This document shows positions 1 through 64,000 of a stretch of 64,000 nucleotides of DNA, piece after piece. The notes under the pieces are model-generated. The model saw only the letters and a list, made by a program, of their open reading frames with translations, was not told the origin of the DNA and searched no databases. Source of the DNA: Nitrospira sp. (GTDB lineage: Bacteria; Nitrospirota; Nitrospiria; Nitrospirales; Nitrospiraceae); assembly GCA_016788885.1 (NCBI GenBank), contig JAEURX010000052.1, forward strand, positions 124,001-188,000. The letters are read 5' to 3'. Numbering within the stretch: the stretch's first letter is position 1; each line of letters begins with the position of its first letter. The translations under genes and the position numbers were made by a program.

Positions 1-1920
1 CGCCACGGACCAGGCCTGCGCGATGCACCCACGTGCCCGGTGCGGAAGTTCCCCGTCGAAGATTTCCGACACCTGCCCCAGGCAGCCCTCTTCAAGATGC
101 TGGGACAATCCCTGGAGAAACTGTCGTGCTTCACGCCGAACCTCAGGACTGTCCCCATAGGTCTTCACCCAGGCCGTCACGAAGGGGCCAAGCAGGAACG
201 GCCACACGGTTCCTTGGTGATACGCGGCGTCCCGTTCGGCCACGCCGCCTTCGTACGATGCGAAAAAGCGAATATCTTCCGGCGCCAGCGTCCGCAGCCC
301 GACCGGCGTGAGAAGTCGCTCCTTGAGCAATTGGAGAATCTGTTTGGCCTGCACATCGGTCACCAACTGATCATCCAGCGCCAAGGCAAAGATCTGGTTG
401 GGGCGCAGGGAGGCATCGTCGCCGGTCAGCCCGTCCACGACATCGAACAAATACCCTCCGGTTCGGTACCAAAACCGCTCTCGGAATGATGCGGTCGCAC
501 GGGCGCGATGCTCTCGACACTGCGCCGCATAGGCCGGCTCGCCGAATTGCTCTGCCAAGCCTGCGGCAACCGCCAAGGCCCGCACCCAGAGTGCTTGAAC
601 CTCGACCGGTTTGCCGTGGCGCGGCGTGACGACCCAATCGCCGATCTTGACGTCCATCCAGGTTAGCTGCACTCCTTCGACGCCACCGGTGATCAGGCCA
701 TCGTCATCCATACGGATTCCGAACCGCGTGCCTTGACGATAGCCGTCAAGAATCTGCTTGATCGCCGGCCAGGCAATCCGCTGCACACCGGCAAGATCAC
801 GGCTGTACTGCAGGTAGCGATCGACCGTGTGAATGAACCACAAGGATGCATCGATCGTGTTGTACTCCGGCTGTTCGCCGATATCAGGGAACCGATTGGG
901 CACCATCCCTTGCGACACGTACGAGGCAAACGCCTCGATCACCTGCCGTGCCACGTCATATCGACCGGTGACCAGACAGAGCCCAGGTAACGCCACGAAC
1001 GTATCGCGGCCCCAATCGGCAAACCAGGGATACCCGGCGATCACTGTCTGCCTGGCTCCCCGCTGAACCAGGTAGGCATTCGACGCCACCCACAGGCGGC
1101 GTGTCAGTTCGTCCTCGGTCGGCGCAGAACTCACCAATCCGGCGCGGCGACGGCGCTCCGTCTCCACCAGCTGCGTCACACTGAGGGTCGGCATAGTCTC
1201 CGTCGTACACACCAGTTCAGCCGTCGTACCCGGTGTGAGCGTGAACAGGCACTCGCCCGGTGACCACCAATCTTCGACATGATCGAGCCCACGCTCCTGC
1301 TCCACCCTGTAATGAATATGACGGTACCAATCAGGCTGGTGATGGTACTGGCCGTTGTGCAGAGCCCGCACCGCAGGCAAGCCCTCATAGGGATGCCAAA
1401 CCACCTGCCCCTCCGTGACCGTCGCCTCGTTTCGCAATGTGGCATTTTCCAAATGCGTCGCATGAAAATCCCGTCCGGTGAGCATCGGTCGCACGCGCAG
1501 CACTACGGGCAGTGAGATGTCATCAAGCAATCGCCAGCGAAGGATCACCAGATCACGTCCATGCGGACAGACTAGCTCCCGCTCCAATCGAATGCCACGA
1601 CAGGCAAACTGCCAGGTCGGCCAGGGCGCGTCGGAAAACTGTTCGCAATAGTGATAGCCCTCGGGATGAACGGCTCCGGCATAGAGGTTCGTCGAAAGCG
1701 GATACGTCTCCCCGCCGACCTCGATGGATTCCTCCAGATGATTGACCAACGTCACCCGATCGACCGGCGGATGCCTGGCCACGAGTAGCAACGCATGGTA
1801 CCGGCGGGTGTTGGCACCGGCGACCGTCCCCGACGCATACCCGCCGCGGCCGTTCGATTCCAGCCACTCCAGACTCAACGCCCGCTCAAGATCCCGGCAC
1901 CCTCTCGCGTCAATCGTCAT
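1..1920 (-). CDS. Glycogen debranching enzyme-type amylo-alpha-1,6-glucosidase (3' end cut by window edge)
   Basis: The frame is open from an ATG at 1920 to the left edge (640 codons), and the C-terminus lies outside the window. The first 50 residues carry the GDE N-terminal signature (SLEWLESNGRGGYASGTV, then NTRRYHALLVA). Near residue 300 is the (alpha/alpha)6-barrel motif FADWGRDTFVALPG, and the visible end, GCIAQAWSVA, is typical of the last part of the family. Such enzymes hydrolyse alpha-1,6 branch points of glycogen or limit dextrins in the cytoplasm. The upstream glucosidase gene ends only 14 bp away on the same strand, so the two are probably co-transcribed for mobilising glycogen or a related storage glucan. 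Probably only a few tens of residues are missing. The family is clear; the exact substrate is inferred. Confidence 0.9.
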   Translation of the reverse strand, partial: MTIDARGCRDLERALSLEWLESNGRGGYASGTVAGANTRRYHALLLVARHPPVDRVTLVNHLEESIEVGGETYPLSTNLYAGAVHPEGYHYCEQFSDAPWPTWQFACRGIRLERELVCPHGRDLVILRWRLLDDISLPVVLRVRPMLTGRDFHATHLENATLRNEATVTEGQVVWHPYEGLPAVRALHNGQYHHQPDWYRHIHYRVEQERGLDHVEDWWSPGECLFTLTPGTTAELVCTTETMPTLSVTQLVETERRRRAGLVSSAPTEDELTRRLWVASNAYLVQRGARQTVIAGYPWFADWGRDTFVALPGLCLVTGRYDVARQVIEAFASYVSQGMVPNRFPDIGEQPEYNTIDASLWFIHTVDRYLQYSRDLAGVQRIAWPAIKQILDGYRQGTRFGIRMDDDGLITGGVEGVQLTWMDVKIGDWVVTPRHGKPVEVQALWVRALAVAAGLAEQFGEPAYAAQCREHRARATASFRERFWYRTGGYLFDVVDGLTGDDASLRPNQIFALALDDQLVTDVQAKQILQLLKERLLTPVGLRTLAPEDIRFFASYEGGVAERDAAYHQGTVWPFLLGPFVTAWVKTYGDSPEVRREARQFLQGLSQHLEEGCLGQVSEIFDGELPHRARGCIAQAWSVA

Positions 1921-1934
1921 GACATTACTCCGAA

Positions 1935-4610
1935 TTATGTCCCTGACTGCTGAATCAATTTGGCAACCAGGCCGGTCCAGCCGGTCTGGTGACTGGCGCC
2001 GATTCCGGCCCCGTTGTCGCCATGGAAATATTCGTAGAACTGAACAAGATCACGCCAATGCGGATCCTGTTGGAACTTGTCCGTACCACCGTACACAGGA
2101 CGTCGGCCATCCGTCCCGCGCAGAAACGTATGCGTGAGACGACGGGACAACTCCGCCGCAACATCGGCGAGATGACGGCGCTGCCCGGAACCGGTCGGAT
2201 ACTCGACGGTAAACGAATCGCCGAAATAGTAATGAAACTTCTGGAGCGATTCGATGAGCAGATAATTCACGGGAAACCAGACCGGTCCCCGCCAATTGGA
2301 GTTGCCGCCAAAGAGGCCGGTTGTGGATTCCGCCGGCTGATACTCCACGCTATGCGTCGTGCCCATCATCGACAGGATGTAAGGGTGTTCCTGGTGATAG
2401 CGGGACAAGGCCCTTACCCCATACGGAGACAAAAACTCGCGCTCATCCAGCAAATATCGCAACACCTTCGGCAGTCGCTGGCGATTGACCAACGACAGGA
2501 ACCGGCGCACCTCTCCGTTCTGCGACTGGGTTTCAATGTGAAGGCTAAAATCCGGTCGATTTTCAATGAACCACTGCATGCGATGCTTAAAGCGCGGCAA
2601 CCGGTCGATGAGCTCCGAGTCCAACGTTTCGACCGCAAACAACGGAATCAGGCCGACCATCGAGCGGACCTTCATGGGAAACGTCCTGCCGTCAGGCAGA
2701 TGCAGCACGTCGTAAAAAAATCCGTCTTCCCGGTTCCAGAGTTCGATCTTCGCGTTGCCGATGTTGTTCATAGCCCGGCAGATGTATACGAAATGCTCGA
2801 AGAACTTACTGGCCACATCTTCATAGGCCCGATCATCACGCGCCAACTCCAGGGCGATGGACAGCATGTTCAGACAATACATGCCCATCCAACTCGTGGC
2901 GTCCGATTGTTCGATCTGCCCGCCGGTGGGGAGCGGTTTACTTCGGTCGAACACCCCGATGTTGTCTAATCCCAGGAACCCGCCCTGAAAGATGTTTTTC
3001 CCGTCGGCATCCTTCCGATTGACCCACCACGTGAAATTCAGCAGCAGTTTGTGGAACACCCGCTCCAGAAAGACTCGATCTCCCACCCCTTTCCGTTTCT
3101 TCTCGATCTTGTAGACCCGCCAGGCGGCCCACGCGTGCACGGGAGGATTCACGTCGCCCAAGGCCCACTCATAGGCGGGGATTTGCCCGTTCGGGTGCAT
3201 ATACCATTCACGGAGCATCAAGACGAGCTGGTCCTTGGCGAAGCGGGAATCGACCAGCGCGATCGGCAGACAGTGAAACGCCAGATCCCAGGCGGCATAC
3301 CAGGGATACTCCCATTTGTCCGGCATGGAGATGACATCGGCGTTGTAGAGGTGCGTCCAGTCGGCGTTCCTCCCACGCAGCCGCTCAACGGGTGGTTCAG
3401 GGCCTGCCGGATCCCCCTTCAACCAACGATCGACTTCATAGTGATAAAACTGCTTACTCCACAGGAGGCCGGCAAAGGCTTGCCGCTGAACCAACCTCGC
3501 GTCGTCGGACACATTCGGTGGTGCCAGGGGCGCATAGAACGCATCGGCCTCCCGGAGCCGCGACGTAAAGACCGCATCAAACGCTGCGGGGTCGAGCGCA
3601 CCTTCGGCTGAACCATTCGTGAAGCGCAGTCGGAGGCTCACCGGCTGGCCAGGCTGGGTGGAAAGGACATAGTGCGCCGCGGCTTTGGAGCCGACCTGCT
3701 CCGGATTGACGGCAGCCTGCTCTCCCTGCACGACGTAGTCGTGAAAACTGTCTTTCACATACCGCGCGCCGTCCTCGTCGCCATACAGACGCCGCGTATT
3801 GGTCTCATTTTCGGTGAACAGGAGATCGGGAGCCCCCTCGCACAGCAGTTGCCGCCGGCCGTAGTAGTCGTGATCGAACTCCACCACGCTGACCCCAGGC
3901 ATGGAGTTCCCCTTGCGCATCCGCGGGCGGCGCACATCGAGCCCCCACGACCAGGTGTTCCGAAACCAGATCGTCGGCAACACCGTCAGCGTCGCAGGCA
4001 GCGGGCCCCGGTTGATGACCTGAACCCGCACCAACAAATCCTCCGGTGAGGCCTTCGCATACTCCACGAACACATCGAAGTAGCGGTCACCGTCGAACAC
4101 GCCCGTATCCAGCAGCTCGAACTCCGGATCGCTCCGGGTTCGGCGGCGGTTCTCTTCGACAAGCTGCGTGTAGGGAAACGCGGCCTGCGGGTACTTGTAC
4201 AGAAACTTCATGTAGGAATGCGTGGGGGTCGAGTCGAGGTAGAAATAGTACTCCTTGAGATCCTCTCCGTGGTTCCCTTCGTGGCCGGTGAGACCGAACA
4301 TCCGTTCTTTGAGAATCGGATCGCGCCCGTTCCAAAGCGCCAGTGCAAAACACACGAACTGGTGGCGATCGCAGATCCCCGCCAGGCCGTCCTCGTTCCA
4401 CCGATAGGCTTTCGAGCGGGCGTGATCGTGGGGAAGTGACTCCCAGGCCGTCCCATCGGGGCTATAGTCCTCCCGCACCGTCCCCCAGGCCCGTTCGCTC
4501 AAGTAGGGCCCCCACCGCTTCCAATGCTTGCGGCGCAGATCATCCTCATCAAGGCGCTGCTGCTCCGCCGAGGGATGGCGTGCAGCCTCCCCCCCTGCCG
4601 ATGTCGACAT
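1935..4610 (-). CDS. GH63-like glucosidase (MGH1-type glycoside hydrolase)
   Basis: A protein of 891 aa. I chose the ATG at 4610 (MSTSAGG) because the longer frame would need a TTG at 4652 with no ribosome-binding site, while GGGAG lies about 10 bases before the ATG. The N-terminal half ([19 protein letters not shown]) and the long domain with [14 protein letters not shown] and [17 protein letters not shown] match bacterial glucosidases related to GH63 and mannosylglycerate hydrolase. No signal peptide is visible, so it is cytoplasmic. Known relatives cleave alpha-glucosidic bonds in oligosaccharides or compatible solutes such as glucosyl- or mannosylglycerate. The debranching-enzyme gene starts 14 bp downstream, which suggests one operon. 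The family is secure and the substrate is unknown. Confidence 0.85.
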
Positions 4611-4872
4611 ACGACGCAGACTCCCGTCCCAAGACCGCAATGGGCCCAACAAAGGGAGCCAGCATGCACTCGGCGTCGAAAAGATTCAACTACCGTTCGG
4701 ACCGAGGACTTTCTCCTGCTCGGAAGCAGAACGAACGGGGGTTGGCAGACGAGAACAGACGGGAGACTGGGGAAAGGGGACGACAGATTGTTGTGAATTT
4801 GAGACTAACCGGAACGAGTGAACCGACTGCGCAAAGAGGAGGTCGGCGCGGCTCACCCGGGAGGGAGAGGCC

Positions 4873-5058
4873 TTAACTCCAAATCACGCCTTCTTGGTTC
4901 ATGAGATAGTCGATGACCTCGATGCTATCTCGCAGCTGGAGTTGCGCCTGCTCGGACATGGGTAACACCGCCCCAAGCAGCTTGCCGGATTCCACTTCCG
5001 CGAGGTTGGGAATCCCGTCGGTACTGCGCTTTTCTAGATCGAATCGAAAGCTGGCCAC
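4873..5058 (-). CDS. Small hypothetical protein, 61 aa
   Basis: Starts at a GTG at 5058 that has GGAGGT 5 bases before it, one of the clearest ribosome-binding sites in the area. A frame running further upstream exists, but its extra residues look like untranslated sequence. The protein begins VASFRFDLEKRSTDGIP and ends with an acidic helix-like tail (DSIEVIDYLMNQEGVIWS). It has no signal peptide, membrane segment or cysteine. I recognise no family. It lies downstream of the beta-helix gene on the same strand, 154 bp away. It is judged real from its start signals only. Confidence 0.5.
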   Translation of the reverse strand: MASFRFDLEKRSTDGIPNLAEVESGKLLGAVLPMSEQAQLQLRDSIEVIDYLMNQEGVIWS

Positions 5059-5212
5059 GTCGTACCTCCAATCCCTTGTCGGTCGTAGTACAGCAATTCT
5101 TGAGCCACACCTGGGCCGCGTACTGTCGCTGCTCACCTTGAAGCATAGCACACGGGCTTGCCCGCCCGAGGAGGCCGGCTGACGGCTGAATTTATGCTGT
5201 GTTGATCGAGGT

Positions 5213-6238
5213 TTAGTGGGATTCGGTGAGCGGAGGAAGGGCACCAAGATAGGGGAAGTCACCGATTCGCAGCAGTGAGGTATCCGCTCGCAGTCTGAAA
5301 TCGTCTCGGGCAGTGTCAACGAAGCGTGGATCCACCGTCAAATCAGAATCGGGCTTCAATTCGGGGGCCGGCTGGTTGGGGTTGCCGGAGCGTAAATAGT
5401 TGGAGCCGGAATTCTGCATGGCATTATAGGACAACAACACTCGGCTGGAGCCGCCTACGACGAATCCGTAGGAATTCAAGCTGATGATGTTCCCGGATGC
5501 CTCGTTTTGGGAAGTTCCAAGAAACGCGGCCCCTCCGCCGTTTTTCACAAACGTATTCCCGACCAAGACGGCTCGGGATTGATCATTGACGATCACTGCC
5601 TCGAACAGGCTCCGCGTGATGACATTTCGTTCCAACCGCACGGTGGACTTGCCCGCGACACTGACCCCATGATCATTGTCATGGACGAAATTTCCTCGCA
5701 TGACAGCTTGTGAGTTCGCAAACTGAACCCCCGTGGTTTCGCTGCCCCCGATGTCGCAATCTTCGATCCGCACATCCTCGACCTGCTGCGTGAACAACAT
5801 CCCTTTCACACGCGCATGATGGAAGTGAATGCCGCGACCGTTAAACATGCCCATCGCATGCCCGCCATGTTCATTGACGGTGATGCCGGAAATCTCAATG
5901 TTCGTGGCCCCATAGGGCCACTTGCCGATGTGGAACACTCCTACCCGTTCACGCCCCAGGATCGTGACTTGGTCCATGCCGGCCCCGATCAGCCTCACGT
6001 TTTCTTTGCTGTGAATCGTGACATCTTCGGCGTAGGCGCCGGGTCGGATCAGAATGGTGTCTCCCTTCTTCGCCGCATCAACCGCCTCCTGAATGGACCG
6101 GTACTGCCCGGATCCGTCCAGGGCCACCACCAGAGGCGCACGTTCCGCAGTCGCAGGGTCTTCCGCCTGCGCACCAGCCACTCCAGCAGTCACGACAGCG
6201 AGGCCTAGGAACACACTTCGAATGAGAGCGTACAGCAT
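5213..6238 (-). CDS. Secreted right-handed parallel beta-helix protein
   Basis: A protein of 341 aa. Residues 1-25 form a Sec signal peptide (hydrophobic core FLGLAVVTAGVAG, cleavage after AQA). Mature residues begin with the DUF1565/pectate-lyase-like opening DGSGQYRSIQEAVDAAKKGD and IRPGAYAEDVTIHSKENVRLIG. Short beta-helix coils follow to about residue 300 (GISVTVNEHGG-like turns, VRIEDCDIGG, VRLERNVIT, AVLVGNTFVKNGG). Proteins of this fold bind or cleave polysaccharides, or act as periplasmic scaffolds (NosD-like). I see no clear catalytic residues, so no enzyme activity is claimed. It is divergently transcribed from coaE, with only 84 bp between the two start codons. Confidence 0.75.
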   Translation of the reverse strand: MLYALIRSVFLGLAVVTAGVAGAQAEDPATAERAPLVVALDGSGQYRSIQEAVDAAKKGDTILIRPGAYAEDVTIHSKENVRLIGAGMDQVTILGRERVGVFHIGKWPYGATNIEISGITVNEHGGHAMGMFNGRGIHFHHARVKGMLFTQQVEDVRIEDCDIGGSETTGVQFANSQAVMRGNFVHDNDHGVSVAGKSTVRLERNVITRSLFEAVIVNDQSRAVLVGNTFVKNGGGAAFLGTSQNEASGNIISLNSYGFVVGGSSRVLLSYNAMQNSGSNYLRSGNPNQPAPELKPDSDLTVDPRFVDTARDDFRLRADTSLLRIGDFPYLGALPPLTESH

Positions 6239-6322
6239 ATGGATGGCTATACCGCCGGGACCAGCGAGAAGTCAATCGAGCCTCGTTGCGGGGGCAGCCA
6301 CCCCGTGCTATCTTCACGCCCC

Positions 6323-6925
6323 ATGATTTTGGTAGGCCTGACCGGCGGAGTAGCGACCGGCAAAAGCACGGTCGCACACATGTTTGCGCGTTGCGGAGCA
6401 ATCGTTATCGATGCCGATGCCTTGGCCCATCAGGTCGTCGAGCCGGGCAAACCGGCCTGGCGCGAGATCGTCAGGACGTTCGGCCCCTCTGTGTTGAACC
6501 CGGATCGGACGCTGAACCGGCAAGCGCTGGGCGCGCTGGTCTTCCGGCACCCCACACAACTGCGGCGCCTGGAACGGATCATTCATCCTCGCGTGGCACG
6601 AGAGCAGGCCAGACGAACTCGGGAAGCCGCTCGCCTGAAGCCAAAATCTGTCGTCATCTACGATGTCCCACTCTTGTTCGAAGCGGGAATCGACGCGCGT
6701 GTGGACATAATCGTCGTGGTCACCGCCGATCGCGCCAGCCAGATCGCTCGCCTGAAGCGCCGCAACGGATTCACGCGCGCCGAAGCCATCCGACGTATCC
6801 GCAATCAATTCCCCCTGAGGCGGAAAGCTGCCGCCGCCGACTACCTCCTCGACGGCACCACCCCACGCCCGCGCCTGTTCACCGCCGTGAAGCACCTCTA
6901 TGCTGAACTCCTCGCCCTTGCCTGA
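6323..6925 (+). CDS. coaE: Dephospho-CoA kinase
   Basis: A protein of 200 aa, the usual length for CoaE, which phosphorylates the 3'-hydroxyl of dephospho-CoA in the last step of coenzyme A synthesis. The P-loop GLTGGVATGKST sits at residues 5-16 directly after the ATG at 6323, followed by IDADALAHQVVEPG (the DAD substrate motif) and YDVPLLFEAG near residue 115. A longer in-frame extension to 6239 would run into the divergent beta-helix gene's start and adds no family sequence, so it was rejected. trxB follows 43 bp downstream on the same strand. Confidence 0.95.
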   Translation: MILVGLTGGVATGKSTVAHMFARCGAIVIDADALAHQVVEPGKPAWREIVRTFGPSVLNPDRTLNRQALGALVFRHPTQLRRLERIIHPRVAREQARRTREAARLKPKSVVIYDVPLLFEAGIDARVDIIVVVTADRASQIARLKRRNGFTRAEAIRRIRNQFPLRRKAAAADYLLDGTTPRPRLFTAVKHLYAELLALA

Positions 6926-6968
6926 CCCCAGCTTTTCCCTCGCCGCTTCGGTATGTTAGCATCCGCTC

Positions 6969-7895
6969 ATGCGCAACCTTGTCATCATCGGCTCCGGGCC
7001 GGCTGGTCTCACCGCCGCCATCTATGCGGCGCGTGCCAACCTGTCGCCGCTTCTGATCGAAGGCTGGCAATCCGGAGGACAACTGACCACCACGACCGAA
7101 GTAGAAAACTATCCCGGCTTTTCTAAGGGCATCATGGGACCGGAACTCATGAAGGAGATGCGTGGACAAGCCGAACGGTTCGGGACGGAATTCCTCACCG
7201 GCGACGTCTCGGCGATGAATCTCACCGATCGACCATTCCGGTTGACGATCGATGGAGAGCAGACGGTGGAAACCGCAGCCTTGATTCTGGCCACCGGCGC
7301 CTCGGCCATTCAGCTTGGGCTCCCGAATGAGCAACGCCTGACCGGGCACGGAGTCTCGACCTGCGCCACCTGCGACGGCTACTTTTTCCGCGGGCAGGAC
7401 CTGGTGGTCGTCGGCGGCGGCGATAGCGCGGTGGAAGAGGCCACCTTCCTGACAAAATTCGCGCGCACCGTCACCGTCGTGCACCGCCGAGACAAGCTGC
7501 GGGCCTCCAAAATCATGCAAGACCGCGCCATGAAGAATGAAAAGATTTCATTCGCGTGGAATTCTGTCGTTGAAGACATTCTCGGAAAGGATGTGGTCAC
7601 CGGGGTCCGACTCAAGAATATCGTCACCGGTGCCTCCACAGAACTCACTTGTGCCGGCGTCTTCGTCGCCATCGGCCACCGACCCAATACGGATCTGCTG
7701 AAGGGGCAAGTGGCGATGGATGAGAAGGGCTACGTCCTCACCTCGCAGGGAACCGCCACCAGCGTCGCCGGCCTATTCGCCGCCGGCGACGTCCAGGACT
7801 CGAAATATCGCCAGGCCATTACTGCAGCCGGCTCAGGATGCATGGCCGCCATCGACGCCGAACGGTTTCTGGAATCGGTGCTTCATCAACTCTAG
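6969..7895 (+). CDS. trxB: Thioredoxin reductase
   Basis: A protein of 308 aa. It has an N-terminal FAD-binding Rossmann motif (IIGSGPAGLTAAIYAARA, residues 6-23), the redox-active CATC followed by DGYFF near residue 135, an NADPH-binding GGGDSAVEEA around residue 155, and a C-terminal FAD motif GLFAAGDVQDSKYRQ. This is the standard low-molecular-weight bacterial TrxB that passes electrons from NADPH to thioredoxin in the cytoplasm. It follows coaE with a short gap. No thioredoxin gene lies nearby. Confidence 0.96.
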   Translation: MRNLVIIGSGPAGLTAAIYAARANLSPLLIEGWQSGGQLTTTTEVENYPGFSKGIMGPELMKEMRGQAERFGTEFLTGDVSAMNLTDRPFRLTIDGEQTVETAALILATGASAIQLGLPNEQRLTGHGVSTCATCDGYFFRGQDLVVVGGGDSAVEEATFLTKFARTVTVVHRRDKLRASKIMQDRAMKNEKISFAWNSVVEDILGKDVVTGVRLKNIVTGASTELTCAGVFVAIGHRPNTDLLKGQVAMDEKGYVLTSQGTATSVAGLFAAGDVQDSKYRQAITAAGSGCMAAIDAERFLESVLHQL

Positions 7896-7905
7896 GTCTC
7901 CCACC

Positions 7906-8013
7906 GGATGCTCACAATGGTTGTCCAACGAGGCCGAAGACGAAACAAAACCGGAGGCGTACCCTTGCGGTATGTTGAGGATTTTGGTGAGTCGAGAACG
8001 AAGTTAGCAGCCC
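7906..8013. repeat. Dispersed palindromic repeat, copy 1 (right end lost)
   Basis: Begins GGATGCTCACAATGG and is almost identical to copy 2 over the ~75-bp core, from the GAGGCCG block through GGCGTACCCTTGCGGTA to GAGTCGAGAACGAAGTT. The GTACC...GGTA core can form a hairpin. The last ~15 bp of copy 2 (TTTTCAGCATCC end) is missing here, so this copy has decayed at its right terminus. It lies directly after the trxB stop codon. Confidence 0.7.
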
Positions 8014-8063
8014 TTGATGCCGAAGGGTTTTCAAGACCACTTACTATGAATGTAACTTCCCAA

Positions 8064-8183
8064 GGATGCTCAAAATGAGCCTCCAACGAGGCCGCAGACG
8101 AAACAAAACCGGAGGCGTACCCTTGCGGTACGTTGAGGATTTTGGTGAGTCGAGAACGAAGTTGGGGGCCATTTTCAGCATCC
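8064..8183. repeat. Dispersed palindromic repeat, copy 2 (full length, 120 bp)
   Basis: The most intact copy. It is bounded by terminal inverted repeats: GGATGCTCAAAATG at 8064-8077 and CATTTTCAGCATCC at 8170-8183, complementary except at one central position. Inside is the core GGCGTACCCTTGCGGTACGTTGAGG with a GTACC/GGTAC hairpin. It has no coding capacity. It ends 11 bp before the thiI start codon, so it is probably transcribed in the thiI leader. The structure resembles a MITE or REP-type element. Confidence 0.75.
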
Positions 8184-8194
8184 TGTAACCACTT

Positions 8195-9373
8195 ATGCAT
8201 TGCACCATCGTCCACTACCACGAACTCGCCCTCAAAGGCCGCAACCGCGACTTCTTCGAGCAACGGCTCGTCCGCAATCTCCGGCTGGCATTGAAAGATC
8301 TGAAGATTCGACGGATCGAATCGCTGCAGGGGCGCATCCGGGTCACGATTCCCGACTCGGCCTCGCCTGCGCTGGTGATTGAACGTGTCCGACGAACCTG
8401 CGGCGTGTCGAACGTCCTCCTCACCGAGTCGGTGCCGCTGGATCTCCGCACACCGGATCTCACGCTGCTCAAGCAGGTTGCAGAACGGCAACTGGCCGAA
8501 CACACCTTCCAGTCATTCCGGGTGACCGCCAAACGCGCGGACAAACGCCTTCCATTGACGTCGATGGATGTCGAACGCGAAGTCGGCGGGTATCTGTTCG
8601 ATGTCACCGGAAAATCCGTCAAACTGAAACAGCCCGACCTGACGCTCTATATCGAGCTGCTCACGAATGAGGCGCACGTCGCGGCGAGGAAGGTTCAAGG
8701 ACCCGGCGGCATGCCCGTGGGAACGAGCGGAAAGGTCGCCTGCTTGATTTCAGGTGGGATCGATTCCCCTGTCGCCGCCTATCGCATGATGAAACGCGGG
8801 TGCAAGGCGGTGTTCGTCCATTTCTCGGGCCGCCCGCTGGTCAGTCGCGCCTCGGAGGAAAAGGTCCAGGAACTCGTTCAGTTGCTGACCACCTATCAAT
8901 ACGAATCCCGACTTCACATCATTCCGTTCGGTGAGATTCAACGGGAGATTGTCGCCAACGCTCCGGCCCCCTTTCGCGTGGTCTTGTACCGGCGGATCAT
9001 GGTCCGGATTGCGCAGGAACTCGCACGCCGTGAACGATGCTGGGCGCTGGTCACCGGGGATAGTCTCGGCCAGGTCGCGTCGCAGACACCCGAGAATCTG
9101 TCAGTGATCGAGGACGCGGCCGAACTTCCAGTGCTCCGTCCGCTGATTGGCATGGATAAGATTGAAATTACCGAACAGGCGCAACAGATCGGGAGCTTCG
9201 CCACCTCGATCGAGCCGGATCAAGATTGCTGCAAACTCTTTGTTCCGCTCCATCCCAGCACGAAAACCAGACTGGATGACATTCTCCGCGTCGAACGGAG
9301 CCTCGAGATCAGTGCGTTCGTGAAACAGGGCGTGGAAAAGGCCGAACTCTCCACGTTCATCTTTCCTTCGTAA
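8195..9373 (+). CDS. thiI: tRNA 4-thiouridine synthase ThiI (no rhodanese domain)
   Basis: A protein of 392 aa. It has an N-terminal ferredoxin-like/THUMP region (residues 1-165, opening VHYHELALKGRNRDFFEQRL) and a PP-loop adenylation domain with the signature CLISGGIDSPVAAYRMMKRG near residue 180. ThiI activates U8 of tRNA with ATP and inserts sulfur from a cysteine-desulfurase persulfide. The protein ends after the PP-loop domain. The C-terminal rhodanese domain of the E. coli enzyme is absent, as in many bacteria, so a separate sulfur carrier is implied. Its last 17 bp overlap the convergent SRPBCC gene. Confidence 0.93.
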   Translation: MHCTIVHYHELALKGRNRDFFEQRLVRNLRLALKDLKIRRIESLQGRIRVTIPDSASPALVIERVRRTCGVSNVLLTESVPLDLRTPDLTLLKQVAERQLAEHTFQSFRVTAKRADKRLPLTSMDVEREVGGYLFDVTGKSVKLKQPDLTLYIELLTNEAHVAARKVQGPGGMPVGTSGKVACLISGGIDSPVAAYRMMKRGCKAVFVHFSGRPLVSRASEEKVQELVQLLTTYQYESRLHIIPFGEIQREIVANAPAPFRVVLYRRIMVRIAQELARRERCWALVTGDSLGQVASQTPENLSVIEDAAELPVLRPLIGMDKIEITEQAQQIGSFATSIEPDQDCCKLFVPLHPSTKTRLDDILRVERSLEISAFVKQGVEKAELSTFIFPS

Positions 9374-9959
9374 CCCGATCCAATGCGCGTTGCCGTACCA
9401 AATGAAAGTGCGCGTTGAGTTCCCGTTCCATCGCCACCGCAATCAGCCAATCAGGAATCAGCGTCTTCGGCTCAACCAATAATTCGAAATCGGCCCTGGT
9501 CTGACTGCCATCGCCGGCAGCTTCAAGCTTCCAGGTTCGATGGTACTGCTTAAAATCGCCGCCCTTGAGGTCGGTCACCAGCCCGCCCCCCGGCAATACC
9601 TGTGAGTCGCAGATCAGTCGTTGTTCGCCCGGCAGCAGCGGATGGGAAATAAAGACATCGGTGAGGACGTGCCCCTCGCGCTCCTCAACCTGTGCCACCC
9701 GCATCTTGGTCTCAAACAACTCCGGCCACTTGTGGTATTCGGTCAAGATCGAATGGAGCACGGCGGGATTGCCAGGAAACAGGAGCGTCGCCGTCGCCCG
9801 TACGCCCCCGGTCGGCTCCGCCTGCACGACGAGCGCCCGGAGCAACTGAATGGAGCCCACCTCCCCCGCCCACATCGGAGCGGCAGGAGCAAGCACGGTG
9901 CTCGTCAAACTCGCGACCACCATGCCAAGACGACACCACCGACAGACCATCACACGCAT
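9357..9959 (-). CDS. Exported SRPBCC / COQ10-START-like protein
   Basis: A protein of 200 aa. Residues 1-32 form a signal-peptide-like segment (VMVCRWCRLGMVVASLTSTVLAPAAPMWA). The rest fits the polyketide-cyclase/START helix-grip fold (ATATLLFPGNPAVLHSILTEYHKWPELFETKMRVAQV near residues 58-92, and a C-terminal long helix ending VRQRALDRV). Such domains bind small hydrophobic molecules; the ligand is unknown. It converges with thiI with a 17-bp overlap. An inverted repeat overlaps its start codon (separate entry). Confidence 0.65.
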   Translation of the reverse strand: MRVMVCRWCRLGMVVASLTSTVLAPAAPMWAGEVGSIQLLRALVVQAEPTGGVRATATLLFPGNPAVLHSILTEYHKWPELFETKMRVAQVEEREGHVLTDVFISHPLLPGEQRLICDSQVLPGGGLVTDLKGGDFKQYHRTWKLEAAGDGSQTRADFELLVEPKTLIPDWLIAVAMERELNAHFHLVRQRALDRVTKER

Positions 9960-9995
9960 CAGTACGTTCCCATGTCCTCATGGAAGTATACTGAT
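9958..9995 (-). promoter_or_regulatory. Inverted repeat overlapping the start of the SRPBCC gene
   Basis: On the minus strand, ATCAGTA (9995-9989) pairs with TACTGAT (9964-9958), and inside it CCATG pairs with CATGG around an AGGA loop. The downstream arm takes in the first two bases of the ATG at 9959. It could be a leader hairpin limiting translation or an operator; a TATACT hexamer lies in the upstream arm. This is structure seen by eye only. Confidence 0.35.
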
Positions 9996-10082
9996 CGGCG
10001 GCGGTGAGTGCGAGCGGGGAGGTTGAGCGAGACGAAACCCCGGCGACACGAGGGACAGAGTCGGCAGCACAGTGACCCAGGC

Positions 10083-10841
10083 TTACACGGCAGGGCGAAA
10101 CACCAGCACCACGCCTGACGCTTCCCCCCGCTCATCCTGAATCACGGTCGTACGATCACACATCAACCGCTCCTCCCCTCGACGGTCCACCAGAAGGACC
10201 GAACGCGCCTTGGACTGCGAAGGATGTTGCGTTGCCAGCGTATGCAGAGCCGGGTGCGGGATCGGCGTGCGCTCCATCGGATCCAGGATGACCATCACGT
10301 CTTGAATGGCTTTTCCTAATGCATCGGCTTGCGACCAGCCGGTGAGTTCCTCCGCCGCCGGATTGAGCAACGTCACCCGACCCAGTGGATCAACAGTCAC
10401 GACTGCATCGCCCATCGAGTGCACCACGGCATCGAGCCAGCGCCCCCGTTGCTCGGCAATGCGCGAGACACGATGGCGAAAGAGCGCAAGTTCCAGCGCC
10501 GCCCGCAGATCGCTGCTGACAAAAGGCTTGATCAAATACGCCAGGGGAAGCGTCCGTCTCGCCCGCTCCAACGTGTCCTCGTCCGAGAACGCCGTCAGAT
10601 AGATGACCGGAATGCCGTACTGTGCGTGAATGGTTCGCGCTGCATCGATCCCGTCAATCGGCCCCTTCAGCTTTACGTCCATGAGAATGAGATCGGGTCG
10701 GTGTGCGCCGGCCTGGTGCACGGCATCACTCCCGGACGAGACGACGCCGACCACCGTATACCCGAGCGAACGCAGCTGGCGCCTGATGTCCTCCGCCACC
10801 ACCACTTCGTCATCGACGATCAGAATTTTTTCCTGTGCCAT
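10083..10841 (-). CDS. Response regulator with REC and PAS domains
   Basis: A protein of 252 aa from the ATG at 10841 (MAQEKILIVDDE). The frame extends further upstream, but the extension is not receiver sequence. The REC domain spans residues 1-122, with the acidic pair in IVDDE, phospho-acceptor D55 (LILMDVKLKG) and the conserved Lys in YLIKPF. A PAS domain (WLDAVVHSMGDAVVTVDPLGRVTLLNPAAEELTGW) fills the rest to about residue 250. There is no DNA-binding or enzymatic output domain, so it probably acts through protein contacts or as part of a phosphorelay. No kinase is adjacent. Domain calls are firm; the pathway is unknown. Confidence 0.85.
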   Translation of the reverse strand: MAQEKILIVDDEVVVAEDIRRQLRSLGYTVVGVVSSGSDAVHQAGAHRPDLILMDVKLKGPIDGIDAARTIHAQYGIPVIYLTAFSDEDTLERARRTLPLAYLIKPFVSSDLRAALELALFRHRVSRIAEQRGRWLDAVVHSMGDAVVTVDPLGRVTLLNPAAEELTGWSQADALGKAIQDVMVILDPMERTPIPHPALHTLATQHPSQSKARSVLLVDRRGEERLMCDRTTVIQDERGEASGVVLVFRPAV

Positions 10842-11143
10842 GGTTCCACCGAGCAACCGGTCCTTGCCGCAAGCAGGCAGGCCCTGCGGATCACACACGT
10901 ATCCATACGCCGGTTGATGCCCTCCGCAGAACGCAACTAACATGCCATTCGGCCTTCTCTATGCCGGCGTTGAGTTATGCCTCGCATGGCGTGTGCAGGC
11001 TCATCTGTGACGGTGATTTTTGAACAGGGCATGGACAGAATCGGAACGTTCGGGAATTCGCCGTCGGGATGGTCCAGCTCAGGGGGTTCGCCGCGGAAAG
11101 CATGCCTGTGGTACGATGCCGTTTTTCTCGGAGTCTCTTGAGT

Positions 11144-11518
11144 ATGTACCGTCTGAACCAGTCCCCCCTGTTGATCCGGCTGTACGTTATTCTCTCGACG
11201 ATGCTCATTCCGTGCACCGGCCAGGCGCAGGCACCGACCGATTCCGCGGCAACCACGGAACAATCCTGCAGCTTCGGCATGGCCAAGGGCGATCCCGCCC
11301 ACCAATGCCAGGTACCGATCCCGACCGGCTGCATCATCGCCAAGTTTCCCGGAACGGACAAGCCCTGGACCACCGTGTCCAAAGCCGGACGCACCTTCTG
11401 CACATTCGACAAGAAAGGGACGGACTGGAAAACTCGCATCACCGGTCAATGCACGCGATGCGACTCCAGCCATTGCACCGGCCAATTCATGGTGCGTTTC
11501 GAGTGCACAAAACCCTAA
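11144..11518 (+). CDS. Small secreted cysteine-rich hypothetical protein
   Basis: A protein of 124 aa from the ATG at 11144. Residues 1-30 form a signal peptide (LLIRLYVILSTMLIPCTG, then AQA). The mature part carries seven cysteines, including CTRCDSSHC near the C-terminus, and the motif SKAGRTFCTFDKKGTDWKT. This suggests a disulfide-bonded periplasmic protein or a small metal-binding protein. Its TAA stop overlaps the queG ATG in TAATG, so translation of the two is probably coupled. I recognise no named family. Confidence 0.65.
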   Translation: MYRLNQSPLLIRLYVILSTMLIPCTGQAQAPTDSAATTEQSCSFGMAKGDPAHQCQVPIPTGCIIAKFPGTDKPWTTVSKAGRTFCTFDKKGTDWKTRITGQCTRCDSSHCTGQFMVRFECTKP

Positions 11519-12519
11519 TGGCTCCGACGCTCACCGCTCAGATCAAACAGGCTGCGCGCGACCTGGGATTCGACGTGGTCGGGATCAGCGGCCTTCCCGC
11601 GCAAGACGCCCCCTCTCACACGCAGCAGACTTCGCCAGACAGCCTCCTGGCTCGGTTACATGAATGGCTGCAGCGCGGCTTCCACGCCACCATGGCCTGG
11701 ATGGCTCGCGACCCGCCCAAACGGGCGGACCCGAGCGTGGTGTTGCCCGGCTGCCGCTCGATCATTTCACTCGGGATGAACTACTACACCAATGAGCGCG
11801 CCGACGAGCGGCAGGGCAACGGACGTATCGCCCGGTATGCCTGGGGTCGGGACTACCACGACATTCTCGGTGAACGCCTGAAACAGCTGACGACGCAGCT
11901 CAACACCTTCGCCCCTGGCTACAGTCATCGCGCCTATGTCGACACGGGGCCGGTCATGGAAAAAGCCTGGGCCCAACAGGCTGGACTCGGGTGGATCGGC
12001 AAACATTCCAATCTCGTCTCGGCGCAATTCGGCTCCTGGCTCCTGCTGGGAGAAATTTTGACCACTCTCCCCCTCGAGCCCGACGAGGCCGGCACAGATC
12101 TCTGCGGCAGTTGCACACTCTGTATCCAAGCCTGTCCGACCGGCGCCATTGTCGAACCCTATATCGTGGACGCCGGACGCTGTATCTCCTATCTGACCAT
12201 TGAACTGCGCGGCAGCGAACCGCCCCTGCCGGAAGACCTCCGCCGAAACATCGGCAACCGGATTTTCGGCTGCGACGATTGCCTGGACATCTGCCCCTAC
12301 AATCACCAGGCATCACCGACCACGGAACCGGGCTTTCAACCCGTCCGGCTGACAACGGCCCCCAACCTCCAAGCACTCGCGAGCATGGACGAACAAACCT
12401 TCACGACGACGTTTACAGGGAGCCCGATCACGCGCGCCAAGCATGCCGGATTCCAGCGCAACCTCTCCTGGGCCCTGACCAATGCCACCGGCTCCACCCC
12501 ACCCATCGCTCCCCGCTAG
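11518..12519 (+). CDS. queG: Epoxyqueuosine reductase
   Basis: A protein of 333 aa from the ATG at 11518. QueG is a cobalamin- and Fe-S-dependent enzyme that reduces epoxyqueuosine to queuosine in tRNA. The N-terminal domain has GFDVVGISGLP and GCRSIISLGMNYY. The two [4Fe-4S] sites are visible as CGSCTLCIQACPTGAIVEP near residue 200 and FGCDDCLDICPYN near residue 255. A longer frame reaching back to 11020 passes through the preceding gene in another frame and is not QueG sequence. Spacing to the Cys-rich gene suggests co-transcription. Confidence 0.93.
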   Translation: MAPTLTAQIKQAARDLGFDVVGISGLPAQDAPSHTQQTSPDSLLARLHEWLQRGFHATMAWMARDPPKRADPSVVLPGCRSIISLGMNYYTNERADERQGNGRIARYAWGRDYHDILGERLKQLTTQLNTFAPGYSHRAYVDTGPVMEKAWAQQAGLGWIGKHSNLVSAQFGSWLLLGEILTTLPLEPDEAGTDLCGSCTLCIQACPTGAIVEPYIVDAGRCISYLTIELRGSEPPLPEDLRRNIGNRIFGCDDCLDICPYNHQASPTTEPGFQPVRLTTAPNLQALASMDEQTFTTTFTGSPITRAKHAGFQRNLSWALTNATGSTPPIAPR

Positions 12520-12612
12520 ACATCACCCACTGTTCCTCCTCGGTCGATAGTGATAGGCTACAGCGTCACGTCCTCGCTCATCCGAGGACTTCTCGCAGCC
12601 GGGTACGAGGCC

Positions 12613-13998
12613 ATGCAGGCACCCACGCTCCTGATCGTCGAAGATGAAGACCGCATGCGGCGGCTCTTCGAACTCGTGTTGAAGCCGGCCGGCTACCAGT
12701 TGCTGCTGGCGCGATCCGGCGACGAAGCCCTTCGCCTGATCCAAGACCATGACGCACTCGACATGATCATTACGGACCTGCAACTGGGCGCGATCTCGGG
12801 CATGCAGGTCTTGGAAGCCGCCCGCCAACAGGTGCCCGACGTACCGGTCCTCATCGTCACGGGGTTCGGAACCGTCAAATCGGCCGTCGAGGCGATGCAG
12901 AAGGGCGCCTACGACTACATCTCCAAACCCGTCGACAACGAGGAATTGAAGATCGTTATCGCCCGCGCGCTGCAGGTCCGCCAACTGGCCCGCGACAATC
13001 GCACCCTGCGCGCAGGGCTGCAGGAGCAATTCGGATTCGATCGCATCGTCAGCGTCTCCAAGGAAATGGAACTCGTGAAGCGGCTCGCCCAAGAAGTCGC
13101 TGTCACCGACGCCACGGTGCTGATCACAGGAGAAAGCGGGACGGGCAAAGACCTGCTGGCGCGCGCGATTCACCTCGTCAGCCCGCGTGCTCAGGGACCG
13201 ATGGTGGCGTTGAATTGCGCCGGCATTCCCGAACACCTCCTGGAATCCGAGCTATTCGGTTATGAAAAAGGCGCCTTCACCGACGCGAAGAAATCCAAGC
13301 CTGGCCGCTTTCAAATCGCCGACCGGGGCACCTTGTTCCTGGACGAAATCGGCGAGCTGAGTCTCACGGCCCAGGCAAAACTCCTGCGGGTGCTTGAGCA
13401 GCACGTTGTCGAGCCGCTGGGCGGGGTGCGGAGTATTCCCGTGGATATCCGCGTCATCGCCGCCACCAACCAGGAGTTGCCCGACCTCATCAAGGCGGGG
13501 CGGTTCCGCCTAGATCTCTATTATCGTTTGAACGTCTACCAACTCCGCATGCCGCCCCTGCGGGAACGGCCGGAAGACATTGAGCCGATTCTCGCCCAGT
13601 TCCTCAACCAGGCCCGGTGTGAGCGCGGCAGCCGCATCAAAGGGATCGCCCCTGAAACACTCTCCATCTTGAAGGCCTATGCCTGGCCGGGAAACGTTCG
13701 TGAACTCCACAACGTCGTGGAATGGCTGACCATCACCTGCAAGCAGGACACGATTCTGCCCGAGCATCTCCCGGCTTCATTGCACGCGTCACCATCTCAC
13801 CCCTCAAGCACGCAGGCCGACACTCCATCGCTCCTGTCGCTGGGCCTCTCCGTCGAGGAAGTGGAGAAGACCATGCTCCAGGAGGCCTTGCAGAAAAGCG
13901 GGGGAAACGTGTCCGAGGCGAGCCGTCTGCTGAAGATCACGCGGAACACGCTGCGTTATCGCATGGCCAAGCACAACCTTTCGCAGCCTCAAGGCTGA
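12613..13998 (+). CDS. Sigma-54-dependent response regulator (NtrC/AtoC type)
   Basis: A protein of 461 aa from the ATG at 12613, where receiver sequence begins. Domains: REC 1-120 with phospho-acceptor D55 (MIITDLQLG), AAA+ sigma-54 interaction domain about 140-375 with Walker A GESGTGKD at 173-180 and Walker B GTLFLDEIGEL, and a C-terminal Fis-type HTH (GGNVSEASRLLKITRNTLRYRM). The sigma-54 contact loop reads GAFTDA rather than the commoner GAFTGA, a known variant. The stop overlaps the start of the sensor kinase in TGATG, so the pair forms one two-component system. No sigma-54-type promoter was recognised nearby. Confidence 0.92.
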   Translation: MQAPTLLIVEDEDRMRRLFELVLKPAGYQLLLARSGDEALRLIQDHDALDMIITDLQLGAISGMQVLEAARQQVPDVPVLIVTGFGTVKSAVEAMQKGAYDYISKPVDNEELKIVIARALQVRQLARDNRTLRAGLQEQFGFDRIVSVSKEMELVKRLAQEVAVTDATVLITGESGTGKDLLARAIHLVSPRAQGPMVALNCAGIPEHLLESELFGYEKGAFTDAKKSKPGRFQIADRGTLFLDEIGELSLTAQAKLLRVLEQHVVEPLGGVRSIPVDIRVIAATNQELPDLIKAGRFRLDLYYRLNVYQLRMPPLRERPEDIEPILAQFLNQARCERGSRIKGIAPETLSILKAYAWPGNVRELHNVVEWLTITCKQDTILPEHLPASLHASPSHPSSTQADTPSLLSLGLSVEEVEKTMLQEALQKSGGNVSEASRLLKITRNTLRYRMAKHNLSQPQG

Positions 13999-15911
13999 TG
14001 CACGCTGCAGCACGAACCGGCAGACTGCAGAGAACGTTCTTCATCGCGCTGCTGATCGTCGGCATCCTGCCCGGCATGGTAGCACTCTGGGCGACCTATC
14101 ACTCCAGTACCGCCACCCTCAAGCAAGCGATCGGAGAAGGATTTCAGGAAATTGCACGTTCCACCGCGATTCGCCTGGCGACCGCCGTAGACGACGAAAT
14201 CGACCGCACCGCACACCTGGCCTCGACCCTAGCCGCCACACACACACAAGAGACAGCCACCGCAAACACCGACAGCGAACGATGGCAGGTTCCTGCGCCG
14301 CGAAACCGCCAGATGGCTCCCGGCTCGATCTCGCCGGGATGGCTCGACACCTGGGCTCGTGAATCGCGGCACTATGCGCGTGTCACCGTGACCGACGCAC
14401 AAGGTCTCGTCATCGCATCCACCGATCCGACACTCACGGCGCGACAGGACGACCAGACCTGGTGGCGCGAAGCCATGCAAGCTAAACCAGGCATGGCTTA
14501 TGTGAGCACCGTGGTTCCTGACCCGCGGAACAGCGAGGCCGTGTTTCACATCGCCGTGCCTCTCGTCGGCGATCCAAGCGGGACCACCATCGGCATCGTC
14601 GACGTCGTAGTCCATCGCAGCCTCCTCACGCACATGATCCTCCCGATCCATATCGGGAACACCGGTCATGCCATGCTCCTCGACACCCAGGGAACCCCGT
14701 TGATCTGTCCGGTACTCCCGCCTACCGCGCACCTGATTCCATCAGGCCTCATGAGCCGGTTGGCCACGGATCATCCTCTGTGGTTGGTCGCGGACGACGA
14801 CGCCCACGGCGGTCACGATGCGATCGTCGGGGCCGCACCGGTCCGATTCAGCCACGCTCTCACCCCCTCCAGTCTCGATGGGAATCGGTGGTACACCTTT
14901 ATCCGCCAGGCGCCGGAAGAAACCTACGCGCCGATCTATTCCTTGTTGCTGACCGTGGGCATGATCGGCTTTGGCCTGGTGATCGTGCTGTCGGGCCTCG
15001 GCTTCGTCGTCGGCTCACGCATCGTCAAACCCATCACGGCACTGCAACGCGAAGCCGAAGGACTACGCCTCACTTTGGCCACACCGGAACGCCCCGACGC
15101 TCCCCCACCGGCCATCCCGGCCCTACCGCACGAGTACCGAACGGGCGATGAGATCGAGGACCTGGCCGCAACTTTCGCCGCCATGCGAGTCGTCTTGGAA
15201 GAAAACCTCCGCACGATCCGATCTCAACAGCATGAATTGATCCGCCGGGAGAAACTGGCTTCGGTCGGGCAGCTTCTTGCCGCCCTTGCCCATGACCTGC
15301 GCAATCCGCTCGGCGTCATCCGAAGTTCAGCCCAGGTCGTACTGGAGGGTCCGCAGGACGAACCGATACGACAGGAGATGGCCCGCTACATCATCGACGA
15401 AGTCGACAAGCTGTCGCAGCGCCTTCACGACTTTCTGCGTTATGCCAGGCAGAAACCGCCGGACTTCGCCGACTGTGCAGCGGAAGACGTGCTGCGAGCC
15501 GCCTTGAAGCAGTGGGAGGCGCAGGGAGGGCAGGAGCGGATCAGGGTTGAGCACCGATTCGGGCAGTCGCTTCCGCCGATCCGCGTCGACCGCGAGCAAC
15601 TCAAAGAGGCCCTGATGAATGTGCTGATCAATGCGCGGGAAGCCATGCCGGATGGCGGCACTCTCACACTTACAACCAGGGTGGATACGGAAGGGCAGGT
15701 AAACATTGCGGTGGCCGATACGGGAAGCGGCATCGCGCCCGACCACCTCGCACGAATCTTCGAACCATTTTTCACCACCAAGAACTATGGCACCGGGCTC
15801 GGCCTCACCAACGTCAAACGACTGGTTGAAGATAATGGCGGAACCCTGGCCGTGACCAGCAACCAGGGAGCAGGCACCACGTTTACGCTGCGCTTTCGCC
15901 CGGCGAGCTAA
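13998..15911 (+). CDS. Membrane sensor histidine kinase (partner of the NtrC-type regulator)
   Basis: A protein of 637 aa from the ATG at 13998, overlapping the regulator's TGA by one base. It has a first membrane segment at about 12-34 (FFIALLIVGILPGMVALWATY), a periplasmic dCache-like sensor (about 35-310), a second membrane segment (VGMIGFGLVIVLSGLGFVVG), HAMP, a HisKA phospho-acceptor near residue 432 (AHDLRNPLGVI) and a HATPase domain with NVLINAREAMPDGG and DTGSGIAP plus GTGLGLTNVKR. The signal is probably an extracytoplasmic small molecule, but cannot be named. The other kinase in this window (24390-26693) has the same sensor layout. Confidence 0.92.
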   Translation: MHAAARTGRLQRTFFIALLIVGILPGMVALWATYHSSTATLKQAIGEGFQEIARSTAIRLATAVDDEIDRTAHLASTLAATHTQETATANTDSERWQVPAPRNRQMAPGSISPGWLDTWARESRHYARVTVTDAQGLVIASTDPTLTARQDDQTWWREAMQAKPGMAYVSTVVPDPRNSEAVFHIAVPLVGDPSGTTIGIVDVVVHRSLLTHMILPIHIGNTGHAMLLDTQGTPLICPVLPPTAHLIPSGLMSRLATDHPLWLVADDDAHGGHDAIVGAAPVRFSHALTPSSLDGNRWYTFIRQAPEETYAPIYSLLLTVGMIGFGLVIVLSGLGFVVGSRIVKPITALQREAEGLRLTLATPERPDAPPPAIPALPHEYRTGDEIEDLAATFAAMRVVLEENLRTIRSQQHELIRREKLASVGQLLAALAHDLRNPLGVIRSSAQVVLEGPQDEPIRQEMARYIIDEVDKLSQRLHDFLRYARQKPPDFADCAAEDVLRAALKQWEAQGGQERIRVEHRFGQSLPPIRVDREQLKEALMNVLINAREAMPDGGTLTLTTRVDTEGQVNIAVADTGSGIAPDHLARIFEPFFTTKNYGTGLGLTNVKRLVEDNGGTLAVTSNQGAGTTFTLRFRPAS

Positions 15912-15964
15912 GGCACGCCCCCTCAGCGAGTCGAGAATACCGCTGGCGACGATTCACACCAATC

Positions 15965-16093
15965 CGGCAGGCGGCTCAAACAGGCCGCCCAGCGAGGCCG
16001 CAGCGAGTGAAGACCCGAGGCGTACCCGCTGGGGTACGTTGAGGGTCTGAACGATGCGAGAACAAAGCTGGCAGCCCATTTCAACATCTTGCA
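15965..16093. repeat. Dispersed palindromic repeat, diverged copy 3
   Basis: Shares with copies 1 and 2 the GAGGCCGCAG block, the GAGGCGTACCCGCTGGGGTACGT core (again with a GTACC/GGTAC hairpin), the GCGAGAACAAAGCTGGCAGCCC block and the right end CCATTTCAACATCTTGC (compare CATTTTCAGCATCC). It lies between the sensor kinase and the convergent M48 gene and abuts the M48 stop codon. Confidence 0.65.
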
Positions 16094-16960
16094 CTAGATG
16101 CGTTTGGTCATGCGAGCAAACCGCTCCTGCAACAGGACGCCGGTCGCCGCGAGATGCTTACCCTGTATCGTTTTTTGTACTGCCTCGATACGCGCTGAAA
16201 AATTCGGATGGGTTTTAAACAAAGCTCGGTCGTCTCCCTTGAGGTCCCGTAAGCGCGTCAACAAGCCTACGTAGGCCTCCGCATCGTAGCCGACTCGCGT
16301 CGTGAACACTTCGCCGATGGTATCGGCCTCCATCTCCTTCCCCTGGTCCAGTCCTTCGTCGAGGAGCTTCTTGACGGCGCCGTCGATCACCGTCTTGAAA
16401 GCTGTCGGATTGCTCGTCGCATACGACAGGCCGGCTTCGGTGACACCGGCCAGGCGTTTGCTGCGCTGGATGACATCGAGAATATGCTTTTGGCTCACAT
16501 GGGCGATTTCATGTCCCAACACCGCAGCCAATTCCGCTTCGTTCCGCACCTGCTTGAGGAGCCCACGCGTCACGAAGATGTAGCCGGCCGGAGCGGCAAA
16601 GGCATTGATGGAGTCATGTTCCAGAATCGCCACGCGGTAGGGGATGTCCGGCCGATCCGAGGTGTTGGCCACAGCCCTTGCTACGAGGTTCACATACCGA
16701 ACCAATTCGGGCTGGTCGACGACACCGCCATAGCGGGCCACCACCTGCAACGCCATCGCCTGCCCGATCGACGATTCTTCCTCATAGCCGATGGGAAACA
16801 GACTGCCGACCACATTGCCGACCCCATGAATGGCCCCTGCCAGCCGCGGGTTCCCTGATTGCCGTGCGATATCTTCGCCGGCGCGTTGCACTTCCGCACA
16901 GCCGGCCACGGTGAGGGACAGCGCGAGCAGGTTCGCTGCTAGGACGTGATTATTTCGCAT
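16094..16960 (-). CDS. M48-family lipoprotein metalloprotease
   Basis: A protein of 288 aa. I chose the ATG at 16960, because the in-frame TTG at 16969 is too close to the GGAGGGAGGA ribosome-binding site. The signal peptide ends in a lipobox (LTVAGC near residue 22), so this is a lipoprotein. The zinc motif HEIAH lies in ELAAVLGHEIAHVSQKH, with the third ligand probably in GKEMEADTIG. It resembles BepA/LoiP-type periplasmic proteases that handle misfolded outer-membrane proteins. It overlaps the upstream SH3-domain gene by 11 bp. Confidence 0.88.
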   Translation of the reverse strand: MRNNHVLAANLLALSLTVAGCAEVQRAGEDIARQSGNPRLAGAIHGVGNVVGSLFPIGYEEESSIGQAMALQVVARYGGVVDQPELVRYVNLVARAVANTSDRPDIPYRVAILEHDSINAFAAPAGYIFVTRGLLKQVRNEAELAAVLGHEIAHVSQKHILDVIQRSKRLAGVTEAGLSYATSNPTAFKTVIDGAVKKLLDEGLDQGKEMEADTIGEVFTTRVGYDAEAYVGLLTRLRDLKGDDRALFKTHPNFSARIEAVQKTIQGKHLAATGVLLQERFARMTKRI

Positions 16961-17462
16961 ATTCGCCAAGTCCTCCCTCCCGCATAAACTCTTCGACCTC
17001 CTGATCGGAAATCTGGTAGGCCGTCATGCGATCCACCGCCTCGCGATCCCGCGCGGATACGCCGGCACGATCGGCATAACCTTCCGAGGCTTTGTCCAGC
17101 CCCCTGGCACCGGCCGACGCCGTGGTCGCCGAGGCGTCACCGCCGCGCATACTTTGGCCGAGTTTGGCCAGGGTATCGTTGGTACCGGACGGTTTCGTGC
17201 TCGATGTTTTGTTGGCGAAAATCCAGCCTTTGGCACCGGAGGCCGACTTGACCTCCATCCAGCCGCCGTCGCGGCCGACCACCTCCAGCGCCTCCCCGTA
17301 CTTGACGTTGCCGACCACCGTGTCCAGCGAGGTTTTGCCCGAACGGAGTTGCGCCGTCTTGGCTTGCACGTAGACGGTTTCAGCCCAGACCTCGGTCCCC
17401 CACGCCACTAGACCGACGCAGAACAAGATCAGCGGAACCCAGTATCGTCGTGGTTGTGTCAC
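16950..17462 (-). CDS. Exported bacterial SH3-domain protein
   Basis: A protein of 170 aa with a GTG start at 17462, preceded by GGGGGAGGA. It has a signal peptide (WVPLILFCVGLVAWG, cleavage after VWA) and then an SH3b domain at about 28-85 (TVYVQAKTAQLRSGKTSLDTVVGNV, GWMEVKSASGAKGWIFAN). A low-complexity linker and a C-terminal acidic helix (SDQEVEEFMREGGLGEYAK) follow. Periplasmic SH3b domains often bind peptidoglycan or target partners. It sits between the cyclase (26 bp gap) and the M48 protease (overlap), which suggests one envelope-related operon. Confidence 0.8.
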   Translation of the reverse strand: MTQPRRYWVPLILFCVGLVAWGTEVWAETVYVQAKTAQLRSGKTSLDTVVGNVKYGEALEVVGRDGGWMEVKSASGAKGWIFANKTSSTKPSGTNDTLAKLGQSMRGGDASATTASAGARGLDKASEGYADRAGVSARDREAVDRMTAYQISDQEVEEFMREGGLGEYAK

Positions 17463-17488
17463 AGCTTCCTCCCCCTCAGCACCGCGGC

Positions 17489-19627
17489 TTACTTCGATGT
17501 CATTTCATACACCCCGTCCCACGCCGGAGGCGGAGGTGCCTGCCGGTAATTGGCAGACCGTTCCACATAAACCCGTGATGGCCCGTCCGCCGGATCCAAA
17601 TCGGCCGCCTCGGTAAATCTGGCCCAGGCCGTCTCGAAGTCTCGCTGCTTGTACGCGGCGAGCCCCTCCAGGTACCGGTCAACGACGCGTCGTTTGGCTT
17701 CGACGACCTGTCCCTTCCGGCCCAGGAGTTCGAATACGACGACCGGCTCGTTCTTGCCTTTCACTCGTAGCAGATCGATCTCGCGCACTTCAACGTCGTT
17801 CTTAGCCAGTTCGGCGGTGCGTTGCCCGATCAGGATCAACGTATCGTAATATTTGCTCGCCCCTTCGAGACGCGACGCCAGATTGACGCTGTCTCCCGTC
17901 ACCGTATATTCCATGCGCTCATCGGACCCCATGTTGCCGACGATGCAAGGACCGGAGTTGATGCCGATCCTGGCGCCGATCTCCGGCAACCCTTCCTGCA
18001 CCCAGATCCCGCGGAGTCTGGCCAATTCAGCCTGGCAGTCCAACGCGGCATAACAGGCCAATGAGGCATGCGTCGGATCGTCGAGCGGTGCCCCGAAGAG
18101 CGCCATGATACCGTCCCCCAAATACTTATTCACATTGCCGCGGTGCGTCGTCTTGATGATGGTCGTCATGGCCGACAGGTAGCGATTGAGCAACGCCACC
18201 AAATCCTCCGGCGACATCTTCTCCGAAATCGTCGTAAAGCCCGCGATGTCGGAAAACAGGATCGAGATTTCCTTTTTTTCCCCACCCAACTTGATGGCCT
18301 CGGGGTTGCGCATGATCTCTTCAACCACCTCGGACGACATGTACTTGTCGAAGGCCGCGCGCATAAGCCGCCGCTGCCTTCCCTCGGTCACATATTCCAC
18401 CGTGGCCGCCGTCCCGAATGTCAGGGCGAGGGCCACTTCGGGAAAGACCAGTTCCAGCCAACGCGCATGCCCGCCATACGCGTGCGCCACCAAGCCGTAG
18501 TAGGCCACGGCAAGCCCCAGCGTCACGCCGAATTTCACCGGATAGGATCGGACCAACATGAAGGCCCCGGCCGAGGCGAGGCACAGCAGCAAGAGCACCG
18601 TCAACGAAAACCAGGCCGGCGCGGCCTGCAATCCTTGCCCATGCAGCAAATTGTCCAAGGCCGCCATGTGGATCAACACACCGGGCGTGGCGGAAGAAAA
18701 TGGCGTCACCCGAAGATCGTACAGACCTGCGGCCGTCCCGGCGATAAACACAACCTTGTCTTTGAACACCGTCGCATCCAATGTTGGCCGCTCCCCGTTC
18801 TGCTGTCGAGCGAATGCCTGCAGCACGGCACCGATCGAATACTTCCGGGCATGGTAGGTCTGCTCCAGCGAACCGTGCCACCGAATCAGGAGCTGGCCGT
18901 CGGCATCGAGTGGAACACTGGTGTTCCCGATCCGTACCCGTCCGTCCTTGACGGAAATCCTGTCCGCTCCGAGCAAGTACCGAGCCACTGCGACCGAAAG
19001 GTGCGGGACGAATTGCCCGCCCAATTGCCCTAGCACTGGAATGCGCCTCGTCGGACCATCCGCATCCGCGGACAGATTGATGACGCCGAGTCCATGCGCC
19101 TGCTGCGCCAGCACTGGGGTCGGCGGTTTGATCCCGGCTTGCATGCCCGCCATGCGATCCGATTCCTGCCACTCGACTTTCAGCGTTGCGCGGGATTGGA
19201 GATCCGTCGGTATCGAGGTGGACTCGGCCAGGAACAACATGGGCAGGAACACGTTGTCTGCCGCGTGCATGTCATCCGCAAACGACTGATCAAACTCCTC
19301 GGCATTCTCATCCGGTTCGAAAAACATCACATCGAACACGACGGCCTTGGCGCCCGCTTGCTTGAGATAGCGGACCACATACCCGAATCGATCGCGCGGC
19401 CAGGGCCACCGCCCGAACGCCTCCAGGCTCGATTCGTCGATGGCCAGCAACAGCAGATTGGAATCCGCCTTGGCAGGATCCGCATAACGCCGGACCAGAT
19501 GATCCAGCGCCTTGAGTTCTATCACCTCAAACCAGCGGGTCATCCGCAGTCCGGCCACGAGACTGAACACGGCGAGGCCGACCGCAAGCGCGGAGAAGAG
19601 TTTCGTTGTCCGTGTCGAAGAGGTCAT
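17489..19627 (-). CDS. CHASE2-domain class III adenylate/guanylate cyclase
   Basis: A protein of 712 aa. A first membrane segment (LFSALAVGLAVFSLVAGL) is followed by a periplasmic CHASE2 sensor domain (about 30-325; ALDHLVRRYADP, FGRWPWPRDRFGYVVRYLKQAGAKAVVFD). Three further membrane segments (about 340-425) precede a cytoplasmic class III cyclase domain (about 450-630). Metal-binding Asp residues are in ILFSDIAGF and KYLGDGIMALFGAP, and the nucleotide-specifying region is YTVTGDSVNLASRLEG, which favours ATP. The C-terminal ~70 residues form a short TPR-like tail. It probably makes cAMP in response to an extracytoplasmic signal. It heads the three-gene run with the SH3b and M48 proteins. Confidence 0.92.
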   Translation of the reverse strand: MTSSTRTTKLFSALAVGLAVFSLVAGLRMTRWFEVIELKALDHLVRRYADPAKADSNLLLLAIDESSLEAFGRWPWPRDRFGYVVRYLKQAGAKAVVFDVMFFEPDENAEEFDQSFADDMHAADNVFLPMLFLAESTSIPTDLQSRATLKVEWQESDRMAGMQAGIKPPTPVLAQQAHGLGVINLSADADGPTRRIPVLGQLGGQFVPHLSVAVARYLLGADRISVKDGRVRIGNTSVPLDADGQLLIRWHGSLEQTYHARKYSIGAVLQAFARQQNGERPTLDATVFKDKVVFIAGTAAGLYDLRVTPFSSATPGVLIHMAALDNLLHGQGLQAAPAWFSLTVLLLLCLASAGAFMLVRSYPVKFGVTLGLAVAYYGLVAHAYGGHARWLELVFPEVALALTFGTAATVEYVTEGRQRRLMRAAFDKYMSSEVVEEIMRNPEAIKLGGEKKEISILFSDIAGFTTISEKMSPEDLVALLNRYLSAMTTIIKTTHRGNVNKYLGDGIMALFGAPLDDPTHASLACYAALDCQAELARLRGIWVQEGLPEIGARIGINSGPCIVGNMGSDERMEYTVTGDSVNLASRLEGASKYYDTLILIGQRTAELAKNDVEVREIDLLRVKGKNEPVVVFELLGRKGQVVEAKRRVVDRYLEGLAAYKQRDFETAWARFTEAADLDPADGPSRVYVERSANYRQAPPPPAWDGVYEMTSK

Positions 19628-19758
19628 CGAGCAGATTCACCCGAGGCAACAGCGTATACCGAAGGGCTATCGTACTGGAGATCGGATAAGAGGGAAAGAG
19701 GCGGGAGCGAACCATCGTTCGCGAACGGACATTCGGTGGTGTATCTGTCACCTCACAG

Positions 19759-21375
19759 CTACGGCGCGTCATTCGCGCAACGAAACCCCAACGTCGGACC
19801 CCAGTAGGTCATTTCATCCCATCCTCGATAACCGGCGCGCAATTCGAGCGGCCGTTCCATCCAGCTACCGCCTCGCAACACTCGAAAGGTTCCACGCAGG
19901 GGGCCTTGCGGGTCACGTGCCGGCGAGGTGCGGTAAAAATCTTCCGCATACCAATCCTTCACCCATTCTGAAACCAAACCAACCATGCCGGACACGCCAT
20001 AAGGGGAACGGGTGGCCAGCGGCATGCTCACCGGCTCGGCGCCGTTCGTAGAGGCTTTTCCATCCGTGAGCGCCCCCCGGCTTTTTTGAATCACCTCGTC
20101 GCTGTTGCCCCAGGGGTACCGCCTTCCATCGATGCCGCGCGCGGCTTTCTCCCATTCGGCCTCCGTGGGCAACCGTTTCCCGCCCCATTGACAGTAGGCT
20201 CTCGCCTGCATCCAGGTGACATCGGTTACGGGATGTTGCTCCTGCTGAGGATCATCGAAGGCTGCGCGCACTTTAGGCGGGAGACAGCTCCCTCCGTCTA
20301 CACAGGCTCGATACTGTGTGTTGGTCACCCCCTGCTGATCGATCCAGTAGGAACTGAGATAGAGGCGATGCAGCGGACGCGCATCGGGCAGGCCATCCTC
20401 CATCCCCATGAGAAACTCCCCCGCCGGAATCAGCACCATTCCAGCCGGTGGTGTCAGGCCTTGTTCCAACAGCCGTTTGACGGCCTCCTGTTGATCCACC
20501 TGAAGCTGAACATTGACCCGATCGATGGACTCCTCACCGACCGACGGTGCGGTCTCGTTCGAATGAACCAGCGGCACAGGCGCGCGGGCCACTGACGTCT
20601 GCCCGCCTCGCAGCGTCTCCGCAGGTGGGGACGTTGCGACAGATTGGCTCGAGGCCGCCGGTGTTTCAGACATGCGAATGGTCTCGATCCGTACGGCTGT
20701 CCGCGCCATGTCCGGTACGGGATCGCTGGTCCCTTTTCCCTTCTTGCCCTCTTTTCTGACTTTGCCGATCGCCGAAAAATCAAAATCCGGAATATTGGCC
20801 AGCAACGGTGTGGCATAACTGATCGGGACGGCGAACGCCATGCCTTCCGGCACAATGCCGGAGGGGTGCGTAAATTTCGTGGTGAGAATCCCGACAACTT
20901 CACCCTGCCGATTGAAGACCGCCCCGCCGCTGTTGCCCGGGTTCACCGCCGCGTCCACTTGAAACACCCGTTGCACGCCCCTCGTACGCACAGCAGCCAC
21001 ATGGCCTCTGGTGATGGTGGTTTCGCGCAACCCGAACTGAAACCCAACGGCAATCACCTCTTGATCCAGCTTCACGGCCCCGGCGTAGCCAAGCGGCGCT
21101 TCGGACAACCCGACGGTTTCCACCTTCAGAAGCGCGAGGTCATGCTCCGCATCCACACTGACGAGCACCGCAGGCGCCCGAAACTCTCCTGGCGTGACAA
21201 TCGTAATCCGTTTGGCGCTGGCGACCACATGATGCGCCGTGAGGACATAGCCATCGTGGTGGACAATCACGCCGCTGCCCGCCGGTCTCTCGACCGGCAG
21301 CGGTGGCCGCTCATTGGCCTCTCCGTGACCGACACGACCCAGAAAGAGGGTGACTAAGACCAGAAGAATCTTCAT
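19759..21375 (-). CDS. Secreted trypsin-like serine protease fused to a sulfatase-modifying-factor (FGE-type) domain
   Basis: A protein of 538 aa. A short signal peptide (residues 1-20) is followed by a trypsin/DegP-like protease domain with an intact triad: H49 (TAHHVV), D79 (EHDLALL) and S149 (NPGNSGGAV). A linker (about 210-300) leads to an FGE/SUMF1-type domain at about 310-535 (MVLIPAGEFLMG, VTWMQARAYCQWGGKRLPTEAEWEKAARG, YPWG, RVLRGGSW, GFRCA). The segment after RGGSW is MERPLELR, so the cysteine pair of true formylglycine-generating enzymes is absent. The domain is therefore more likely a binding module. No PDZ domain is seen. It overlaps the upstream DUF3365 gene by 4 bp. Confidence 0.88.
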   Translation of the reverse strand: MKILLVLVTLFLGRVGHGEANERPPLPVERPAGSGVIVHHDGYVLTAHHVVASAKRITIVTPGEFRAPAVLVSVDAEHDLALLKVETVGLSEAPLGYAGAVKLDQEVIAVGFQFGLRETTITRGHVAAVRTRGVQRVFQVDAAVNPGNSGGAVFNRQGEVVGILTTKFTHPSGIVPEGMAFAVPISYATPLLANIPDFDFSAIGKVRKEGKKGKGTSDPVPDMARTAVRIETIRMSETPAASSQSVATSPPAETLRGGQTSVARAPVPLVHSNETAPSVGEESIDRVNVQLQVDQQEAVKRLLEQGLTPPAGMVLIPAGEFLMGMEDGLPDARPLHRLYLSSYWIDQQGVTNTQYRACVDGGSCLPPKVRAAFDDPQQEQHPVTDVTWMQARAYCQWGGKRLPTEAEWEKAARGIDGRRYPWGNSDEVIQKSRGALTDGKASTNGAEPVSMPLATRSPYGVSGMVGLVSEWVKDWYAEDFYRTSPARDPQGPLRGTFRVLRGGSWMERPLELRAGYRGWDEMTYWGPTLGFRCANDAP

Positions 21376-22148
21376 GGTTTGACCGGCAACAGCACACTGA
21401 TCGCCCCGGCATTTTGTCCGAGGACGAGGCCTTCCCGCGGATAGCCCATGCGGTCGGCCGCCCCTTTGGGTTCACCATGACAATCCAGGCAATGCCTGGT
21501 TGCATACAACGGAAACATCAAGCGAAACGAGGAGCTGTTGGCTGCCATCTCGCTGATGACGGTTTCCCGAGGGTAGGCAGAATCGGCAAACGCTTCCAAC
21601 GCGCCCCGTTCATAGGCGTCCGGACGGTTAGCAGGATTCCGCGGAGCCAGCGACGTTTGTTTCAGTCGCACGCCCGTCTGATCGGTGAACCGGGCAGACA
21701 CCCGCGCCCCGAACGCGGCGGGAATAAACCCCGTGAATCCAGCAGCCTGGGGATCACGCTCCCGGCGGACATCAGCGATCACCTGCCTGCTGGTGTCGAC
21801 CAATGCGCGAAGGAGCCGTTTCGTTCGCGGGGCCAGCGTCGTGTTGTCCAACTCACGCATGTCGATTCCGGCCCGGCCGCGAAACATGTCCAGGAGTTGG
21901 CGTTCGAAGGCGTCCGGCGTAAGGCCTTTGCCGTGCGATTCATCCAACAGGATCTGATTGTCATTGATGACCGCACGGCCGGAGTCGAGGAGTACGGCGA
22001 GTAGACGAGCAGTCTGTTCGAGTTCGAGTACGGTGTGGAATGGAATGGAAGAACGGTCGGGCTGTTCGAATCCCGAGGTCGGCTGAATGGCGATCAGCCC
22101 CCCTCCTGCTAGCAACGATGCCAACATCCACGGCAGACGACATCGCAT
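21372..22148 (-). CDS. Exported DUF3365 (Tll0287-like) heme-domain protein, paralogue 1
   Basis: A protein of 258 aa. It has an N-terminal signal sequence (LPWMLASLLAGGGLIAI) and a DUF3365 body with AAFGARVSARFTDQTGVRLKQTSL and FRLMFPLYATRHCLDCHGEPKG. The CLDCH near residue 219 is a CXXCH c-type heme-binding motif. Family members are periplasmic c-type heme proteins or redox sensor domains, often with open coordination sites. The ATGA overlap with the protease-FGE gene implies translational coupling. A second copy of the family lies at 62908. Confidence 0.85.
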   Translation of the reverse strand: MRCRLPWMLASLLAGGGLIAIQPTSGFEQPDRSSIPFHTVLELEQTARLLAVLLDSGRAVINDNQILLDESHGKGLTPDAFERQLLDMFRGRAGIDMRELDNTTLAPRTKRLLRALVDTSRQVIADVRRERDPQAAGFTGFIPAAFGARVSARFTDQTGVRLKQTSLAPRNPANRPDAYERGALEAFADSAYPRETVISEMAANSSSFRLMFPLYATRHCLDCHGEPKGAADRMGYPREGLVLGQNAGAISVLLPVKP

Positions 22149-22295
22149 GGACGGCCCCTGATGCGTTCGCGTTGCGGGGTGCAGGGAACCGTGCGCTGCC
22201 GCCGGCTTCAGCCGGACCGCAGCGCACGTGGGGTAAATGGTACGAGTGGCCTGCGATCAAGTCAAGGCGCCACGCGCATGCCGACCCCTGCGTCC

Positions 22296-22805
22296 TTACC
22301 GATTGGACTGGATGTCGATCATCACATTGTCCGCATCCAACTCGATCGTCACGGGCATCCCTTCCTGGAACACCGAGAGTTTGCTCCCTGCCAGGGTGTC
22401 CACCTCAAACCGTTCAAACCCCTCAGGAGTGGAGATGTGGATTTCTCGCCAGAAGGGATCAGCATAGTGAATCCGGCCGGCCAACACCTTGTGATTGGCA
22501 AAATCCTCACCACCTGGTCTGGTGGCGTCCAGCAACACGTTTCCCGAATCGACCAGCAACCACACCTCATCACCGACCTGCGCATCATGCAGCCCGATTC
22601 GATCCGCCTTATTGGGACTGATCGTCCGCATTTGCAGCCCATACGGAGTTTTCACAAACAGGAGGCCGCTTTCAATTTTGGCAATCTGCCCACTCACGGC
22701 GAGATGCACGCCCGGTGATGATCTCTCTGAGGATTCCGCCCCGGCCGGCACCAATGGACACAGGACTCCGATCAATCCGACGAGAAGGCACGCCGTCCAC
22801 TTCAT
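22296..22805 (-). CDS. Secreted hypothetical protein, 169 aa
   Basis: It has a signal peptide (CLLVGLIGVLCPLVPAG, cleavage after GAE) and a strong GGAGG 5 bases before the ATG. The mature part looks all-beta, like an OB or RNA-binding-like barrel: VSGQIAKIESGLLFVKTPYGLQMRTIS, QVGDEVWLLVDSGNVLLDA, and TPEGFERFEVDTLAGSKLSVFQEGMPVTIELD. I recognise no family. It lies 147 bp upstream of the DUF3365 gene and 38 bp downstream of the 131-aa secreted protein, all on the same strand, so a shared operon is likely. Confidence 0.65.
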   Translation of the reverse strand: MKWTACLLVGLIGVLCPLVPAGAESSERSSPGVHLAVSGQIAKIESGLLFVKTPYGLQMRTISPNKADRIGLHDAQVGDEVWLLVDSGNVLLDATRPGGEDFANHKVLAGRIHYADPFWREIHISTPEGFERFEVDTLAGSKLSVFQEGMPVTIELDADNVMIDIQSNR

Positions 22806-22843
22806 GGCAACCTCCTTTCACATCTTTCGCGCTCCCTGTCCGT

Positions 22844-23239
22844 TCAGTACCCCGGCTCACTCCCCATCCCTGGAGCCGGTGGGACAGCAATGCCATATTC
22901 CTGGATCGGAGTGATCATGACGGCAAAGTTGAACAATTCATCCGCCGCCACGTCGTGAATACCCTGATCGCGAGTCCTCAACATCTTGAACCACTTCCCC
23001 ATTTCGGTTTTGACGGTCTTGGTATCTCCCCGTCCGATGGCATCCTTCACGATCGCCAGCCGTTGGCTGTACGGTTCCCAATTCGCACCCGGATAGCTGA
23101 TCTTGTAGAAGTTGAGTGACCCGTTGAGTTCATCGACCCAAGACTGTTGAGCACCGACATTTCCGATGAGCAGGCTCGCCCCGAGACAGAATCCGAACAC
23201 CAGGGTCCACCCCACATATCTCAATCTGGAGCTGTTCAT
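22844..23239 (-). CDS. Secreted hypothetical protein, 131 aa
   Basis: Residues 1-30 form a signal peptide (WTLVFGFCLGASLLIGNVGA). GGAGG precedes the ATG at good spacing. The mature protein is helical (WVDELNGSLNFYKISYPG, YSQRLAIVKDAIGRGDTKTV, MGKWFKMLRTRDQGIHDVAADELFNF). The C-terminal ~20 residues are Pro/Gly-rich. It has no cysteine after cleavage. Family unknown. It is one of three small exported proteins encoded in a row. Confidence 0.6.
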   Translation of the reverse strand: MNSSRLRYVGWTLVFGFCLGASLLIGNVGAQQSWVDELNGSLNFYKISYPGANWEPYSQRLAIVKDAIGRGDTKTVKTEMGKWFKMLRTRDQGIHDVAADELFNFAVMITPIQEYGIAVPPAPGMGSEPGY

Positions 23240-23280
23240 AGTGCGCCTCCTTGGTCATGACGCGATCCCCGGAAAGGGGA

Positions 23281-23610
23281 TCAGTAGGAGACCGCCGATT
23301 GACGATCCGATTCCCGCGCCTCCTCCGCATCCTTGCTGTCCGGCGTCCTCAGCATATTCATGTCCGTCCCTTCGGTCGCATCGAGGTCCGGGACCACCAG
23401 CTGGCGATCAAACCCCTTATCCGGCTCAGTGCCCGCCTGATCACTGGAAGCGGGGTTGTCTCCAGGCCGACTTTCCATCTGCGGCGAGAAGGTCCCGAAC
23501 ATCTGATCCGGATGAATGACCTGAGCGAAACCCACAGACGCCAGCCATGCGGCGACAACCGACCCGAGCACGATCTGGAAGGTAGGCACGAGGCATGTGC
23601 TCCTGTTCAT
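23281..23610 (-). CDS. Secreted hypothetical protein, 109 aa
   Basis: It has a signal peptide (FQIVLGSVVAAWLASVGFA) and GAGGAGG just upstream of the ATG. The mature part is short, acidic and probably disordered (DNPASSDQAGTEPDKGFD, DLDATEGTDMNMLRTPDSKDAEEARESD). No domain is recognised. It is the first of three small exported-protein genes that share strong ribosome-binding sites. The two-component gene pair lies 154 bp upstream. Confidence 0.55.
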   Translation of the reverse strand: MNRSTCLVPTFQIVLGSVVAAWLASVGFAQVIHPDQMFGTFSPQMESRPGDNPASSDQAGTEPDKGFDRQLVVPDLDATEGTDMNMLRTPDSKDAEEARESDRQSAVSY

Positions 23611-23763
23611 AATGCCTCCTCCTCTCTGAAATATGGACGATTCGATCTGTGACGATCGGCACCGATCTCACTCTACGAAAAGGTCTACACGAGGCCTATT
23701 GCCTGGGAGGTGGATTTTCTCTCCACCCTTCGGGTGAGGCGGAGTGCGGTGAGCAATCGGGCG

Positions 23764-24408
23764 TTAGCCGTTCCCGAGGTAGACGAGCACGGCCTCAACA
23801 CGCCCGTTGACCTTCAACTTTTGATAGGCGTGATGGAGATGCGTTTTCACCGTATCGAGGGACACACAGAGTTGATCGGCGATTTCTTTGTTACTGCGCC
23901 CGGCCGCGGCACAGGCAAGGATTTCTTGTTCCCGATCGGTCAACAAGGAGAGCCCCCCGGAATCGGTCTCCCCCTGTTGGCCTGCCAAGGCCACAGCCTT
24001 TTTGGCAAACCCATCCGGCATGTAGGCCGAATGCACGGGCTTGTTCTGGAAGGTCGCGCGGATGATCCGGAGAAACTCCTCATGGTCGGCGTCTTTCAAA
24101 ATGTACCCGGAGGCTCCCGCCTGCACGGCGGCAACGATCCGGGCATCGTCGTCATGCACCGACAGCATCAATACCCGGCAGTCCGCGACACAACTACGGA
24201 TCAGGCGGGTGGCCGTAATACCGTCCAGCCGCGGCATGTCGACATCCATCAACACGATGTCGGGCTTTTCCGCCACGGCGAGGTCGAACGCCTGTCGACC
24301 ATCCATCGCGTCCCCCACGACCACAATGTCCGGCTCATGCTCGAGCAACATCCGTAAACTCTGCCGAAACAATCGTTGATCCTCGGCGATCAGGATGGTG
24401 ATAGGCAT
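23764..24408 (-). CDS. NarL/FixJ-family response regulator
   Basis: A protein of 214 aa from the ATG at 24408 (MPITILIAEDQRLFRQSL). The longer frame runs back through the kinase gene in another frame. REC domain 1-120 has phospho-acceptor D55 (IVLMDVDMPRLDGI), and the LuxR-type HTH at about 148-212 has LTDREQEILACAAAGRSNKEIADQLCVSLDTVKTHLHHAYQKL. The start overlaps the end of the upstream kinase by 19 bp, so the two are translationally coupled. It may control the small secreted-protein genes downstream; that is inferred from position only. Confidence 0.92.
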   Translation of the reverse strand: MPITILIAEDQRLFRQSLRMLLEHEPDIVVVGDAMDGRQAFDLAVAEKPDIVLMDVDMPRLDGITATRLIRSCVADCRVLMLSVHDDDARIVAAVQAGASGYILKDADHEEFLRIIRATFQNKPVHSAYMPDGFAKKAVALAGQQGETDSGGLSLLTDREQEILACAAAGRSNKEIADQLCVSLDTVKTHLHHAYQKLKVNGRVEAVLVYLGNG

Positions 24409-26693
24409 GACTGCTCCTGTCTGACCGGCAACGCGACCGTCAAGACGGCTCCACCCGCAGACCGATTGCCTGCGGTGATGCGGCCGCCATGGGCCTCCAC
24501 CACAAGCCGACAAAAATGCAGCCCCAGGCCGCGCCCGATCCGATAATCCTGCCCATCCTTCTTGCGGAAGAACATGTCAAACACATGCGGCACATCATCC
24601 GGGGCGATTCCCGGCCCCTCATCCTCGATATGGATCATCACCATAGATCCAAAAGACGGCTCACAAGCTGCCGTTGCGCACGACATCGACGCCTCCTCCA
24701 CCAGCAGAGTCAGGGTAATGGTGCCCTGCGGCGGCGAGTATTTGAGGGCGTTGTGCAGCAGGTTGATCAAGACCCGTTGCAACCGTCGCCCGTCCCCCCA
24801 CACCCACACTTCCTCCGACGGCCTACGCACCGCGAATCGCACGCCCTGCGCCTCTGCCTCGAAACGGAAGAGCCTCAACGTCTCTTGCAAGAGCTGACCA
24901 GTGGCGACCGGCGACCGGCTCAGCGGAAGACCCGAATAGTGTTCCTGATACACATCCAACATGTCGTTGATCATGCCCAGGAGCAGGTCGGTCGTGAAGC
25001 GCAAATCCTCCAAACAGCGACGTGGCAGATCCTGTCCCATCTCCGGACGTCCGGCAAGCCATTCCAGCGTTTTCTTGATCCCGGCCAGAGGATTGCGGAT
25101 GTCGTGCGCAAACATCGAGGCGAACTGACTCAACGACGCGAGGCGTTCGGATCGCAGCAATTGCTGCTCGAGTTGTTTCTGCTGAGTCAAATCACGGAGT
25201 TGCACCATGATCGATTCGATGCGGCCGGCCTTCTTGACCGGCACGCAATCGACGTCCATCGTCAGCTCACCACCTACCATCGGCACGCGCATCACGCCTG
25301 CCGACACGTCCTCGCCACTTTGACGCACACGATCCAACTGGGCCTGCAGACGAACTTGCTGGGCCTCAGCCACGAGTTCGAGAACCGGACGGTGAACGAG
25401 GGTCGAGGCCGGTCGGCCGAGCGTCAGCTCACCACGCCTATTCATGGCTTGGATCACACCGAGGGGATCGACCAGGATTTTGGTATCGACCGAGTGATCC
25501 CACAACAGTCGATAGTGTTCTTCGGAAGTCGCCAGGTCGGCATTAGCCTGCTCGACTCGACGAAGATATTGTGCCTTCGCTTGTGACGCCAGCTCCAAGC
25601 GTTCAGCCAACTCATCGAAACTCGCGGCGAGCCGGTCGATCTCTTCAATGCCACTAACACGGTTGGACGACGACGGAAGCAGGGCGGAATATTCACCACC
25701 GCCCATCTGGTTGATACGCTGAATCAGCGCACCCAGAGGCCGCACAATCCGTCGCCCCAGCCGCCAGCGTAACCACACCACAAACACGCCCGTCCCGATC
25801 CAGAACGCGCCAAGCTTCCCGAGCAACGCAGACAACGGCTCGAATGTCTCTGCCGGATCCTGCTGTACCAAGATGGACCAGGCCGGCGCCTGCGCCACCT
25901 CTGAGGGAAGCACGACAGGGGCTATTCCGATGATGCTCCCTTGCGCCCCGTGACTATCCCGGTCGACCTGGGTCCATCGGGCGGCAGGAACCCCGGTCCT
26001 CCCGTGTGTGAGACTCTCCGGAAGAGGTGTATGAAGGTTGCGCGCGCGCGCGGAGCAGGCCAGGATCGCTCCATGCTCATCCAACAGCATCATATGCCCT
26101 GTCCGACCCAGACGGCTCCCAAGAATAGAGGACAGGATGCGATTCGTCCCGATGACGACCTTGAGGACACCACGGACCGGCGCGCCCCGCTCACCAATCG
26201 GCACCGCGACTTCCCAGTACCCACTCCCCTCTTCATCCACCGTGAGGGGTCCTGCCCAGGAATGCCCCTGTTGCACGACCGCCGTCCACCAAGGCTGTCG
26301 GCTGTAAAAACCTCGGGTGGCATCATTCACCCGTCCACCGACCAGTTGGCCGTCCGTCCGTACAATGGCGAGGGAATGGAAATATCGATGCTGCTCTTCA
26401 CGCCATCGCTCCACCTGGGGATTCGCCTGCGCAGAGAGCATCGCTCCCTCCACGGACGCTCGGGGATCGGGAAGCGCGGCAAGCCGTTGCACCCACTCAA
26501 TTTCACCGGCAAGCAGTAAGGCAGCCTTGTCGGCACTTTGACGGGCTATTTCCTGGAAGGTGATCCCGACGGTGGACTGAAGCGACTGTCTGGCGTGCCA
26601 ATAGGCATAGGCGAGGCCTACGGTGCCGCAGAACATTCCCACGGCGAGTACAGACAGGGTGAACAAACTCTGAAGACTGACCCGCTGGCGCAT
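24390..26693 (-). CDS. Sensor histidine kinase (dCache-HAMP-PAS-HisKA-HATPase)
   Basis: A protein of 767 aa. Membrane segment 1 is at about 10-32 (LFTLSVLAVGMFCGTVGLAYAYW), followed by a periplasmic dCache-like domain (about 35-285; GFYSRQPWWTAVVQQGHSWAG, GRTGHMMLLDEHGAI). Membrane segment 2 is near 295 (FWIGTGVFVVWL). HAMP, coiled-coil, and a PAS domain (about 390-500) follow. H530 is in MFAHDIRNPLAGIKK, and the ATPase boxes are HNALKYSPP (N648), DEGPGIAP and GRGLGLHFCRLV. It overlaps its regulator by 19 bp. The signal is unknown. Its periplasmic domain resembles that of the kinase at 13998-15911 (shared WW and GHxMLLD motifs). Confidence 0.92.
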   Translation of the reverse strand: MRQRVSLQSLFTLSVLAVGMFCGTVGLAYAYWHARQSLQSTVGITFQEIARQSADKAALLLAGEIEWVQRLAALPDPRASVEGAMLSAQANPQVERWREEQHRYFHSLAIVRTDGQLVGGRVNDATRGFYSRQPWWTAVVQQGHSWAGPLTVDEEGSGYWEVAVPIGERGAPVRGVLKVVIGTNRILSSILGSRLGRTGHMMLLDEHGAILACSARARNLHTPLPESLTHGRTGVPAARWTQVDRDSHGAQGSIIGIAPVVLPSEVAQAPAWSILVQQDPAETFEPLSALLGKLGAFWIGTGVFVVWLRWRLGRRIVRPLGALIQRINQMGGGEYSALLPSSSNRVSGIEEIDRLAASFDELAERLELASQAKAQYLRRVEQANADLATSEEHYRLLWDHSVDTKILVDPLGVIQAMNRRGELTLGRPASTLVHRPVLELVAEAQQVRLQAQLDRVRQSGEDVSAGVMRVPMVGGELTMDVDCVPVKKAGRIESIMVQLRDLTQQKQLEQQLLRSERLASLSQFASMFAHDIRNPLAGIKKTLEWLAGRPEMGQDLPRRCLEDLRFTTDLLLGMINDMLDVYQEHYSGLPLSRSPVATGQLLQETLRLFRFEAEAQGVRFAVRRPSEEVWVWGDGRRLQRVLINLLHNALKYSPPQGTITLTLLVEEASMSCATAACEPSFGSMVMIHIEDEGPGIAPDDVPHVFDMFFRKKDGQDYRIGRGLGLHFCRLVVEAHGGRITAGNRSAGGAVLTVALPVRQEQSCLSPS

Positions 26694-26894
26694 GACGGCA
26701 GGCCATAGGGTAGGTTGCGGCTCGACCGGCGACTTAGGTCAGGCGCTATGTGCGGCCCGACGAAGCTCCGATCCCGACGCAATGTGGTTACGTCCTATCA
26801 GACTCCGCACACCGAGTCGCAGACGGGCACGTTCGGGGATACTTCTTCAGCATACAAAAATTCCGGCATGGAACATAGCCCCCAAGCCACCGAG

Positions 26895-29327
26895 TTATCG
26901 CAATTCCACAATCGTCACTCCGTCGCCACCTTCCGCACGATCACCCGGCCGAAACGCCACGACATAGGGGGAGGCCTTCAGATATTCCCGTAGCGCGGCC
27001 CGCAACCGACCGGTGCCGTGCCCATGGATGATGCGCACAAAGGGGCTTCCCCCAAAGACGGCACGATCGAGACCGGCCACGACGACATCCAACGCATCGT
27101 CGGCTGCCTGCCCACGCACGTCCAGCGTCTCCTGGATGTCTTCAGAGGCCAAGGTCTGGGTAGTTCGCCTCGGGGAACCGGCGCTCGTTTTGATCGGCTC
27201 AGGAACTGCCGGCCGACGACTCCTGGAGATGCCTGCCAGACTTGCCACATTCGCCAGGATTTCCCCCTCACCGACTTTCAGACGCACGCGCTTTTTGCCC
27301 TGAGGATTTTCCAGCAGCGTGCCTGTCATACCGAGTCCCACCACTTCGACGGCATCTCCAGTGGATAGCTGATCGACGGGAATCGGTTCTTCGGACTCTC
27401 CGACCTCGTGCCGAACCGCCTGTTCCAATTCCACCAGCCGCGCCTTGGCCTCTTTGGCCTTGAGCAGTTTTTGATCCCGCTTCAAGTCATCCATCGTTGC
27501 CTGCACGGCCGCCCGGGCGCGTTGAAACTCCTGGGACAACTTTTTCTTCAACCCCTGTCGCTCATCCCGTTCGGATTCCTGCAGGAACGTCAGCAATTCC
27601 TGTGTTTCTCGAGACGCCTGTTCCGCAGCCTGCCTGGCCGCCGTCGCCGCAGCAAGGTCCTCGCTCAATCGTCGTTGCTTGTCCTGCAGATCACTCAACA
27701 GGGTCTCAAGGACCCTGTTATCGCCCTGAAGCCGCGCCCGGGCATCGCCCAGCAAAGCTCGATCCATTCCGAGCCGCCCTGCGATTTCAATTGCAGCAGA
27801 CCCCCCCGGTTGTCCCTGGATCACCCTGTAGGTCGGTGACAGGGTCTCGATATTGAATTCGACACTCGCATTGGCAAATCCTGGCCGCTCGTGGGCTAAA
27901 CCTTTCAGGACGCTGTAGTGCGTGGTGGCCACAACCTTCACCCCAGCCTCTGCCAACCGACAGAGTAAGGCACTGGCGAGCGCCGCGCCTTCAGCCGGAT
28001 CGGTGGAGGTCACCGGCTCATCCAACAAGACCAGCGCACGACCGGGCCCCCCCGACGTCGACGGCCCTCCTGATGCGGCTCCGTCGGACACCTCCGAGAG
28101 CAGCTGCACCATCTGCGTAATATGCGCAGAAAAGCTGGACAGATCTCGTGCCAGATCCTGCGCATCTCCGATATCGGCATACACCGAGGGAAAGATCGCC
28201 ATTTCCGACTCAGGCGCACAGGGAAGGTGCAGACCGCAGCGCACCATCAACGAGAACAAGCCAAGCAACTTCAGCGTGACGGTTTTTCCTCCCGTGTTGG
28301 GGCCGGAGATGATGAGCACCCGCACGGTTTCATCAAACGCCAAGTCGTTGGGCACCACCTGCTCTTTCGTCAGCACCAGGAACGGGTGACGCGCCTGCTT
28401 GAGCAGCACGCACCCCTGATCGTTGAGACGTGTGGGAGAGGCCTGCAGGCGCTGACTCAGCGCCGCCTTTGCCGATATGCTATCCAGTCGACCCAGCACT
28501 CCCACCGTTCCTGCCAGTGCCGGTTGATGAGGAGCCACCAGCGCGGACAACTCGCGCAGGATGCGACGCACCTCACGCTCGACGTCCAAATCCACAACCT
28601 TAATAGAATTATTCAGGTCTACCAGTTCGCGCGGCTCCAGAAAGAGGGTGGCGCCGCTCGACGACACATCGTGCACGATGCCTGGAACCCGCCCTTGCAT
28701 CTCAGCCTTGATCGGAACCACATACCGGCCTTCCCGTTGAGCAAAGTACTGCTCCTGCAAGACCTCTTCGTATCGGCGCGAGTGCAAGATTTGATCGAGG
28801 CGATGCCGCATTTGCTGTTTGAGGTCTGTGGCACGCTGCATCAGGCGATGCAACTCCGGGCTGGCCGACTCCCGTATGGACCCATCGGGTTCGATCGCTC
28901 GCTTCAAGGCGTCGGACAACCTGCGATACTCGCTCACCGGCCCCAACGCCGGCACCAGGGCGCTCACCGTCGGCGCATCAGCCTGGTGGCGGAGAAGGTA
29001 GCGCTGCACGTCATCGATGACTTCCAGGACAAGGGCAATATCCCGCAACCCATGCGCTTCCAGAGCCGCCCCCTTGGCCACCCGCCCCAACCACTCCAAC
29101 ACGTCCGGAAATCGCAGGATCGGAAAGGGATCGGTCCCGCCCCGCAAGCGGATCATGTCGGTGGTTTCCGCCTGTCGGATTCGGGCTTGAGCCAGATCCT
29201 CTTCCAACTCCATCGTACGACAATATTCGACGCCAATCGTCGATTGGGCGTACGACGCCAGGTATTCCAATAACTTCCCCCACTCGAGCACTTTTCCTGC
29301 TTCAGCCTGCAATGTTTCGGACGGCAT
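26895..29327 (-). CDS. mutS2: MutS2 family ATPase/endonuclease
   Basis: A protein of 810 aa from the ATG at 29327, preceded by GGAG 4 bases away. An ATG 18 bp earlier has no such site. The clamp/lever domains lead to the MutS ATPase: Walker A ISGPNTGGKTVTLKLLG near residue 330, then LDEPVTSTDPAEGAAL and TTHYSVLKGLAHE. A coiled-coil region at about 510-620 is followed by the C-terminal Smr nuclease domain (LDVRGQAADDALDVV, IIHGHGTGRLRAALREYL). MutS2 acts in suppression of recombination and in ribosome-collision rescue, not mismatch repair. It is transcribed divergently from gap. Confidence 0.94.
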   Translation of the reverse strand: MPSETLQAEAGKVLEWGKLLEYLASYAQSTIGVEYCRTMELEEDLAQARIRQAETTDMIRLRGGTDPFPILRFPDVLEWLGRVAKGAALEAHGLRDIALVLEVIDDVQRYLLRHQADAPTVSALVPALGPVSEYRRLSDALKRAIEPDGSIRESASPELHRLMQRATDLKQQMRHRLDQILHSRRYEEVLQEQYFAQREGRYVVPIKAEMQGRVPGIVHDVSSSGATLFLEPRELVDLNNSIKVVDLDVEREVRRILRELSALVAPHQPALAGTVGVLGRLDSISAKAALSQRLQASPTRLNDQGCVLLKQARHPFLVLTKEQVVPNDLAFDETVRVLIISGPNTGGKTVTLKLLGLFSLMVRCGLHLPCAPESEMAIFPSVYADIGDAQDLARDLSSFSAHITQMVQLLSEVSDGAASGGPSTSGGPGRALVLLDEPVTSTDPAEGAALASALLCRLAEAGVKVVATTHYSVLKGLAHERPGFANASVEFNIETLSPTYRVIQGQPGGSAAIEIAGRLGMDRALLGDARARLQGDNRVLETLLSDLQDKQRRLSEDLAAATAARQAAEQASRETQELLTFLQESERDERQGLKKKLSQEFQRARAAVQATMDDLKRDQKLLKAKEAKARLVELEQAVRHEVGESEEPIPVDQLSTGDAVEVVGLGMTGTLLENPQGKKRVRLKVGEGEILANVASLAGISRSRRPAVPEPIKTSAGSPRRTTQTLASEDIQETLDVRGQAADDALDVVVAGLDRAVFGGSPFVRIIHGHGTGRLRAALREYLKASPYVVAFRPGDRAEGGDGVTIVELR

Positions 29328-29465
29328 ATCGCTCCGACGCCCCATGGATGTTCAAAAAACAGACTCTACCCGACCCCTTGCGCACACACAAGACAGGCCG
29401 TCTCTCCACTCACTCGCCGATGTCCGTTTCGCCAATATCCACCGGCCTTCCCTCTTTTTGTATGC

Positions 29466-29494
29466 TTGACACGCAGAAAGTCGGTCAGTACTAT
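29466..29494 (+). promoter_or_regulatory. Sigma-70-type promoter of the gap operon
   Basis: A perfect -35 TTGACA at 29466-29471 and a -10 TACTAT at 29489-29494 are separated by 17 bp, about 50 bp before the gap start codon. A GAGGA ribosome-binding site follows at about 29531. It is well placed to drive gap-pgk-tpiA-secG. Confidence 0.7.
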
Positions 29495-29533
29495 CGCCCC
29501 AGATTCACTCAGTTCAACCCGTTTAATTCTTGA

Positions 29534-30553
<1,020 letters not shown>

Positions 30554-30649
30554 ACCGAGTCCCACACTTCGCGCTTTTCTGACGTGCAGCACCGGCCGGA
30601 GCTGCCAGCCACCGGCGCGGAACACCCGGAAAAGGAGTGAGGCCCTGTC

Positions 30650-31849
30650 ATGAATATTCGCAAACGAATTATCGAGGATCTTCAACTACGCGGAAAGCGT
30701 GTGATTATCCGAGCAGACTACAATGTCCCGCTCGATGATTCCTTGCAAATTACCGACGACACCAGGATTCGATCCACGCTTCCGACCATCAACCGAGCGG
30801 TTGATGAAGGCGCGAAGGTGATCCTGTGTTCGCACCTCGGCAGGCCGAAGGGGAAATTCGATCCCAAATACAGCCTCGCTCCAGTAGCGAAACGGCTCCA
30901 GCGATTGCTTGGCAAGGAAGTGACATTTGCTCCGGACTGTATCGGCGCGGCCGTCGAAAGTCTCGTCGCCAAGATGCAACCCGGCGACGTCATGCTGTTG
31001 GAAAACCTCCGCTTCCACCCCGAAGAGGAGAAAAATGACGAAGGATTTTCCAAGGCGCTCGCCTCACTCGCCGATGTGTATATCAATGACGCCTTCGGTG
31101 CTGCCCATCGAGCCCATGCATCGACCGTCGGTATCACGAAATACATCCCCGAAGCAGCGGCCGGCTACCTTCTCAAGAAAGAGATCGAGTATCTCGAAGG
31201 GGCCGTCGAAAATCCGGTGCGGCCCTTTGTGGCCATTCTCGGAGGAGCGAAGGTCTCAGGGAAAATCGGGGTCATCGAAAACCTCGGCAAGAGGGTCGAC
31301 AAGGTCATTATCGGCGGTGGCATGGCCTTTACGTTTTTGAAGGCGATGGGGCTCGAGATCGGGCAATCACTCGTTGAAAACGACATGCTCGATTTCGCCA
31401 AAGGGGTGCAGGACCATGCCTTCTCGAGCGGCGTCAAATTTTATCTGCCGGTAGACTGTGTCGTCGCCGCCAGCCGCGAGCCGGGCGCCGAAACAAAGAT
31501 CGTTCCGGTTCAGGAAATTCCAAAGGGCTGGTACGGGTTGGATATCGGACCGGCTTCCGTGAAACTCTTCTCAGAAGCCGTCCAGGACGCCAAGACCATT
31601 CTCTGGAACGGCCCGATGGGCATGTTTGAGGTGGATGCCTTTGCACGAGGCACCCTGGCGATGGCCCATTCCGTCGCAAACGCCTATGCGCTCACCATTG
31701 TCGGCGGAGGTGAAACGGCACTGGCCATTCACCGCGCGGGGGAATCTGAAAGCATCTCGTTCATCTCGACTGGTGGTGGAGCGGCGCTCGAACTTCTCGA
31801 AGGCAAAACCCTCCCGGGGCTTGCGGCACTCCCAAATCGTCCGGCGTAA
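30650..31849 (+). CDS. pgk: Phosphoglycerate kinase
   Basis: A protein of 399 aa, usual bacterial length. It has the substrate-binding RADYNVPLDD near residue 23, CSHLGRPKGKFDPKYSLAPVAKRL, LENLRFHPEEEKND, and the nucleotide-binding C-lobe with GGAKVSGKIGVIENL, IIGGGMAFTFL and WNGPMGMFE. It interconverts 1,3-bisphosphoglycerate plus ADP and 3-phosphoglycerate plus ATP. It lies 96 bp after gap and 36 bp before tpiA. AAGGAG lies upstream of the ATG. Confidence 0.97.
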   Translation: MNIRKRIIEDLQLRGKRVIIRADYNVPLDDSLQITDDTRIRSTLPTINRAVDEGAKVILCSHLGRPKGKFDPKYSLAPVAKRLQRLLGKEVTFAPDCIGAAVESLVAKMQPGDVMLLENLRFHPEEEKNDEGFSKALASLADVYINDAFGAAHRAHASTVGITKYIPEAAAGYLLKKEIEYLEGAVENPVRPFVAILGGAKVSGKIGVIENLGKRVDKVIIGGGMAFTFLKAMGLEIGQSLVENDMLDFAKGVQDHAFSSGVKFYLPVDCVVAASREPGAETKIVPVQEIPKGWYGLDIGPASVKLFSEAVQDAKTILWNGPMGMFEVDAFARGTLAMAHSVANAYALTIVGGGETALAIHRAGESESISFISTGGGAALELLEGKTLPGLAALPNRPA

Positions 31850-31885
31850 CGATATTCTTGACCCACGCTTCCCACGAGAGGCCCC

Positions 31886-32668
31886 GTGAGAACACGCTTC
31901 ATCGTCGGCAACTGGAAAATGAACAAGACGGCCACCGAAGCCGTGGCGTTTGTTCATCGCCTGAATCAGGAGTTACCCAGCCTTGAACATATCCAGGTTG
32001 GGTTCACACCGCCATTTACCGCCTTGCACGCCACGCGAGACGCGCTTGGTTCAACGCCGGCCTTTCTCCTCGGAGCTCAAAATCTCTATTGGGAGGACAA
32101 AGGCGCGTTCACCGGCGAGGTATCGGGTCCGATGCTGAAGGACCTCGGCTGTGAGTTCGTCCTCGTCGGCCATTCCGAACGCCGGCAATATTTTGGAGAC
32201 CAGGATACGTGGACGAACCAGAAGGTTCTAGCAGCCATCCGGCACGGACTCCACCCGATTCTCTGTGTGGGTGAAACCCTCCAGGAACGCGATGCCGAAC
32301 AGACGAACCTCGTGATTGAACGACAACTTCGTGCCGGACTTGTCGGGGTTGACGGCCCAGGACTGGCTACCCTCACGATCGCATACGAGCCAGTTTGGGC
32401 GATTGGAACGGGACGAGCTGCCACGGCACAGCAAGCTGTACCGGTCCATCGCATGATCCGTCGCATTATCGGTGAATTGGGTGGAGCACACTTGGCCAAG
32501 GAGATGAGAATTCTCTATGGCGGCAGCGTCACACCGCACAATATTGCCGATTTTTTATCTTCCGAAGAAATCGATGGCGCGCTGGTCGGCGGGGCTTGTT
32601 TAGATCCCATCTCTTTTGCTACACTCATCAAGGTCGCTATCGGCTCCAAGCCCACCACGACCTCGTAA
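31886..32668 (+). CDS. tpiA: Triosephosphate isomerase
   Basis: A protein of 260 aa starting at a GTG (31886) with GAGAGG just upstream. It has the substrate Lys in GNWKMNKT, the catalytic His in VLVGHSERRQYF near residue 97, the catalytic Glu in AYEPVWAIGTGR near residue 170, and the phosphate-binding YGGSVTPHN. It interconverts dihydroxyacetone phosphate and glyceraldehyde 3-phosphate. secG follows after 5 bp. Confidence 0.96.
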   Translation: MRTRFIVGNWKMNKTATEAVAFVHRLNQELPSLEHIQVGFTPPFTALHATRDALGSTPAFLLGAQNLYWEDKGAFTGEVSGPMLKDLGCEFVLVGHSERRQYFGDQDTWTNQKVLAAIRHGLHPILCVGETLQERDAEQTNLVIERQLRAGLVGVDGPGLATLTIAYEPVWAIGTGRAATAQQAVPVHRMIRRIIGELGGAHLAKEMRILYGGSVTPHNIADFLSSEEIDGALVGGACLDPISFATLIKVAIGSKPTTTS

Positions 32669-32673
32669 ACACT

Positions 32674-33027
32674 ATGTATACCTTGCTGGTCATTGTTCAT
32701 GTCATCGTCTGCCTGCTCATGATTGGAGCAATTTTGCTGCAATCCGGGAAGGGAGCCGAAATCGGTGCAGCGTTCGGCGGTTCAAGTCAAACCGTATTCG
32801 GCAGCCGTGGGCCGGCGAATTTCTTGAGCAAGTTTACGGTGATCACCGCATTCGTGTTTATGTTTACGTCATTGTCTTTGGCTATCCTGGCCAAAGATCG
32901 CACCTTCTCCTCCACAGTCATTGACCTGAACAAGAAACCGGCCACGACGTCTCCCAGTTCGCCTTCGACCGACAGCACTTCCGCCCCTGCAAAGGACTCC
33001 CACTCCTCCGGCGAGAGCTCGCACTAA
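32674..33027 (+). CDS. secG: Protein translocase subunit SecG
   Basis: A protein of 117 aa from the ATG at 32674, 5 bp after tpiA. It has two membrane helices (LLVIVHVIVCLLMIGAILLQ, and FTVITAFVFMFTSLSLAIL) joined by the conserved loop QSGKGAEIGAAFGGSSQTVFGSRG. The C-terminal ~35 residues are a Ser/Thr/Pro-rich tail, common in SecG. It belongs to the SecYEG channel in the inner membrane. The pgk-tpiA-secG order is widespread in bacteria. Confidence 0.94.
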   Translation: MYTLLVIVHVIVCLLMIGAILLQSGKGAEIGAAFGGSSQTVFGSRGPANFLSKFTVITAFVFMFTSLSLAILAKDRTFSSTVIDLNKKPATTSPSSPSTDSTSAPAKDSHSSGESSH

Positions 33028-33135
33028 GCTTTTCTCCCCTTCCCATCATTCAGTTTATCTCCGGATTCATTCGCGAAGTCTCTTCTCATCTTGAGTATCG
33101 TCGTCGTCGATTCGTTCAGCTCAACCGATTGAACA

Positions 33136-33381
33136 CCGGCTGACGTTGCTCAGAAAAATACACCCACTGGCGGAAGCCTACCGGATGTGCAGACCTAAGA
33201 GCCGTCAAGAAGAGGTTGGCGGTGTCGCATTACCTCCGAGTGAGTACTCATGACAGAGCATTCGATGCAGGGCCGCTAGGGGTAGGAACAGGAGTGCGAT
33301 GGACGACGACAGGACTTGGCACACCTCACACACGACGTGAGTCCGACAATTTTGCTGAGACTCCGACGATCGTCAGCGCGG
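33136..33381. ncRNA. Candidate structured RNA in the secG-ilvE gap
   Basis: The gap 33028-33406 (379 bp) between the convergent secG and ilvE holds no convincing gene. CCGGCTGACG at 33136-33145 can pair with CGTCAGCGCGG at 33371-33381 (10 bp, one bulged G), and CTCAG (33149-33153) with CTGAG (33355-33359) just inside. Smaller hairpins fall between: GGC-GGAA-GCC, GAGGT/ACCTC, GCAT-TCG-ATGC and GGACT/AGTCC. A long closing stem around local hairpins is the general shape of RNAs such as 6S, but I match no known family. I see no promoter or U-run terminator, and the strand is undecided. Confidence 0.3.
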
Positions 33382-33406
33382 GAGGAGTAGCAATGCTACG
33401 AGATCG

Positions 33407-34321
33407 CTAGACCGGGGTAAGCCAATGCCGATGAGCGGGATCTGTGCCGCCCACCACATCAAAAAATGCCTTCTGTAGAGTCTTTGTGATGGGCCCGGGA
33501 GTTCCGGTCCCGATGCGCCGCTGATCAATCTCCGTCACTGGTGTCAGCTCTGCTGCGGTCCCAGTCACGAACACTTCTTCGGCCACATACATTTCGTCTC
33601 GGGTGAATCGCTCCTCCACCACCGGAATCTGGCGTTCTTTTGCCAATTGAAGGATCGAATTCCGAGTGATTCCCTCGAGGATCGAGGTGAGCGGCGTAGT
33701 CTTCAACACTCCACGTCGCACAATGAAGACATTCTCACCTGTACCTTCAGCGACATACCCCTCAGGATCCAACATAATGGCTTCATCGTACCCATCGGCT
33801 TTGACTTCCCGCTTGGCAAGTATCGAATTCACATAGTAGCCGGAGATCTTCCCGCGAGTCATGGAGACGTTCACATGGTGGCGGGTAAAGGAAGACACTC
33901 TGGCTCGAATCCCCTTCGCCAAGGCCTCATCCCCGAGATACGTCCCCCATTTCCATGCGGCGATGCTCACATTGATGGGATTGTCACCAGGATACAGACC
34001 CATGGCCCCATAACCGATATAGACCAGCGGGCGGATGTAGCAAGCTTCGAGCTTATTGACCCTGACGGTTTCAACAATCGCTTCGGTGATTTGCTTCCTG
34101 TCGTAGGGTATCTCCATCAGGCCGATATGGGCCGATTCGAACAACCGATCCACATGCTCGCGCAGCCTGAAAATGGCCGAGCCGTTCTGCCCCTTGTAAC
34201 ACCGGATGCCCTCGAAGGCTGCCAGGCCATAGTGCAGTGAATGTGTGAGCACATGGACCTGCGCATCAGCCCACGCAACAAACTTCCCGTCCATCCATAT
34301 TTTTTCGCTGGTTTGTAGCAT
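33407..34321 (-). CDS. ilvE: Branched-chain amino acid aminotransferase
   Basis: A protein of 304 aa, class IV PLP aminotransferase. It begins KIWMDGKFVAWADAQVHVLTHSLHYGLAAFEGIRCY. It has the RPLVYIGYGAMG region, the PLP-lysine region GKISGYYVNSILAKREVK, and the cofactor-binding GYVAEGTGENVFIVRRG. It carries out the last transamination in valine, leucine and isoleucine synthesis. It is a single gene on the minus strand, divergent from rplU and convergent with secG. Confidence 0.93.
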   Translation of the reverse strand: MLQTSEKIWMDGKFVAWADAQVHVLTHSLHYGLAAFEGIRCYKGQNGSAIFRLREHVDRLFESAHIGLMEIPYDRKQITEAIVETVRVNKLEACYIRPLVYIGYGAMGLYPGDNPINVSIAAWKWGTYLGDEALAKGIRARVSSFTRHHVNVSMTRGKISGYYVNSILAKREVKADGYDEAIMLDPEGYVAEGTGENVFIVRRGVLKTTPLTSILEGITRNSILQLAKERQIPVVEERFTRDEMYVAEEVFVTGTAAELTPVTEIDQRRIGTGTPGPITKTLQKAFFDVVGGTDPAHRHWLTPV

Positions 34322-34456
34322 GCGCCGGATAATACCAGCGCCTCGCGATAAGCGTCAAGGCAACGACTGCCCCATCTGCCGACCTGCAGCTTCTCATCCG
34401 GTCGCGCACATTCTTCGGGTTTTGCCGGGCCCGTTCATCCAACACAGCAGTAATTC

Positions 34457-34484
34457 TTGACACTCTCTCCGAGGCTATGATAAA
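34457..34484 (+). promoter_or_regulatory. Probable promoter of rplU-rpmA
   Basis: TTGACA at 34457-34462 is followed 16 bp later by GATAAA (34479-34484), an acceptable -10. An overlapping TATGAT at 34476 would leave only 13 bp and is less likely. It lies about 35-60 bp before the rplU start codon, with GAGGAGA between. Confidence 0.5.
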
Positions 34485-34518
34485 CATCCGCGTTCTGCTG
34501 ACGAGGAGAAAGGCGATC

Positions 34519-34833
34519 ATGTACGCTATTATTGAAACAGGCGGGAAACAGTATCGAGTGGAAGCGGGAACCGTGCTCCAAGTGGAGTCACTTCCTGGAG
34601 AAGTCGGGCATTCGGTGCAGATCGACAAGGTTCGACTACTGCACGGAGAAGGCGGTCTGGTAGTCGGTCAACCGGTGGTCGCAGGGGCAAAGGTGACCGC
34701 GGAGATTCTTCGCCAAGGACGCACCCGTTCCATCACCATCTTCAAGAAACAACGGCGCAAAAACTATCGGCGGACTCGGGGCCACCGGCAAGGCTTCACG
34801 CAGCTGCGGGTCACCGGGATCGAAACGAAATAA
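34519..34833 (+). CDS. rplU: 50S ribosomal protein L21
   Basis: A protein of 104 aa from the ATG at 34519 (MYAIIETGGKQYRVEAG), the usual L21 opening. An earlier in-frame ATG adds 14 non-family residues. It has the conserved VDKVRLL-like segment (IDKVRLLHGEGG) and the basic C-terminal block IFKKQRRKNYRRTRGHRQGFTQLRVTGI that contacts 23S rRNA. rpmA follows after 21 bp, the common rplU-rpmA-obgE order. Confidence 0.97.
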   Translation: MYAIIETGGKQYRVEAGTVLQVESLPGEVGHSVQIDKVRLLHGEGGLVVGQPVVAGAKVTAEILRQGRTRSITIFKKQRRKNYRRTRGHRQGFTQLRVTGIETK

Positions 34834-34854
34834 CGGCCGTAAGGAGAGTTTGCC

Positions 34855-35118
34855 ATGGCAACAAATAAAGGCGGCGGTTCCACACGGAACGGCCGTGACA
34901 GTAATCCACAGTACCTCGGCGTCAAAGCCTATGGTGGAGAGACCATCAAGGCGGGATCCATCATCGTGCGCCAGCGCGGCACGAAGTTTTTTCCTGGGCT
35001 GAATGTGGGCTTGGGCCGCGATCATACCCTCTATGCCTACGTCTCCGGTGTCGTAAAATTCGAAGGTGGTCGCGGCCGACAAAAGGTCAGCGTCTATCCG
35101 GTGACGACCAAGGCTTGA
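34855..35118 (+). CDS. rpmA: 50S ribosomal protein L27
   Basis: A protein of 87 aa. [25 protein letters not shown] and [26 protein letters not shown] are diagnostic. The N-terminal tail, which reaches the peptidyl-transferase centre, reads ATNKGGG rather than the usual AHKKGGG, with Thr-Asn for His-Lys. AAGGAGAG precedes the ATG. No Firmicutes-type cleavable N-terminal extension is present. Confidence 0.97.
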
Positions 35119-35245
35119 CCTCTCATTCGTCCTGACCACGCCTCCACGGAAACTGACACCCTTCATTCACGCAACGTCCCCATGGGCCGGCGAATACGAT
35201 ATACTCCTGCTTCTGAATAACTACGCCGGCTGAGGGGGCGTTGCG

Positions 35246-36277
35246 ATGTCCACATTTGTCGATCAAGCCCAAATCCTCGTGAAAGCGGGGGACGGCGGCA
35301 ATGGCGCCTGCAGCTTTCGCCGCGAAAAGTTCGTACCCCGTGGCGGCCCTGACGGCGGTGACGGAGGCGACGGCGGAAACGTTCTCGTCCAGGCGACCAC
35401 TCGCCTCACGACCCTGCTGGATCTCCGCTACCAGAAACACTATGAAGCCGAGAAGGGCGAGGGCGGAGGTGGCAGCAATTGCCATGGCCGTCGCGGAGTC
35501 GACGTCTCCATTCCCGTCCCAGTCGGCACGATGGTGTTCGACGTCAACACGCAGGAACTGCTCGCTGACCTAACGGAAGACGGCGCCAGCTGCGTCATCG
35601 CCAAGGGCGGCCGAGGGGGGCGTGGCAACACCCAATTCGCCACCTCCACCAACCGTGTTCCGACTCAGTTTGAGCCCGGCACTCCCGGCGAGGAGCGCCT
35701 CCTTCGGCTCGATTTGAAACTCCTGGCTGATGTCGGCCTAGTCGGATACCCCAACGCCGGAAAATCCACACTTATCGCCGCCGTCTCCGCGGCACGCCCC
35801 AAGATTGCCGACTACCCGTTCACCACCCTAACGCCAAACCTTGGCGTGGTTCGATCGGGCGAGGAACAGACCTTCGTTATTGCAGATATCCCTGGCCTGA
35901 TCGAGGGGGCACATGAAGGCAAAGGGCTCGGGTTTCAGTTCCTCCGCCACATTGAGCGCACCAGCCTGCTGATTCATACGATCGACATCTCAGAGTGGGC
36001 CACGGAGGACCCGGTCACCAGCTTCAAAGTTATGCGACACGAGCTGGCTGCGTATGACCCTGCGCTTGCCGATCGCCCCTACGCAGTCGTGGGCACAAAA
36101 CTTGACGTCAAAGGCGAAGGGGAACGGCTCGAACGGCTCAAGAAATATTGCCAACGGCGCAAGATTCCCTTCTTTGCCATCTCAGCCGCCACGCGTGAAG
36201 GATTAGATGAGTGCCTGCGCTACATGGGCCAACAGGTGGCGGCGTTGCGTAAAATTCCATGCGAGACGAAGTCGTAA
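35246..36277 (+). CDS. obgE: GTPase Obg/CgtA
   Basis: A protein of 343 aa. The glycine-rich Obg fold spans residues 1-158 (VKAGDGGNGACSFRREKFVPRGGPDGGDGG). The GTPase domain has G1 GYPNAGKSTL near 168, G2/switch YPFTTLTPNLGVV, and G3 DIPGLIEGAHEGKGLG; the G4 position reads GTKLD. It is a ribosome-assembly GTPase linked to the 50S subunit and stringent control. The variable C-terminal extension of some Obg proteins is absent. The stop overlaps the proB start by 19 bp. A TATACT hexamer at 35200-35205 could be a -10 box, but no -35 is clear. Confidence 0.96.
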   Translation: MSTFVDQAQILVKAGDGGNGACSFRREKFVPRGGPDGGDGGDGGNVLVQATTRLTTLLDLRYQKHYEAEKGEGGGGSNCHGRRGVDVSIPVPVGTMVFDVNTQELLADLTEDGASCVIAKGGRGGRGNTQFATSTNRVPTQFEPGTPGEERLLRLDLKLLADVGLVGYPNAGKSTLIAAVSAARPKIADYPFTTLTPNLGVVRSGEEQTFVIADIPGLIEGAHEGKGLGFQFLRHIERTSLLIHTIDISEWATEDPVTSFKVMRHELAAYDPALADRPYAVVGTKLDVKGEGERLERLKKYCQRRKIPFFAISAATREGLDECLRYMGQQVAALRKIPCETKS

Positions 36278-37380
36278 AGCAAGCCAAACGCGTCGTGGTG
36301 AAGATCGGGAGCAGCCTCATCGCCTCGCGCGAGGTGGGCTTAAGCGCCGAACGCCTTGAGCGGCTCGCCACAGAAATTGCCGAGATCCGCAGCCAGGGGC
36401 GCGAGGTGCTCGTTGTCTCATCCGGCGCGGTCGTGTCGGGCATCAAAAAACTTGGGTTACGCGAATATCCCAAAAGTCTGCCGGTGAAACAGGCTGCTGC
36501 CGCAGTCGGTCAGAGCCAGTTGATGTGGGCGTACGAAAAGGCGTTTGAGCGTCTGAGCCTCCGCGTGGCTCAAGTCCTGCTCACTCACGAAGACCTCGCG
36601 GATCGCCGACGATTTTTGAACGCTCGACATACCCTGACCACCCTGATCAAATTCGGGGTCATCCCCATCATCAACGAAAACGATACCGTGGCCGTTGAAG
36701 AAATCCGGGTTGGCGACAACGATACGCTGGCCGCCCAGGTGGCGCACCTTGTCGACGCAGACCTGCTCATCATCCTGTCGGATGTGGATGGTTTATTCAC
36801 TGCCGATCCTCGCAAGGATCCCAATGCAACCTTGATTCCCGTGATCCACGACATCACCGAAGACATCGAACAGCGCGCAGGCCTGTCCTCCACCTTTGAA
36901 GGAACCGGAGGCATGGCGACCAAGGTGCGGGCCGCGAAAAAGGTCGGAGAATACGGGGTCCCGACCTTGATCTTGAATGGCAGCCACCAACGACTCCTCC
37001 CGGAAGTGCTGTCAGGGCAGCCAGGCGGCAGCTTGTTTCTTGGTCGCGAGCGCCGCATGAACAGCCGGAAACACTGGATCGCGTTTACATTGCGCCCTCG
37101 GGGCCATGTCCAATTAGATCAGGGCGCGGTCGAGGCCCTGGTGCGCAATGGCAAGAGTCTTCTCGCCTCAGGCATCCGCGACATCAGCGGCCAATTCGAA
37201 GCCGGTGACCCCGTCACCTGTACCGCTCCCGACGGGAAGGAGTGCGCCAAAGGCCTGGTGAACTTCTCCTCCTCGGTCCTGACCCGCATCAAAGGCCTCA
37301 AGACTGCCGATATCCAGAAGATCCCTGGACTTCAGGAGTACGAAGAAGTCATTCACCGGGATAATCTCGTGATTTTGTAG
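36259..37380 (+). CDS. proB: Glutamate 5-kinase
   Basis: A protein of 373 aa. The N-terminal amino-acid-kinase domain (VVVKIGSSLIAS, VVSSGAVVSGIKKLG, INENDTVAVEEIRVGDNDTLAAQVA, GTGGMATKVRAAKKV) is followed by a C-terminal PUA domain (about 285-370; LLASGIRDISGQFEAGDPV). It phosphorylates glutamate in the first step of proline synthesis and is normally feedback-inhibited by proline. It overlaps obgE by 19 bp. proA is not in the window. Confidence 0.96.
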   Translation: MRDEVVKQAKRVVVKIGSSLIASREVGLSAERLERLATEIAEIRSQGREVLVVSSGAVVSGIKKLGLREYPKSLPVKQAAAAVGQSQLMWAYEKAFERLSLRVAQVLLTHEDLADRRRFLNARHTLTTLIKFGVIPIINENDTVAVEEIRVGDNDTLAAQVAHLVDADLLIILSDVDGLFTADPRKDPNATLIPVIHDITEDIEQRAGLSSTFEGTGGMATKVRAAKKVGEYGVPTLILNGSHQRLLPEVLSGQPGGSLFLGRERRMNSRKHWIAFTLRPRGHVQLDQGAVEALVRNGKSLLASGIRDISGQFEAGDPVTCTAPDGKECAKGLVNFSSSVLTRIKGLKTADIQKIPGLQEYEEVIHRDNLVIL

Positions 37381-37473
37381 GCGCCCAGGGACTCGGTACT
37401 CCCGGTGCCGGCATCAAGCAACCAGTCCGGCGGTCAACCAGCTGAGGCAGGAGTTCGAGCGAGAGGAGGAGCC

Positions 37474-38154
37474 GTGCGTCTGGGACTTTTGGGCGGGAGT
37501 TTTAATCCCATCCACCGCTGCCATCTCGCAATTGCACAATCGGCCAGACAGCGTCTCCCCCTTGACCGTGTGCTGTTCATTCCCACCGGAGACCCTCCGC
37601 ACAAGCAATCGAGCACTCTCGCCGATGCCCGGCATCGCTACCAGATGGTCCAGCTGGCGATTCAGGATGTGCCGGAATTCGTACTAACCGACATCGAAAT
37701 CCGCCGAACGGGCAAGTCTTACTCGATCGATACCGTCCGGGCGATTCAGCAAGAATATGGATCAGACACCTCATTGTTTTTCATCATCGGGCTGGATGCG
37801 TTTGTGGATCTCCCGTCCTGGAAGGAAGCCGATCTCCTGCTCAAAACGTGTAATTTTGTCGTGATTTCAAGACCCTCTACCAAGTTCCTCGACCTAGCTG
37901 CAATTCCGTTCTTCAACGAAGTTCCACAGGTCACGCTGGACGCACTCGACGCCGCGAAACAAGACCGAGCCGACGTACCCCTGACCAACGGTCGCACCCT
38001 GACGTTCCTGCGATTGCCCCCCTGCGAAAGCTCCGCGTCGGAGATCAGAGCCCGCATTCACGCCGGCCGTCCTCTGGCAAATCTGTTGCCCGCCCAGGTG
38101 GAATCCTATATACTTCGCGAGGGGTTATACAGGGAGGACGGTGAGCGTTTCTGA
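37474..38154 (+). CDS. nadD: Nicotinate-nucleotide adenylyltransferase
   Basis: A protein of 226 aa. I place the start at the GTG at 37474: AGGAGGA lies just upstream and the family sequence RLGLLGGSFNPIHRCHLAIAQ begins at once, whereas an ATG 69 bp earlier adds unrelated residues. It has the nucleotidyltransferase GSFNPIH (HxGH-like) motif, PTGDPPHK, and the C-terminal SSASEIRARI (ISSTxIR-type). It adenylates nicotinate mononucleotide in NAD synthesis; nadA is also in this window. It overlaps rsfS by 14 bp. Confidence 0.95.
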   Translation: MRLGLLGGSFNPIHRCHLAIAQSARQRLPLDRVLFIPTGDPPHKQSSTLADARHRYQMVQLAIQDVPEFVLTDIEIRRTGKSYSIDTVRAIQQEYGSDTSLFFIIGLDAFVDLPSWKEADLLLKTCNFVVISRPSTKFLDLAAIPFFNEVPQVTLDALDAAKQDRADVPLTNGRTLTFLRLPPCESSASEIRARIHAGRPLANLLPAQVESYILREGLYREDGERF

Positions 38155-38563
38155 ATCAAAAGCCAAAGCGCTGGCGGTGGCAAGTGCCATCCTGGACAAA
38201 AAGGCCGCCGACGTTCTCATCCTGCATATCGCCAAACTGACCTCCATTGCCGATTACTTGGTCATCGGCTCCGGAGAATCGGAGCGACAAGCGCGCGCGA
38301 TCGCAGACCATGTGATCGACGAGCTCAAGGCCCAAGGCCATCCGCCGCTCAGCATCGAAGGAGCGTCGTCGGCCAAGTGGGTTGTCGTCGACTTTGGTGA
38401 CGTCATCGTCCACATTTTCCAGAAGGATATTCGCGAACACTACGCACTCGAACGACTGTGGGGCGATGCAGGGCACGTGCGCCTGCCGGAAGAGCGAGCC
38501 GTGAAAGCGGCGAAACCGGCACGGACGACAGCACGCCCGGCGCGCACCCGGAAACGGGTCTAG
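38141..38563 (+). CDS. rsfS: Ribosome silencing factor RsfS
   Basis: A protein of 140 aa starting at the GTG at 38141, with GGGAGG three bases before it. It has KKAADVLILHIAKLTSIADYLVIGSGESERQARAIADHV and GASSAKWVVVDFGDVIVHIFQKDIREHYALERLWGDA, the DUF143/RsfS signature. It binds L14 and blocks subunit joining in poor nutrition. The basic Ala/Thr/Arg tail of ~25 residues is an extra. nadD-rsfS adjacency is the usual arrangement. Confidence 0.95.
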   Translation: MSVSESKAKALAVASAILDKKAADVLILHIAKLTSIADYLVIGSGESERQARAIADHVIDELKAQGHPPLSIEGASSAKWVVVDFGDVIVHIFQKDIREHYALERLWGDAGHVRLPEERAVKAAKPARTTARPARTRKRV

Positions 38564-38564
38564 C

Positions 38565-39965
38565 ATGTTTCGGCTCCTCTCCACGATTTTCCTCGTCAGC
38601 GTCGGCATCTTTCTCTACAGCTACTTTCGTGAGCTGAACCCCGGCACGATTACGGTCAGAACCAGCCCAGACGCCCTCTTTGAGCTCAGTCCCGTGTCCT
38701 TGGTGCTGTTCTCGATGGCTCTGGGGGCCACCCTGGTCGCACTGATCGTCACGATCAAGGAAACCTCCCACGTGTTCATGAACTGGCGCACCAACCGCCT
38801 CGTGCGCCGGAAAGAGAAGGTCGATGCCCTACACCGGGACGGGACGCACGCCTTCATGTCCAAACGAACGGCCGATGCCGTCAGTCTCTTCGAACGTGCC
38901 CTCGTCATCGATCCCAACCGGACCGACTCACTGCTGTGGCTCGGGAATATTTACCGCTCCGAGAGCAACTTTGCCGAGGCGATCCGGCTCCATCAGCAGG
39001 CCCACCGCATCGAAGAGCGCAATGTGGAAGTCCTGCTGGAGTTGGCCAAGGATCTCGAAGGCGCACGCCGCTACGAAGAGGCGCTTCAAACGCTTCAGAA
39101 CATCCTCCGGCTCGAGCCCGACAATTTAATGGCCTTGATCCGCAAACGCGACCTGTACATCCGCCTTGAAAAATGGAGTGACGCGCTCGAGATCCAGCAC
39201 CGGCTGGTGAAGGCGAACCTGCCGGAAAGCGAACGCCGGGCCGAAGCCAATCTCCTGCTTGGCTGCATGTACGAAGTCGGCCGACAACTCCTCGAGCGCG
39301 GGCATCCCGACAAAGCGCGACGGTATTTCCGGGGCGCCATCAAGAAGGACCGGACCTTTCTCCCAGCCTATATCGGCATCGGTGAAATTTTGGTTCGCGA
39401 GGGCAAGACCAAGAACGCGGTCGAAATTCTCAAGAAAATCTACGCCAAGACACGCAGTGTCATCATCCTCCATCGCCTGGAGGAACTCTTTCTGGAGCTC
39501 GGAGAGCCGGATGAAATCATCCGCGTATATCAGGAGGCGCTTCAGCAGGACCCTCACAACGCCGTCGTCCAGTTCTATCTGGGCAAATTATATTACCGAC
39601 TCGAAATGGTGGATGAGGCGTACGACGTCCTCTCGACCCTGGACGGCACGCAGGAACAGCTCGTGGACTACCACAAGATCATGGCCAACCTGTATCTCCG
39701 CAAGCAGCACATGGACGAAGCCGTCGGGGAACTCAAGAAAGCCCTCGGATTCAAGAAACGTGTCGTCGTCCCCTATCAATGCTCCCAGTGCCATCATGAA
39801 CTGGCGGAATGGTCAGGCCGGTGCCGGCGGTGCGGGCGCTGGAATACCTACGTCGCCCTTCCGTGGCGTGACCATGCGAAGGCCGACACCGACCAGAGCA
39901 GCCCAGGCTCACGGATACCTGTCGTCCCCTATCAAGGCATTGCATCTCCCTTTGAAACCGTGTAG
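38565..39965 (+). CDS. LapB/YciM-like TPR membrane protein with C-terminal zinc ribbon
   Basis: A protein of 466 aa starting one base after the rsfS stop. Two membrane segments lie at about 1-22 (FRLLSTIFLVSVGIFLYSYF) and 45-66 (SLVLFSMALGATLVALIVTI). About 8-9 TPR units follow to residue 400. Near the C-terminus is a rubredoxin-like metal knuckle, YQCSQCHHELAEWSGRCRRCG (two CXXC pairs). This layout is that of LapB, which tunes LPS synthesis by guiding LpxC to FtsH. LapB has one membrane anchor and this protein has two, so orthology is uncertain. Confidence 0.75.
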   Translation: MFRLLSTIFLVSVGIFLYSYFRELNPGTITVRTSPDALFELSPVSLVLFSMALGATLVALIVTIKETSHVFMNWRTNRLVRRKEKVDALHRDGTHAFMSKRTADAVSLFERALVIDPNRTDSLLWLGNIYRSESNFAEAIRLHQQAHRIEERNVEVLLELAKDLEGARRYEEALQTLQNILRLEPDNLMALIRKRDLYIRLEKWSDALEIQHRLVKANLPESERRAEANLLLGCMYEVGRQLLERGHPDKARRYFRGAIKKDRTFLPAYIGIGEILVREGKTKNAVEILKKIYAKTRSVIILHRLEELFLELGEPDEIIRVYQEALQQDPHNAVVQFYLGKLYYRLEMVDEAYDVLSTLDGTQEQLVDYHKIMANLYLRKQHMDEAVGELKKALGFKKRVVVPYQCSQCHHELAEWSGRCRRCGRWNTYVALPWRDHAKADTDQSSPGSRIPVVPYQGIASPFETV

Positions 39966-40066
39966 GGTTTCGACCGCACTTTTTTCACCTCACAGAGACG
40001 GCCTCCGCCCTCGGACGCACCGATCGGGACTCAAGGTTCGTTCTGTTTTTTCCAGGAGTAGCGTGC

Positions 40067-41101
40067 ATGATTGAGCTGAGCAGCCTAGCCGAGAAGGCCT
40101 TACGAGACGAACCACTGACCCACGAAGAATCCCTGGCCGTATTGCAAACACCGGATTCTCGACTACTGGAGCTGCTGCAAGCCGCCTTCACGGTGCGTGA
40201 ACGTTACTTCGGGAAGACCGTCCGCCTGCAAATGCTGATGAACGCCAAGAGCGGCGCCTGCCAGGAAGACTGCGGGTATTGTTCCCAGTCTGCCGTGTCC
40301 AAGGCGCCGATTGAGCGATACGGACTCCTCCCGCAAGAGCAAATGCTCACGGGCGCCCGCCGTGCGGCCGCCGCCAAGGCCCAACGCTATTGCATCGTCA
40401 TCAGCGGACGAAGCCCTTTGGACCGCGACATTGCCGAGGTTGCCTCAGCGGTGCGGTCCATCAAACAGGAAGTCCCGATTCAGATTTGCTGTTCCTTAGG
40501 GCTACTCAATGAAGGCCAGGCAAAAGACCTGAAAGCCGCGGGCGTCGACCGCATCAATCACAACCTGAACACCAGCGAAGCCTACCATTCAGAAATCTGC
40601 ACCACACATACCTTTCAGGACCGATTAGCCACGATTCGGCACGCTCGGACGGCGGGGCTGGAAATCTGCTCAGGCGGCATTGTCGGGATGGGCGAACGTG
40701 ATGAGGATTTGATCGATCTGGCGCTTGCCCTCCGGGAAGTCAAACCGGATTCTATTCCGCTCAACATGCTGCATCCGGCGTCCGGCACTCCGATGGAGCA
40801 TTGCACGCCTCTGACGCCGCAGCGATGCCTGAAAGCGCTCTGCCTCTTCCGCTTCCTCCACCCGAGGACGGAGATTCGGATCGCCGGCGGACGCGAGCAT
40901 AACCTACGAAGTCTACAGCCTCTGGCACTCTATCCGGCCGATTCTGTCTTTGTGAACGGCTACCTCACGACACCGGGCCAACCGGCGGCAGAGGTCTGGC
41001 GCATGATCGAAGACCTGGGCTTTGAGATCCAAGTGGATGCGTTGCCCCTGACGCAAGGTTCCGCCCCGGCCACTGAGCCGGCCGTGGGACGTCACTCATA
41101 G
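40067..41101 (+). CDS. bioB: Biotin synthase
   Basis: A protein of 344 aa. The radical-SAM cysteines are in GACQEDCGYCSQSA (CXXXCXXC) near residue 65. It also has YCIVISGRSPLDRD, INHNLNTSEAYHSEICTTHTFQDRLATI and GIVGMGERDEDLIDLAL, with the [2Fe-2S]-site Arg region in EIRIAGGREHNLRSLQPL. It inserts sulfur into dethiobiotin. AGGAG precedes the ATG. No other biotin genes are adjacent. Its end overlaps the convergent ABC permease by 10 bp. Confidence 0.96.
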   Translation: MIELSSLAEKALRDEPLTHEESLAVLQTPDSRLLELLQAAFTVRERYFGKTVRLQMLMNAKSGACQEDCGYCSQSAVSKAPIERYGLLPQEQMLTGARRAAAAKAQRYCIVISGRSPLDRDIAEVASAVRSIKQEVPIQICCSLGLLNEGQAKDLKAAGVDRINHNLNTSEAYHSEICTTHTFQDRLATIRHARTAGLEICSGGIVGMGERDEDLIDLALALREVKPDSIPLNMLHPASGTPMEHCTPLTPQRCLKALCLFRFLHPRTEIRIAGGREHNLRSLQPLALYPADSVFVNGYLTTPGQPAAEVWRMIEDLGFEIQVDALPLTQGSAPATEPAVGRHS

Positions 41102-43746
41102 CGCAGTCCCTCCACCAACGGTTGCCGGGCGGCCCAACGGGCTGGCCAAAGCCCGGCAAGCAGTGAGGCGATCAAGGCCAGGGCTGCCACTTCCAGGAGA
41201 AGCCCATACGGATAGGCCACCTGAATCGTCCAACCGAATGACTGCCGGTTGATGACCCTGATCAGAATAAGGGCCAGCGCGAGCCCACCCACGATTCCCA
41301 TGCCCGTCCCCAGCAGCCCCAGATAACCGGCCTCCCAAAGAATCAACGCCGTCACTTGTCCCTGGCTGCCACCCAACGCTTGCAGCGTCGCCAATTCACG
41401 GCGCCGTTCGACCACTGACGTCACGAGCGTATTAATGATACCCAGCATGGCGATAATGACCGCAATCGCCTCGAGGACATACGTCAAGGTGAAGGTCCGA
41501 TCAAAGATACGGAGAATTGCCCGCCGCAATTCAGCATTGCTGAGGACCGTCGGCATCAGACTTCCATCGTCCTCCCGCGCAAACAACTCCCCGATCGCCG
41601 AGCGTGCCTGGTCCAGTTCCACCCCCGTATGAAGATATACAGGAAACACGGTCACCCCATCGTCCTTCCACCATTGCTGATAGAGGGATCGGTCGATGAT
41701 AATTTTTCCGCCGTCCGTCGCATAGTCGTAAAATACCCCTAGCACCAACAGCGACTGCTCCCCCACCGGGGTGGCAATGGACACCCGATTCCCCGCGGTG
41801 AGTTGCAGGCGATTGGCCAACACCTCCGAAAGAATCGCCCCTTCCCCGTCCGCGGCACGGCTCAAAATGCGCGTGGAATCCCCTTCGAGAAAGAGATACC
41901 GGCTCCGGGCCGCGTGTAACGCCAGATCCCTCGACACCAACGCGGCCGGGCGTCCCTGCGCCTCGATCCGCAGATCACGATAGGCATCGACCGCCGACAC
42001 CACGGTCGAACCGGCTAACCGCTCCCGCCACGCGCCTGGAAGCACAGCCGTCGATGCACCATGACGGCCGACATTGGGCCACCCGGCAGGCGCCACAATA
42101 AAATCCGCCATGACGGTCTGATCAATCCAAATCTCTACTGTTTCGCGAAAACTCCTGATCATCACCATGACCCCGACCATGATGGCGACGCCGACCAGAA
42201 AGGCCGACACCGTCACCGCGTTCCTGCCCATGCCTCTGGTGGTCTGCTCACGGGCAATATGACGAACGGCCCCACCCAGGGATGGCATCGGAGAAACGAC
42301 GCTCAACTCTCGCGTGCGACAGAACATCTGCATCAGCTTCGGCACGAGACAGGACAGCCCCGCCAGCACGCAAAATGTCGCCACATACCCAAAGACGGGT
42401 ATTCCGGCAACCGGCCCGGCGAAGACACAGCCCAGGGCGAACAGCAGCAGAACAACTCCCGCCAAGCCGAGCGACCCCGCGCGAACCCGTTGCGCGACGT
42501 CATATTCACCTGGCGCCAGGGCTGCGACGATGACCGTTCGGCCGGCGTCCAAACTCGGCCCCAGCGCACCCAGAACAGAAACCCCGCTGCCGATGACGAT
42601 CGCTTCGATCAGCAGCCGGCCCGCGCCCGGAACAAATCCAATCACCCTGGTGGCCTCAGCCAGTGGCGTATACAGTTCGTGAATAGTCCGTCCCACCATG
42701 CCCACCAGCACATTCCCCAGCATCAGGCCAAGGACACCTCCAGCACATCCACCGACCACACCGAACACTCCGGCCTCCACCAGAAACAGACCCACCACCA
42801 TCGGCTCAGACATGCCGATCGCACGCAAGATGCCGACCTCTCTCCGTCGCTGAGCCACCGTGAAGGAGACCGTGTTGTAGATGAGAAAGATCCCTACCAG
42901 TAGCCCGACCATGCTCAACACCGACAGATTCAGTTGGAAGGCCCCTACCATGGACTCGACCTGCTGACTCCGTTGAATGGGACGGCGAACCTGCATATGT
43001 GAAGGCACCACCCGCGCGATGGCCTCCGCCACCTGCTCCACCGATACGGCTGCCGCAGTCACTACATCGATGCGGTCCAATCGACCAATCAACCCGAACG
43101 TCCGCTGGGCGGCGGCAATATCCATCACCGCCCAATGGTCCCAGGGTGAGGGACTGCCGGACCGACGGTGCATGATGGACAGAATCGAAACGGAGACCGC
43201 TCGACCATTGGCCTCCAGAGCAACCTGCGCTCCAGGTCCGACGCCCAGATCCATAGCGAGCGCCTCACCAACCAGCAGTCCATTAGCACTCAGAAGGCCG
43301 CCCATCGCGATCGCGTCACCCGGCCGGTCCCGCATGTCGAAGGTGGCAAGAATTCTTCCGTCGGCTCGATTCACCTCGTCCAACAGATCCAAGCCAAGTA
43401 CCGCGAACGAGTGTCTCCGGCCACCAGTGGTCACAACCCCGACTTCAAGCACAGGCCTGGTGGACTCGACGCCATCGACTTCCCGTACGGCACGAATCAG
43501 ATGCTCATCGATGCCAGCCTCGCCGGCCGATATTTCCAATGTGACCGGCCCGGCGACGCTCAAGACGGATTCTTCGAAAGAACGCAGCACCTCGACGTTG
43601 GCCGTTTGTACCGCAATGCTCGCGGCAACCCCCAGGGCCACGCCGATCATTGTCAGGGCTGTCCGCCCCGGATGGGTGGACAAATGTGTCCACCCAAGAC
43701 GGGCGTAGACCTTCAAGAACGCCACGGATATCAAGGACATCGCCAT
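41092..43746 (-). CDS. YbbP-like ABC transporter permease (two FtsX domains)
   Basis: A protein of 884 aa. A first membrane segment near 22-42 is followed by a MacB-type periplasmic domain, an FtsX permease domain (about 270-400; GIFLIYNTVSFTVAQRRREVGILRAIGMSE), two middle membrane segments, a second periplasmic region, and a second FtsX domain at the C-terminus (ITNTLVTSVVERRRELATLQALGGSQGQV-like and following helices). This fits the YbbA-YbbP / LolCDE-like type VII ABC group, which work on lipids, lipoproteins or envelope stress rather than classic import. The likely ATPase is at 45218-45940 on the same strand, separated by a divergent HTH gene and pyrD. Confidence 0.85.
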   Translation of the reverse strand: MAMSLISVAFLKVYARLGWTHLSTHPGRTALTMIGVALGVAASIAVQTANVEVLRSFEESVLSVAGPVTLEISAGEAGIDEHLIRAVREVDGVESTRPVLEVGVVTTGGRRHSFAVLGLDLLDEVNRADGRILATFDMRDRPGDAIAMGGLLSANGLLVGEALAMDLGVGPGAQVALEANGRAVSVSILSIMHRRSGSPSPWDHWAVMDIAAAQRTFGLIGRLDRIDVVTAAAVSVEQVAEAIARVVPSHMQVRRPIQRSQQVESMVGAFQLNLSVLSMVGLLVGIFLIYNTVSFTVAQRRREVGILRAIGMSEPMVVGLFLVEAGVFGVVGGCAGGVLGLMLGNVLVGMVGRTIHELYTPLAEATRVIGFVPGAGRLLIEAIVIGSGVSVLGALGPSLDAGRTVIVAALAPGEYDVAQRVRAGSLGLAGVVLLLFALGCVFAGPVAGIPVFGYVATFCVLAGLSCLVPKLMQMFCRTRELSVVSPMPSLGGAVRHIAREQTTRGMGRNAVTVSAFLVGVAIMVGVMVMIRSFRETVEIWIDQTVMADFIVAPAGWPNVGRHGASTAVLPGAWRERLAGSTVVSAVDAYRDLRIEAQGRPAALVSRDLALHAARSRYLFLEGDSTRILSRAADGEGAILSEVLANRLQLTAGNRVSIATPVGEQSLLVLGVFYDYATDGGKIIIDRSLYQQWWKDDGVTVFPVYLHTGVELDQARSAIGELFAREDDGSLMPTVLSNAELRRAILRIFDRTFTLTYVLEAIAVIIAMLGIINTLVTSVVERRRELATLQALGGSQGQVTALILWEAGYLGLLGTGMGIVGGLALALILIRVINRQSFGWTIQVAYPYGLLLEVAALALIASLLAGLWPARWAARQPLVEGLRYE

Positions 43747-43771
43747 ACTCGACGACTGGGCAGTCTAGTAA

Positions 43772-43800
43772 TTGTTTTTACAGATTTACCCAGGTATGCT
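43772..43800 (+). promoter_or_regulatory. Possible promoter of the LuxR-type HTH gene
   Basis: TTGTTT at 43772-43777 and TATGCT at 43795-43800 are 17 bp apart, in an A/T-rich stretch just before the HTH gene. Matches to consensus are moderate. TAGAAT at 43815-43820 is a better -10 but has no matching -35. Confidence 0.35.
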
Positions 43801-43838
43801 AAGATTACGTTCAGTAGAATTTTGGGGTACAAATTTTT

Positions 43839-44174
43839 ATGGCACCACGCAAACGTCCTCAAGCAAAGAAGTCCGTGAAGACCACGAAGACGGCTCCAAC
43901 AGCCAAGAAGCGGAAGGCTGTGAAGGTCGTCAAAGCCGCACCCATACGAGGCAAACGATCCGACGGCTTGACCCCTCGCCAGAAAGAGATTCTCAAACTG
44001 GTGTCACAGGGAAATACGAACCGTGACATCGCCCGCCGGCTGGATATCAGCGTGCGAACGGTCGAGGTGCACCGCTTCAACCTCATGCGGCGCCTCAAGG
44101 TCCGTAACGTGGCCCAGCTGTTGCGCCAGGCACTGCAGTTGGGATTCCTCCCGAAGAATTTCGCGTTCAGATAG
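43839..44174 (+). CDS. Stand-alone LuxR-type HTH protein with lysine-rich tail
   Basis: A protein of 111 aa. Residues 1-40 are rich in Lys, Ala, Pro and Thr (KRPQAKKSVKTTKTAPTAKKRK), like a histone H1 tail. Residues 43-105 form a complete LuxR/GerE HTH (LTPRQKEILKLVSQGNTNRDIARRLDISVRTVEVHRFNLMRRL). There is no receiver or ligand domain, so regulation must be by level or by partners. The basic tail may add non-specific DNA binding or compaction. It is divergent from the ABC permease gene (92 bp between starts), which it may control. The A/T-rich upstream region stands out locally. Confidence 0.8.
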   Translation: MAPRKRPQAKKSVKTTKTAPTAKKRKAVKVVKAAPIRGKRSDGLTPRQKEILKLVSQGNTNRDIARRLDISVRTVEVHRFNLMRRLKVRNVAQLLRQALQLGFLPKNFAFR

Positions 44175-44216
44175 GCGCAGCCAGGAACATGCTGCGCCGA
44201 GTCCACACGGCGATCG

Positions 44217-45149
44217 TTATAATTCCTGGAGTTTTCCCCGAGTCGCCTCCAGTGAACGCGGCCCCCGAGCGTTGAGCTCAGCCGCCAATTCACGCTCCAG
44301 GCGTTCGAACACTCCTACTCCCTCCTCGACCAGCACGGTGCCCACCTGAACGGCCGACGCTCCGCATAACACATGTTCATACGCATCAAGGCCCTGTACC
44401 ACCCCACCGGTACCGATGATCGGTACTCGCCCTCCGAGGAGTTTCCAGAAAGCCCGCACATTGGCCAATGCTACAGGCTTGATCAATGCTCCGCCCAATC
44501 CTCCAAACCCTCCCTTGGGCTTGATCACGGGCCTGTCCCGCGTGGGATCGATCACGAGGCCATTGCCGACGGAGTTGATCAAATTCAAGTAGTCGACGTG
44601 ACCGCGGCCGATGACCTCCGCCATCACGGCATGGTGCGCAGGATCGAAGTACGGGGGTAGCTTGACGCCCATCGGGACGGTAATCAGTGGCCGCACGCGC
44701 TTGAGCAAGCGCTCGGCATCCGCCGCATCATAGGCGATCTGCGGCTTGCCCGGAATATTGGGACAAGACAGATTGACTTCGATGAGGTCAGGGCGCGCCT
44801 GATCGATGACTCGCGCCATGGTCAGGAAGTCATCCTCGCAAAGACCGGCAATACTGGCGATCACTGGCTTGCCGAACTGTTTGAGTTCGGGAATGAGTTC
44901 CGAATAGGCACGATATCCGAGATTCGGTAACCCCATGGAATTGATCGAGCCGCCTGGGAATCCATAGTAGCGAGGTTCCGGATTCCCGTCCCGTGGTTCG
45001 ACTGTCATCGACTTGGTGACAATGGCACCGGATCGCGAGCGGCCCAATGCCAGCAGCTCCTCCCTCGTCATGCACAGCGCTCCGGAAGCATTCATAAAAC
45101 AGCTGGGGAATTTCACGCCCGCAATGGTGATGCTCAGGTCCATTCTCAT
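44217..45149 (-). CDS. pyrD: Class 1A dihydroorotate dehydrogenase (fumarate type)
   Basis: A protein of 310 aa. I chose the ATG at 45149 because AGGAG stands 5 bases before it. It has FMNASGALCMTREEL, GSINSMGLPNLGY, the catalytic-Cys segment VNLSCPNIPGKPQIAYD, GVKLPPYFD, VIKPKGGFGGLGGALIKPVALANVRAF and IIGTGGVVQGLDAYEHVLCGAS. These match the class 1A enzyme of lactococci closely along its whole length. Class 1A enzymes are cytosolic and pass electrons to fumarate. Neither a PyrK (class 1B) nor a membrane-binding N-terminus (class 2) is present. Confidence 0.92.
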   Translation of the reverse strand: MRMDLSITIAGVKFPSCFMNASGALCMTREELLALGRSRSGAIVTKSMTVEPRDGNPEPRYYGFPGGSINSMGLPNLGYRAYSELIPELKQFGKPVIASIAGLCEDDFLTMARVIDQARPDLIEVNLSCPNIPGKPQIAYDAADAERLLKRVRPLITVPMGVKLPPYFDPAHHAVMAEVIGRGHVDYLNLINSVGNGLVIDPTRDRPVIKPKGGFGGLGGALIKPVALANVRAFWKLLGGRVPIIGTGGVVQGLDAYEHVLCGASAVQVGTVLVEEGVGVFERLERELAAELNARGPRSLEATRGKLQEL

Positions 45150-45217
45150 CCTTTCTCCTGGCAGGATCGTTGCCCTCGGCCGGCCTTGCGTTCCTGTCGC
45201 CATCCAACCCCGGACGG

Positions 45218-45940
45218 CTACAGCGTTTGAACGGCTGAGGCTTGTTGCCTTACGCAGTCGACCAATCGACCATCCTGCATGTGCCAGACGTAATCCGCCG
45301 CCGCCGCCGCACTCTCACTGTGCGTCACCAACAATACGGAATGACCATACCGTTGAGGCAAGGTCCGAAACAAGCTGATGACGTCGGCGCCTTGTTTGGA
45401 ATCCAAATTCCCCGTCGGTTCGTCCGCCAGAATCAATCGCGGCCGATGCACGATGGCCCGCGCGATCGCGACGCGCTGCTGCTCACCGCCTGACAACTCG
45501 CTCGGCCGATGAGAACGACGTCCTTGCATGCCCACGGCCTGCAGAGCCTCATCGATCCGACCTGCGAGGCCACGTCCTTGCTCGCCCCGCAGCAGGATGG
45601 GCAAGGCGACGTTTTCCCCCACGGTCAGGCCGGGAATCAGGTGGAAGGCTTGAAAAACTATCCCGATCAACTCCCGTCGCAGGCGGGTCCACTCCATAGG
45701 GCTGGCACCAGTTACCGGCTGACCGTCAAGCGCGATGCTTCCAGAGGTCGGAGTATCCAACCCTCCGATCAGATTGAGCAACGTGCTCTTCCCGCATCCG
45801 CTCGGTCCTACAAACGCGCAGAACTCCCCGGGCTGCACATCGAGAGTCACATCATGCAACGCACGCACGACAGTCCCTCCAGGGCGGTATTCCTTGGAGA
45901 GGTGATTCACACTGACCAACGTTCGGGGAGAAGCATGCAT
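45218..45940 (-). CDS. ABC transporter ATP-binding protein (LolD/YbbA type)
   Basis: A protein of 240 aa from the ATG at 45940 (MHASPRTLVSVNHLSKEYRPGG). It has Walker A GPSGCGKST, Q-loop FQAFHLIPGLTV, signature LSGGEQQRVAIARA, Walker B LILADEPTGNLDS and the H-loop THSE. The LDS after TGN is typical of the MacB/LolD group that pairs with FtsX-type permeases. The two-FtsX-domain permease at 41092-43746 lies nearby on the same strand and lacks its own ATPase, so the two probably form one transporter. Confidence 0.9.
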   Translation of the reverse strand: MHASPRTLVSVNHLSKEYRPGGTVVRALHDVTLDVQPGEFCAFVGPSGCGKSTLLNLIGGLDTPTSGSIALDGQPVTGASPMEWTRLRRELIGIVFQAFHLIPGLTVGENVALPILLRGEQGRGLAGRIDEALQAVGMQGRRSHRPSELSGGEQQRVAIARAIVHRPRLILADEPTGNLDSKQGADVISLFRTLPQRYGHSVLLVTHSESAAAAADYVWHMQDGRLVDCVRQQASAVQTL

Positions 45941-46158
45941 GGTGGAGCCCCAGAGCCGTGACGGTTGGCGGCAATTCTCGGCCGGTGCATGGGAACCGAA
46001 CCTGACCGGGCCCGTGGAATCGACCCGGTGCAGGCGGAAGGGTCCTATACCACACCCATTCACGGCCTACAACCTTGACAGCCCCTGGGTCATTCCGTGC
46101 ACAATCCCGCCACACGCTTCGCTCCGCTCCTCCGGGCGACTGAAGATACACGCACGCG

Positions 46159-46974
46159 ATGATACTGAACCTACTCAGACAGGCATCACGGCTCCTGCTT
46201 CCGATCACCTGCACCACCTGCGCACAGCCCCTGACGGACGATCCCGTGCCATTTTTCTGCTGGGCATGCTGGGCCCTGATTCGCCCACTTGGTGGATCCG
46301 CTTGCTCTCGATGCCGGCGCCCATTGGCCTCCCCGGCAGCGTTGACCCATAGCCCGACTCACGAATGCCATGACTGCCGCACCCGCAAACCCCACTATGC
46401 TCAGGTCTGGGCACCCTATGCCTACTGTGCGCCCCTTCAGGACGCGATTACCCTCTTCAAGTATCACGGAAAGGTGTCCCTGGCCGATCCCCTTGCCGCG
46501 CTACTCACACGTACCCTCCCGACTCACCTGGATGGCGATGTCCTTATGCCGATCCCCCTCCATCCCAACCGGCTTCGGCAGCGAGAGTTCAATCAATCGC
46601 TTCTTCTGGCCGATCGCGTCGCCGGAGCGCTGGCATGCCGGGTTTCTCCTCACAATCTGGTTCGCATCGTCGATACCGAGCCGCAGACCACGCTCCCGCG
46701 CTCCGCACGGTTACACAATCTTCGTCAAGCATTTGCCCTTCGCACGCCGCAGGAGGTGATCGGGAAGCGGATCCTCCTCATCGACGATGTGTTTACCACC
46801 GGAACCACGTCCAACGAATGCGCCAAAATCCTCCGCGAAGCAGGGGCCGCACGTGTGACAGTTCTTGCCCTCGCCCGTTCCGTGGAGGCCGGCATGGTGC
46901 CGAATGCGTGGCTGCCTCCGTCAGACCCGAGCCTGACCACACCTACTACGAGTGTAACGCATGCCGATCTATGA
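46159..46974 (+). CDS. ComF family phosphoribosyltransferase-like protein
   Basis: A protein of 271 aa. The N-terminal double zinc ribbon (CTTCAQPL, CWACW, CSRCRRPL, CHDCRTRKP) is followed by a PRTase domain: YHGKVSLADPLAALL, MPIPLHPNRLRQREFNQSLLLA, and the PRPP loop ILLIDDVFTTGTTSNECAKIL. ComF proteins take part in DNA uptake in naturally competent bacteria, probably in single-strand handling in the cytoplasm. The 3' end overlaps the FmdB-type gene by 14 bp. Confidence 0.9.
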   Translation: MILNLLRQASRLLLPITCTTCAQPLTDDPVPFFCWACWALIRPLGGSACSRCRRPLASPAALTHSPTHECHDCRTRKPHYAQVWAPYAYCAPLQDAITLFKYHGKVSLADPLAALLTRTLPTHLDGDVLMPIPLHPNRLRQREFNQSLLLADRVAGALACRVSPHNLVRIVDTEPQTTLPRSARLHNLRQAFALRTPQEVIGKRILLIDDVFTTGTTSNECAKILREAGAARVTVLALARSVEAGMVPNAWLPPSDPSLTTPTTSVTHADL

Positions 46975-47299
46975 ATATCGCTGCCGCCAATGCGGGACAC
47001 GTACCACGCGACTAGTGCTCAGCGTAAGCGCGATGTCTCAGCAAACCTGTGCCCACTGCCACAGTGCCGACCTAGAACGGCTACTGTCCAGATTTGCCTC
47101 GCCTAAATCGGAAGAAGCGCGGCTCGAGGCCCTCTCCGACCCGAGTCACCTCAGCGGTCTGGACGAAAACGACCCGGCGAGCATGGAGCGATTCATGAAA
47201 AAGATGGGGCAGGAACTCGGCGAAGACCTGGGTGAAGACCTTGACGCATCGATGGGAGGAGACACCTCATCGCCGACCGACATGGACATGACCGAGTGA
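46961..47299 (+). CDS. FmdB-family zinc-ribbon protein
   Basis: A protein of 112 aa. The N-terminal FmdB/CxxC_CxxC_SSSS ribbon MPIYEYRCRQCG ... CAHCHSADLERLLS covers residues 1-45. The rest is acidic and helical (SMERFMKKMGQELGEDLGEDLDASMGG). These are putative regulatory or metal-binding proteins of unknown function. It overlaps comF by 14 bp, so the two are co-expressed. Confidence 0.85.
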   Translation: MPIYEYRCRQCGTRTTRLVLSVSAMSQQTCAHCHSADLERLLSRFASPKSEEARLEALSDPSHLSGLDENDPASMERFMKKMGQELGEDLGEDLDASMGGDTSSPTDMDMTE

Positions 47300-47447
47300 C
47301 CATAGCGGATGCAGTCACCACTATTCTCTTGACAGGATTGCCTCCGTCTCCTACCATCAGCGGTGGATCACATCCTACGTACCGGGTATCGAGCCATGCA
47401 CAGGCCCTCATACCCTGTCAGAAAGCCAAGGGCGGAGGATCCCGCGA

Positions 47448-47888
47448 GTGTTTGCCGGCGAACATCTTTGCAAGGTCGATGAAAAGGGACGCTTTCTGAT
47501 TCCCTCTCCGCTTCGGGAGCAATTCCAGGCCGAGGGGAACCAGGTCATGTTCCTGAAAAATACCGAGCAGACCCTGTGGATGTACTCGGCCAAGGAATGG
47601 GAGAAAGTGCTGGAGCGAACCAGGGCCACACTAGATGAGGATCAAAGCCGCCTGTTCATGCACCATGTGATGGCACAAGCCGGCGCCTCCGATATCGACA
47701 AGACGGGTCGAGTCCTGATTCCAAGCCGCCTGCGCAAGCTGGTTCCGATGGATGACGATCAGGAAATCTATCTGGTAGGGATGTACCATCGCCTGGAAAT
47801 CTGGGGACCGTCTGAATGGCGGCGGTATCTCACCAGAAACGAAGACCGGGTCGAGCAGGACATGGCCAAAATCCAAAACCTTCTCTAG
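47448..47888 (+). CDS. mraZ: Transcriptional regulator MraZ
   Basis: A protein of 146 aa starting at GTG (47448), with GGAGG about 9 bases upstream. It has two SpoVT/AbrB-type swapped-hairpin domains (FAGEHLCKVDEKGRFLIPSPLREQF and DIDKTGRVLIPSRLRKLV). MraZ normally heads the division and cell-wall cluster and represses it. Here rsmH and ftsL do not follow; a RusA-family gene does. I do not see clear TGGGN repeats upstream. It is either a relocated mraZ or a paralogue. Confidence 0.9.
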   Translation: MFAGEHLCKVDEKGRFLIPSPLREQFQAEGNQVMFLKNTEQTLWMYSAKEWEKVLERTRATLDEDQSRLFMHHVMAQAGASDIDKTGRVLIPSRLRKLVPMDDDQEIYLVGMYHRLEIWGPSEWRRYLTRNEDRVEQDMAKIQNLL

Positions 47889-48051
47889 TGTGATAGGCAG
47901 GCCCTTGCGCCGCGCGTCCCGCCCCCGACAATCCCCGATTCCTCTTCGATCCACCTCGTTTCGACCGCTGCCTGCGAAGGAGTCGCCTCCGGCCGCGGAC
48001 CTTGTTCTCCGGAACGGATCGACGCGAGGCCGCAGTGCCGTCACGCTCACG

Positions 48052-48552
48052 ATGCCGGATCAGGCCGGCGGCACGGTCACTCATGATTCCATTGCCCTCA
48101 CGCTCCCCATTCCGCCCAGCGTGAATCACCAATATGCCACCGTGAACGGGCGCCGACTGCTCTCTGCAAAAGGCCGCGCATTCAAGGCATTCGTCGGACA
48201 ACAAATTCTGGTTGCACTTGCCCAATCGCCCCATCGTGGTACGCTAAGCCAGACGCTGCAGCAGGCGAGCCTCTCCCTTTCGATCCAGTTCTTTTTTGCC
48301 TCGTCGTTGCGACGTGACACCGATGGCGGACTCAAGATCGCACAGGACGCCCTCTGTGAGGGGCTGGGGTTGAACGACAACCGGGTGGTGGAAACGCATT
48401 TATATAAGTCCCAGGATCGCGACAATCCCCGTATGGAAATTCTGCTGGCGGTGGCGCCCTGCACGCTGAGGACATCCCTGCATCCCATCCCCACCAAGGC
48501 AGCACCGGCGATGCTCCCGGACCCTGGATGCGTCCCTGGACGAAACCTCTAG
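48052..48552 (+). CDS. RusA-family crossover junction endodeoxyribonuclease
   Basis: A protein of 166 aa from the ATG at 48052; the true start is uncertain, because the frame is open back to a GTG at 47890. ALTLPIPPSVNHQYATVNGRRLLSAKGRAFK is the usual RusA opening. The catalytic Asp cluster is in RRDTDGGLKIAQDALCEGLGLNDNRVVE, and KSQDRDNPRMEI closes the domain. RusA resolves Holliday junctions and is mostly phage-borne. No other phage genes are nearby, so this may be a domesticated copy. The C-terminal ~25 residues are extra. Confidence 0.8.
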   Translation: MPDQAGGTVTHDSIALTLPIPPSVNHQYATVNGRRLLSAKGRAFKAFVGQQILVALAQSPHRGTLSQTLQQASLSLSIQFFFASSLRRDTDGGLKIAQDALCEGLGLNDNRVVETHLYKSQDRDNPRMEILLAVAPCTLRTSLHPIPTKAAPAMLPDPGCVPGRNL

Positions 48553-48607
48553 GCCGGGCAGAGACGACTCACGCAAGGAACGACAGGCCTCGTAACGATC
48601 AGACGGT

Positions 48608-49846
48608 ATGGCACACCGCCCCATCACAATCGACGCACTTCGCATCGGTATGCACGTCGCCAAGCTGGATGTGGCCTGGTTTCGCTCGCCCTTCATGCGC
48701 CACTCGTTCCTGATTCGAACCGACGAGCAAATCGAGAAGCTCCGGCGTGCCGGCATCAAACACCTCAGCATTGATCCGACCCGCGGGCTCGACCTGCAAG
48801 ACACCCCGGCTCCCCACCAGGATCAGCCCGGAACCGTCGCACCGCCCATCCTCGTACCACAGGCAACCGTCCCGGCAGTCCGCTCCCTGGCCACGATGAC
48901 GCAGGAACTTCTGGCGGCCCGATCGGCGCGTGCCAAACTCGAAGCGTCGGTTCAATCCACCTTCTCCCGCATCGCCAAGACCGGCATCGTCGATCCGGAA
49001 GAAGCGAGCCATGCCGTCCATGCCATCAGCGCCGTGGCGCAGGCCCTCAACTCACACGCGCTGTTCATGGTGTTCAACCAGGGGCGCGACGCGAATGCGC
49101 CGCTCAGTCAGCATGCGCTCGCCACCTGCAGCTTCTCCATGATTCTCGCTCACGCGGCGGACTATAACCTGATGGCCATCCAAGAACTGGCCACCGGTGC
49201 GCTGTTACACGACATTGGGCTGTTACAGGTTCCGCCGGCGACTCTTCAACGCGTCTTCGACACCTCCGCGCCTCTCACCGAGCAGCAGCGCCGGACCTAC
49301 GAAGCCCACGCACGCGGCGGCGCCATTTTGCTGGAGCGTCAGGGCGGGTTCACTCAGCCGGTGGAACAGATCGTCGCGGAACATCATGCCTACTTAAACG
49401 GCAGCGGATTTCCCGCCGAAACCGGAGGGGCCTTCACCTCGGACATGACCCGGATCGTCATGGTCACCGATCGCTATGACGAATTGATGACGGGATTCGG
49501 CGGCGCCTCTCCCCTGACACCCCACCAATCCCTCCAGCGACTGTATCAGGAAGGGCAGGAAGGCAAATACGAAGCGCGGTTGATCTCACTGTTCGTCAAA
49601 GTCATGGGCATCTATCCGGTCTATAGTTATGTCGCCCTGACCACCGGAGAGCGAGCCATTGTCTCCGTCATCAATACCAACAAATTGCACCAACCCATTG
49701 TCACCATCACACATGACCCCTCGGGACAACCCTATATCGTCCCGCTCGTGATCGACATCGCCAATCAAGACCCAGAGGCGCCCCCACGCGGAATCCGCTC
49801 GGTCTTGGGGACCATCCCCGAAGAGTTTGAGCGGGCCTATCACTGA
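48608..49846 (+). CDS. HD-GYP domain protein with N-terminal DUF3391
   Basis: A protein of 412 aa. DUF3391 (residues 1-70; LRIGMHVAKLDVAWFRSPFMRHSFLI) is followed by an HD-GYP domain at about 150-330. The metal ligands look intact: HDIG (LLHDIGLLQVP), H of AHARGGAIL, and EHH in VAEHHAYL, then a TDRYDEL Asp. Two usual features differ: HDIGL replaces HDIGK, and the GYP loop reads LNGSGFP in place of (R)xDGxGYP. It may still cleave c-di-GMP or may only bind it. The C-terminal ~80 residues are beta-rich. Confidence 0.85.
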   Translation: MAHRPITIDALRIGMHVAKLDVAWFRSPFMRHSFLIRTDEQIEKLRRAGIKHLSIDPTRGLDLQDTPAPHQDQPGTVAPPILVPQATVPAVRSLATMTQELLAARSARAKLEASVQSTFSRIAKTGIVDPEEASHAVHAISAVAQALNSHALFMVFNQGRDANAPLSQHALATCSFSMILAHAADYNLMAIQELATGALLHDIGLLQVPPATLQRVFDTSAPLTEQQRRTYEAHARGGAILLERQGGFTQPVEQIVAEHHAYLNGSGFPAETGGAFTSDMTRIVMVTDRYDELMTGFGGASPLTPHQSLQRLYQEGQEGKYEARLISLFVKVMGIYPVYSYVALTTGERAIVSVINTNKLHQPIVTITHDPSGQPYIVPLVIDIANQDPEAPPRGIRSVLGTIPEEFERAYH

Positions 49847-49904
49847 CACGGCCATCGCGGCTACGCCACTTCTCTCCGGACATCGCACAGCCATTTCACG
49901 CCCG

Positions 49905-51140
49905 CTATTCGTAGCGAAGCGCCTCGATCGGATTCAGGCGCGCGGCCTTATTCGCGGGATACAACCCGAAAAAGAGACCGACGGCGAGCGAAAACACACA
50001 GGCCGTCGCGATCGACTCGATTGAAATAATGGTCGGCCAGCCGGCGATCACCGTCGTCAGCCCGGCGCCTGCCACCCCTGCGATCACACCAATCACGCCA
50101 CCAAGCAGGCTTAGCGTCATCGCTTCAATGAGAAACTGGGTCAGGATATGCACGCGCTTCGCGCCGACCGCCATGCGCACCCCGATTTCCTTGGTCCGCT
50201 CGGTCACTGAGACCAACAAAATGTTCATGATCCCAATGCCACCAACCAGCAGCGAGACCGACGCAATAGCGAACAGCATGGCCGTGAGGGTTTGGCTCGT
50301 GCCTTCTTGCACCTTGCCGATGTCCACCTGGGTTCGGATGGTAAAATCGTCTGCTTGATCCGGCTGCAGGCGATGTCGCGCGCGAAGGATCTCACGAATG
50401 TGCTCGACGGCTTCAGGCAAATCGGTACTCTGTTCGGTGGACGCGAAGAGAGCACCCACGGAACCAAGAAACTGGCTCCCGAATACCTTCCGCTCCGCCG
50501 TCGTAAACGGCACGAAAATCACGTCGTCCTGATCGCTTCCCTGTGCCGACTGACCTTTCGGATCCAATACGCCGATGACTTGGAAGGGCACGTTCTTGAT
50601 ACGAATCGTCGCGCCGACCGCTTCTTCACCAGGATCGAACAGGTTTTCCAGCGTGGTTTGACCAATCAACGCCACCCGAGCCGCGCTTTCCATATCCGCC
50701 TGGGTAAACGGCCCGCCGCTTGAGAACGACCAATCGCGAATCGCGAGATAACTCGGGGACACGCCGTTCACCGGCCCGTTCCAGTTGCGGTTACCATTCA
50801 CGATCTGCATCACGTCACGCTTGGCCCAGGCCGTCTCCGAGAGCAACGGGCTCCGCTTCTTCATTTCGGCCGCGTCGTTGACCGTCAATGTCACCGCACC
50901 GCCTTGCCCTCCCCGCACCCCGCTGACCGTGGTGGAGCCCGGCATGATCACGATCACATTCGTGCCCATACTCGAAACCTGCGCCTGCACCACAGCACGA
51001 GCGCCCTGCCCTATGCTGACCATGGCAATTACCGCCCCCACGCCGATGACGATACCAAGCATCGTCAGCCCGGCTCGAAGCCGGTTCCGGCTGAGAATCC
51101 GCAACGCGGTCATGACGGTGAGCACGACAAATGCCGACAT
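49905..51140 (-). CDS. MacB-type ABC permease
   Basis: A protein of 411 aa. The N-terminal membrane segment (LTMLGIVIGVGAVIAMVSIG) is followed by a MacB periplasmic core domain (about 50-265), then the FtsX domain with three C-terminal membrane helices (LLVGGIGIMNILLVSVTERTKEIGVRMAVGAK, LSLLGGVIGVIAGVAGAG, and SLAVGLFFGLYPANKAARLNPIEALRYE). Here the ATPase is a separate protein 7 bp upstream, unlike E. coli MacB. With the adaptor at 51949 it should form a tripartite efflux system for peptides, siderophores or lipids; a TolC gene is not in view. Confidence 0.9.
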   Translation of the reverse strand: MSAFVVLTVMTALRILSRNRLRAGLTMLGIVIGVGAVIAMVSIGQGARAVVQAQVSSMGTNVIVIMPGSTTVSGVRGGQGGAVTLTVNDAAEMKKRSPLLSETAWAKRDVMQIVNGNRNWNGPVNGVSPSYLAIRDWSFSSGGPFTQADMESAARVALIGQTTLENLFDPGEEAVGATIRIKNVPFQVIGVLDPKGQSAQGSDQDDVIFVPFTTAERKVFGSQFLGSVGALFASTEQSTDLPEAVEHIREILRARHRLQPDQADDFTIRTQVDIGKVQEGTSQTLTAMLFAIASVSLLVGGIGIMNILLVSVTERTKEIGVRMAVGAKRVHILTQFLIEAMTLSLLGGVIGVIAGVAGAGLTTVIAGWPTIISIESIATACVFSLAVGLFFGLYPANKAARLNPIEALRYE

Positions 51141-51147
51141 CGAAGAT

Positions 51148-51858
51148 CTAGGTTACACCGGAGAGGTGCGGTGCACGACGAACATCCTGCACGATCTGCC
51201 CATCCTTCATCGTAAGCTCGCGAGAGGCGTAGGCGGCGATTTCTGGCTCATGGGTCACGAGGATGATCGTGATGCCGTCTTCCCGGTTGAGGGTGTCCAG
51301 AATGCCCATGATTTCGCGACTGGACGTGGTGTCCAGATTGCCCGTCGGTTCATCCGCAAACAGGATCGACGGCGCTCCCACCAACGCCCGCGCAATCGCC
51401 ACGCGCTGCTGCTGACCGCCGGAGAGTTGAGACGGATAATGCTGCTCCCGTCCCGCTAACCCGACACGTTGCAACGCGGCGGCGGCCCGCTGGCGCTGCT
51501 CCTTGATCGAAACACCACGGTAGAACAACGGAAGTTGCGCATTTTCCAGCGCACTGGTTCTGGGGATCAGATTGAAATTCTGAAAGACGAATCCGATCTG
51601 CCGGTTACGCAATTCGGCCAATAGATCGGGCTTGGCGCTGGCAATGTCCAACCCGTCCAGCTGATAACGCCCTCGGGTCGGCTGGTCCAGACAGCCAAGC
51701 AGATTCATGAGGGTGGATTTGCCTGACCCCGAAGTGCCCATCACCGCAACAAACTCACCGCGTTCGACGGCAAGATTGATCCCCCGCAGTGCCTGTACCT
51801 CAACGTCGCCGACGCGATACACTTTCCAGACGTCTTCGCAGACGATTAGGGGAGCCAT
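51148..51858 (-). CDS. MacB-type ABC ATPase
   Basis: A protein of 236 aa. I chose the ATG at 51858 with AAGGA five bases upstream over a GTG 15 bp earlier. It has Walker A GTSGSGKST, Q-loop FQNFNLIPRTSA, signature LSGGQQQRVAIARA, Walker B ILFADEPTGNLDT and THEPEIA. The TGNLDT ending is typical of the MacB/LolD group. It lies between the adaptor (90 bp) and the permease (7 bp) and forms one unit with them. Confidence 0.93.
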   Translation of the reverse strand: MAPLIVCEDVWKVYRVGDVEVQALRGINLAVERGEFVAVMGTSGSGKSTLMNLLGCLDQPTRGRYQLDGLDIASAKPDLLAELRNRQIGFVFQNFNLIPRTSALENAQLPLFYRGVSIKEQRQRAAAALQRVGLAGREQHYPSQLSGGQQQRVAIARALVGAPSILFADEPTGNLDTTSSREIMGILDTLNREDGITIILVTHEPEIAAYASRELTMKDGQIVQDVRRAPHLSGVT

Positions 51859-51948
51859 TCGGTCCTTATTCACTGCACCAGGTGCGCAGATAACTCTACG
51901 CGTGCGGCACCATGAACGCGATTGTCCCCAGCCTCAGTCCTGACGCAG

Positions 51949-53208
51949 CTACAGGCCCCGATCACGCCGCCCACTGCGCTGCTGTCCGCTACCGAACCCG
52001 GGAGGGAGTTCCGCGCCCTTGCGTTCGCCGCGGGGTGCGTCGATTCCCACAACGACGTGATCCCCTTCGCGAAGCCCTTCGGCGGTGACTTCCACGTATG
52101 ACCGATCGGAGATGCCCATCTCGACCGGTACCCGCTCCAAATCATTCCCGGCCTCCACCTTCCAGACTCCCCATCGCCGAGAAGCCGACTCTGCCGAACC
52201 ACTGGTCGGTGAAGGCCTATCCCCCACAGCCGCCCCCTGCTCTTCGCGGGCCGCCTTAGGAGGCGTGAAGCGTAGCGCCGAGCTCGGCACTTTCAGAACC
52301 TGCTCTCGCTTCTCGATGACAATGGACACGTTCGCCGTCATCCCGGGCTTCAGACGAAAGTCCGGGTTGTCGAATTCCACCACCACGTCGTAGGTCACGA
52401 CGTTCTGCACGTTGATCGGCGCATTACGCACCTGCCGCACACGCCCGTGAAACGGTTCCCCTGGATAGGCATCCACCGTGAAGGTCGCCGCCTTTCCCTC
52501 GGCAATTCCACCGATGTCAGCCTCGCTGACATTCGTGTCCACCTGCATTTTCGTCACGTTTTCGGCAATCAAAAACAGGGTGGGAATGGAAAAGCTGGCC
52601 GAAATCCGCTGACCGACCTCCACTTGCCTGGAGATCACCACCCCATCAACCGGGGAGCGGATCACCGTGTACTTAAGGTCCAACTCGGCCGCCTGCAGCA
52701 TTGCTTCGGCCTGCTTGACGGCGGCTTCCGTGACCTTCAACTGCGCCAGCGCGCCCTCTGATGCGGTCAGCGCGACATCCACCTCGTTTTGGGAGATGAA
52801 CTGTTGGCCGATGAGTGACTTGGCTCGATCCAGCTCACGCCGCCGCTGGGCAAGATCGATCCGTGCCTTCTCCCAGGCGGCCTTGGCATTGGCGAGACTG
52901 GCCGCCGCTTGGTCACGCCTGGCCTGGTAGGGAAACGGGTCGATACGCGCGACGACCTGGTTGGCCTTGACCCGTGAATTGAAATCCGCGTGGAGACTTT
53001 CGATCATCCCCGACACCTGACTCCCGACTTGGATCGTCGTGATGGGGTTGATCGTCCCCGTCGCGGTGACGAGCGAGATGACCGTCCCGCGCTCGACGGC
53101 GACCGTGCGGTAACGGACCGGCACCTTGCGCTCACCGTTAAAAAATACGTAGCCGGCGATCGCGAGGCCGAGAACGAGCACAGCGACGATCACGATGACA
53201 CGGCGCAT
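51949..53208 (-). CDS. MacA-type periplasmic adaptor (membrane fusion protein)
   Basis: A protein of 419 aa from the ATG at 53208 (AGGAG about 8 bases before it; the in-frame TTG just before was rejected). It has an N-terminal anchor (VIVIVAVLVLGLAIAGYVFF). The barrel-sandwich-hybrid halves (GTINPITTIQVGSQVSGMIE ... YTVIRSPVDGVVISRQVEVGQ) flank a long alpha-hairpin (about 95-185). A beta-barrel follows (VSEADIGGIAEGKAATFTVDAYPGEPFHGRV). A Ser/Glu/Pro-rich insertion lies at about 330-355. It joins the MacB pair to an outer-membrane channel. Confidence 0.92.
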   Translation of the reverse strand: MRRVIVIVAVLVLGLAIAGYVFFNGERKVPVRYRTVAVERGTVISLVTATGTINPITTIQVGSQVSGMIESLHADFNSRVKANQVVARIDPFPYQARRDQAAASLANAKAAWEKARIDLAQRRRELDRAKSLIGQQFISQNEVDVALTASEGALAQLKVTEAAVKQAEAMLQAAELDLKYTVIRSPVDGVVISRQVEVGQRISASFSIPTLFLIAENVTKMQVDTNVSEADIGGIAEGKAATFTVDAYPGEPFHGRVRQVRNAPINVQNVVTYDVVVEFDNPDFRLKPGMTANVSIVIEKREQVLKVPSSALRFTPPKAAREEQGAAVGDRPSPTSGSAESASRRWGVWKVEAGNDLERVPVEMGISDRSYVEVTAEGLREGDHVVVGIDAPRGERKGAELPPGFGSGQQRSGRRDRGL

Positions 53209-53315
53209 CAAGAGACTCTCCTTCAGCCGGACGGTGCAGGCATTCTAACAGAAAACAATTTGGCCGGGGAACGCGTGGGCCATGCAATGCGCCGCGCGAG
53301 ATGGGGGAAAAAGAG

Positions 53316-53347
53316 AAGGGCCGCTTGCCGATCGGCAAGCGGCCCTT
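53316..53347 (-). terminator. Rho-independent terminator after the lipoprotein gene
   Basis: A perfect 14-bp stem: AAGGGCCGCTTGCC (53316-53329), loop GATC, GGCAAGCGGCCCTT (53334-53347). Read on the minus strand it is followed at once by CTCTTTTTCCCCC. It lies 45 bp past the lipoprotein stop codon and should separate that gene from the MacAB operon. Confidence 0.85.
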
Positions 53348-53391
53348 CAGAGGTCACTGTCCCGCCGACGACGTGCGGGCAGCTGATACAA

Positions 53392-54114
53392 CTACGGACT
53401 GACGGTGATGCGATCTTTGATGTCGTCGAACACGTCTTTGGGCACCACGTTCTTCGCGACGAGTTCGCCCTTCACCTTATAGGGACGATTGCTCACAATG
53501 CGCTCAGCCATATCCTGCGAGATCCCTAGAGTCAGCACGAGATCTGCGGATGGAGCCTTATTGATATTCAGCAACGAGGCTGCCGGGGCGGGTGCATCAA
53601 ACGGAGACGGCACGGACGCGGACTTCGTCGGAGAAGACCCAGCACCGGAGAACGGCACCGGCGCCCCGGACGATTCCGTCGTCGACGACAAGGAACGCGA
53701 CCGCTCCTTCATTTCCTTCTGATATCGAGCGACTAATGACTTCAGTTGCTCATTGTGTCGACGAGCTTCCTCGTACTCCTGCTTGACGTTGCGATTCTGC
53801 GCCGTCAGCTGCTTCACCTTATCTTCCAGTTCTTTGGTGCGAACCTCGATGGTGTCGCGTTCCTTATCACGCCCATGCTGAATCCGCTGGAGTTCATCAC
53901 GGGCGATCTGGCTTTCGGAACCGAACTTGGCGTTCAAATCCTTCAGTGTCTTGACCTGCTGCTCCAGGGCATTCTTTTGCGCCCTCGCGCGCTCCAGCTC
54001 CCCCCTGGTGGCATCGGCATCGGCAAGCGCCTCATGATATTTTTTCTCACTAATGCACCCGCTGACGGCCATCGCGCTCACGAGCGCCAGCCCAGCCATC
54101 CACACATGCCTCAT
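53392..54114 (-). CDS. Lipoprotein with coiled coil and C-terminal helix-hairpin-helix domain
   Basis: A protein of 240 aa. The signal peptide ends in a lipobox (AMAVSGC near residue 19). Residues 25-135 form a heptad-rich coiled coil (ADATRGELERARAQKNALEQQVKTL ...). A Ser/Pro linker leads to a C-terminal HhH domain of the ComEA type (LLNINKAPSADLVLTLGISQDMAERIVSNRP, then KVKGELVAKNVVPKDVFDDIKDRI). An outer-membrane or periplasmic anchor with a DNA- or protein-binding tip is likely. comF is also in this window, so a link to DNA uptake is possible but unproven. A strong terminator follows. Confidence 0.8.
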   Translation of the reverse strand: MRHVWMAGLALVSAMAVSGCISEKKYHEALADADATRGELERARAQKNALEQQVKTLKDLNAKFGSESQIARDELQRIQHGRDKERDTIEVRTKELEDKVKQLTAQNRNVKQEYEEARRHNEQLKSLVARYQKEMKERSRSLSSTTESSGAPVPFSGAGSSPTKSASVPSPFDAPAPAASLLNINKAPSADLVLTLGISQDMAERIVSNRPYKVKGELVAKNVVPKDVFDDIKDRITVSP

Positions 54115-54365
54115 GCGCCCCTCCCTGTTCGATCTGGACCGATCAGACCTCTTCTCTCTTGTTGTGTGTATGCCATCACCTCAACTTTGTCAACAAGTTT
54201 GCCGATTGCAGGCCGCTGCGAAACACCGGAGACGATTTCTCGGCAGCCGCCCTAAAATCCAACGACGCTTGACTGACGGAAAGCAGTCTGGGAATATGCA
54301 GCGACTGTTCGACGAAGCTCGCAACCAACCACCGACTTCCCACGCACCACCTCGCACCCACTATT

Positions 54366-55241
54366 ATGATGAACTGGGGCCCGGAACTTGCCGTCATTCT
54401 CGGCATCATCGAAGGACTGACGGAGTTTCTTCCCGTCTCCTCCACAGGCCATCTGATCCTCGTCGGGCATGCCCTCGGCTTTACCGGGGATATTGCCTCC
54501 AACGTGGAGATTTCCATTCAGCTGGGCTCGATTCTCGCGATCATCGCCTACGAGCGCGCCAAGCTCGCGTCACTGGCCTCCCATGCCTTGCGCGAACAAC
54601 AGGACTTTCGCTCGTTGATTGCGAACCGGGGTACGAAATCCTGGGCGACGACTATTCAAGAATCGATCAATGCCCAACCCAATCTCTGGTTCGTGATTGG
54701 ATTGGGCCTGGCCTTCTTACCCGCCGCGCTGGTGGGATTCCTCGCCCACAAGTCGATTAAGGCCTATCTCTTTTCGCCGACGACCGTCGCAATTTCCTTA
54801 ATCGTCGGAGGCGTGATCATTCTGGTGGTCGAGCGCATGCAAAACCGCGTGCGTGTGAAAGAGCTGTTACAGGTGACGCCACGATCGGCCCTCTGGGTCG
54901 GAATCGCCCAATGCGCCTCCTTGATTCCCGGCATGTCACGCTCTGGATCGACGATTGTCGGAGGCCTTCTCGCCGGACTCGACCGGCGCGTTGCGACGGA
55001 GTATTCCTTCTTCCTGGCCTTGCCGACCATGATCATCGCCACCATCTATCAAATGCTGAAATCGCAAGCGGCGTTTTCCCAAGATGACTATGTCGCGCTC
55101 GGAATCGGCTTGGTGGTGTCATTTGTGGTGGCCTGGGCCGTGATCGCCGCGTTTTTAACTTATGTGCAACGCCACAGCCTCAGCGTCTTCGCCTACTACC
55201 GCATGGTATTGGGCATCATCGTCCTGCTGGTGGTGCGCTAG
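54366..55241 (+). CDS. uppP: Undecaprenyl-diphosphatase
   Basis: A protein of 291 aa with about eight membrane helices. It has the family motif GIIEGLTEFLPVSSTGHLIL near residue 15 and the second motif LIPGMSRSGSTIVGGLLAGL near residue 185, which hold the catalytic residues at the membrane face. UppP removes a phosphate from undecaprenyl diphosphate to recycle the lipid carrier of peptidoglycan and O-antigen. Between the helices is a loop longer than usual (residues 60-100; SHALREQQDFRSLIANRGTK). It precedes the DUF2024 gene by 28 bp. Confidence 0.94.
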   Translation: MMNWGPELAVILGIIEGLTEFLPVSSTGHLILVGHALGFTGDIASNVEISIQLGSILAIIAYERAKLASLASHALREQQDFRSLIANRGTKSWATTIQESINAQPNLWFVIGLGLAFLPAALVGFLAHKSIKAYLFSPTTVAISLIVGGVIILVVERMQNRVRVKELLQVTPRSALWVGIAQCASLIPGMSRSGSTIVGGLLAGLDRRVATEYSFFLALPTMIIATIYQMLKSQAAFSQDDYVALGIGLVVSFVVAWAVIAAFLTYVQRHSLSVFAYYRMVLGIIVLLVVR

Positions 55242-55269
55242 CTACTTCACAACAAGGAGTCGAATCGGC

Positions 55270-55536
55270 ATGGGAAACGAGATGGATAGCGTCCACGTCT
55301 ACGATACGTGGGTCAAGGGCAAGAACGGCAAGCTGCACTTCGATGTGATGACGACCAGTCAGGACAAGGCGCTTACACTGGCCAAACACTATCTGGTGGG
55401 GATCGGCGAACCGGAGGCCGTCGTGACACTCAAAGAATGCCAGTTCTGCCACAGCGAACCGCTCGTCATGTTTTCCGTGGAGCAGCAGCGCCAGTTTCGC
55501 GAGCAGGGTGGGTTCATCATCACCCTGCCGGTCTGA
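55270..55536 (+). CDS. DUF2024 family protein
   Basis: A protein of 88 aa from the ATG at 55270, with AAGGAG about 11 bases upstream. VHVYDTWVKGKNGKLHFDVMTT, HYLVGIGEPEAVVTLKECQFCHSEP and REQGGFIITLPV agree with DUF2024 along its length, including the conserved CxFCHS. It is a small cytoplasmic protein of unknown function. It is co-directional with uppP and convergent with lspA. Confidence 0.85.
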   Translation: MGNEMDSVHVYDTWVKGKNGKLHFDVMTTSQDKALTLAKHYLVGIGEPEAVVTLKECQFCHSEPLVMFSVEQQRQFREQGGFIITLPV

Positions 55537-55567
55537 CCGGACAGGACGATCACTTCGACAACGCGCT

Positions 55568-56089
55568 TCAGGAGGAAGGATTCTCCGGCACGACCGGAAC
55601 GTCCTGGGTGTCCTTTTCGGTCGCAAAGTGGAAAATCAGAAACACCACCCCGACGGTAATGGCTGAATCGGCGACATTGAACGCCGGCCAATGATACCCG
55701 TTGACGTAAAAATCCAGGAAGTCGATGACTTCCCCGTACCGCAGCCGGTCCAATAAATTCCCGACCGCCCCTCCAAGAATACCTGCCACGCTGAGCCGCC
55801 CCATCCAGTCGTCTTTGGGCATACGCACCAGAATCATCCCCAAGAGGCCGACGGCAAAGACCGACGTCAGCCCGAAAAACACAAACCGGAATGAGCTGCT
55901 GCTGGAGGAGAGGAATCCGAACGCCGCCCCGGGATTGCGGATGTAGGTGATGCTGAACAGGTTGGTGATGACGGGAATGGACTCATGGAGCCGCATAGTC
56001 TCCATGACAGACAGCTTCGTGACTTGGTCCAGCACCACGATCGACAGGCTGAGCAACCCCAGCAGCAGGTACCGGATGGATGGGGTCAT
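55568..56089 (-). CDS. lspA: Lipoprotein signal peptidase
   Basis: A protein of 173 aa from the ATG at 56089 (TCAT overlap with the ileS stop). It has four membrane helices. The catalytic Asp pair is in GNLLDRLRYGEVIDFLDFYV and AFNVADSAITVGV, and NPGAAFGFL is the conserved loop. It cleaves signal peptides of prolipoproteins after Lgt action; several lipoproteins are encoded in this window. The ileS-lspA pair is a classic operon. Confidence 0.95.
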   Translation of the reverse strand: MTPSIRYLLLGLLSLSIVVLDQVTKLSVMETMRLHESIPVITNLFSITYIRNPGAAFGFLSSSSSSFRFVFFGLTSVFAVGLLGMILVRMPKDDWMGRLSVAGILGGAVGNLLDRLRYGEVIDFLDFYVNGYHWPAFNVADSAITVGVVFLIFHFATEKDTQDVPVVPENPSS

Positions 56090-58905
56090 CTGACAGCCTC
56101 GATGCAACGGTCGCACAACGTGGGATGCTCGGTGGAACTTCCCACGGCCGATCGATAGTTCCAACACCGCTCGCATTTGGTCCCCGTCGCCTTATCCACC
56201 GTGATGGCAAAACCGGAGGGCGCCTCGGGACGCGAGGCCCGCGTCAGCACCACGTCCGACACGATGAAGAACGACGAGAGATCCTGCTGGTATCGCGCCA
56301 GGAACTCATAGCGCTCGGCATTCGCTTCGATCATCACCCTGGCTTCCAGCGGCGCCCCGATGACCTTGTCTCGCCGCTTCACTTCAAGCGCAGCCTGAAC
56401 GGCGGTCCTCACCTCCAGCAGCTGGTCCCAGCGCGCGGCCAGTTCCGCATCAGCCCAACGCGGATCAACCTCGGGAAACATCGCCATGTGGACACTCTCG
56501 GCCTTCGAATCGACCCGCACCGCCTCAGGTAACATCCTCCAGATTTCCTCGGCGGTGAAACTCAGCACGGGCGCCATCAGCTTTGTCAGGGCCACGAGAA
56601 TGTCGAACAGCACCGTCTGCGAACCACGCCGCACCGGTGAATCTTTCCGGAAGGTGTAGAGCCGGTCTTTCAAAATATCCAGGTACACCGCACTCAAATC
56701 GACTGAACAAAAGTTGTTCAGCGCGTGAAAGATGGTATGAAACTCAAATTCGTCATATCCCTTCCGCACGCGCGGAATAAGGTCGTTGAGTCGCATGAGC
56801 GCCCAGCGGTCCAATTCAGGCAACTGTTCGAACGGCACGCGGTGCTGCGCGGGATCGAAGTCGTACAGATTGCTCAGCAGGAAGCGGCAGGTGTTCCGAA
56901 TCTTCCGATACGCTTCGATCAGGTGATTGAGGATCTCCTGAGAGATCCGAAGGTCTTCACGATAATCCTGGGCCGATACCCAGAGACGAAGGATTTCCGC
57001 ACCAGATTGCTTGATGACGTCCTGCGGCGCCACGACATTGCCCGCCGACTTCGACATCTTTCGCCCGGCCCCGTCCAACACGAATCCGTGCGTCAGCACA
57101 GCCTTATAGGGCGCGCGATGATCGGTGATGACCCCCGCCAATAACGCGCTGTGGAACCAGCCTCGATGCTGGTCCGACCCTTCCAGATACAGATCCGCCG
57201 GATACCAGTGCCGAGGCTTGAGCACCGTCGCAAAACTCACGCCGGACTCGAACCACACGTCCAGAATGTCACGTTCTTTCTCAAATTCTGTTCCACCGCA
57301 GCGTTCGCACTGCGTCCCCGTGGGAACCAACGCAGCAGCCTGGTTGGCAAACCAATAGTCCGTCCCATGCTGTCCGATCAAATCAGCGACGTGATCGATC
57401 ACCCGGGGATGAGCCAGCACCTTGCCGCATTTCACACAAGTAAAGCCGGGAATCGGCGTACCCCAGACCCGTTGGCGCGAGAGGCACCAGTCCGGCCGGT
57501 TCTCGATCATCCCGTTGATCCGGTCACGCCCGTAGGTCGGAATCCACCGTACCCGGTCAATTTCGGCTAACGCTTCCTGCCGCAGCTCGTTCGTCTCCAT
57601 CGAGACGAACCATTGTTCGGTCGCGCGAAAAATGACCGGCTGTTTGCACCGCCAGCAATGGGGATACGAGTGTCGGAGCGACCCGGAGCCGAGCAGACGA
57701 CCGTTCTCCTTCAGGCGCTCCACAATTTTCGGATTGGCCTTGAACACATGCTGTCCGGCAAACTCCGGAACTGCATCGGTAAACCTCCCGCCATTGTCCA
57801 CCGGAGCCAGGATTTCGAGCCGTTCGCCCACGCTGGCCTTCGCGTTGTGGTTCAGCACCAGCAGGTAGTCTTCCATGCCGTGCCCCGGCGCAATATGGAC
57901 GCAGCCCGTTCCCTGCTCCAAGGTGACGAAGTCGCCCAGGAGCAGCGGCGAAAGGCCGGTGGTCAATGGACGTTGCGTCTCCAACCCTTCGAAACCCTCC
58001 GCACCTTTTTTGACGCCCACAACGGTGTAGGCCGGGAGACTGCAGGCCTTCGCCACTGACTCCACTAACTTTTCGGCGATCACAAGCAGTTCATCCCCGA
58101 CCTGCACGAAGGCATACTCGATGTCGGCATGCAGACAGACGGCCTGGTTGGCCGGCAGAGTCCAGGGGGTGGTCGTCCAGATCAGGACGGAGGCGCTCTT
58201 CACATCGGCCGGGAATGTCAGCCCGCCGAACCGCTTGCTCAAGACAGCCGGAGGACTGACCAGCGGAAACTTCACATACACCGAGGGCGACGTGTGGTCG
58301 TCGTATTCGACCTCCGCCTCCGCCAAGGCTGTCTGATCCTGCGTACACCACAGGACAGGCTTCAACCCCTTATACACCCCACCCCGTTCCACAAAGTGAC
58401 CGAACTCGCGGATAATCGTGCCCTCATAGGCAGAGTTCAGCGTCAGGTAGGGCTGTTGCCAATCACCCAGCACCCCCAAACGCTGAAACTCCTCCCGCTG
58501 AATCGCCACATACTTTTCGGCATACTCCCGGCACAGTTTGCGAATCGCGAGTGCGTCCAAATCTCGCTTCTTGTCACCCAGTTCCTTCAGGACCTGATGC
58601 TCGATCGGCAGGCCATGGCAATCCCAGCCCGGCACGTAGGGCACCTGAAACCCGGACATCGTCTTCGACTTGATGATGATGTCTTTCAGGATCTTGTTCA
58701 GTGCATGGCCGATGTGAATGCGGCCGTTCGCATAGGGCGGGCCGTCGTGCAGCACATAGCGCGGGAATCCCTGACGAGATTCCTGAATCCGCTCGTACAA
58801 GCGCTCCTGCGCCCAGCGAGCAAGCATCTCCGGCTCCCGTTGCGGCAGATTCGCCTTCATCGGGAAATCGGTCTTCGGTAGATTGAGCGTCGATTTATAG
58901 TCCAT
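56086..58905 (-). CDS. ileS: Isoleucyl-tRNA synthetase
   Basis: A protein of 939 aa, the bacterial (type 1) length. It has HIGH in PPYANGRIHIGHALNKIL near residue 60, the editing CP1 domain (TTPWTLPANQAVCL), KMSKS in GRKMSKSAGNVV near residue 620, the anticodon-binding domain, and a C-terminal zinc finger (CERCWNY ... CDRC). The class with this C-terminal Zn site is normally sensitive to mupirocin. A small hairpin (GCTGTC-GGCT-GACAGC, 58916-58931) lies in the leader about 10 bases before the ATG. No T-box was recognised. Confidence 0.96.
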   Translation of the reverse strand: MDYKSTLNLPKTDFPMKANLPQREPEMLARWAQERLYERIQESRQGFPRYVLHDGPPYANGRIHIGHALNKILKDIIIKSKTMSGFQVPYVPGWDCHGLPIEHQVLKELGDKKRDLDALAIRKLCREYAEKYVAIQREEFQRLGVLGDWQQPYLTLNSAYEGTIIREFGHFVERGGVYKGLKPVLWCTQDQTALAEAEVEYDDHTSPSVYVKFPLVSPPAVLSKRFGGLTFPADVKSASVLIWTTTPWTLPANQAVCLHADIEYAFVQVGDELLVIAEKLVESVAKACSLPAYTVVGVKKGAEGFEGLETQRPLTTGLSPLLLGDFVTLEQGTGCVHIAPGHGMEDYLLVLNHNAKASVGERLEILAPVDNGGRFTDAVPEFAGQHVFKANPKIVERLKENGRLLGSGSLRHSYPHCWRCKQPVIFRATEQWFVSMETNELRQEALAEIDRVRWIPTYGRDRINGMIENRPDWCLSRQRVWGTPIPGFTCVKCGKVLAHPRVIDHVADLIGQHGTDYWFANQAAALVPTGTQCERCGGTEFEKERDILDVWFESGVSFATVLKPRHWYPADLYLEGSDQHRGWFHSALLAGVITDHRAPYKAVLTHGFVLDGAGRKMSKSAGNVVAPQDVIKQSGAEILRLWVSAQDYREDLRISQEILNHLIEAYRKIRNTCRFLLSNLYDFDPAQHRVPFEQLPELDRWALMRLNDLIPRVRKGYDEFEFHTIFHALNNFCSVDLSAVYLDILKDRLYTFRKDSPVRRGSQTVLFDILVALTKLMAPVLSFTAEEIWRMLPEAVRVDSKAESVHMAMFPEVDPRWADAELAARWDQLLEVRTAVQAALEVKRRDKVIGAPLEARVMIEANAERYEFLARYQQDLSSFFIVSDVVLTRASRPEAPSGFAITVDKATGTKCERCWNYRSAVGSSTEHPTLCDRCIEAVR

Positions 58906-59259
58906 AGGTACTCACGCTGTCGGCTGACAGCCTTCAGCGATCAGCATATCAAGAGGTTGCAGGCTTCGGCTTAGGTGATCGGATGGAATATACCGGAAGG
59001 AAGGGGGAAGGCACCAGCCCTTTCACAGGCAGGCCCGCACGTAGAACCGCTGACACCCGATGCTTATGCTTGCAGGATCGTCAACAGCGTCTTCCGGCAA
59101 GGCCGCAGCGAAGCGCACGGTGCGAGGTATAACGAGCGCCACGTGTGTGCGCGCCCGCGAGGCGGTGAGCGGGCAGTGTCTTCACCAACATTCCCGCGTC
59201 AATACGGTACGCCCCTGATCGCCGCGAGAACGCCGGCGGCGGCCTTTCTCAACAGCTTG
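58906..59259. other. 354-bp ileS-nadA intergenic region
   Basis: It holds no convincing gene. The right half (about 59074-59262) carries a repeat-family copy (separate entry). The left part contains the short ileS-leader hairpin at 58916-58931 and, on the minus strand, no obvious -10/-35 pair for ileS. The only open frames here are short and start within repeat sequence. Confidence 0.5.
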
Positions 59260-59262
59260 CTA
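59074..59262. repeat. Dispersed palindromic repeat, interrupted copy 4
   Basis: The left part (CAGGATCGTCAACAGCGTC then GGCAAGGCCGCAGCGA and GTGCGAGGTA) resembles the left half of the ~120-bp family. The right part (GATCGCCGCGAGAACGCCGG and CCTTTCTCAACAGC) resembles the right half. About 70 bp of unrelated or diverged sequence stands between, replacing the GTACC core. The end overlaps the nadA stop codon. Membership is likely but weaker than for the other copies. Confidence 0.4.
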
Positions 59263-60363
59263 GCTCAGCGCCATCATGCGATCGAGCGCCACCTTCGCCC
59301 ACTGCTTTTCGTCCGCAGGCACCGTGATATGGTTCACCACATGGCCGTCGACCAGATTCTCCAGCGCCCAGCAGAGGTGCGGGGCGTCGATCCGGTACAT
59401 CGTGGCGCACTGACAGACTGTGGACGACAGGAAAAACACCTTCTTGTCTGTCTGTTCATGTTTTAGGCGGTTGACCAGGTTCAGTTCTGTTCCGACGGCC
59501 CAGGTGGTTCCTGCCGGAGCAGCCGTGATCGTCCGGATGATGTACTCGGTCGAGCCCACGAGGTCGGCCTTGTTCACCACATCCTCATGGCATTCGGGGT
59601 GCACGATCACCTTCACATCGGGATGCTGCTTGCGGAAATAGTCGATATGGGACGGCTGAAACATCTGGTGCACGCTGCAGTGCCCCTTCCACAGGATCAG
59701 CTTGGCTCGCTGGATCGCCTCCACAGAATTACCGCCCCGCGGCATATACGGATCCCAGACAATCATCTGCTCGCGGGGAATGCCCATCTTATTTGCCGTG
59801 TTCCGGCCCAGGTGTTCATCGGGGAAAAACAGAATCTTCTCGCGGCGCGCCCAGCTCCATTCGATGACTTTCCGTGCGTTCGATGACGTGCAGGTGAGTC
59901 CGCCATGTTCGCCGCAGAAGGCCTTCAAGATCGCCGCGGAGTTCACGTAGACCGCCGGCATCACCGTTTCCTCGACTGGCACGACCCGTCCAAGCGCATC
60001 CCAGCACTGCTCCACCTGTTCGATCGCCGCCATATCGGCCATGGAGCAACCGGCCGCCATGTCCGGAAGAATAACCGTTTGATTGGAACGGCTCAGCACG
60101 TCAGCCGTTTCCGCCATGAAATGCACGCCGCAAAACACCACATAGGGTCGGTCTGATCGCTGCTCGGCGACCTGCGCCAGGATCAGGGAGTCGCCTCGAA
60201 AATCCGCATGTTGAATCACTTCATCGCGCTGATAATTATGGCCGAGAATCATCACCCGGTCGCCGAGCGACCGTTTGGCCGCACGGGTCCGTTCGAAGAG
60301 TTCTTCGGCAGAGAGAGCCTGATAATCGGTAATGGGACGGGGAAGCGTGGCGACCGTTTTCAC
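59260..60363 (-). CDS. nadA: Quinolinate synthase
   Basis: A protein of 367 aa with a GTG start at 60363. It has GHNYQRDEVIQHADFRGDSL, VVFCGVHFMAETADVLS (Fe-S cysteine), PDMAAGCSMADMAAIEQVEQ, TCTSSNARKV and HPECHEDVV, with the last Fe-S ligand probably in YRIDAPHLCWALENLV. It condenses iminoaspartate with dihydroxyacetone phosphate to quinolinate, using a [4Fe-4S] cluster, in NAD synthesis. nadD is in the window, nadB and nadC are not. Confidence 0.95.
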   Translation of the reverse strand: MKTVATLPRPITDYQALSAEELFERTRAAKRSLGDRVMILGHNYQRDEVIQHADFRGDSLILAQVAEQRSDRPYVVFCGVHFMAETADVLSRSNQTVILPDMAAGCSMADMAAIEQVEQCWDALGRVVPVEETVMPAVYVNSAAILKAFCGEHGGLTCTSSNARKVIEWSWARREKILFFPDEHLGRNTANKMGIPREQMIVWDPYMPRGGNSVEAIQRAKLILWKGHCSVHQMFQPSHIDYFRKQHPDVKVIVHPECHEDVVNKADLVGSTEYIIRTITAAPAGTTWAVGTELNLVNRLKHEQTDKKVFFLSSTVCQCATMYRIDAPHLCWALENLVDGHVVNHITVPADEKQWAKVALDRMMALS

Positions 60364-60389
60364 CTGCAGCCTTTCGGTTGGTTGAAAAA

Positions 60390-60419
60390 ACTATACCACG
60401 AGGGAGCTTACACTGTCTG
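60390..60419 (-). promoter_or_regulatory. Probable promoter of nadA
   Basis: On the minus strand, -35 CAGACA (60419-60414) and -10 TATAGT (60395-60390) are 18 bp apart, the -10 box ending 26 bp before the nadA start codon. Matches are moderate: four of six at -35 and five of six at -10. Confidence 0.45.
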
Positions 60420-60521
60420 ATTCTACGACACCCCTTCGCGGCTACGCAACGACATGAGTCGGCACAGACGGCCCAGGAAGAGTGCGGGGATGGGTCGAAT
60501 GGACGGAAGAGGCTCTCTTCC

Positions 60522-60818
60522 TTAGCGAAGCTTCCAATATCCTGGCCGGCGGCGGCCATGCGCAAGGGCCACCACCTGAACGGAGTCATTCACGATCCGG
60601 TAGACCAACTGGAAGGGAAACCGATGAAAGAGATAACGACGAGTTCCATGCACGAATAGCGGGCAACGTTCAGGAGCGAGCGAGATTGCTTCAACCCCTC
60701 CATCAAGCTCAGCCAGAAACAATTCAGCAGCAGACTGACTTCTTGCCGCATACCATTCCCGCGCCGCCCAAGCTTCCTCAATAGCGGCGGGATGAAACAC
60801 AACCGATAACTTCGGCAT
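60522..60818 (-). CDS. Type II toxin of the RelE/ParE superfamily
   Basis: A protein of 98 aa. The fold signature is clear: VVFHPAAIEEAWAAREWYAARSQSAAELFLAELDGGVEAI, then P-x-x-CPLFVHGTRRYLFHRFPFQLVYRIVNDSVQVVALAHGRRRPGYW. The central RR(Y)LFHRFPF...YR segment is typical of ParE-like toxins. The start overlaps the antitoxin stop in TGATG, so the toxin is made after the antitoxin. The target (ribosome-bound mRNA or gyrase) cannot be told from sequence. Confidence 0.88.
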   Translation of the reverse strand: MPKLSVVFHPAAIEEAWAAREWYAARSQSAAELFLAELDGGVEAISLAPERCPLFVHGTRRYLFHRFPFQLVYRIVNDSVQVVALAHGRRRPGYWKLR

Positions 60819-61042
60819 CAGAGCCCGAATATCTTTCGGCGGGCATCGATCCAGGAAACGAGACGGGGGTGAGGTGAATCTAGGTCATTGAGGCGGCGAG
60901 CAATTTCCTGCTCCCAGTCTGTTTCGGCGTCAGCATCAACAGCCGTGTCTAGGCTGTCCAACAAGGAACCAGCCATTGCCGCACGAACCTCTGGCGGAAG
61001 CTTAAGTGCCGCTTCTAATAATTTCGTCGCTTCAGAACCCAT
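60818..61042 (-). CDS. Antitoxin of the addiction-module component family
   Basis: A protein of 74 aa. LLEAALKLPPEVRAAMAGSLLDSLD and DWEQEIARRLNDLDS are typical of the putative addiction-module component (TIGR02574 family) that pairs with RelE/ParE toxins. It is acidic and mostly helical. It precedes the toxin in the same operon, the usual order, with a 1-bp overlap. Confidence 0.85.
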   Translation of the reverse strand: MGSEATKLLEAALKLPPEVRAAMAGSLLDSLDTAVDADAETDWEQEIARRLNDLDSPHPRLVSWIDARRKIFGL

Positions 61043-61442
61043 ACCCGAATTCTAGCAGAAGCAGTGGAAGCAGGAAAGTCTGTCTTCTGCACCGGCTATT
61101 GGGCCCAAACCACAAACATCATCAGCTCGTATGGCACAAGGCCGCCATGAGGGGAAAGTGATAGAGCCTGACAGACGATTGATCCGCCATGGACACCTGC
61201 ATGAGCACCTAACTAAGCCTTGTCCACTCGAAGCCTGTCAACTCGCCAGCATCCCGGCTCAAACAGGATAGGCTTCGCCGTTTCCTACGGAGTTCAACGG
61301 CCGCAGGCTTCAGTAAGTCAGGTACCCACTCATGCAGTCAATGATGTGTCGTTGACTGATATTGAGGTCCGCGGCATACTGCGCCGTCACGCAAGGATCA
61401 ATAGAGGCAATCAGGTATAGCAAAGAAACCTATGGGGTAATA
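61043..61442. other. 400-bp intergenic region with palindrome, upstream of the DUF262-HNH gene
   Basis: It holds no complete gene. CAGTCAA and TTGACTG (61335-61358) form a 24-bp inverted repeat with a 10-bp spacer, which could be an operator for the DUF262-HNH gene 85 bp downstream. On the minus strand at about 61315-61420 a short frame (DPCVTAQYAADLNISQRHIIDCMSGY) resembles an HTH fragment and may be a gene remnant; it has no start signal. Parts near 61257-61310 look like decayed sequence. Confidence 0.4.
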
Positions 61443-62747
61443 ATGCGCGAGCATTCTCTTGATTTTGACTACGGCGCCAAAACAATCCAAGACTTTGTTT
61501 TCCTATACCAGAACAATAAGTTGAACCTTGAACCTGGATTTCAGCGGGATTCCGTGTGGACGCTATCGGACCGAAAGAAGCTGATTGATTCCTTGCTTCA
61601 GAACTACCCGATTCCTTCTGTGTTTCTCTATAAGCAGAGCGAGAACGGCAAACTCCGTTATGATGTAATCGATGGGAAGCAACGGCTCGAAACAGTTCTC
61701 ATGTTTCAAGGAGCCGGACATTTTCGTGGTCATCGATTTGCCGCAAAACTCAAAATTGGCTCAGATGAAACTGTTGAAGAGTGGGATTGGCAGAAATTGC
61801 AAAAGCGTGGGCATGAGCACCGGCTCATGGGCTACAAGTTTCAGACTGTTGAGATTACCGGCGATCTCGCCGACATCATAAATCTATTTGTCCGCATCAA
61901 CTCGACGGGAAAGCGACTCACTGGAGCAGAGAAGCGGCATGCCAGATTTTACAAAAGCGACTTTCTTAAGCAGGCGGCGCGCCTTGCCGAGAGAAAGCAT
62001 GACTTTTTCTTAGGAAATCGAATTCTCTCCGCAGGGCAAATCAGCAGAATGAAGCATGTGGAGTTAGTTTGCGAACTGATGGCATCCAGTCATGCAAAAG
62101 GACTGATCAATAAGAAGAAGGCTCTTGACGGCATCATAGGCGGGCAAGCCGTCGACCACCGGTCACTACGGAGAACGGTTCAAGAGACAATCCGAATACT
62201 GAATCTCACGAAGAAGATGTTCCCAGAAATCAGATCTACCCGATTCTCGAACTCCGTAGACTTTTATTCTCTGTTCATGCTTTTGTGGGAAATGGATCAG
62301 GACAACTGTATCTTGATTGAAAGCAAGCGGAATAGACAAGCCCAGAAACTTCTCGTTTGGCTATCAAATGGAGTGGGGTTAGTAAGACAGCGACAACGTA
62401 AGGCGGAAGGGGGTGCCCCTGAGCAGAGACTCTTTGCAGACTACCTTTTGACAGTTCAAGGCGATACGGATAGCCTCGCAACAAGGCAGCGACGATCTGA
62501 AATTCTCAAAAAAGTCTTTGGTGGCCTTTTCCAGAAGAAAGATGATCAACGTGGCTTCACAATTGAGCAACGTAGGCTACTGTGGCACTCGGAGGAACGC
62601 AGGCGATGTCCGAAGTGCAAAGTGCCACTCAATTGGAATAATTTTACTATTGACCACATTAAGCCTCATGCGCTGGGTGGAAAATCGCATTTATCAAACG
62701 CCGCGCTGATGTGTCGGGAATGCAATTCGAGGAAGGGGAAAAACTGA
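61443..62747 (+). CDS. DUF262-HNH nuclease, probable GmrSD-like defence protein
   Basis: A protein of 434 aa from the ATG at 61443. The N-terminal DUF262 domain has PGFQRDSVW (31-39), IDGKQRLETVL (76-86; the DGQQR-type motif tied to NTP hydrolysis) and FVRINSTGKRLTGAEKRHARF. The C-terminal 45 residues are a full HNH nuclease: CPKC, IDHIKPHALGGKSHLSN, CRECNSRKG. GmrSD enzymes, which cut DNA with modified cytosines, pair DUF262 with DUF1524; here a classic HNH replaces DUF1524. The gene is visibly richer in A/T than its surroundings, which points to transfer. It lies beside a toxin-antitoxin pair. Confidence 0.82.
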   Translation: MREHSLDFDYGAKTIQDFVFLYQNNKLNLEPGFQRDSVWTLSDRKKLIDSLLQNYPIPSVFLYKQSENGKLRYDVIDGKQRLETVLMFQGAGHFRGHRFAAKLKIGSDETVEEWDWQKLQKRGHEHRLMGYKFQTVEITGDLADIINLFVRINSTGKRLTGAEKRHARFYKSDFLKQAARLAERKHDFFLGNRILSAGQISRMKHVELVCELMASSHAKGLINKKKALDGIIGGQAVDHRSLRRTVQETIRILNLTKKMFPEIRSTRFSNSVDFYSLFMLLWEMDQDNCILIESKRNRQAQKLLVWLSNGVGLVRQRQRKAEGGAPEQRLFADYLLTVQGDTDSLATRQRRSEILKKVFGGLFQKKDDQRGFTIEQRRLLWHSEERRRCPKCKVPLNWNNFTIDHIKPHALGGKSHLSNAALMCRECNSRKGKN

Positions 62748-62907
62748 AACCTCAGATTTCATTATCTTGAAGCGCTCCAAACCTTCTCTTCATCGCTTAG
62801 GTCGGATCCGAGAGAACACCTGTAGTGAATAGTCGAGGGGTCGTAGACTGACACCTTATGCGATCGAGCGAATGGTCCTAGCCGTTCCCAAAGATCATTC
62901 TCCCAAA

Positions 62908-63504
62908 CTACTGCGGCAGCGGAATCGTGAGCAGAATCCCGCCCATCACATCCTGCGACTTGAAATCCTTCTTCGGGCTATTGGGATGAGCATTGTGGCA
63001 GCCGATGCAAGATTGGGATGCGGCTTTGTCTGCATAGAGAGCTTGAAAAACAGGGGACCCGCCCTCGGTGGTCACAGCCGTGTAGGGCTGATCGGGATTC
63101 ACGAGAATTTCCGTCAGGCCGGCTCGTTCGAAGTCGGTCATCGGTCGGTTCTTGGCATTGATCGCCCAATTGCTGATCAACCGGTATTGCAACCCGCTTC
63201 GTCCCGCCGCCACGAGCCGCCCGGTTTCCAATAAATATTGGGCCGGAAGAGGAAGCCGGGACGTCTCTCGCCAGTTTTCAGCGGCAAAGGCAATCCCGCG
63301 CATCTGCATCCGCTCAACGACATCGGTCGTGTAAAACGTGCGATCCGCCTGGATGACGCTATGCAGATACTCGGCCACCGCGCCGGCGGGGATACAGGTG
63401 GATGGATTATCATCCCTGCCCGCGGCGGCAGGCCCCCATTGTCCGAGCATCCCCATCGCCCCCGCGCCCAGAACTAGTCCCAGCCAAAAACCTTTCCCGT
63501 TCAT
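62908..63504 (-). CDS. Exported DUF3365 (Tll0287-like) heme-domain protein, paralogue 2
   Basis: A protein of 198 aa from the ATG at 63504 (GGAGG upstream; the frame is open much further but without family sequence). It has a signal peptide (FWLGLVLGAGAMGMLGQWGPAAA). The DUF3365 body has MRGIAFAAENWRETSRLP, ILVNPDQPYTAVTTEGGSPVFQALYADKAAS and CIGCHNAHPNSPKKDFKSQDVMGGI. CIGCH is the c-type heme motif. It is a probable periplasmic redox or gas-binding protein. It is smaller than paralogue 1 (258 aa). Confidence 0.85.
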   Translation of the reverse strand: MNGKGFWLGLVLGAGAMGMLGQWGPAAAGRDDNPSTCIPAGAVAEYLHSVIQADRTFYTTDVVERMQMRGIAFAAENWRETSRLPLPAQYLLETGRLVAAGRSGLQYRLISNWAINAKNRPMTDFERAGLTEILVNPDQPYTAVTTEGGSPVFQALYADKAASQSCIGCHNAHPNSPKKDFKSQDVMGGILLTIPLPQ

Positions 63505-63721
63505 GATGTGCCTCCATTTCTCTGAGCGCAGACCATCATGCACCCTGTCGAAAATTGTACGCCGGTCCATTACGTAAAGCGAGGATTTCGCCGGGACACC
63601 GGAGGCGATCTCTGCGGGATCCCACACGGCGTGCGTTGTTGATGGGAACCGCGTATGATAGGCATCGATTCGAAGCAGGCTGGCCCCCCACGGACACAAC
63701 GGACACAAAGGAGATGGAACG

Positions 63722-64000
63722 ATGAAGCACACCGCAACCACCCTTGGCGGGTTCGTGTTTCTGCTGAGCCTCGGGCTCATCCCGAATCCTCTCGTCGGCA
63801 TGCCTTCCGCCGCCCGAGCCGACGCGTTGAATGCCAAGCCTGGAGCCTGGGAAATGACTTTTACCACCCAATCCAGCGGGATGCTGGTGCCACCGGACGT
63901 CTTGGCCGCCATGCCGCCCGAACAACGGGCCAAGGTCGAACAGTCGATGCAGGCGCGCGCCGGCAAACCAAGGACCCATTCCGTCAAGACGTGCCTCACA
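63722..64000 (+). CDS. Exported DUF3617-like protein (5' part; cut by window edge)
   Basis: 93 codons are visible from the ATG at 63722. It has a signal peptide (GGFVFLLSLGLIPNPLVG, cleavage near ARA) and then LNAKPGAWEMTFTTQSSG, LAAMPPEQRAKVEQSMQARAG and VKTCLT, matching the opening of DUF3617 periplasmic proteins of unknown function. It is divergent from the DUF3365 gene, with a 217-bp gap between starts that should hold both promoters. Confidence 0.75.
   Translation, partial: MKHTATTLGGFVFLLSLGLIPNPLVGMPSAARADALNAKPGAWEMTFTTQSSGMLVPPDVLAAMPPEQRAKVEQSMQARAGKPRTHSVKTCLT

Follow-up and report, generated by a model that had tools for sequence, protein, structure and literature searches.

A palindromic repeat between trxB and thiI of Nitrospira is very probably the hairpin end of an IS5-type MITE

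The window analyzed here, a 64,000-nucleotide stretch of a Nitrospira genome, contains a palindromic repeat in the gap between trxB, the thioredoxin-disulfide reductase gene (6969..7895, plus strand; TIGR01292, 415.9 bits), and thiI, the tRNA 4-thiouridine synthase gene (8195..9373, plus strand; TIGR00342, 358 bits); both genes score above the cut-offs of their models. The repeat copy at 8064-8183 is followed after 11 nt by the start of thiI. Its ends are GGATGCTCAAAATG and CATTTTCAGCATCC, as the initial annotation had stated, and it folds as a long hairpin that none of 200 shuffled sequences equalled, either as DNA (z = -4.2) or as RNA (z = -6.4). The paired arms reach beyond the annotated limits, to CA...TG. 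Including these arm bases, the best-preserved copy of the window occupies 8062..8185 on the plus strand (133.8 bits with covariance model R1), and it lacks the spacer and outer end that are described below.

Three further plus-strand copies that had been proposed at 7906, ~15970, and ~59075 are real according to the covariance model. A decayed tandem copy at 7906..8021 (82.9 bits) lies 10 nt past the stop codon of the upstream gene, and its fold is at the level of shuffled sequences (z = -0.2). An older copy at 15970..16089 (99.3 bits) has its right end 4 nt from the stop of a minus-strand gene ending at 16094. The copy at 59075..59257 is a distant 183-bp variant with an enlarged tip (31.7 bits, E 7e-5), which is followed by TGCTAG; the minus-strand gene 59260-60363 has its stop 2 nt away. 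Mechanical open frames cross the window copies (for example, 7892-8503 on the minus strand). No gene called by codon usage overlaps any of the four, in agreement with the earlier view that they are intergenic and have no coding capacity.

A genome-wide search found, instead of a few copies without conserved ends, 43 BLAST matches in the 3.92-Mb genome of the window and 81 matches with a covariance model built from 39 copies, with conserved ends and flanks. BLAST matches occur in all 29 genomes of the genus, and covariance-model matches in 125 of 146 sampled genomes of the class. In six genus genomes that were searched one at a time or in small groups, model matches numbered 55 to 119 each, including 119 in G001 and 72 in G015, and a pattern scan of the species genomes gave at least 119 stretches. 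Among the matches listed, all titles refer to Nitrospira or other Nitrospirota except for three contigs from one bin labelled Nitrosospira and two from one labelled Deltaproteobacteria, which may be mislabelled. G004 is the only genus genome with just two matches and has a truncated remnant between trxB and thiI; this lineage has apparently lost or escaped the element. Carriage by plasmids or phages was dismissed, as neither collection gave a match at the sensitivity used.

In 22 of 28 genus genomes, the element occupies the trxB-thiI gap, frequently in two pieces arranged in tandem. In G005, G011, G009, G027, and G015 (loci L042, L047, L056, L058, and L060), the element is replaced. The replacing insert is ~480-490 bp long and contains a gene for a 120-residue four-helix-bundle protein (TIGR02436, 132 bits for the L056 copy) that is weakly similar to the DGR protein Avd. 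Repeats of the CGTGAAACGTAAAACGTGAAAGG type border it, those on the other side being in inverted orientation, and it looks like a second small mobile module in the same niche. At L044, L046, L049, L061, L062, and L068, the gap carries a second, related type of element, in which the loop motifs are the same (GCTCAAAA...CAAGGCCGCAG...GAGAACGC...TTTTCAGC) and the stems differ; the profile made for the first type gives it only 34-56 bits.

Comparison of genomes G020 and G021, which share 91.4% identity across aligned blocks totalling 340 kb, gave four clean pairs of empty and filled sites with duplicated CTAG, CTAG, CTAG, and CTAA. In the first pair, an empty CTAG in G021 corresponds to ~200 bp and a second CTAG in G020; in the second, an empty CTAG in G020 corresponds to ~140 bp and a second CTAG in G021. 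The CTAG and CTAA of the third and fourth pairs are empty in G020, and ~200-bp units fill both in G021. Six further sites without a clean empty/filled pair were not counted, and two sites are filled in both genomes. In the genus genome G001, we found nine near-identical copies in two subfamilies, which had been picked for their nearly equal model scores. Members of one subfamily share 97.6-100% identity over ~208 bp and no relatedness outside, whereas between the subfamilies the hairpin alone is alike (93-95%). All nine are flanked by identical YTAR tetranucleotides. The element thus inserts with a 4-bp YTAR duplication and has spread recently in one genome.

The extent of the mobile unit was examined in 147 copies, of which 41 came from the genome of the window, 11 from G020 and G021, and 95 from named contigs. 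This set was limited to scores of at least 60 bits, below which 10 of 51 copies from the own genome fell, and was freed of duplicates and of copies within 60 bases of a locus end. From one of the searches, matches were entered down to 68.5 bits, excluding two cut by locus ends and one partial match. On the right flank, the hairpin is followed by TG-YTA and then often a purine (YTA in 77/147 and YTAR in 56/147 copies). On the left flank, YTAR occurs in only 1/147; a TCCCGCA stretch runs on outwards instead. An outer end of the form YTAR-CAGG.TG..GAAAAA lies 74-78 bp upstream in 12/147 copies at a match of at least 13/16, compared with 0/147 in each of two control windows. Most of the 147 copies have no recognizable outer end.

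Facing ends were sought in 2.58 Mb of DNA; in 27 pairs at least three of four flank bases are equal, and many of these pairs span 198-202 bp. In a larger DNA set, 28 distinct complete units were collected, all of 198-202 bp, although the filter allowed 185-212 bp; three of 11 other regions fetched from G001 contributed units. The 4-bp flanks are identical in 21 of the 28 units (YTAR in 19 of these) and unequal in 7. The genome of the window contributes one complete unit (L098), with CTAG on both sides. The complete unit consists of a 16-bp end, CAGGCTGCGGAAAAAC, a poorly conserved spacer of ~60 bp, and a 124-bp palindrome whose outer arm forms the other end of the unit. It can be written as YTAR / CAGG(C,T,A)TGC(G,T)GAAAAAC / ~60-bp spacer of free sequence / 124-bp hairpin ending TTTTTC(A,C)GCATCCTG / the same YTAR, where the duplicated YTAR is mostly CTAG, CTAA, or TTAG. 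Two units have matching flanks outside this pattern, L228 (CGAA/CGAA) and L365 (CTAC/CTAC); either the target rule has exceptions or these flanks have changed by mutation.

The initial annotation had taken the repeat as a unit of ~120 bp with both arms as ends. Its TTTTCAGCATCCTG end is indeed a true transposon end, but the other arm is internal, and the complete unit is asymmetric and ~200 bp long, with its second true end 74-78 bp further out. Because the inner arm differs by one base from the true end (GCTCAAAA against GCTGAAAA, and GCGC against GCGG in another subfamily), the sequences suggest that it may be a mismatched pseudo-end that is kept inactive. The four window copies are old, immobile relics whose spacer and outer end have been lost.

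Full-size insertion sequences with related ends are present in the genus. A 1371-bp element with CTAA flanks in G020 (L170) encodes a DUF772/DDE transposase whose scores lie a little under cut-off with both the IS1182 model (233.6 against 270 bits) and the IS5 model (136 against 140 bits). Its relatives L331 (in G001), L332, and L349 are 1314-1317 bp long, are flanked by TTAG or CTAG, and have 16-bp ends identical to the outer end of the repeat unit. L349 encodes an uninterrupted transposase of 363 residues that scores 282.5 bits with the NCBIfam IS5 model NF033581 (cut-off 140), and the L332 transposase scores 269.2 bits with the same model. In L331, which resides in the same genome as the nine recent copies, one in-frame TGA lies within the transposase match. 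The IS5/IS1182-like elements of the genus (L325, L326, L327, and L329; L331, L332, and L349; L335) have at least three types of ends, GTTGACAAAC, GCGGAAAAAC, and GCTGAAAAA, and the same three types are found in the repeat units. The query transposase of IS5 type had no match in the 75-contig draft genome of the window, in keeping with the mostly old copies of that genome.

We therefore consider it very probable that Nitrospira and its class carry a non-autonomous MITE of IS5 type and that the repeat is its hairpin end. An assignment to MITE-type elements in several states of decay had been offered from the window copies, and it agrees with the duplicated targets, the empty sites, the recent and nearly identical copies of a related genome, and the full-size insertion sequences with the same ends. 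IS5-family insertion sequences of the same genus are the likely mobilizers, judging from the shared ends and flanks. A predicted IS5-family DDE transposase, acting in trans, would cut at two CAGG..GAAAAA ends and insert the unit into YTAR. YTAR is a target of IS5 elements; a search of the open-access literature for papers on this found none. The MITE and the insertion sequences have only their ends in common, and the hairpin has no counterpart in the latter. The idea that the palindrome itself is the end of an autonomous insertion sequence was rejected, because no homology extends past short matches at chance level.

The IS5-family elements matching NF033581 (L349 and L332) thus resemble the MITE in its outer end and YTAR flanks, but they are 1.3 kb long, encode a transposase, and have no hairpin end. 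A close described analogue is MITEPsy1 of Pseudomonas syringae, a 100-nt element with 18-nt ends related to ISPsy2 of the IS5 family (PMC3189936). It is likewise gene-less, has ends containing TGAAAAAG that resemble IS5-family ends, and duplicates CTAG or YTAA on insertion (PMC3189936). The Nitrospira unit is longer (~200 bp), contains a spacer and a covarying hairpin of 124 bp, and differs in its outermost bases (CAGGCT against GGAAGG). The L170 transposase resembles that of the IS1182 family, although below cut-off. IS1272 of that family is described as targeting and replacing stem-loops without duplication (PMC5678879), whereas the Nitrospira element duplicates a 4-bp site and carries the palindrome inside. 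We found no paper describing a Nitrospira MITE in the open-access literature, and our verdict is an IS5-type MITE family with a conserved hairpin, undescribed in the literature searched. It accounts for a large number of repeats between the genes of a nitrite-oxidizing lineage of ecological importance.

Many copies abut stop codons, which the initial annotation had not noted, and duplication of a YTAR target would turn such codons into safe places to land. Because YTAR contains TAG or TAA and the site is duplicated, an insertion at a stop codon would re-create the stop and leave the reading frame intact, and such insertions would survive. The right end lies exactly 2 nt from the called stop of the opposing gene in 58/147 copies and within 0-5 nt in 80/147, while a stop lies 74-80 nt from the other side in 8/147; these counts carry along the errors of a simple codon-usage gene caller. 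Of 307 non-coding YTAR sites in a sample from the own genome, 83 are stops, so that stop sites look over-represented among the copies. Among the 28 intact units, the stop is at the hairpin end in eight and at the spacer end in five; the nine recent G001 copies have two and three, respectively. The ratio of 58:8 in the mainly decayed copies differs from that of 8:5 in the intact units (Fisher p 0.034, post hoc and with overlapping sets). Insertions with the hairpin at the stop could be preferentially kept, and decay of the spacer hides the other orientation class.

The hairpin is strongly covarying. In 116 copies, aligned by fitting to the covariance model, standard pairs fill 94.4% of pair cells, and both sides change in 26 of 36 pairs. 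The covariation score of 0.322 exceeds those of shuffles (0.126) and of slid pairings (no higher than 0.050). When 39 copies were aligned independently with MAFFT, 25 of 36 pairs changed on both sides. The internal loops are nearly fixed, namely TCAAAA/TTTTCA with a C.C mismatch and AAGGCCGCAG/GAGAACG, and so are two G.T pairs beside CGTAC/GTACG. Among 25 complete units, the mean identity is 77% for the hairpins and 37% for the spacers (20% for shuffled spacers), with constant unit length; the hairpin sequence is conserved while that of the spacer drifts. The plus strand gives the better RNA fold in 124/137 copies, a hint that one strand matters. At deviating pairs, G.T outnumbers A.C by 168:64 on the plus-strand fold, where the choice of columns favors G.T; the ratio is 63:42 on 17 pairs chosen from both strands and is suggestive only.

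Such a covarying fold is not expected for an IS5-type MITE moved by a DDE transposase, and a simple element of this kind with an RNA-like fold and fixed internal loops across a bacterial class is a puzzle. It is possible, although we hold this only tentatively, that the hairpin works as a single-stranded structure, in replication-exposed DNA or in RNA, which the element needs to spread. If so, the mobility of a DDE-type MITE would depend on a folded strand recognized by a protein and on a fixed-length spacer of free sequence, as a hybrid between IS5-type and REP-type mobility.

A rather unlikely alternative is that the copies arose by MITE spread but host selection maintains the hairpin, which would act, from its position just past the stop codon, on the mRNA of the gene, through 3' end stability or ribosome stalling as reported for REPs near stops in E. 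coli. REPs within 15 nt of stops stall ribosomes (PMC12306157). The excess of hairpin ends 2 nt from opposing stops (58/147 against 8 from the other side), its contrast with the 8 against 5 of intact units under the same post hoc test on overlapping sets (Fisher p 0.034), and the retention of the element at trxB-thiI in 22/28 genus genomes are consistent with this. The excess, however, is open to the loss of the opposite orientation class by spacer decay, and the trxB-thiI copy has been replaced in five genomes and reduced to a truncated remnant in one. In the majority class, moreover, the strand that folds better is antisense to the adjoining gene, and this speaks against a simple role in mRNA.

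Alternatively, the covariation could be unselected. Template switching, a mutational process known from imperfect palindromes, copies one arm onto the other, and the arms would vary together as observed. It would also erase fixed mismatches, yet almost every aligned copy retains the C.C of TCAAAA/TTTTCA, the AAGGCCGCAG/GAGAACG loop, and the G.T pairs next to CGTAC/GTACG, so we regard this origin of the covariation as improbable.

Movement as single-stranded DNA by an HUH (Y1) transposase, in the manner of REP/BIME elements, is very improbable. The initial annotation had named a REP-type element with an IS200/IS605-like TnpA as one of its options. REPs are 21-65 nt hairpins with GTAG or GTGG (PMC6006769), and they share with the present repeat the many intergenic hairpins, a tetranucleotide at the foot, and, in some cases, proximity to stop codons (PMC6006769, PMC12306157). 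The Nitrospira hairpin is larger, at 124 bp, has a TG-YTA(R) foot, and is accompanied by a second end 74-78 bp away. ERIC elements of enterobacteria are likewise intergenic imperfect palindromes of similar size, in different hosts. The YTAR 5' of the hairpin at its foot, the covarying hairpin with one strand better as RNA in those 124/137 copies, and Y1 genes in 103/146 class genomes would fit movement by a Y1 enzyme. PF01797, however, had no match in the genome of the window, while the control was positive in 6/14 genomes; the copy-rich G015, with its 72 model matches, had no Y1 match either, and of 30 Y1 loci fetched from the class just two have a copy close by, one of them weak. The two DDE-like ends and duplicated YTAR of the mobile unit also speak against it.

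A strand bias opposite to the replication fork, counted from an origin taken as dnaA, would likewise suit a Y1 enzyme. It is clear in G020 (39/51, of 55 matches) and G021 (41/58, of 62 matches), where the weakest matches were left out. Among the matches listed, it is not significant in G001 (26/43, of 119 matches) and is reversed in G015 (5/24, of 72 matches). A link between transposases, the beta clamp, and orientation has reportedly been described; targeting of a replication strand was not used as support.

Integron cassettes were considered because of clusters on contigs C10, C34, and C40 and the adjacency to stop codons. Integron attC sites are defined by AAC/GTT core boxes, which are not conserved here (AAC, AGC, GGC, or CAC across copies); moreover, the copies lie between housekeeping genes and their right flank is the duplicated YTAR, and the idea was dropped. 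A search with PF00589 gave five matches, four of them above cut-off. A known RNA family was likewise set aside, with no Rfam match in the window at gathering thresholds and none at E<=1 for 7880-8200.

Two other inserts were noted. At 361.2-361.8 kb of G020, where a CTAG is filled by the hairpin element in G021, a different insert is present, which ends in another long palindrome (GGGCCCTATGGCCTCC ... GGAGGCTATAGGGCC) directly before CTAG. At L142:9998-10072, a 75-bp unit with CTAG on both sides has the same kind of ends but no hairpin, as a smaller derivative; it is apparently present in G020 too, where the alignment runs through.

Follow-up and report, generated by a model that had tools for sequence, protein, structure and literature searches.

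The locus raises the question of whether Nitrospira sp. has recently acquired a single gene whose product defends the cell by cutting foreign DNA. The gene, in which a DUF262 domain is joined to an HNH nuclease, lies in the window, that is, the whole stretch of 64,000 nucleotides that was analysed. A first-pass annotation, made from the sequence, had proposed a nucleotide-controlled, DNA-cutting defence protein, and this is still the best reading of the predicted function, backed by the BrxU/SspE fold, transfer across phyla, insertion in a hotspot and homologues located in type I and type III restriction-modification (R-M), BREX and DISARM-like operons. We consider it probable that the gene encodes a horizontally acquired, single-gene, NTP-gated restriction nuclease of the GmrSD/BrxU-like kind, directed against modified foreign DNA.

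The Gene and Its Protein

The coordinates first assigned to the gene are correct, and enclose an intact open reading frame of 434 aa with an ATG start (Table 1). The domain search agrees with the proposed junction of DUF262 and a C-terminal HNH zinc nuclease in place of DUF1524: GmrSD_N/DUF262 (PF03235) matches aa 22–169 (E=1.4e-23, 84.5 bits against a cutoff of 33.2), HNH_5 (PF14279, 3e-11) and HNH (PF01844, 7.8e-10) both match aa 389–434, where the nuclease is of the CxxC/CxxC type, and DUF1524 (PF07510) has no Pfam match in the protein at E<=1. As for upstream signals, no RNA element was matched in Rfam, and the promoter search gave none above chance, its single weak match scoring lower than the mean of the shuffled sequences.

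Table 1. Features of the locus, with positions counted from the first nucleotide of the window.
Feature	Position	Strand	Basis or remark
ParE toxin (60522–60818) and antitoxin (60818–61042)	60522..61042	-	Neighbour, outside the system
Palindrome at the left insertion junction	61335..61358	.	Left arm is ancestral chromosome
Acquired segment, approximate extent	61343..62906	+	From left homology end to Tll0287 stop (blastn)
DUF262–HNH protein gene	61443..62747	+	434 aa plus stop; full-length homologues
DUF262/GmrSD_N domain (ParB/Srx fold), aa 22–169	61506..61949	+	Pfam 1.4e-23; SspE Z 8.9, ParB Z ~7.8, sulfiredoxin Z 6.7
GFQR motif, aa 32–35	61536..61547	+	F33, Q34, R35 invariant 49/49
DGKQR motif, aa 77–81 (DGQQR-type nucleotide pocket)	61671..61685	+	Invariant 49/49
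FVRINSTG motif, aa 149–156	61887..61910	+	F149, N153, G156 invariant 49/49
Helical linker, aa 170–372	61950..62558	+	AlphaFold2 helices 173–359; BrxU alignment reaches aa 361
HNH nuclease domain, aa 389–434	62607..62744	+	Pfam; 33% identity to 4h9d HNH; conservation
HNH residues: zinc-type C389/C392 and C424/C427; catalytic-type D404, H405, N419, N428	62607..62744	+	

The DGKQR-type motif is intact, as had been noticed, and reads DGKQR, not DGQQR. The third position of the canonical DGQQR is changed from Q to K in 49/49 family members, with D, G, Q and R kept, a count biased by one of the two scan patterns, which itself contained DGKQ; the same four letters are present in 11/11 proteins found with the independent scan motif GQISRMKH. 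Identity throughout the 49 aligned proteins extends to F33, Q34, R35, D77, G78, K79, Q80 and R81 and also to N153, G156, E163, C389, D404, H405 and N419, while C392 and N428 are kept in 48/49, and at positions C424 and C427 the alignment has either Cys or His, as zinc ligands would require. The gene is under purifying selection; dN is ~0.15 with respect to the nearest homologues and dS is saturated, hence no dN/dS value is given.

The AlphaFold2 model, built on a 51-sequence alignment, has a mean pLDDT of 87.8 and a pTM of 0.71. When it is compared with the PDB by Foldseek, BrxU entries are the best matches (E 1.9e-5, prob 1.00) and ParB-N and SspE come next; BrxU and SspE are distant, at 13-19% identity. 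By VIA-align, in which Z values under 8 are weak taken alone and here agree with the sequence families, SspE reaches Z 8.9 (145 residues) and BrxU, whose alignment takes in the linker, Z 8.4 (290 residues; rmsd 13, the domains being shifted); the N-terminal part resembles ParB (Z ~7.8) and sulfiredoxin (Z 6.7), and aa 367–434 resemble the HNH of Cas9 (7.5), the Geobacter HNH 4h9d (7.3) and EcoKMcrA (6.5).

Insertion Site and Copies Within the Genus

The composition of the gene is unlike that of its surroundings, as the first-pass annotation had stated, with 47.4% GC against a window mean of 59.3% (z -4.65, 1305-base windows) and a GC3 of 0.52 against 0.74 in nadA and ileS. The flanking genes are nadA (59260–60363, - strand) and the gene of a Tll0287-like protein (62908–63504, - strand), and blastn homology ends at 61343 in two relatives (G005 and G010) and at 62906–62918 in relatives on the other side. 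The two flanks were located close together in nine same-genus relatives, where the distance between them, 2.5 kb here, ranges from 356 bp (G027) to ~7.8 kb (G003). Because both its size and its contents differ among relatives, the site is a variable hotspot without a fixed core position, and the presence/absence comparison that had been suggested as a check thus speaks against a fixed core-genome gene (gap 0.36–7.8 kb).

The mixed contents of this hotspot across the genus (window 60364–62907; L025–L036) include, judged by eye from ORF translations, patatin-like, metalloprotease-like, ATPase-like, HNH and HicA-like proteins, transposases and the ParE pair. In G007 it holds a 666-aa ATPase-like protein (L026:2453–4450, - strand) and a 193-aa protein (1747–2328, - strand), neither of which has a Pfam match and the larger of which has no PADLOC match; the two are a candidate defence pair. 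In G010 (contig C20, L035) the region from nadA to ParE occurs twice in tandem at a contig end, through duplication or as an assembly artefact.

The adjoining toxin–antitoxin pair, earlier taken as a clue, is real (Pfam: ParE toxin and Unstab_antitox), but the clue fails: since G005 and G010 have nadA and the ParE gene at this site and lack the DUF262 gene, the pair is part of the older flank, and it was dropped as a component of the system. The upstream palindrome also exists, with 10-nt arms that are 90% complementary, and is no part of the system either. Its left arm, CAGTCAATG, is common to G005 and G010, its right arm is not, and homology to both genomes stops inside it, at 61343. Because the left arm is conserved and the relatives' homology ends there, the palindrome spans the insertion junction and is no proven operator; an operator role was set aside as unsupported.

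Among 29 genomes of the genus, its own included, the gene is intact in one, broken in two (one copy split by an insertion sequence, one truncated) and absent from 26. In the truncated copy (G009), the left flank and the 3' end of the gene are the same as in the window, a deletion having taken aa 1–368; in the remaining 66 codons there are 10 synonymous differences and one non-synonymous difference. What is left there is a 77-aa ORF (L029:2991–3224), with the HNH domain only and 98% identical to the window protein, which lies next to a second copy of the 3' end of the Tll0287 gene. The other broken copy, in G021, is a 79% homologue at another site, in which an IS5-family transposase separates the first ~30 codons from the rest; the IS5-family element (L021:9877–10700) ends in inverted repeats, and the duplicated target is short (CTA or CTAG).

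A Compact Family Transferred Between Phyla

A search of 395 genomes of the phylum gave three more full-length homologues, with 69, 64 and 49% identity. When 84,980 species genomes were scanned with a profile, ~50 loci came up, 48 of them full-length DUF262–HNH genes at 34–81% identity. The contig scan found nothing with a single sequence and 98 relatives with an alignment as the query. The hosts belong to Lentisphaerota, Planctomycetota, Verrucomicrobiota, Acidobacteriota, Bacteroidota, Pseudomonadota, Actinomycetota and other phyla, and the tree of the homologues departs from host taxonomy: phylum labels need 28 changes on it, where the minimum is 13, and the window protein falls, together with Lentisphaerota, Planctomycetota and G021, in a group of five that has full support. 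Furthermore, in 44/48 loci the gene has a lower GC content than the sequence on either side (mean -7.0 points, p 5e-10), against an average of +0.7 GC points for 228 other long ORFs of the same loci. Both the tree and the composition point to frequent horizontal transfer, between phyla. In the plasmid and phage collections no vehicle for the compact family was found, the DUF262 proteins there being distant ones only: plasmid matches that cover 80% of the protein are only 23-29% identical, and no phage record covers as much. Among viral contigs there is a single distant relative of full-length type (L157:7890–9086), with VIDGKQR and a zinc-type HNH.

Homologues in Defence Operons

In at least 12 homologous loci the gene lies, on the same strand, inside or next to a modification-based defence operon, which is of type I R-M in 8 loci, type III in 1, BREX in 2 and DISARM-like in 1. 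Of 147 ORFs no further than two ORFs from the gene, 8 are type I specificity subunits (Methylase_S), and none is listed for the 148 ORFs at a distance of at least four (Fisher p 0.003). Clustering of the neighbours recovers hsdS in 8 loci, hsdM-type genes in 6 and hsdR-type genes in 5, with no partner gene conserved beside the DUF262–HNH gene. In three loci (L102, L097 and L112) hsdS ends 8–13 bp ahead of the estimated gene start. The type III locus (L119) reads mod, DUF262–HNH gene, res, with almost no spacing. The two BREX loci are arranged as pglX, a 190-aa ORF, DUF262–HNH gene, pglZ, brxL (L092) and as pglZ, brxD, DUF262–HNH gene, brxHI (L117), and in the DISARM-like locus (L094) a DrmD/DpdE-like helicase and a DrmMI-like methylase lie upstream and another HNH protein downstream. 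A defence-island or R-M location was thus found for 12 homologous loci and not for the window copy, which, like its nearest kin and many other relatives, is solitary and has no methylase nearby.

Such embedding has precedents, as GmrSD was previously noted in type I loci (PMC4619093), the DUF262 proteins TgvAB and RloF belong to type I R-M clusters (PMC11411939), and BrxU is found in BREX, which it complements (PMC8565348).

Two loci have further neighbours: in L089 an AAA ATPase of 878 aa, possibly RloC-like, stands between hsdS and the DUF262–HNH gene (5313–7949), and in L121 the gene lies immediately 3' of a PDC-M62A/B candidate defence pair (4567–7618, PADLOC models).

Comparison With Named Systems

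BrxU, a type IV restriction enzyme of the GmrSD family (PDB 7p9k/7p9m), has the same order of DUF262, linker and His-Me nuclease in one chain, and a BREX location as in L092. It differs in its C-terminal DUF1524 (DHIYP) in place of the zinc-type HNH, in its size and motif (~580 aa and DGQQR against 434 aa and DGKQR) and in sequence (~15% identity); the window copy has no BREX genes among its neighbours, the relatives in BREX being L092 and L117. SspE (6jiv, 7drs) shares the DUF262 fold and is an NTP-regulated nuclease, but it is a DUF1524 nickase relying on phosphorothioation by sspABCD, and these genes are absent beside the window gene, whose neighbours are nadA, the ParE toxin–antitoxin pair and the Tll0287-like protein gene. 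TgvAB/RloF (PMC11411939) resembles eight of the relatives in placing a DUF262 protein inside a type I R-M operon, and differs in that TgvAB consists of two genes with DUF1524, where the window copy is solitary. The PADLOC models NsnA, PD-T4-2_A and HEC-05 match the DUF262 region (9e-26, 1.7e-19 and 2e-10); these matches are N-terminal, and the known partner genes are absent at the window locus. No Dazbog, Menshen or PD-T4-2 partner occurs there and none is conserved among the homologues, and for NsnA no published description was found. To Septu PtuB there is HNH-level similarity only (E 0.003 at best), with no PtuA ATPase as a neighbour here.

Also close are the single-gene GmrSD systems of Enterobacteria, in which ParB_n is joined to HNH or DUF1524 and which a 2025 survey classed as type IV restriction, with anti-phage activity reported for five further systems (PMC12373910). 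The one-gene ParB_n and HNH pairing is the same, as far as the description goes; the surveyed systems are enterobacterial, whereas the compact family is mostly from environmental phyla. Judged by its predicted domains, the window protein falls outside GmrSD as strictly defined by DUF262 and DUF1524, and inside the broader HNH-or-DUF1524 definition of that survey. Since the single-gene pairing was described there, the DUF262–HNH architecture is not new. To this the present analysis adds a compact family that crosses phyla, keeps DGKQR fixed and occupies a broader range of host operons than we found stated in the literature.

Proposed Mechanism and Alternative Explanations

The analysis shows that the domains are intact and their active-site residues conserved, that the gene is under purifying selection and mobile, that the fold matches and that relatives lie in modification-based defence operons; NTPase activity, DNA cleavage, dependence on modification and protection from phages are predicted properties. 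DUF262 has a ParB/sulfiredoxin fold and a DGKQR pocket, in which NTP would be bound and hydrolysed. By analogy with BrxU (PMC8565348), the likeliest cycle would begin with NTP binding in this pocket, controlling assembly, and go on to recognition of the modified foreign DNA, NTP hydrolysis and cutting by the HNH; the cited mechanistic work concerns DUF1524-type nucleases, and DGKQR here replaces the canonical DGQQR. The same domain would sense foreign DNA, probably base-modified, the helical linker would relay the signal so that the C-terminal zinc-type HNH is switched on, and DNA cutting by the HNH would block the phage. The preference for modified DNA is suggested by the repeated pairing with modification-based systems, where such a nuclease would catch phages escaping by modification. 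It also fits the host, whose genome gives no match to the C5-methyltransferase family (PF00145), so that a nuclease dependent on cytosine modification would be tolerated; PF01555 has no match in the host genome either.

More tentatively, the members with fixed DGKQR and ~430 aa may be a compact DUF262–HNH family in its own right, one that works as a portable second layer, roaming type I and type III R-M, BREX and DISARM operons and cutting DNA whose modification, possibly unhandled by GmrSD/BrxU, escapes the host system. The family pairs a DUF262 sensor with an ordinary zinc-type HNH across many environmental phyla, and it is repeatedly inserted in modification-based defence operons, an arrangement that also lets BrxU complement BREX. 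Should the family prove modification-dependent, it would offer a small enzyme with which to study the sensing of modified DNA by DUF262, and also a candidate tool enzyme.

Among the alternatives, an effector of the SspE/DndI-like kind, which needs a modification made by the host itself (phosphorothioate, or 6mA from a resident methylase), is rather unlikely. It would agree with SspE being the best structural match by Z (8.9), with the many relatives whose operons include their own methylase, and with a host that has one type I R-M methylase, away from the gene, as well as a DndB/DGQHR-like gene that has a D12-type methylase-like ORF close by. However, no ssp or dnd cluster lies beside the gene, no dndCDE is recognisable by eye near the DndB-like gene, and the nearby methylases vary between relatives, many of which have none.

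We also find it improbable that the protein is an abortive-type nuclease, triggered by phage and released by NTP to cut host and phage DNA alike whatever their modification. Gating by DUF262 and a small HNH domain would suit such an enzyme, and GmrSD-CT596 and GmrSD-ECOR17 are reported to be extremely toxic on expression (PMC12373910), but no partner or trigger gene is conserved alongside, and the repeated pairing with modification-based systems better fits complementary DNA restriction.

Little weight is given to the idea that the gene is a relic or unexpressed cargo in this host and functional in relatives only, since the window copy retains its full length and all of its motifs, although the other two copies of the genus are broken (by IS5-family insertion in G021, by truncation in G009) and no promoter was found above chance. 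As HNH domains are known in homing and mobile elements too, a selfish or regulatory DUF262 protein without a defence role (a homing-type nuclease or a plasmid or phage factor) was considered and is very improbable, given no intron, intein or constant insertion site, relatives in unrelated places and in defence operons, and the distant plasmid and phage matches described above.

Two host loci have features of their own. The type I R-M locus (L170:900–8657; G000, contig C6) has extra genes, seemingly HipA-like, between hsdS and hsdR, and a low-GC (45–48%) patch (L169:5957–9301; G000, contig C53) comprises the DndB/DGQHR-like gene, an uncharacterised protein and the D12-type methylase-like ORF.
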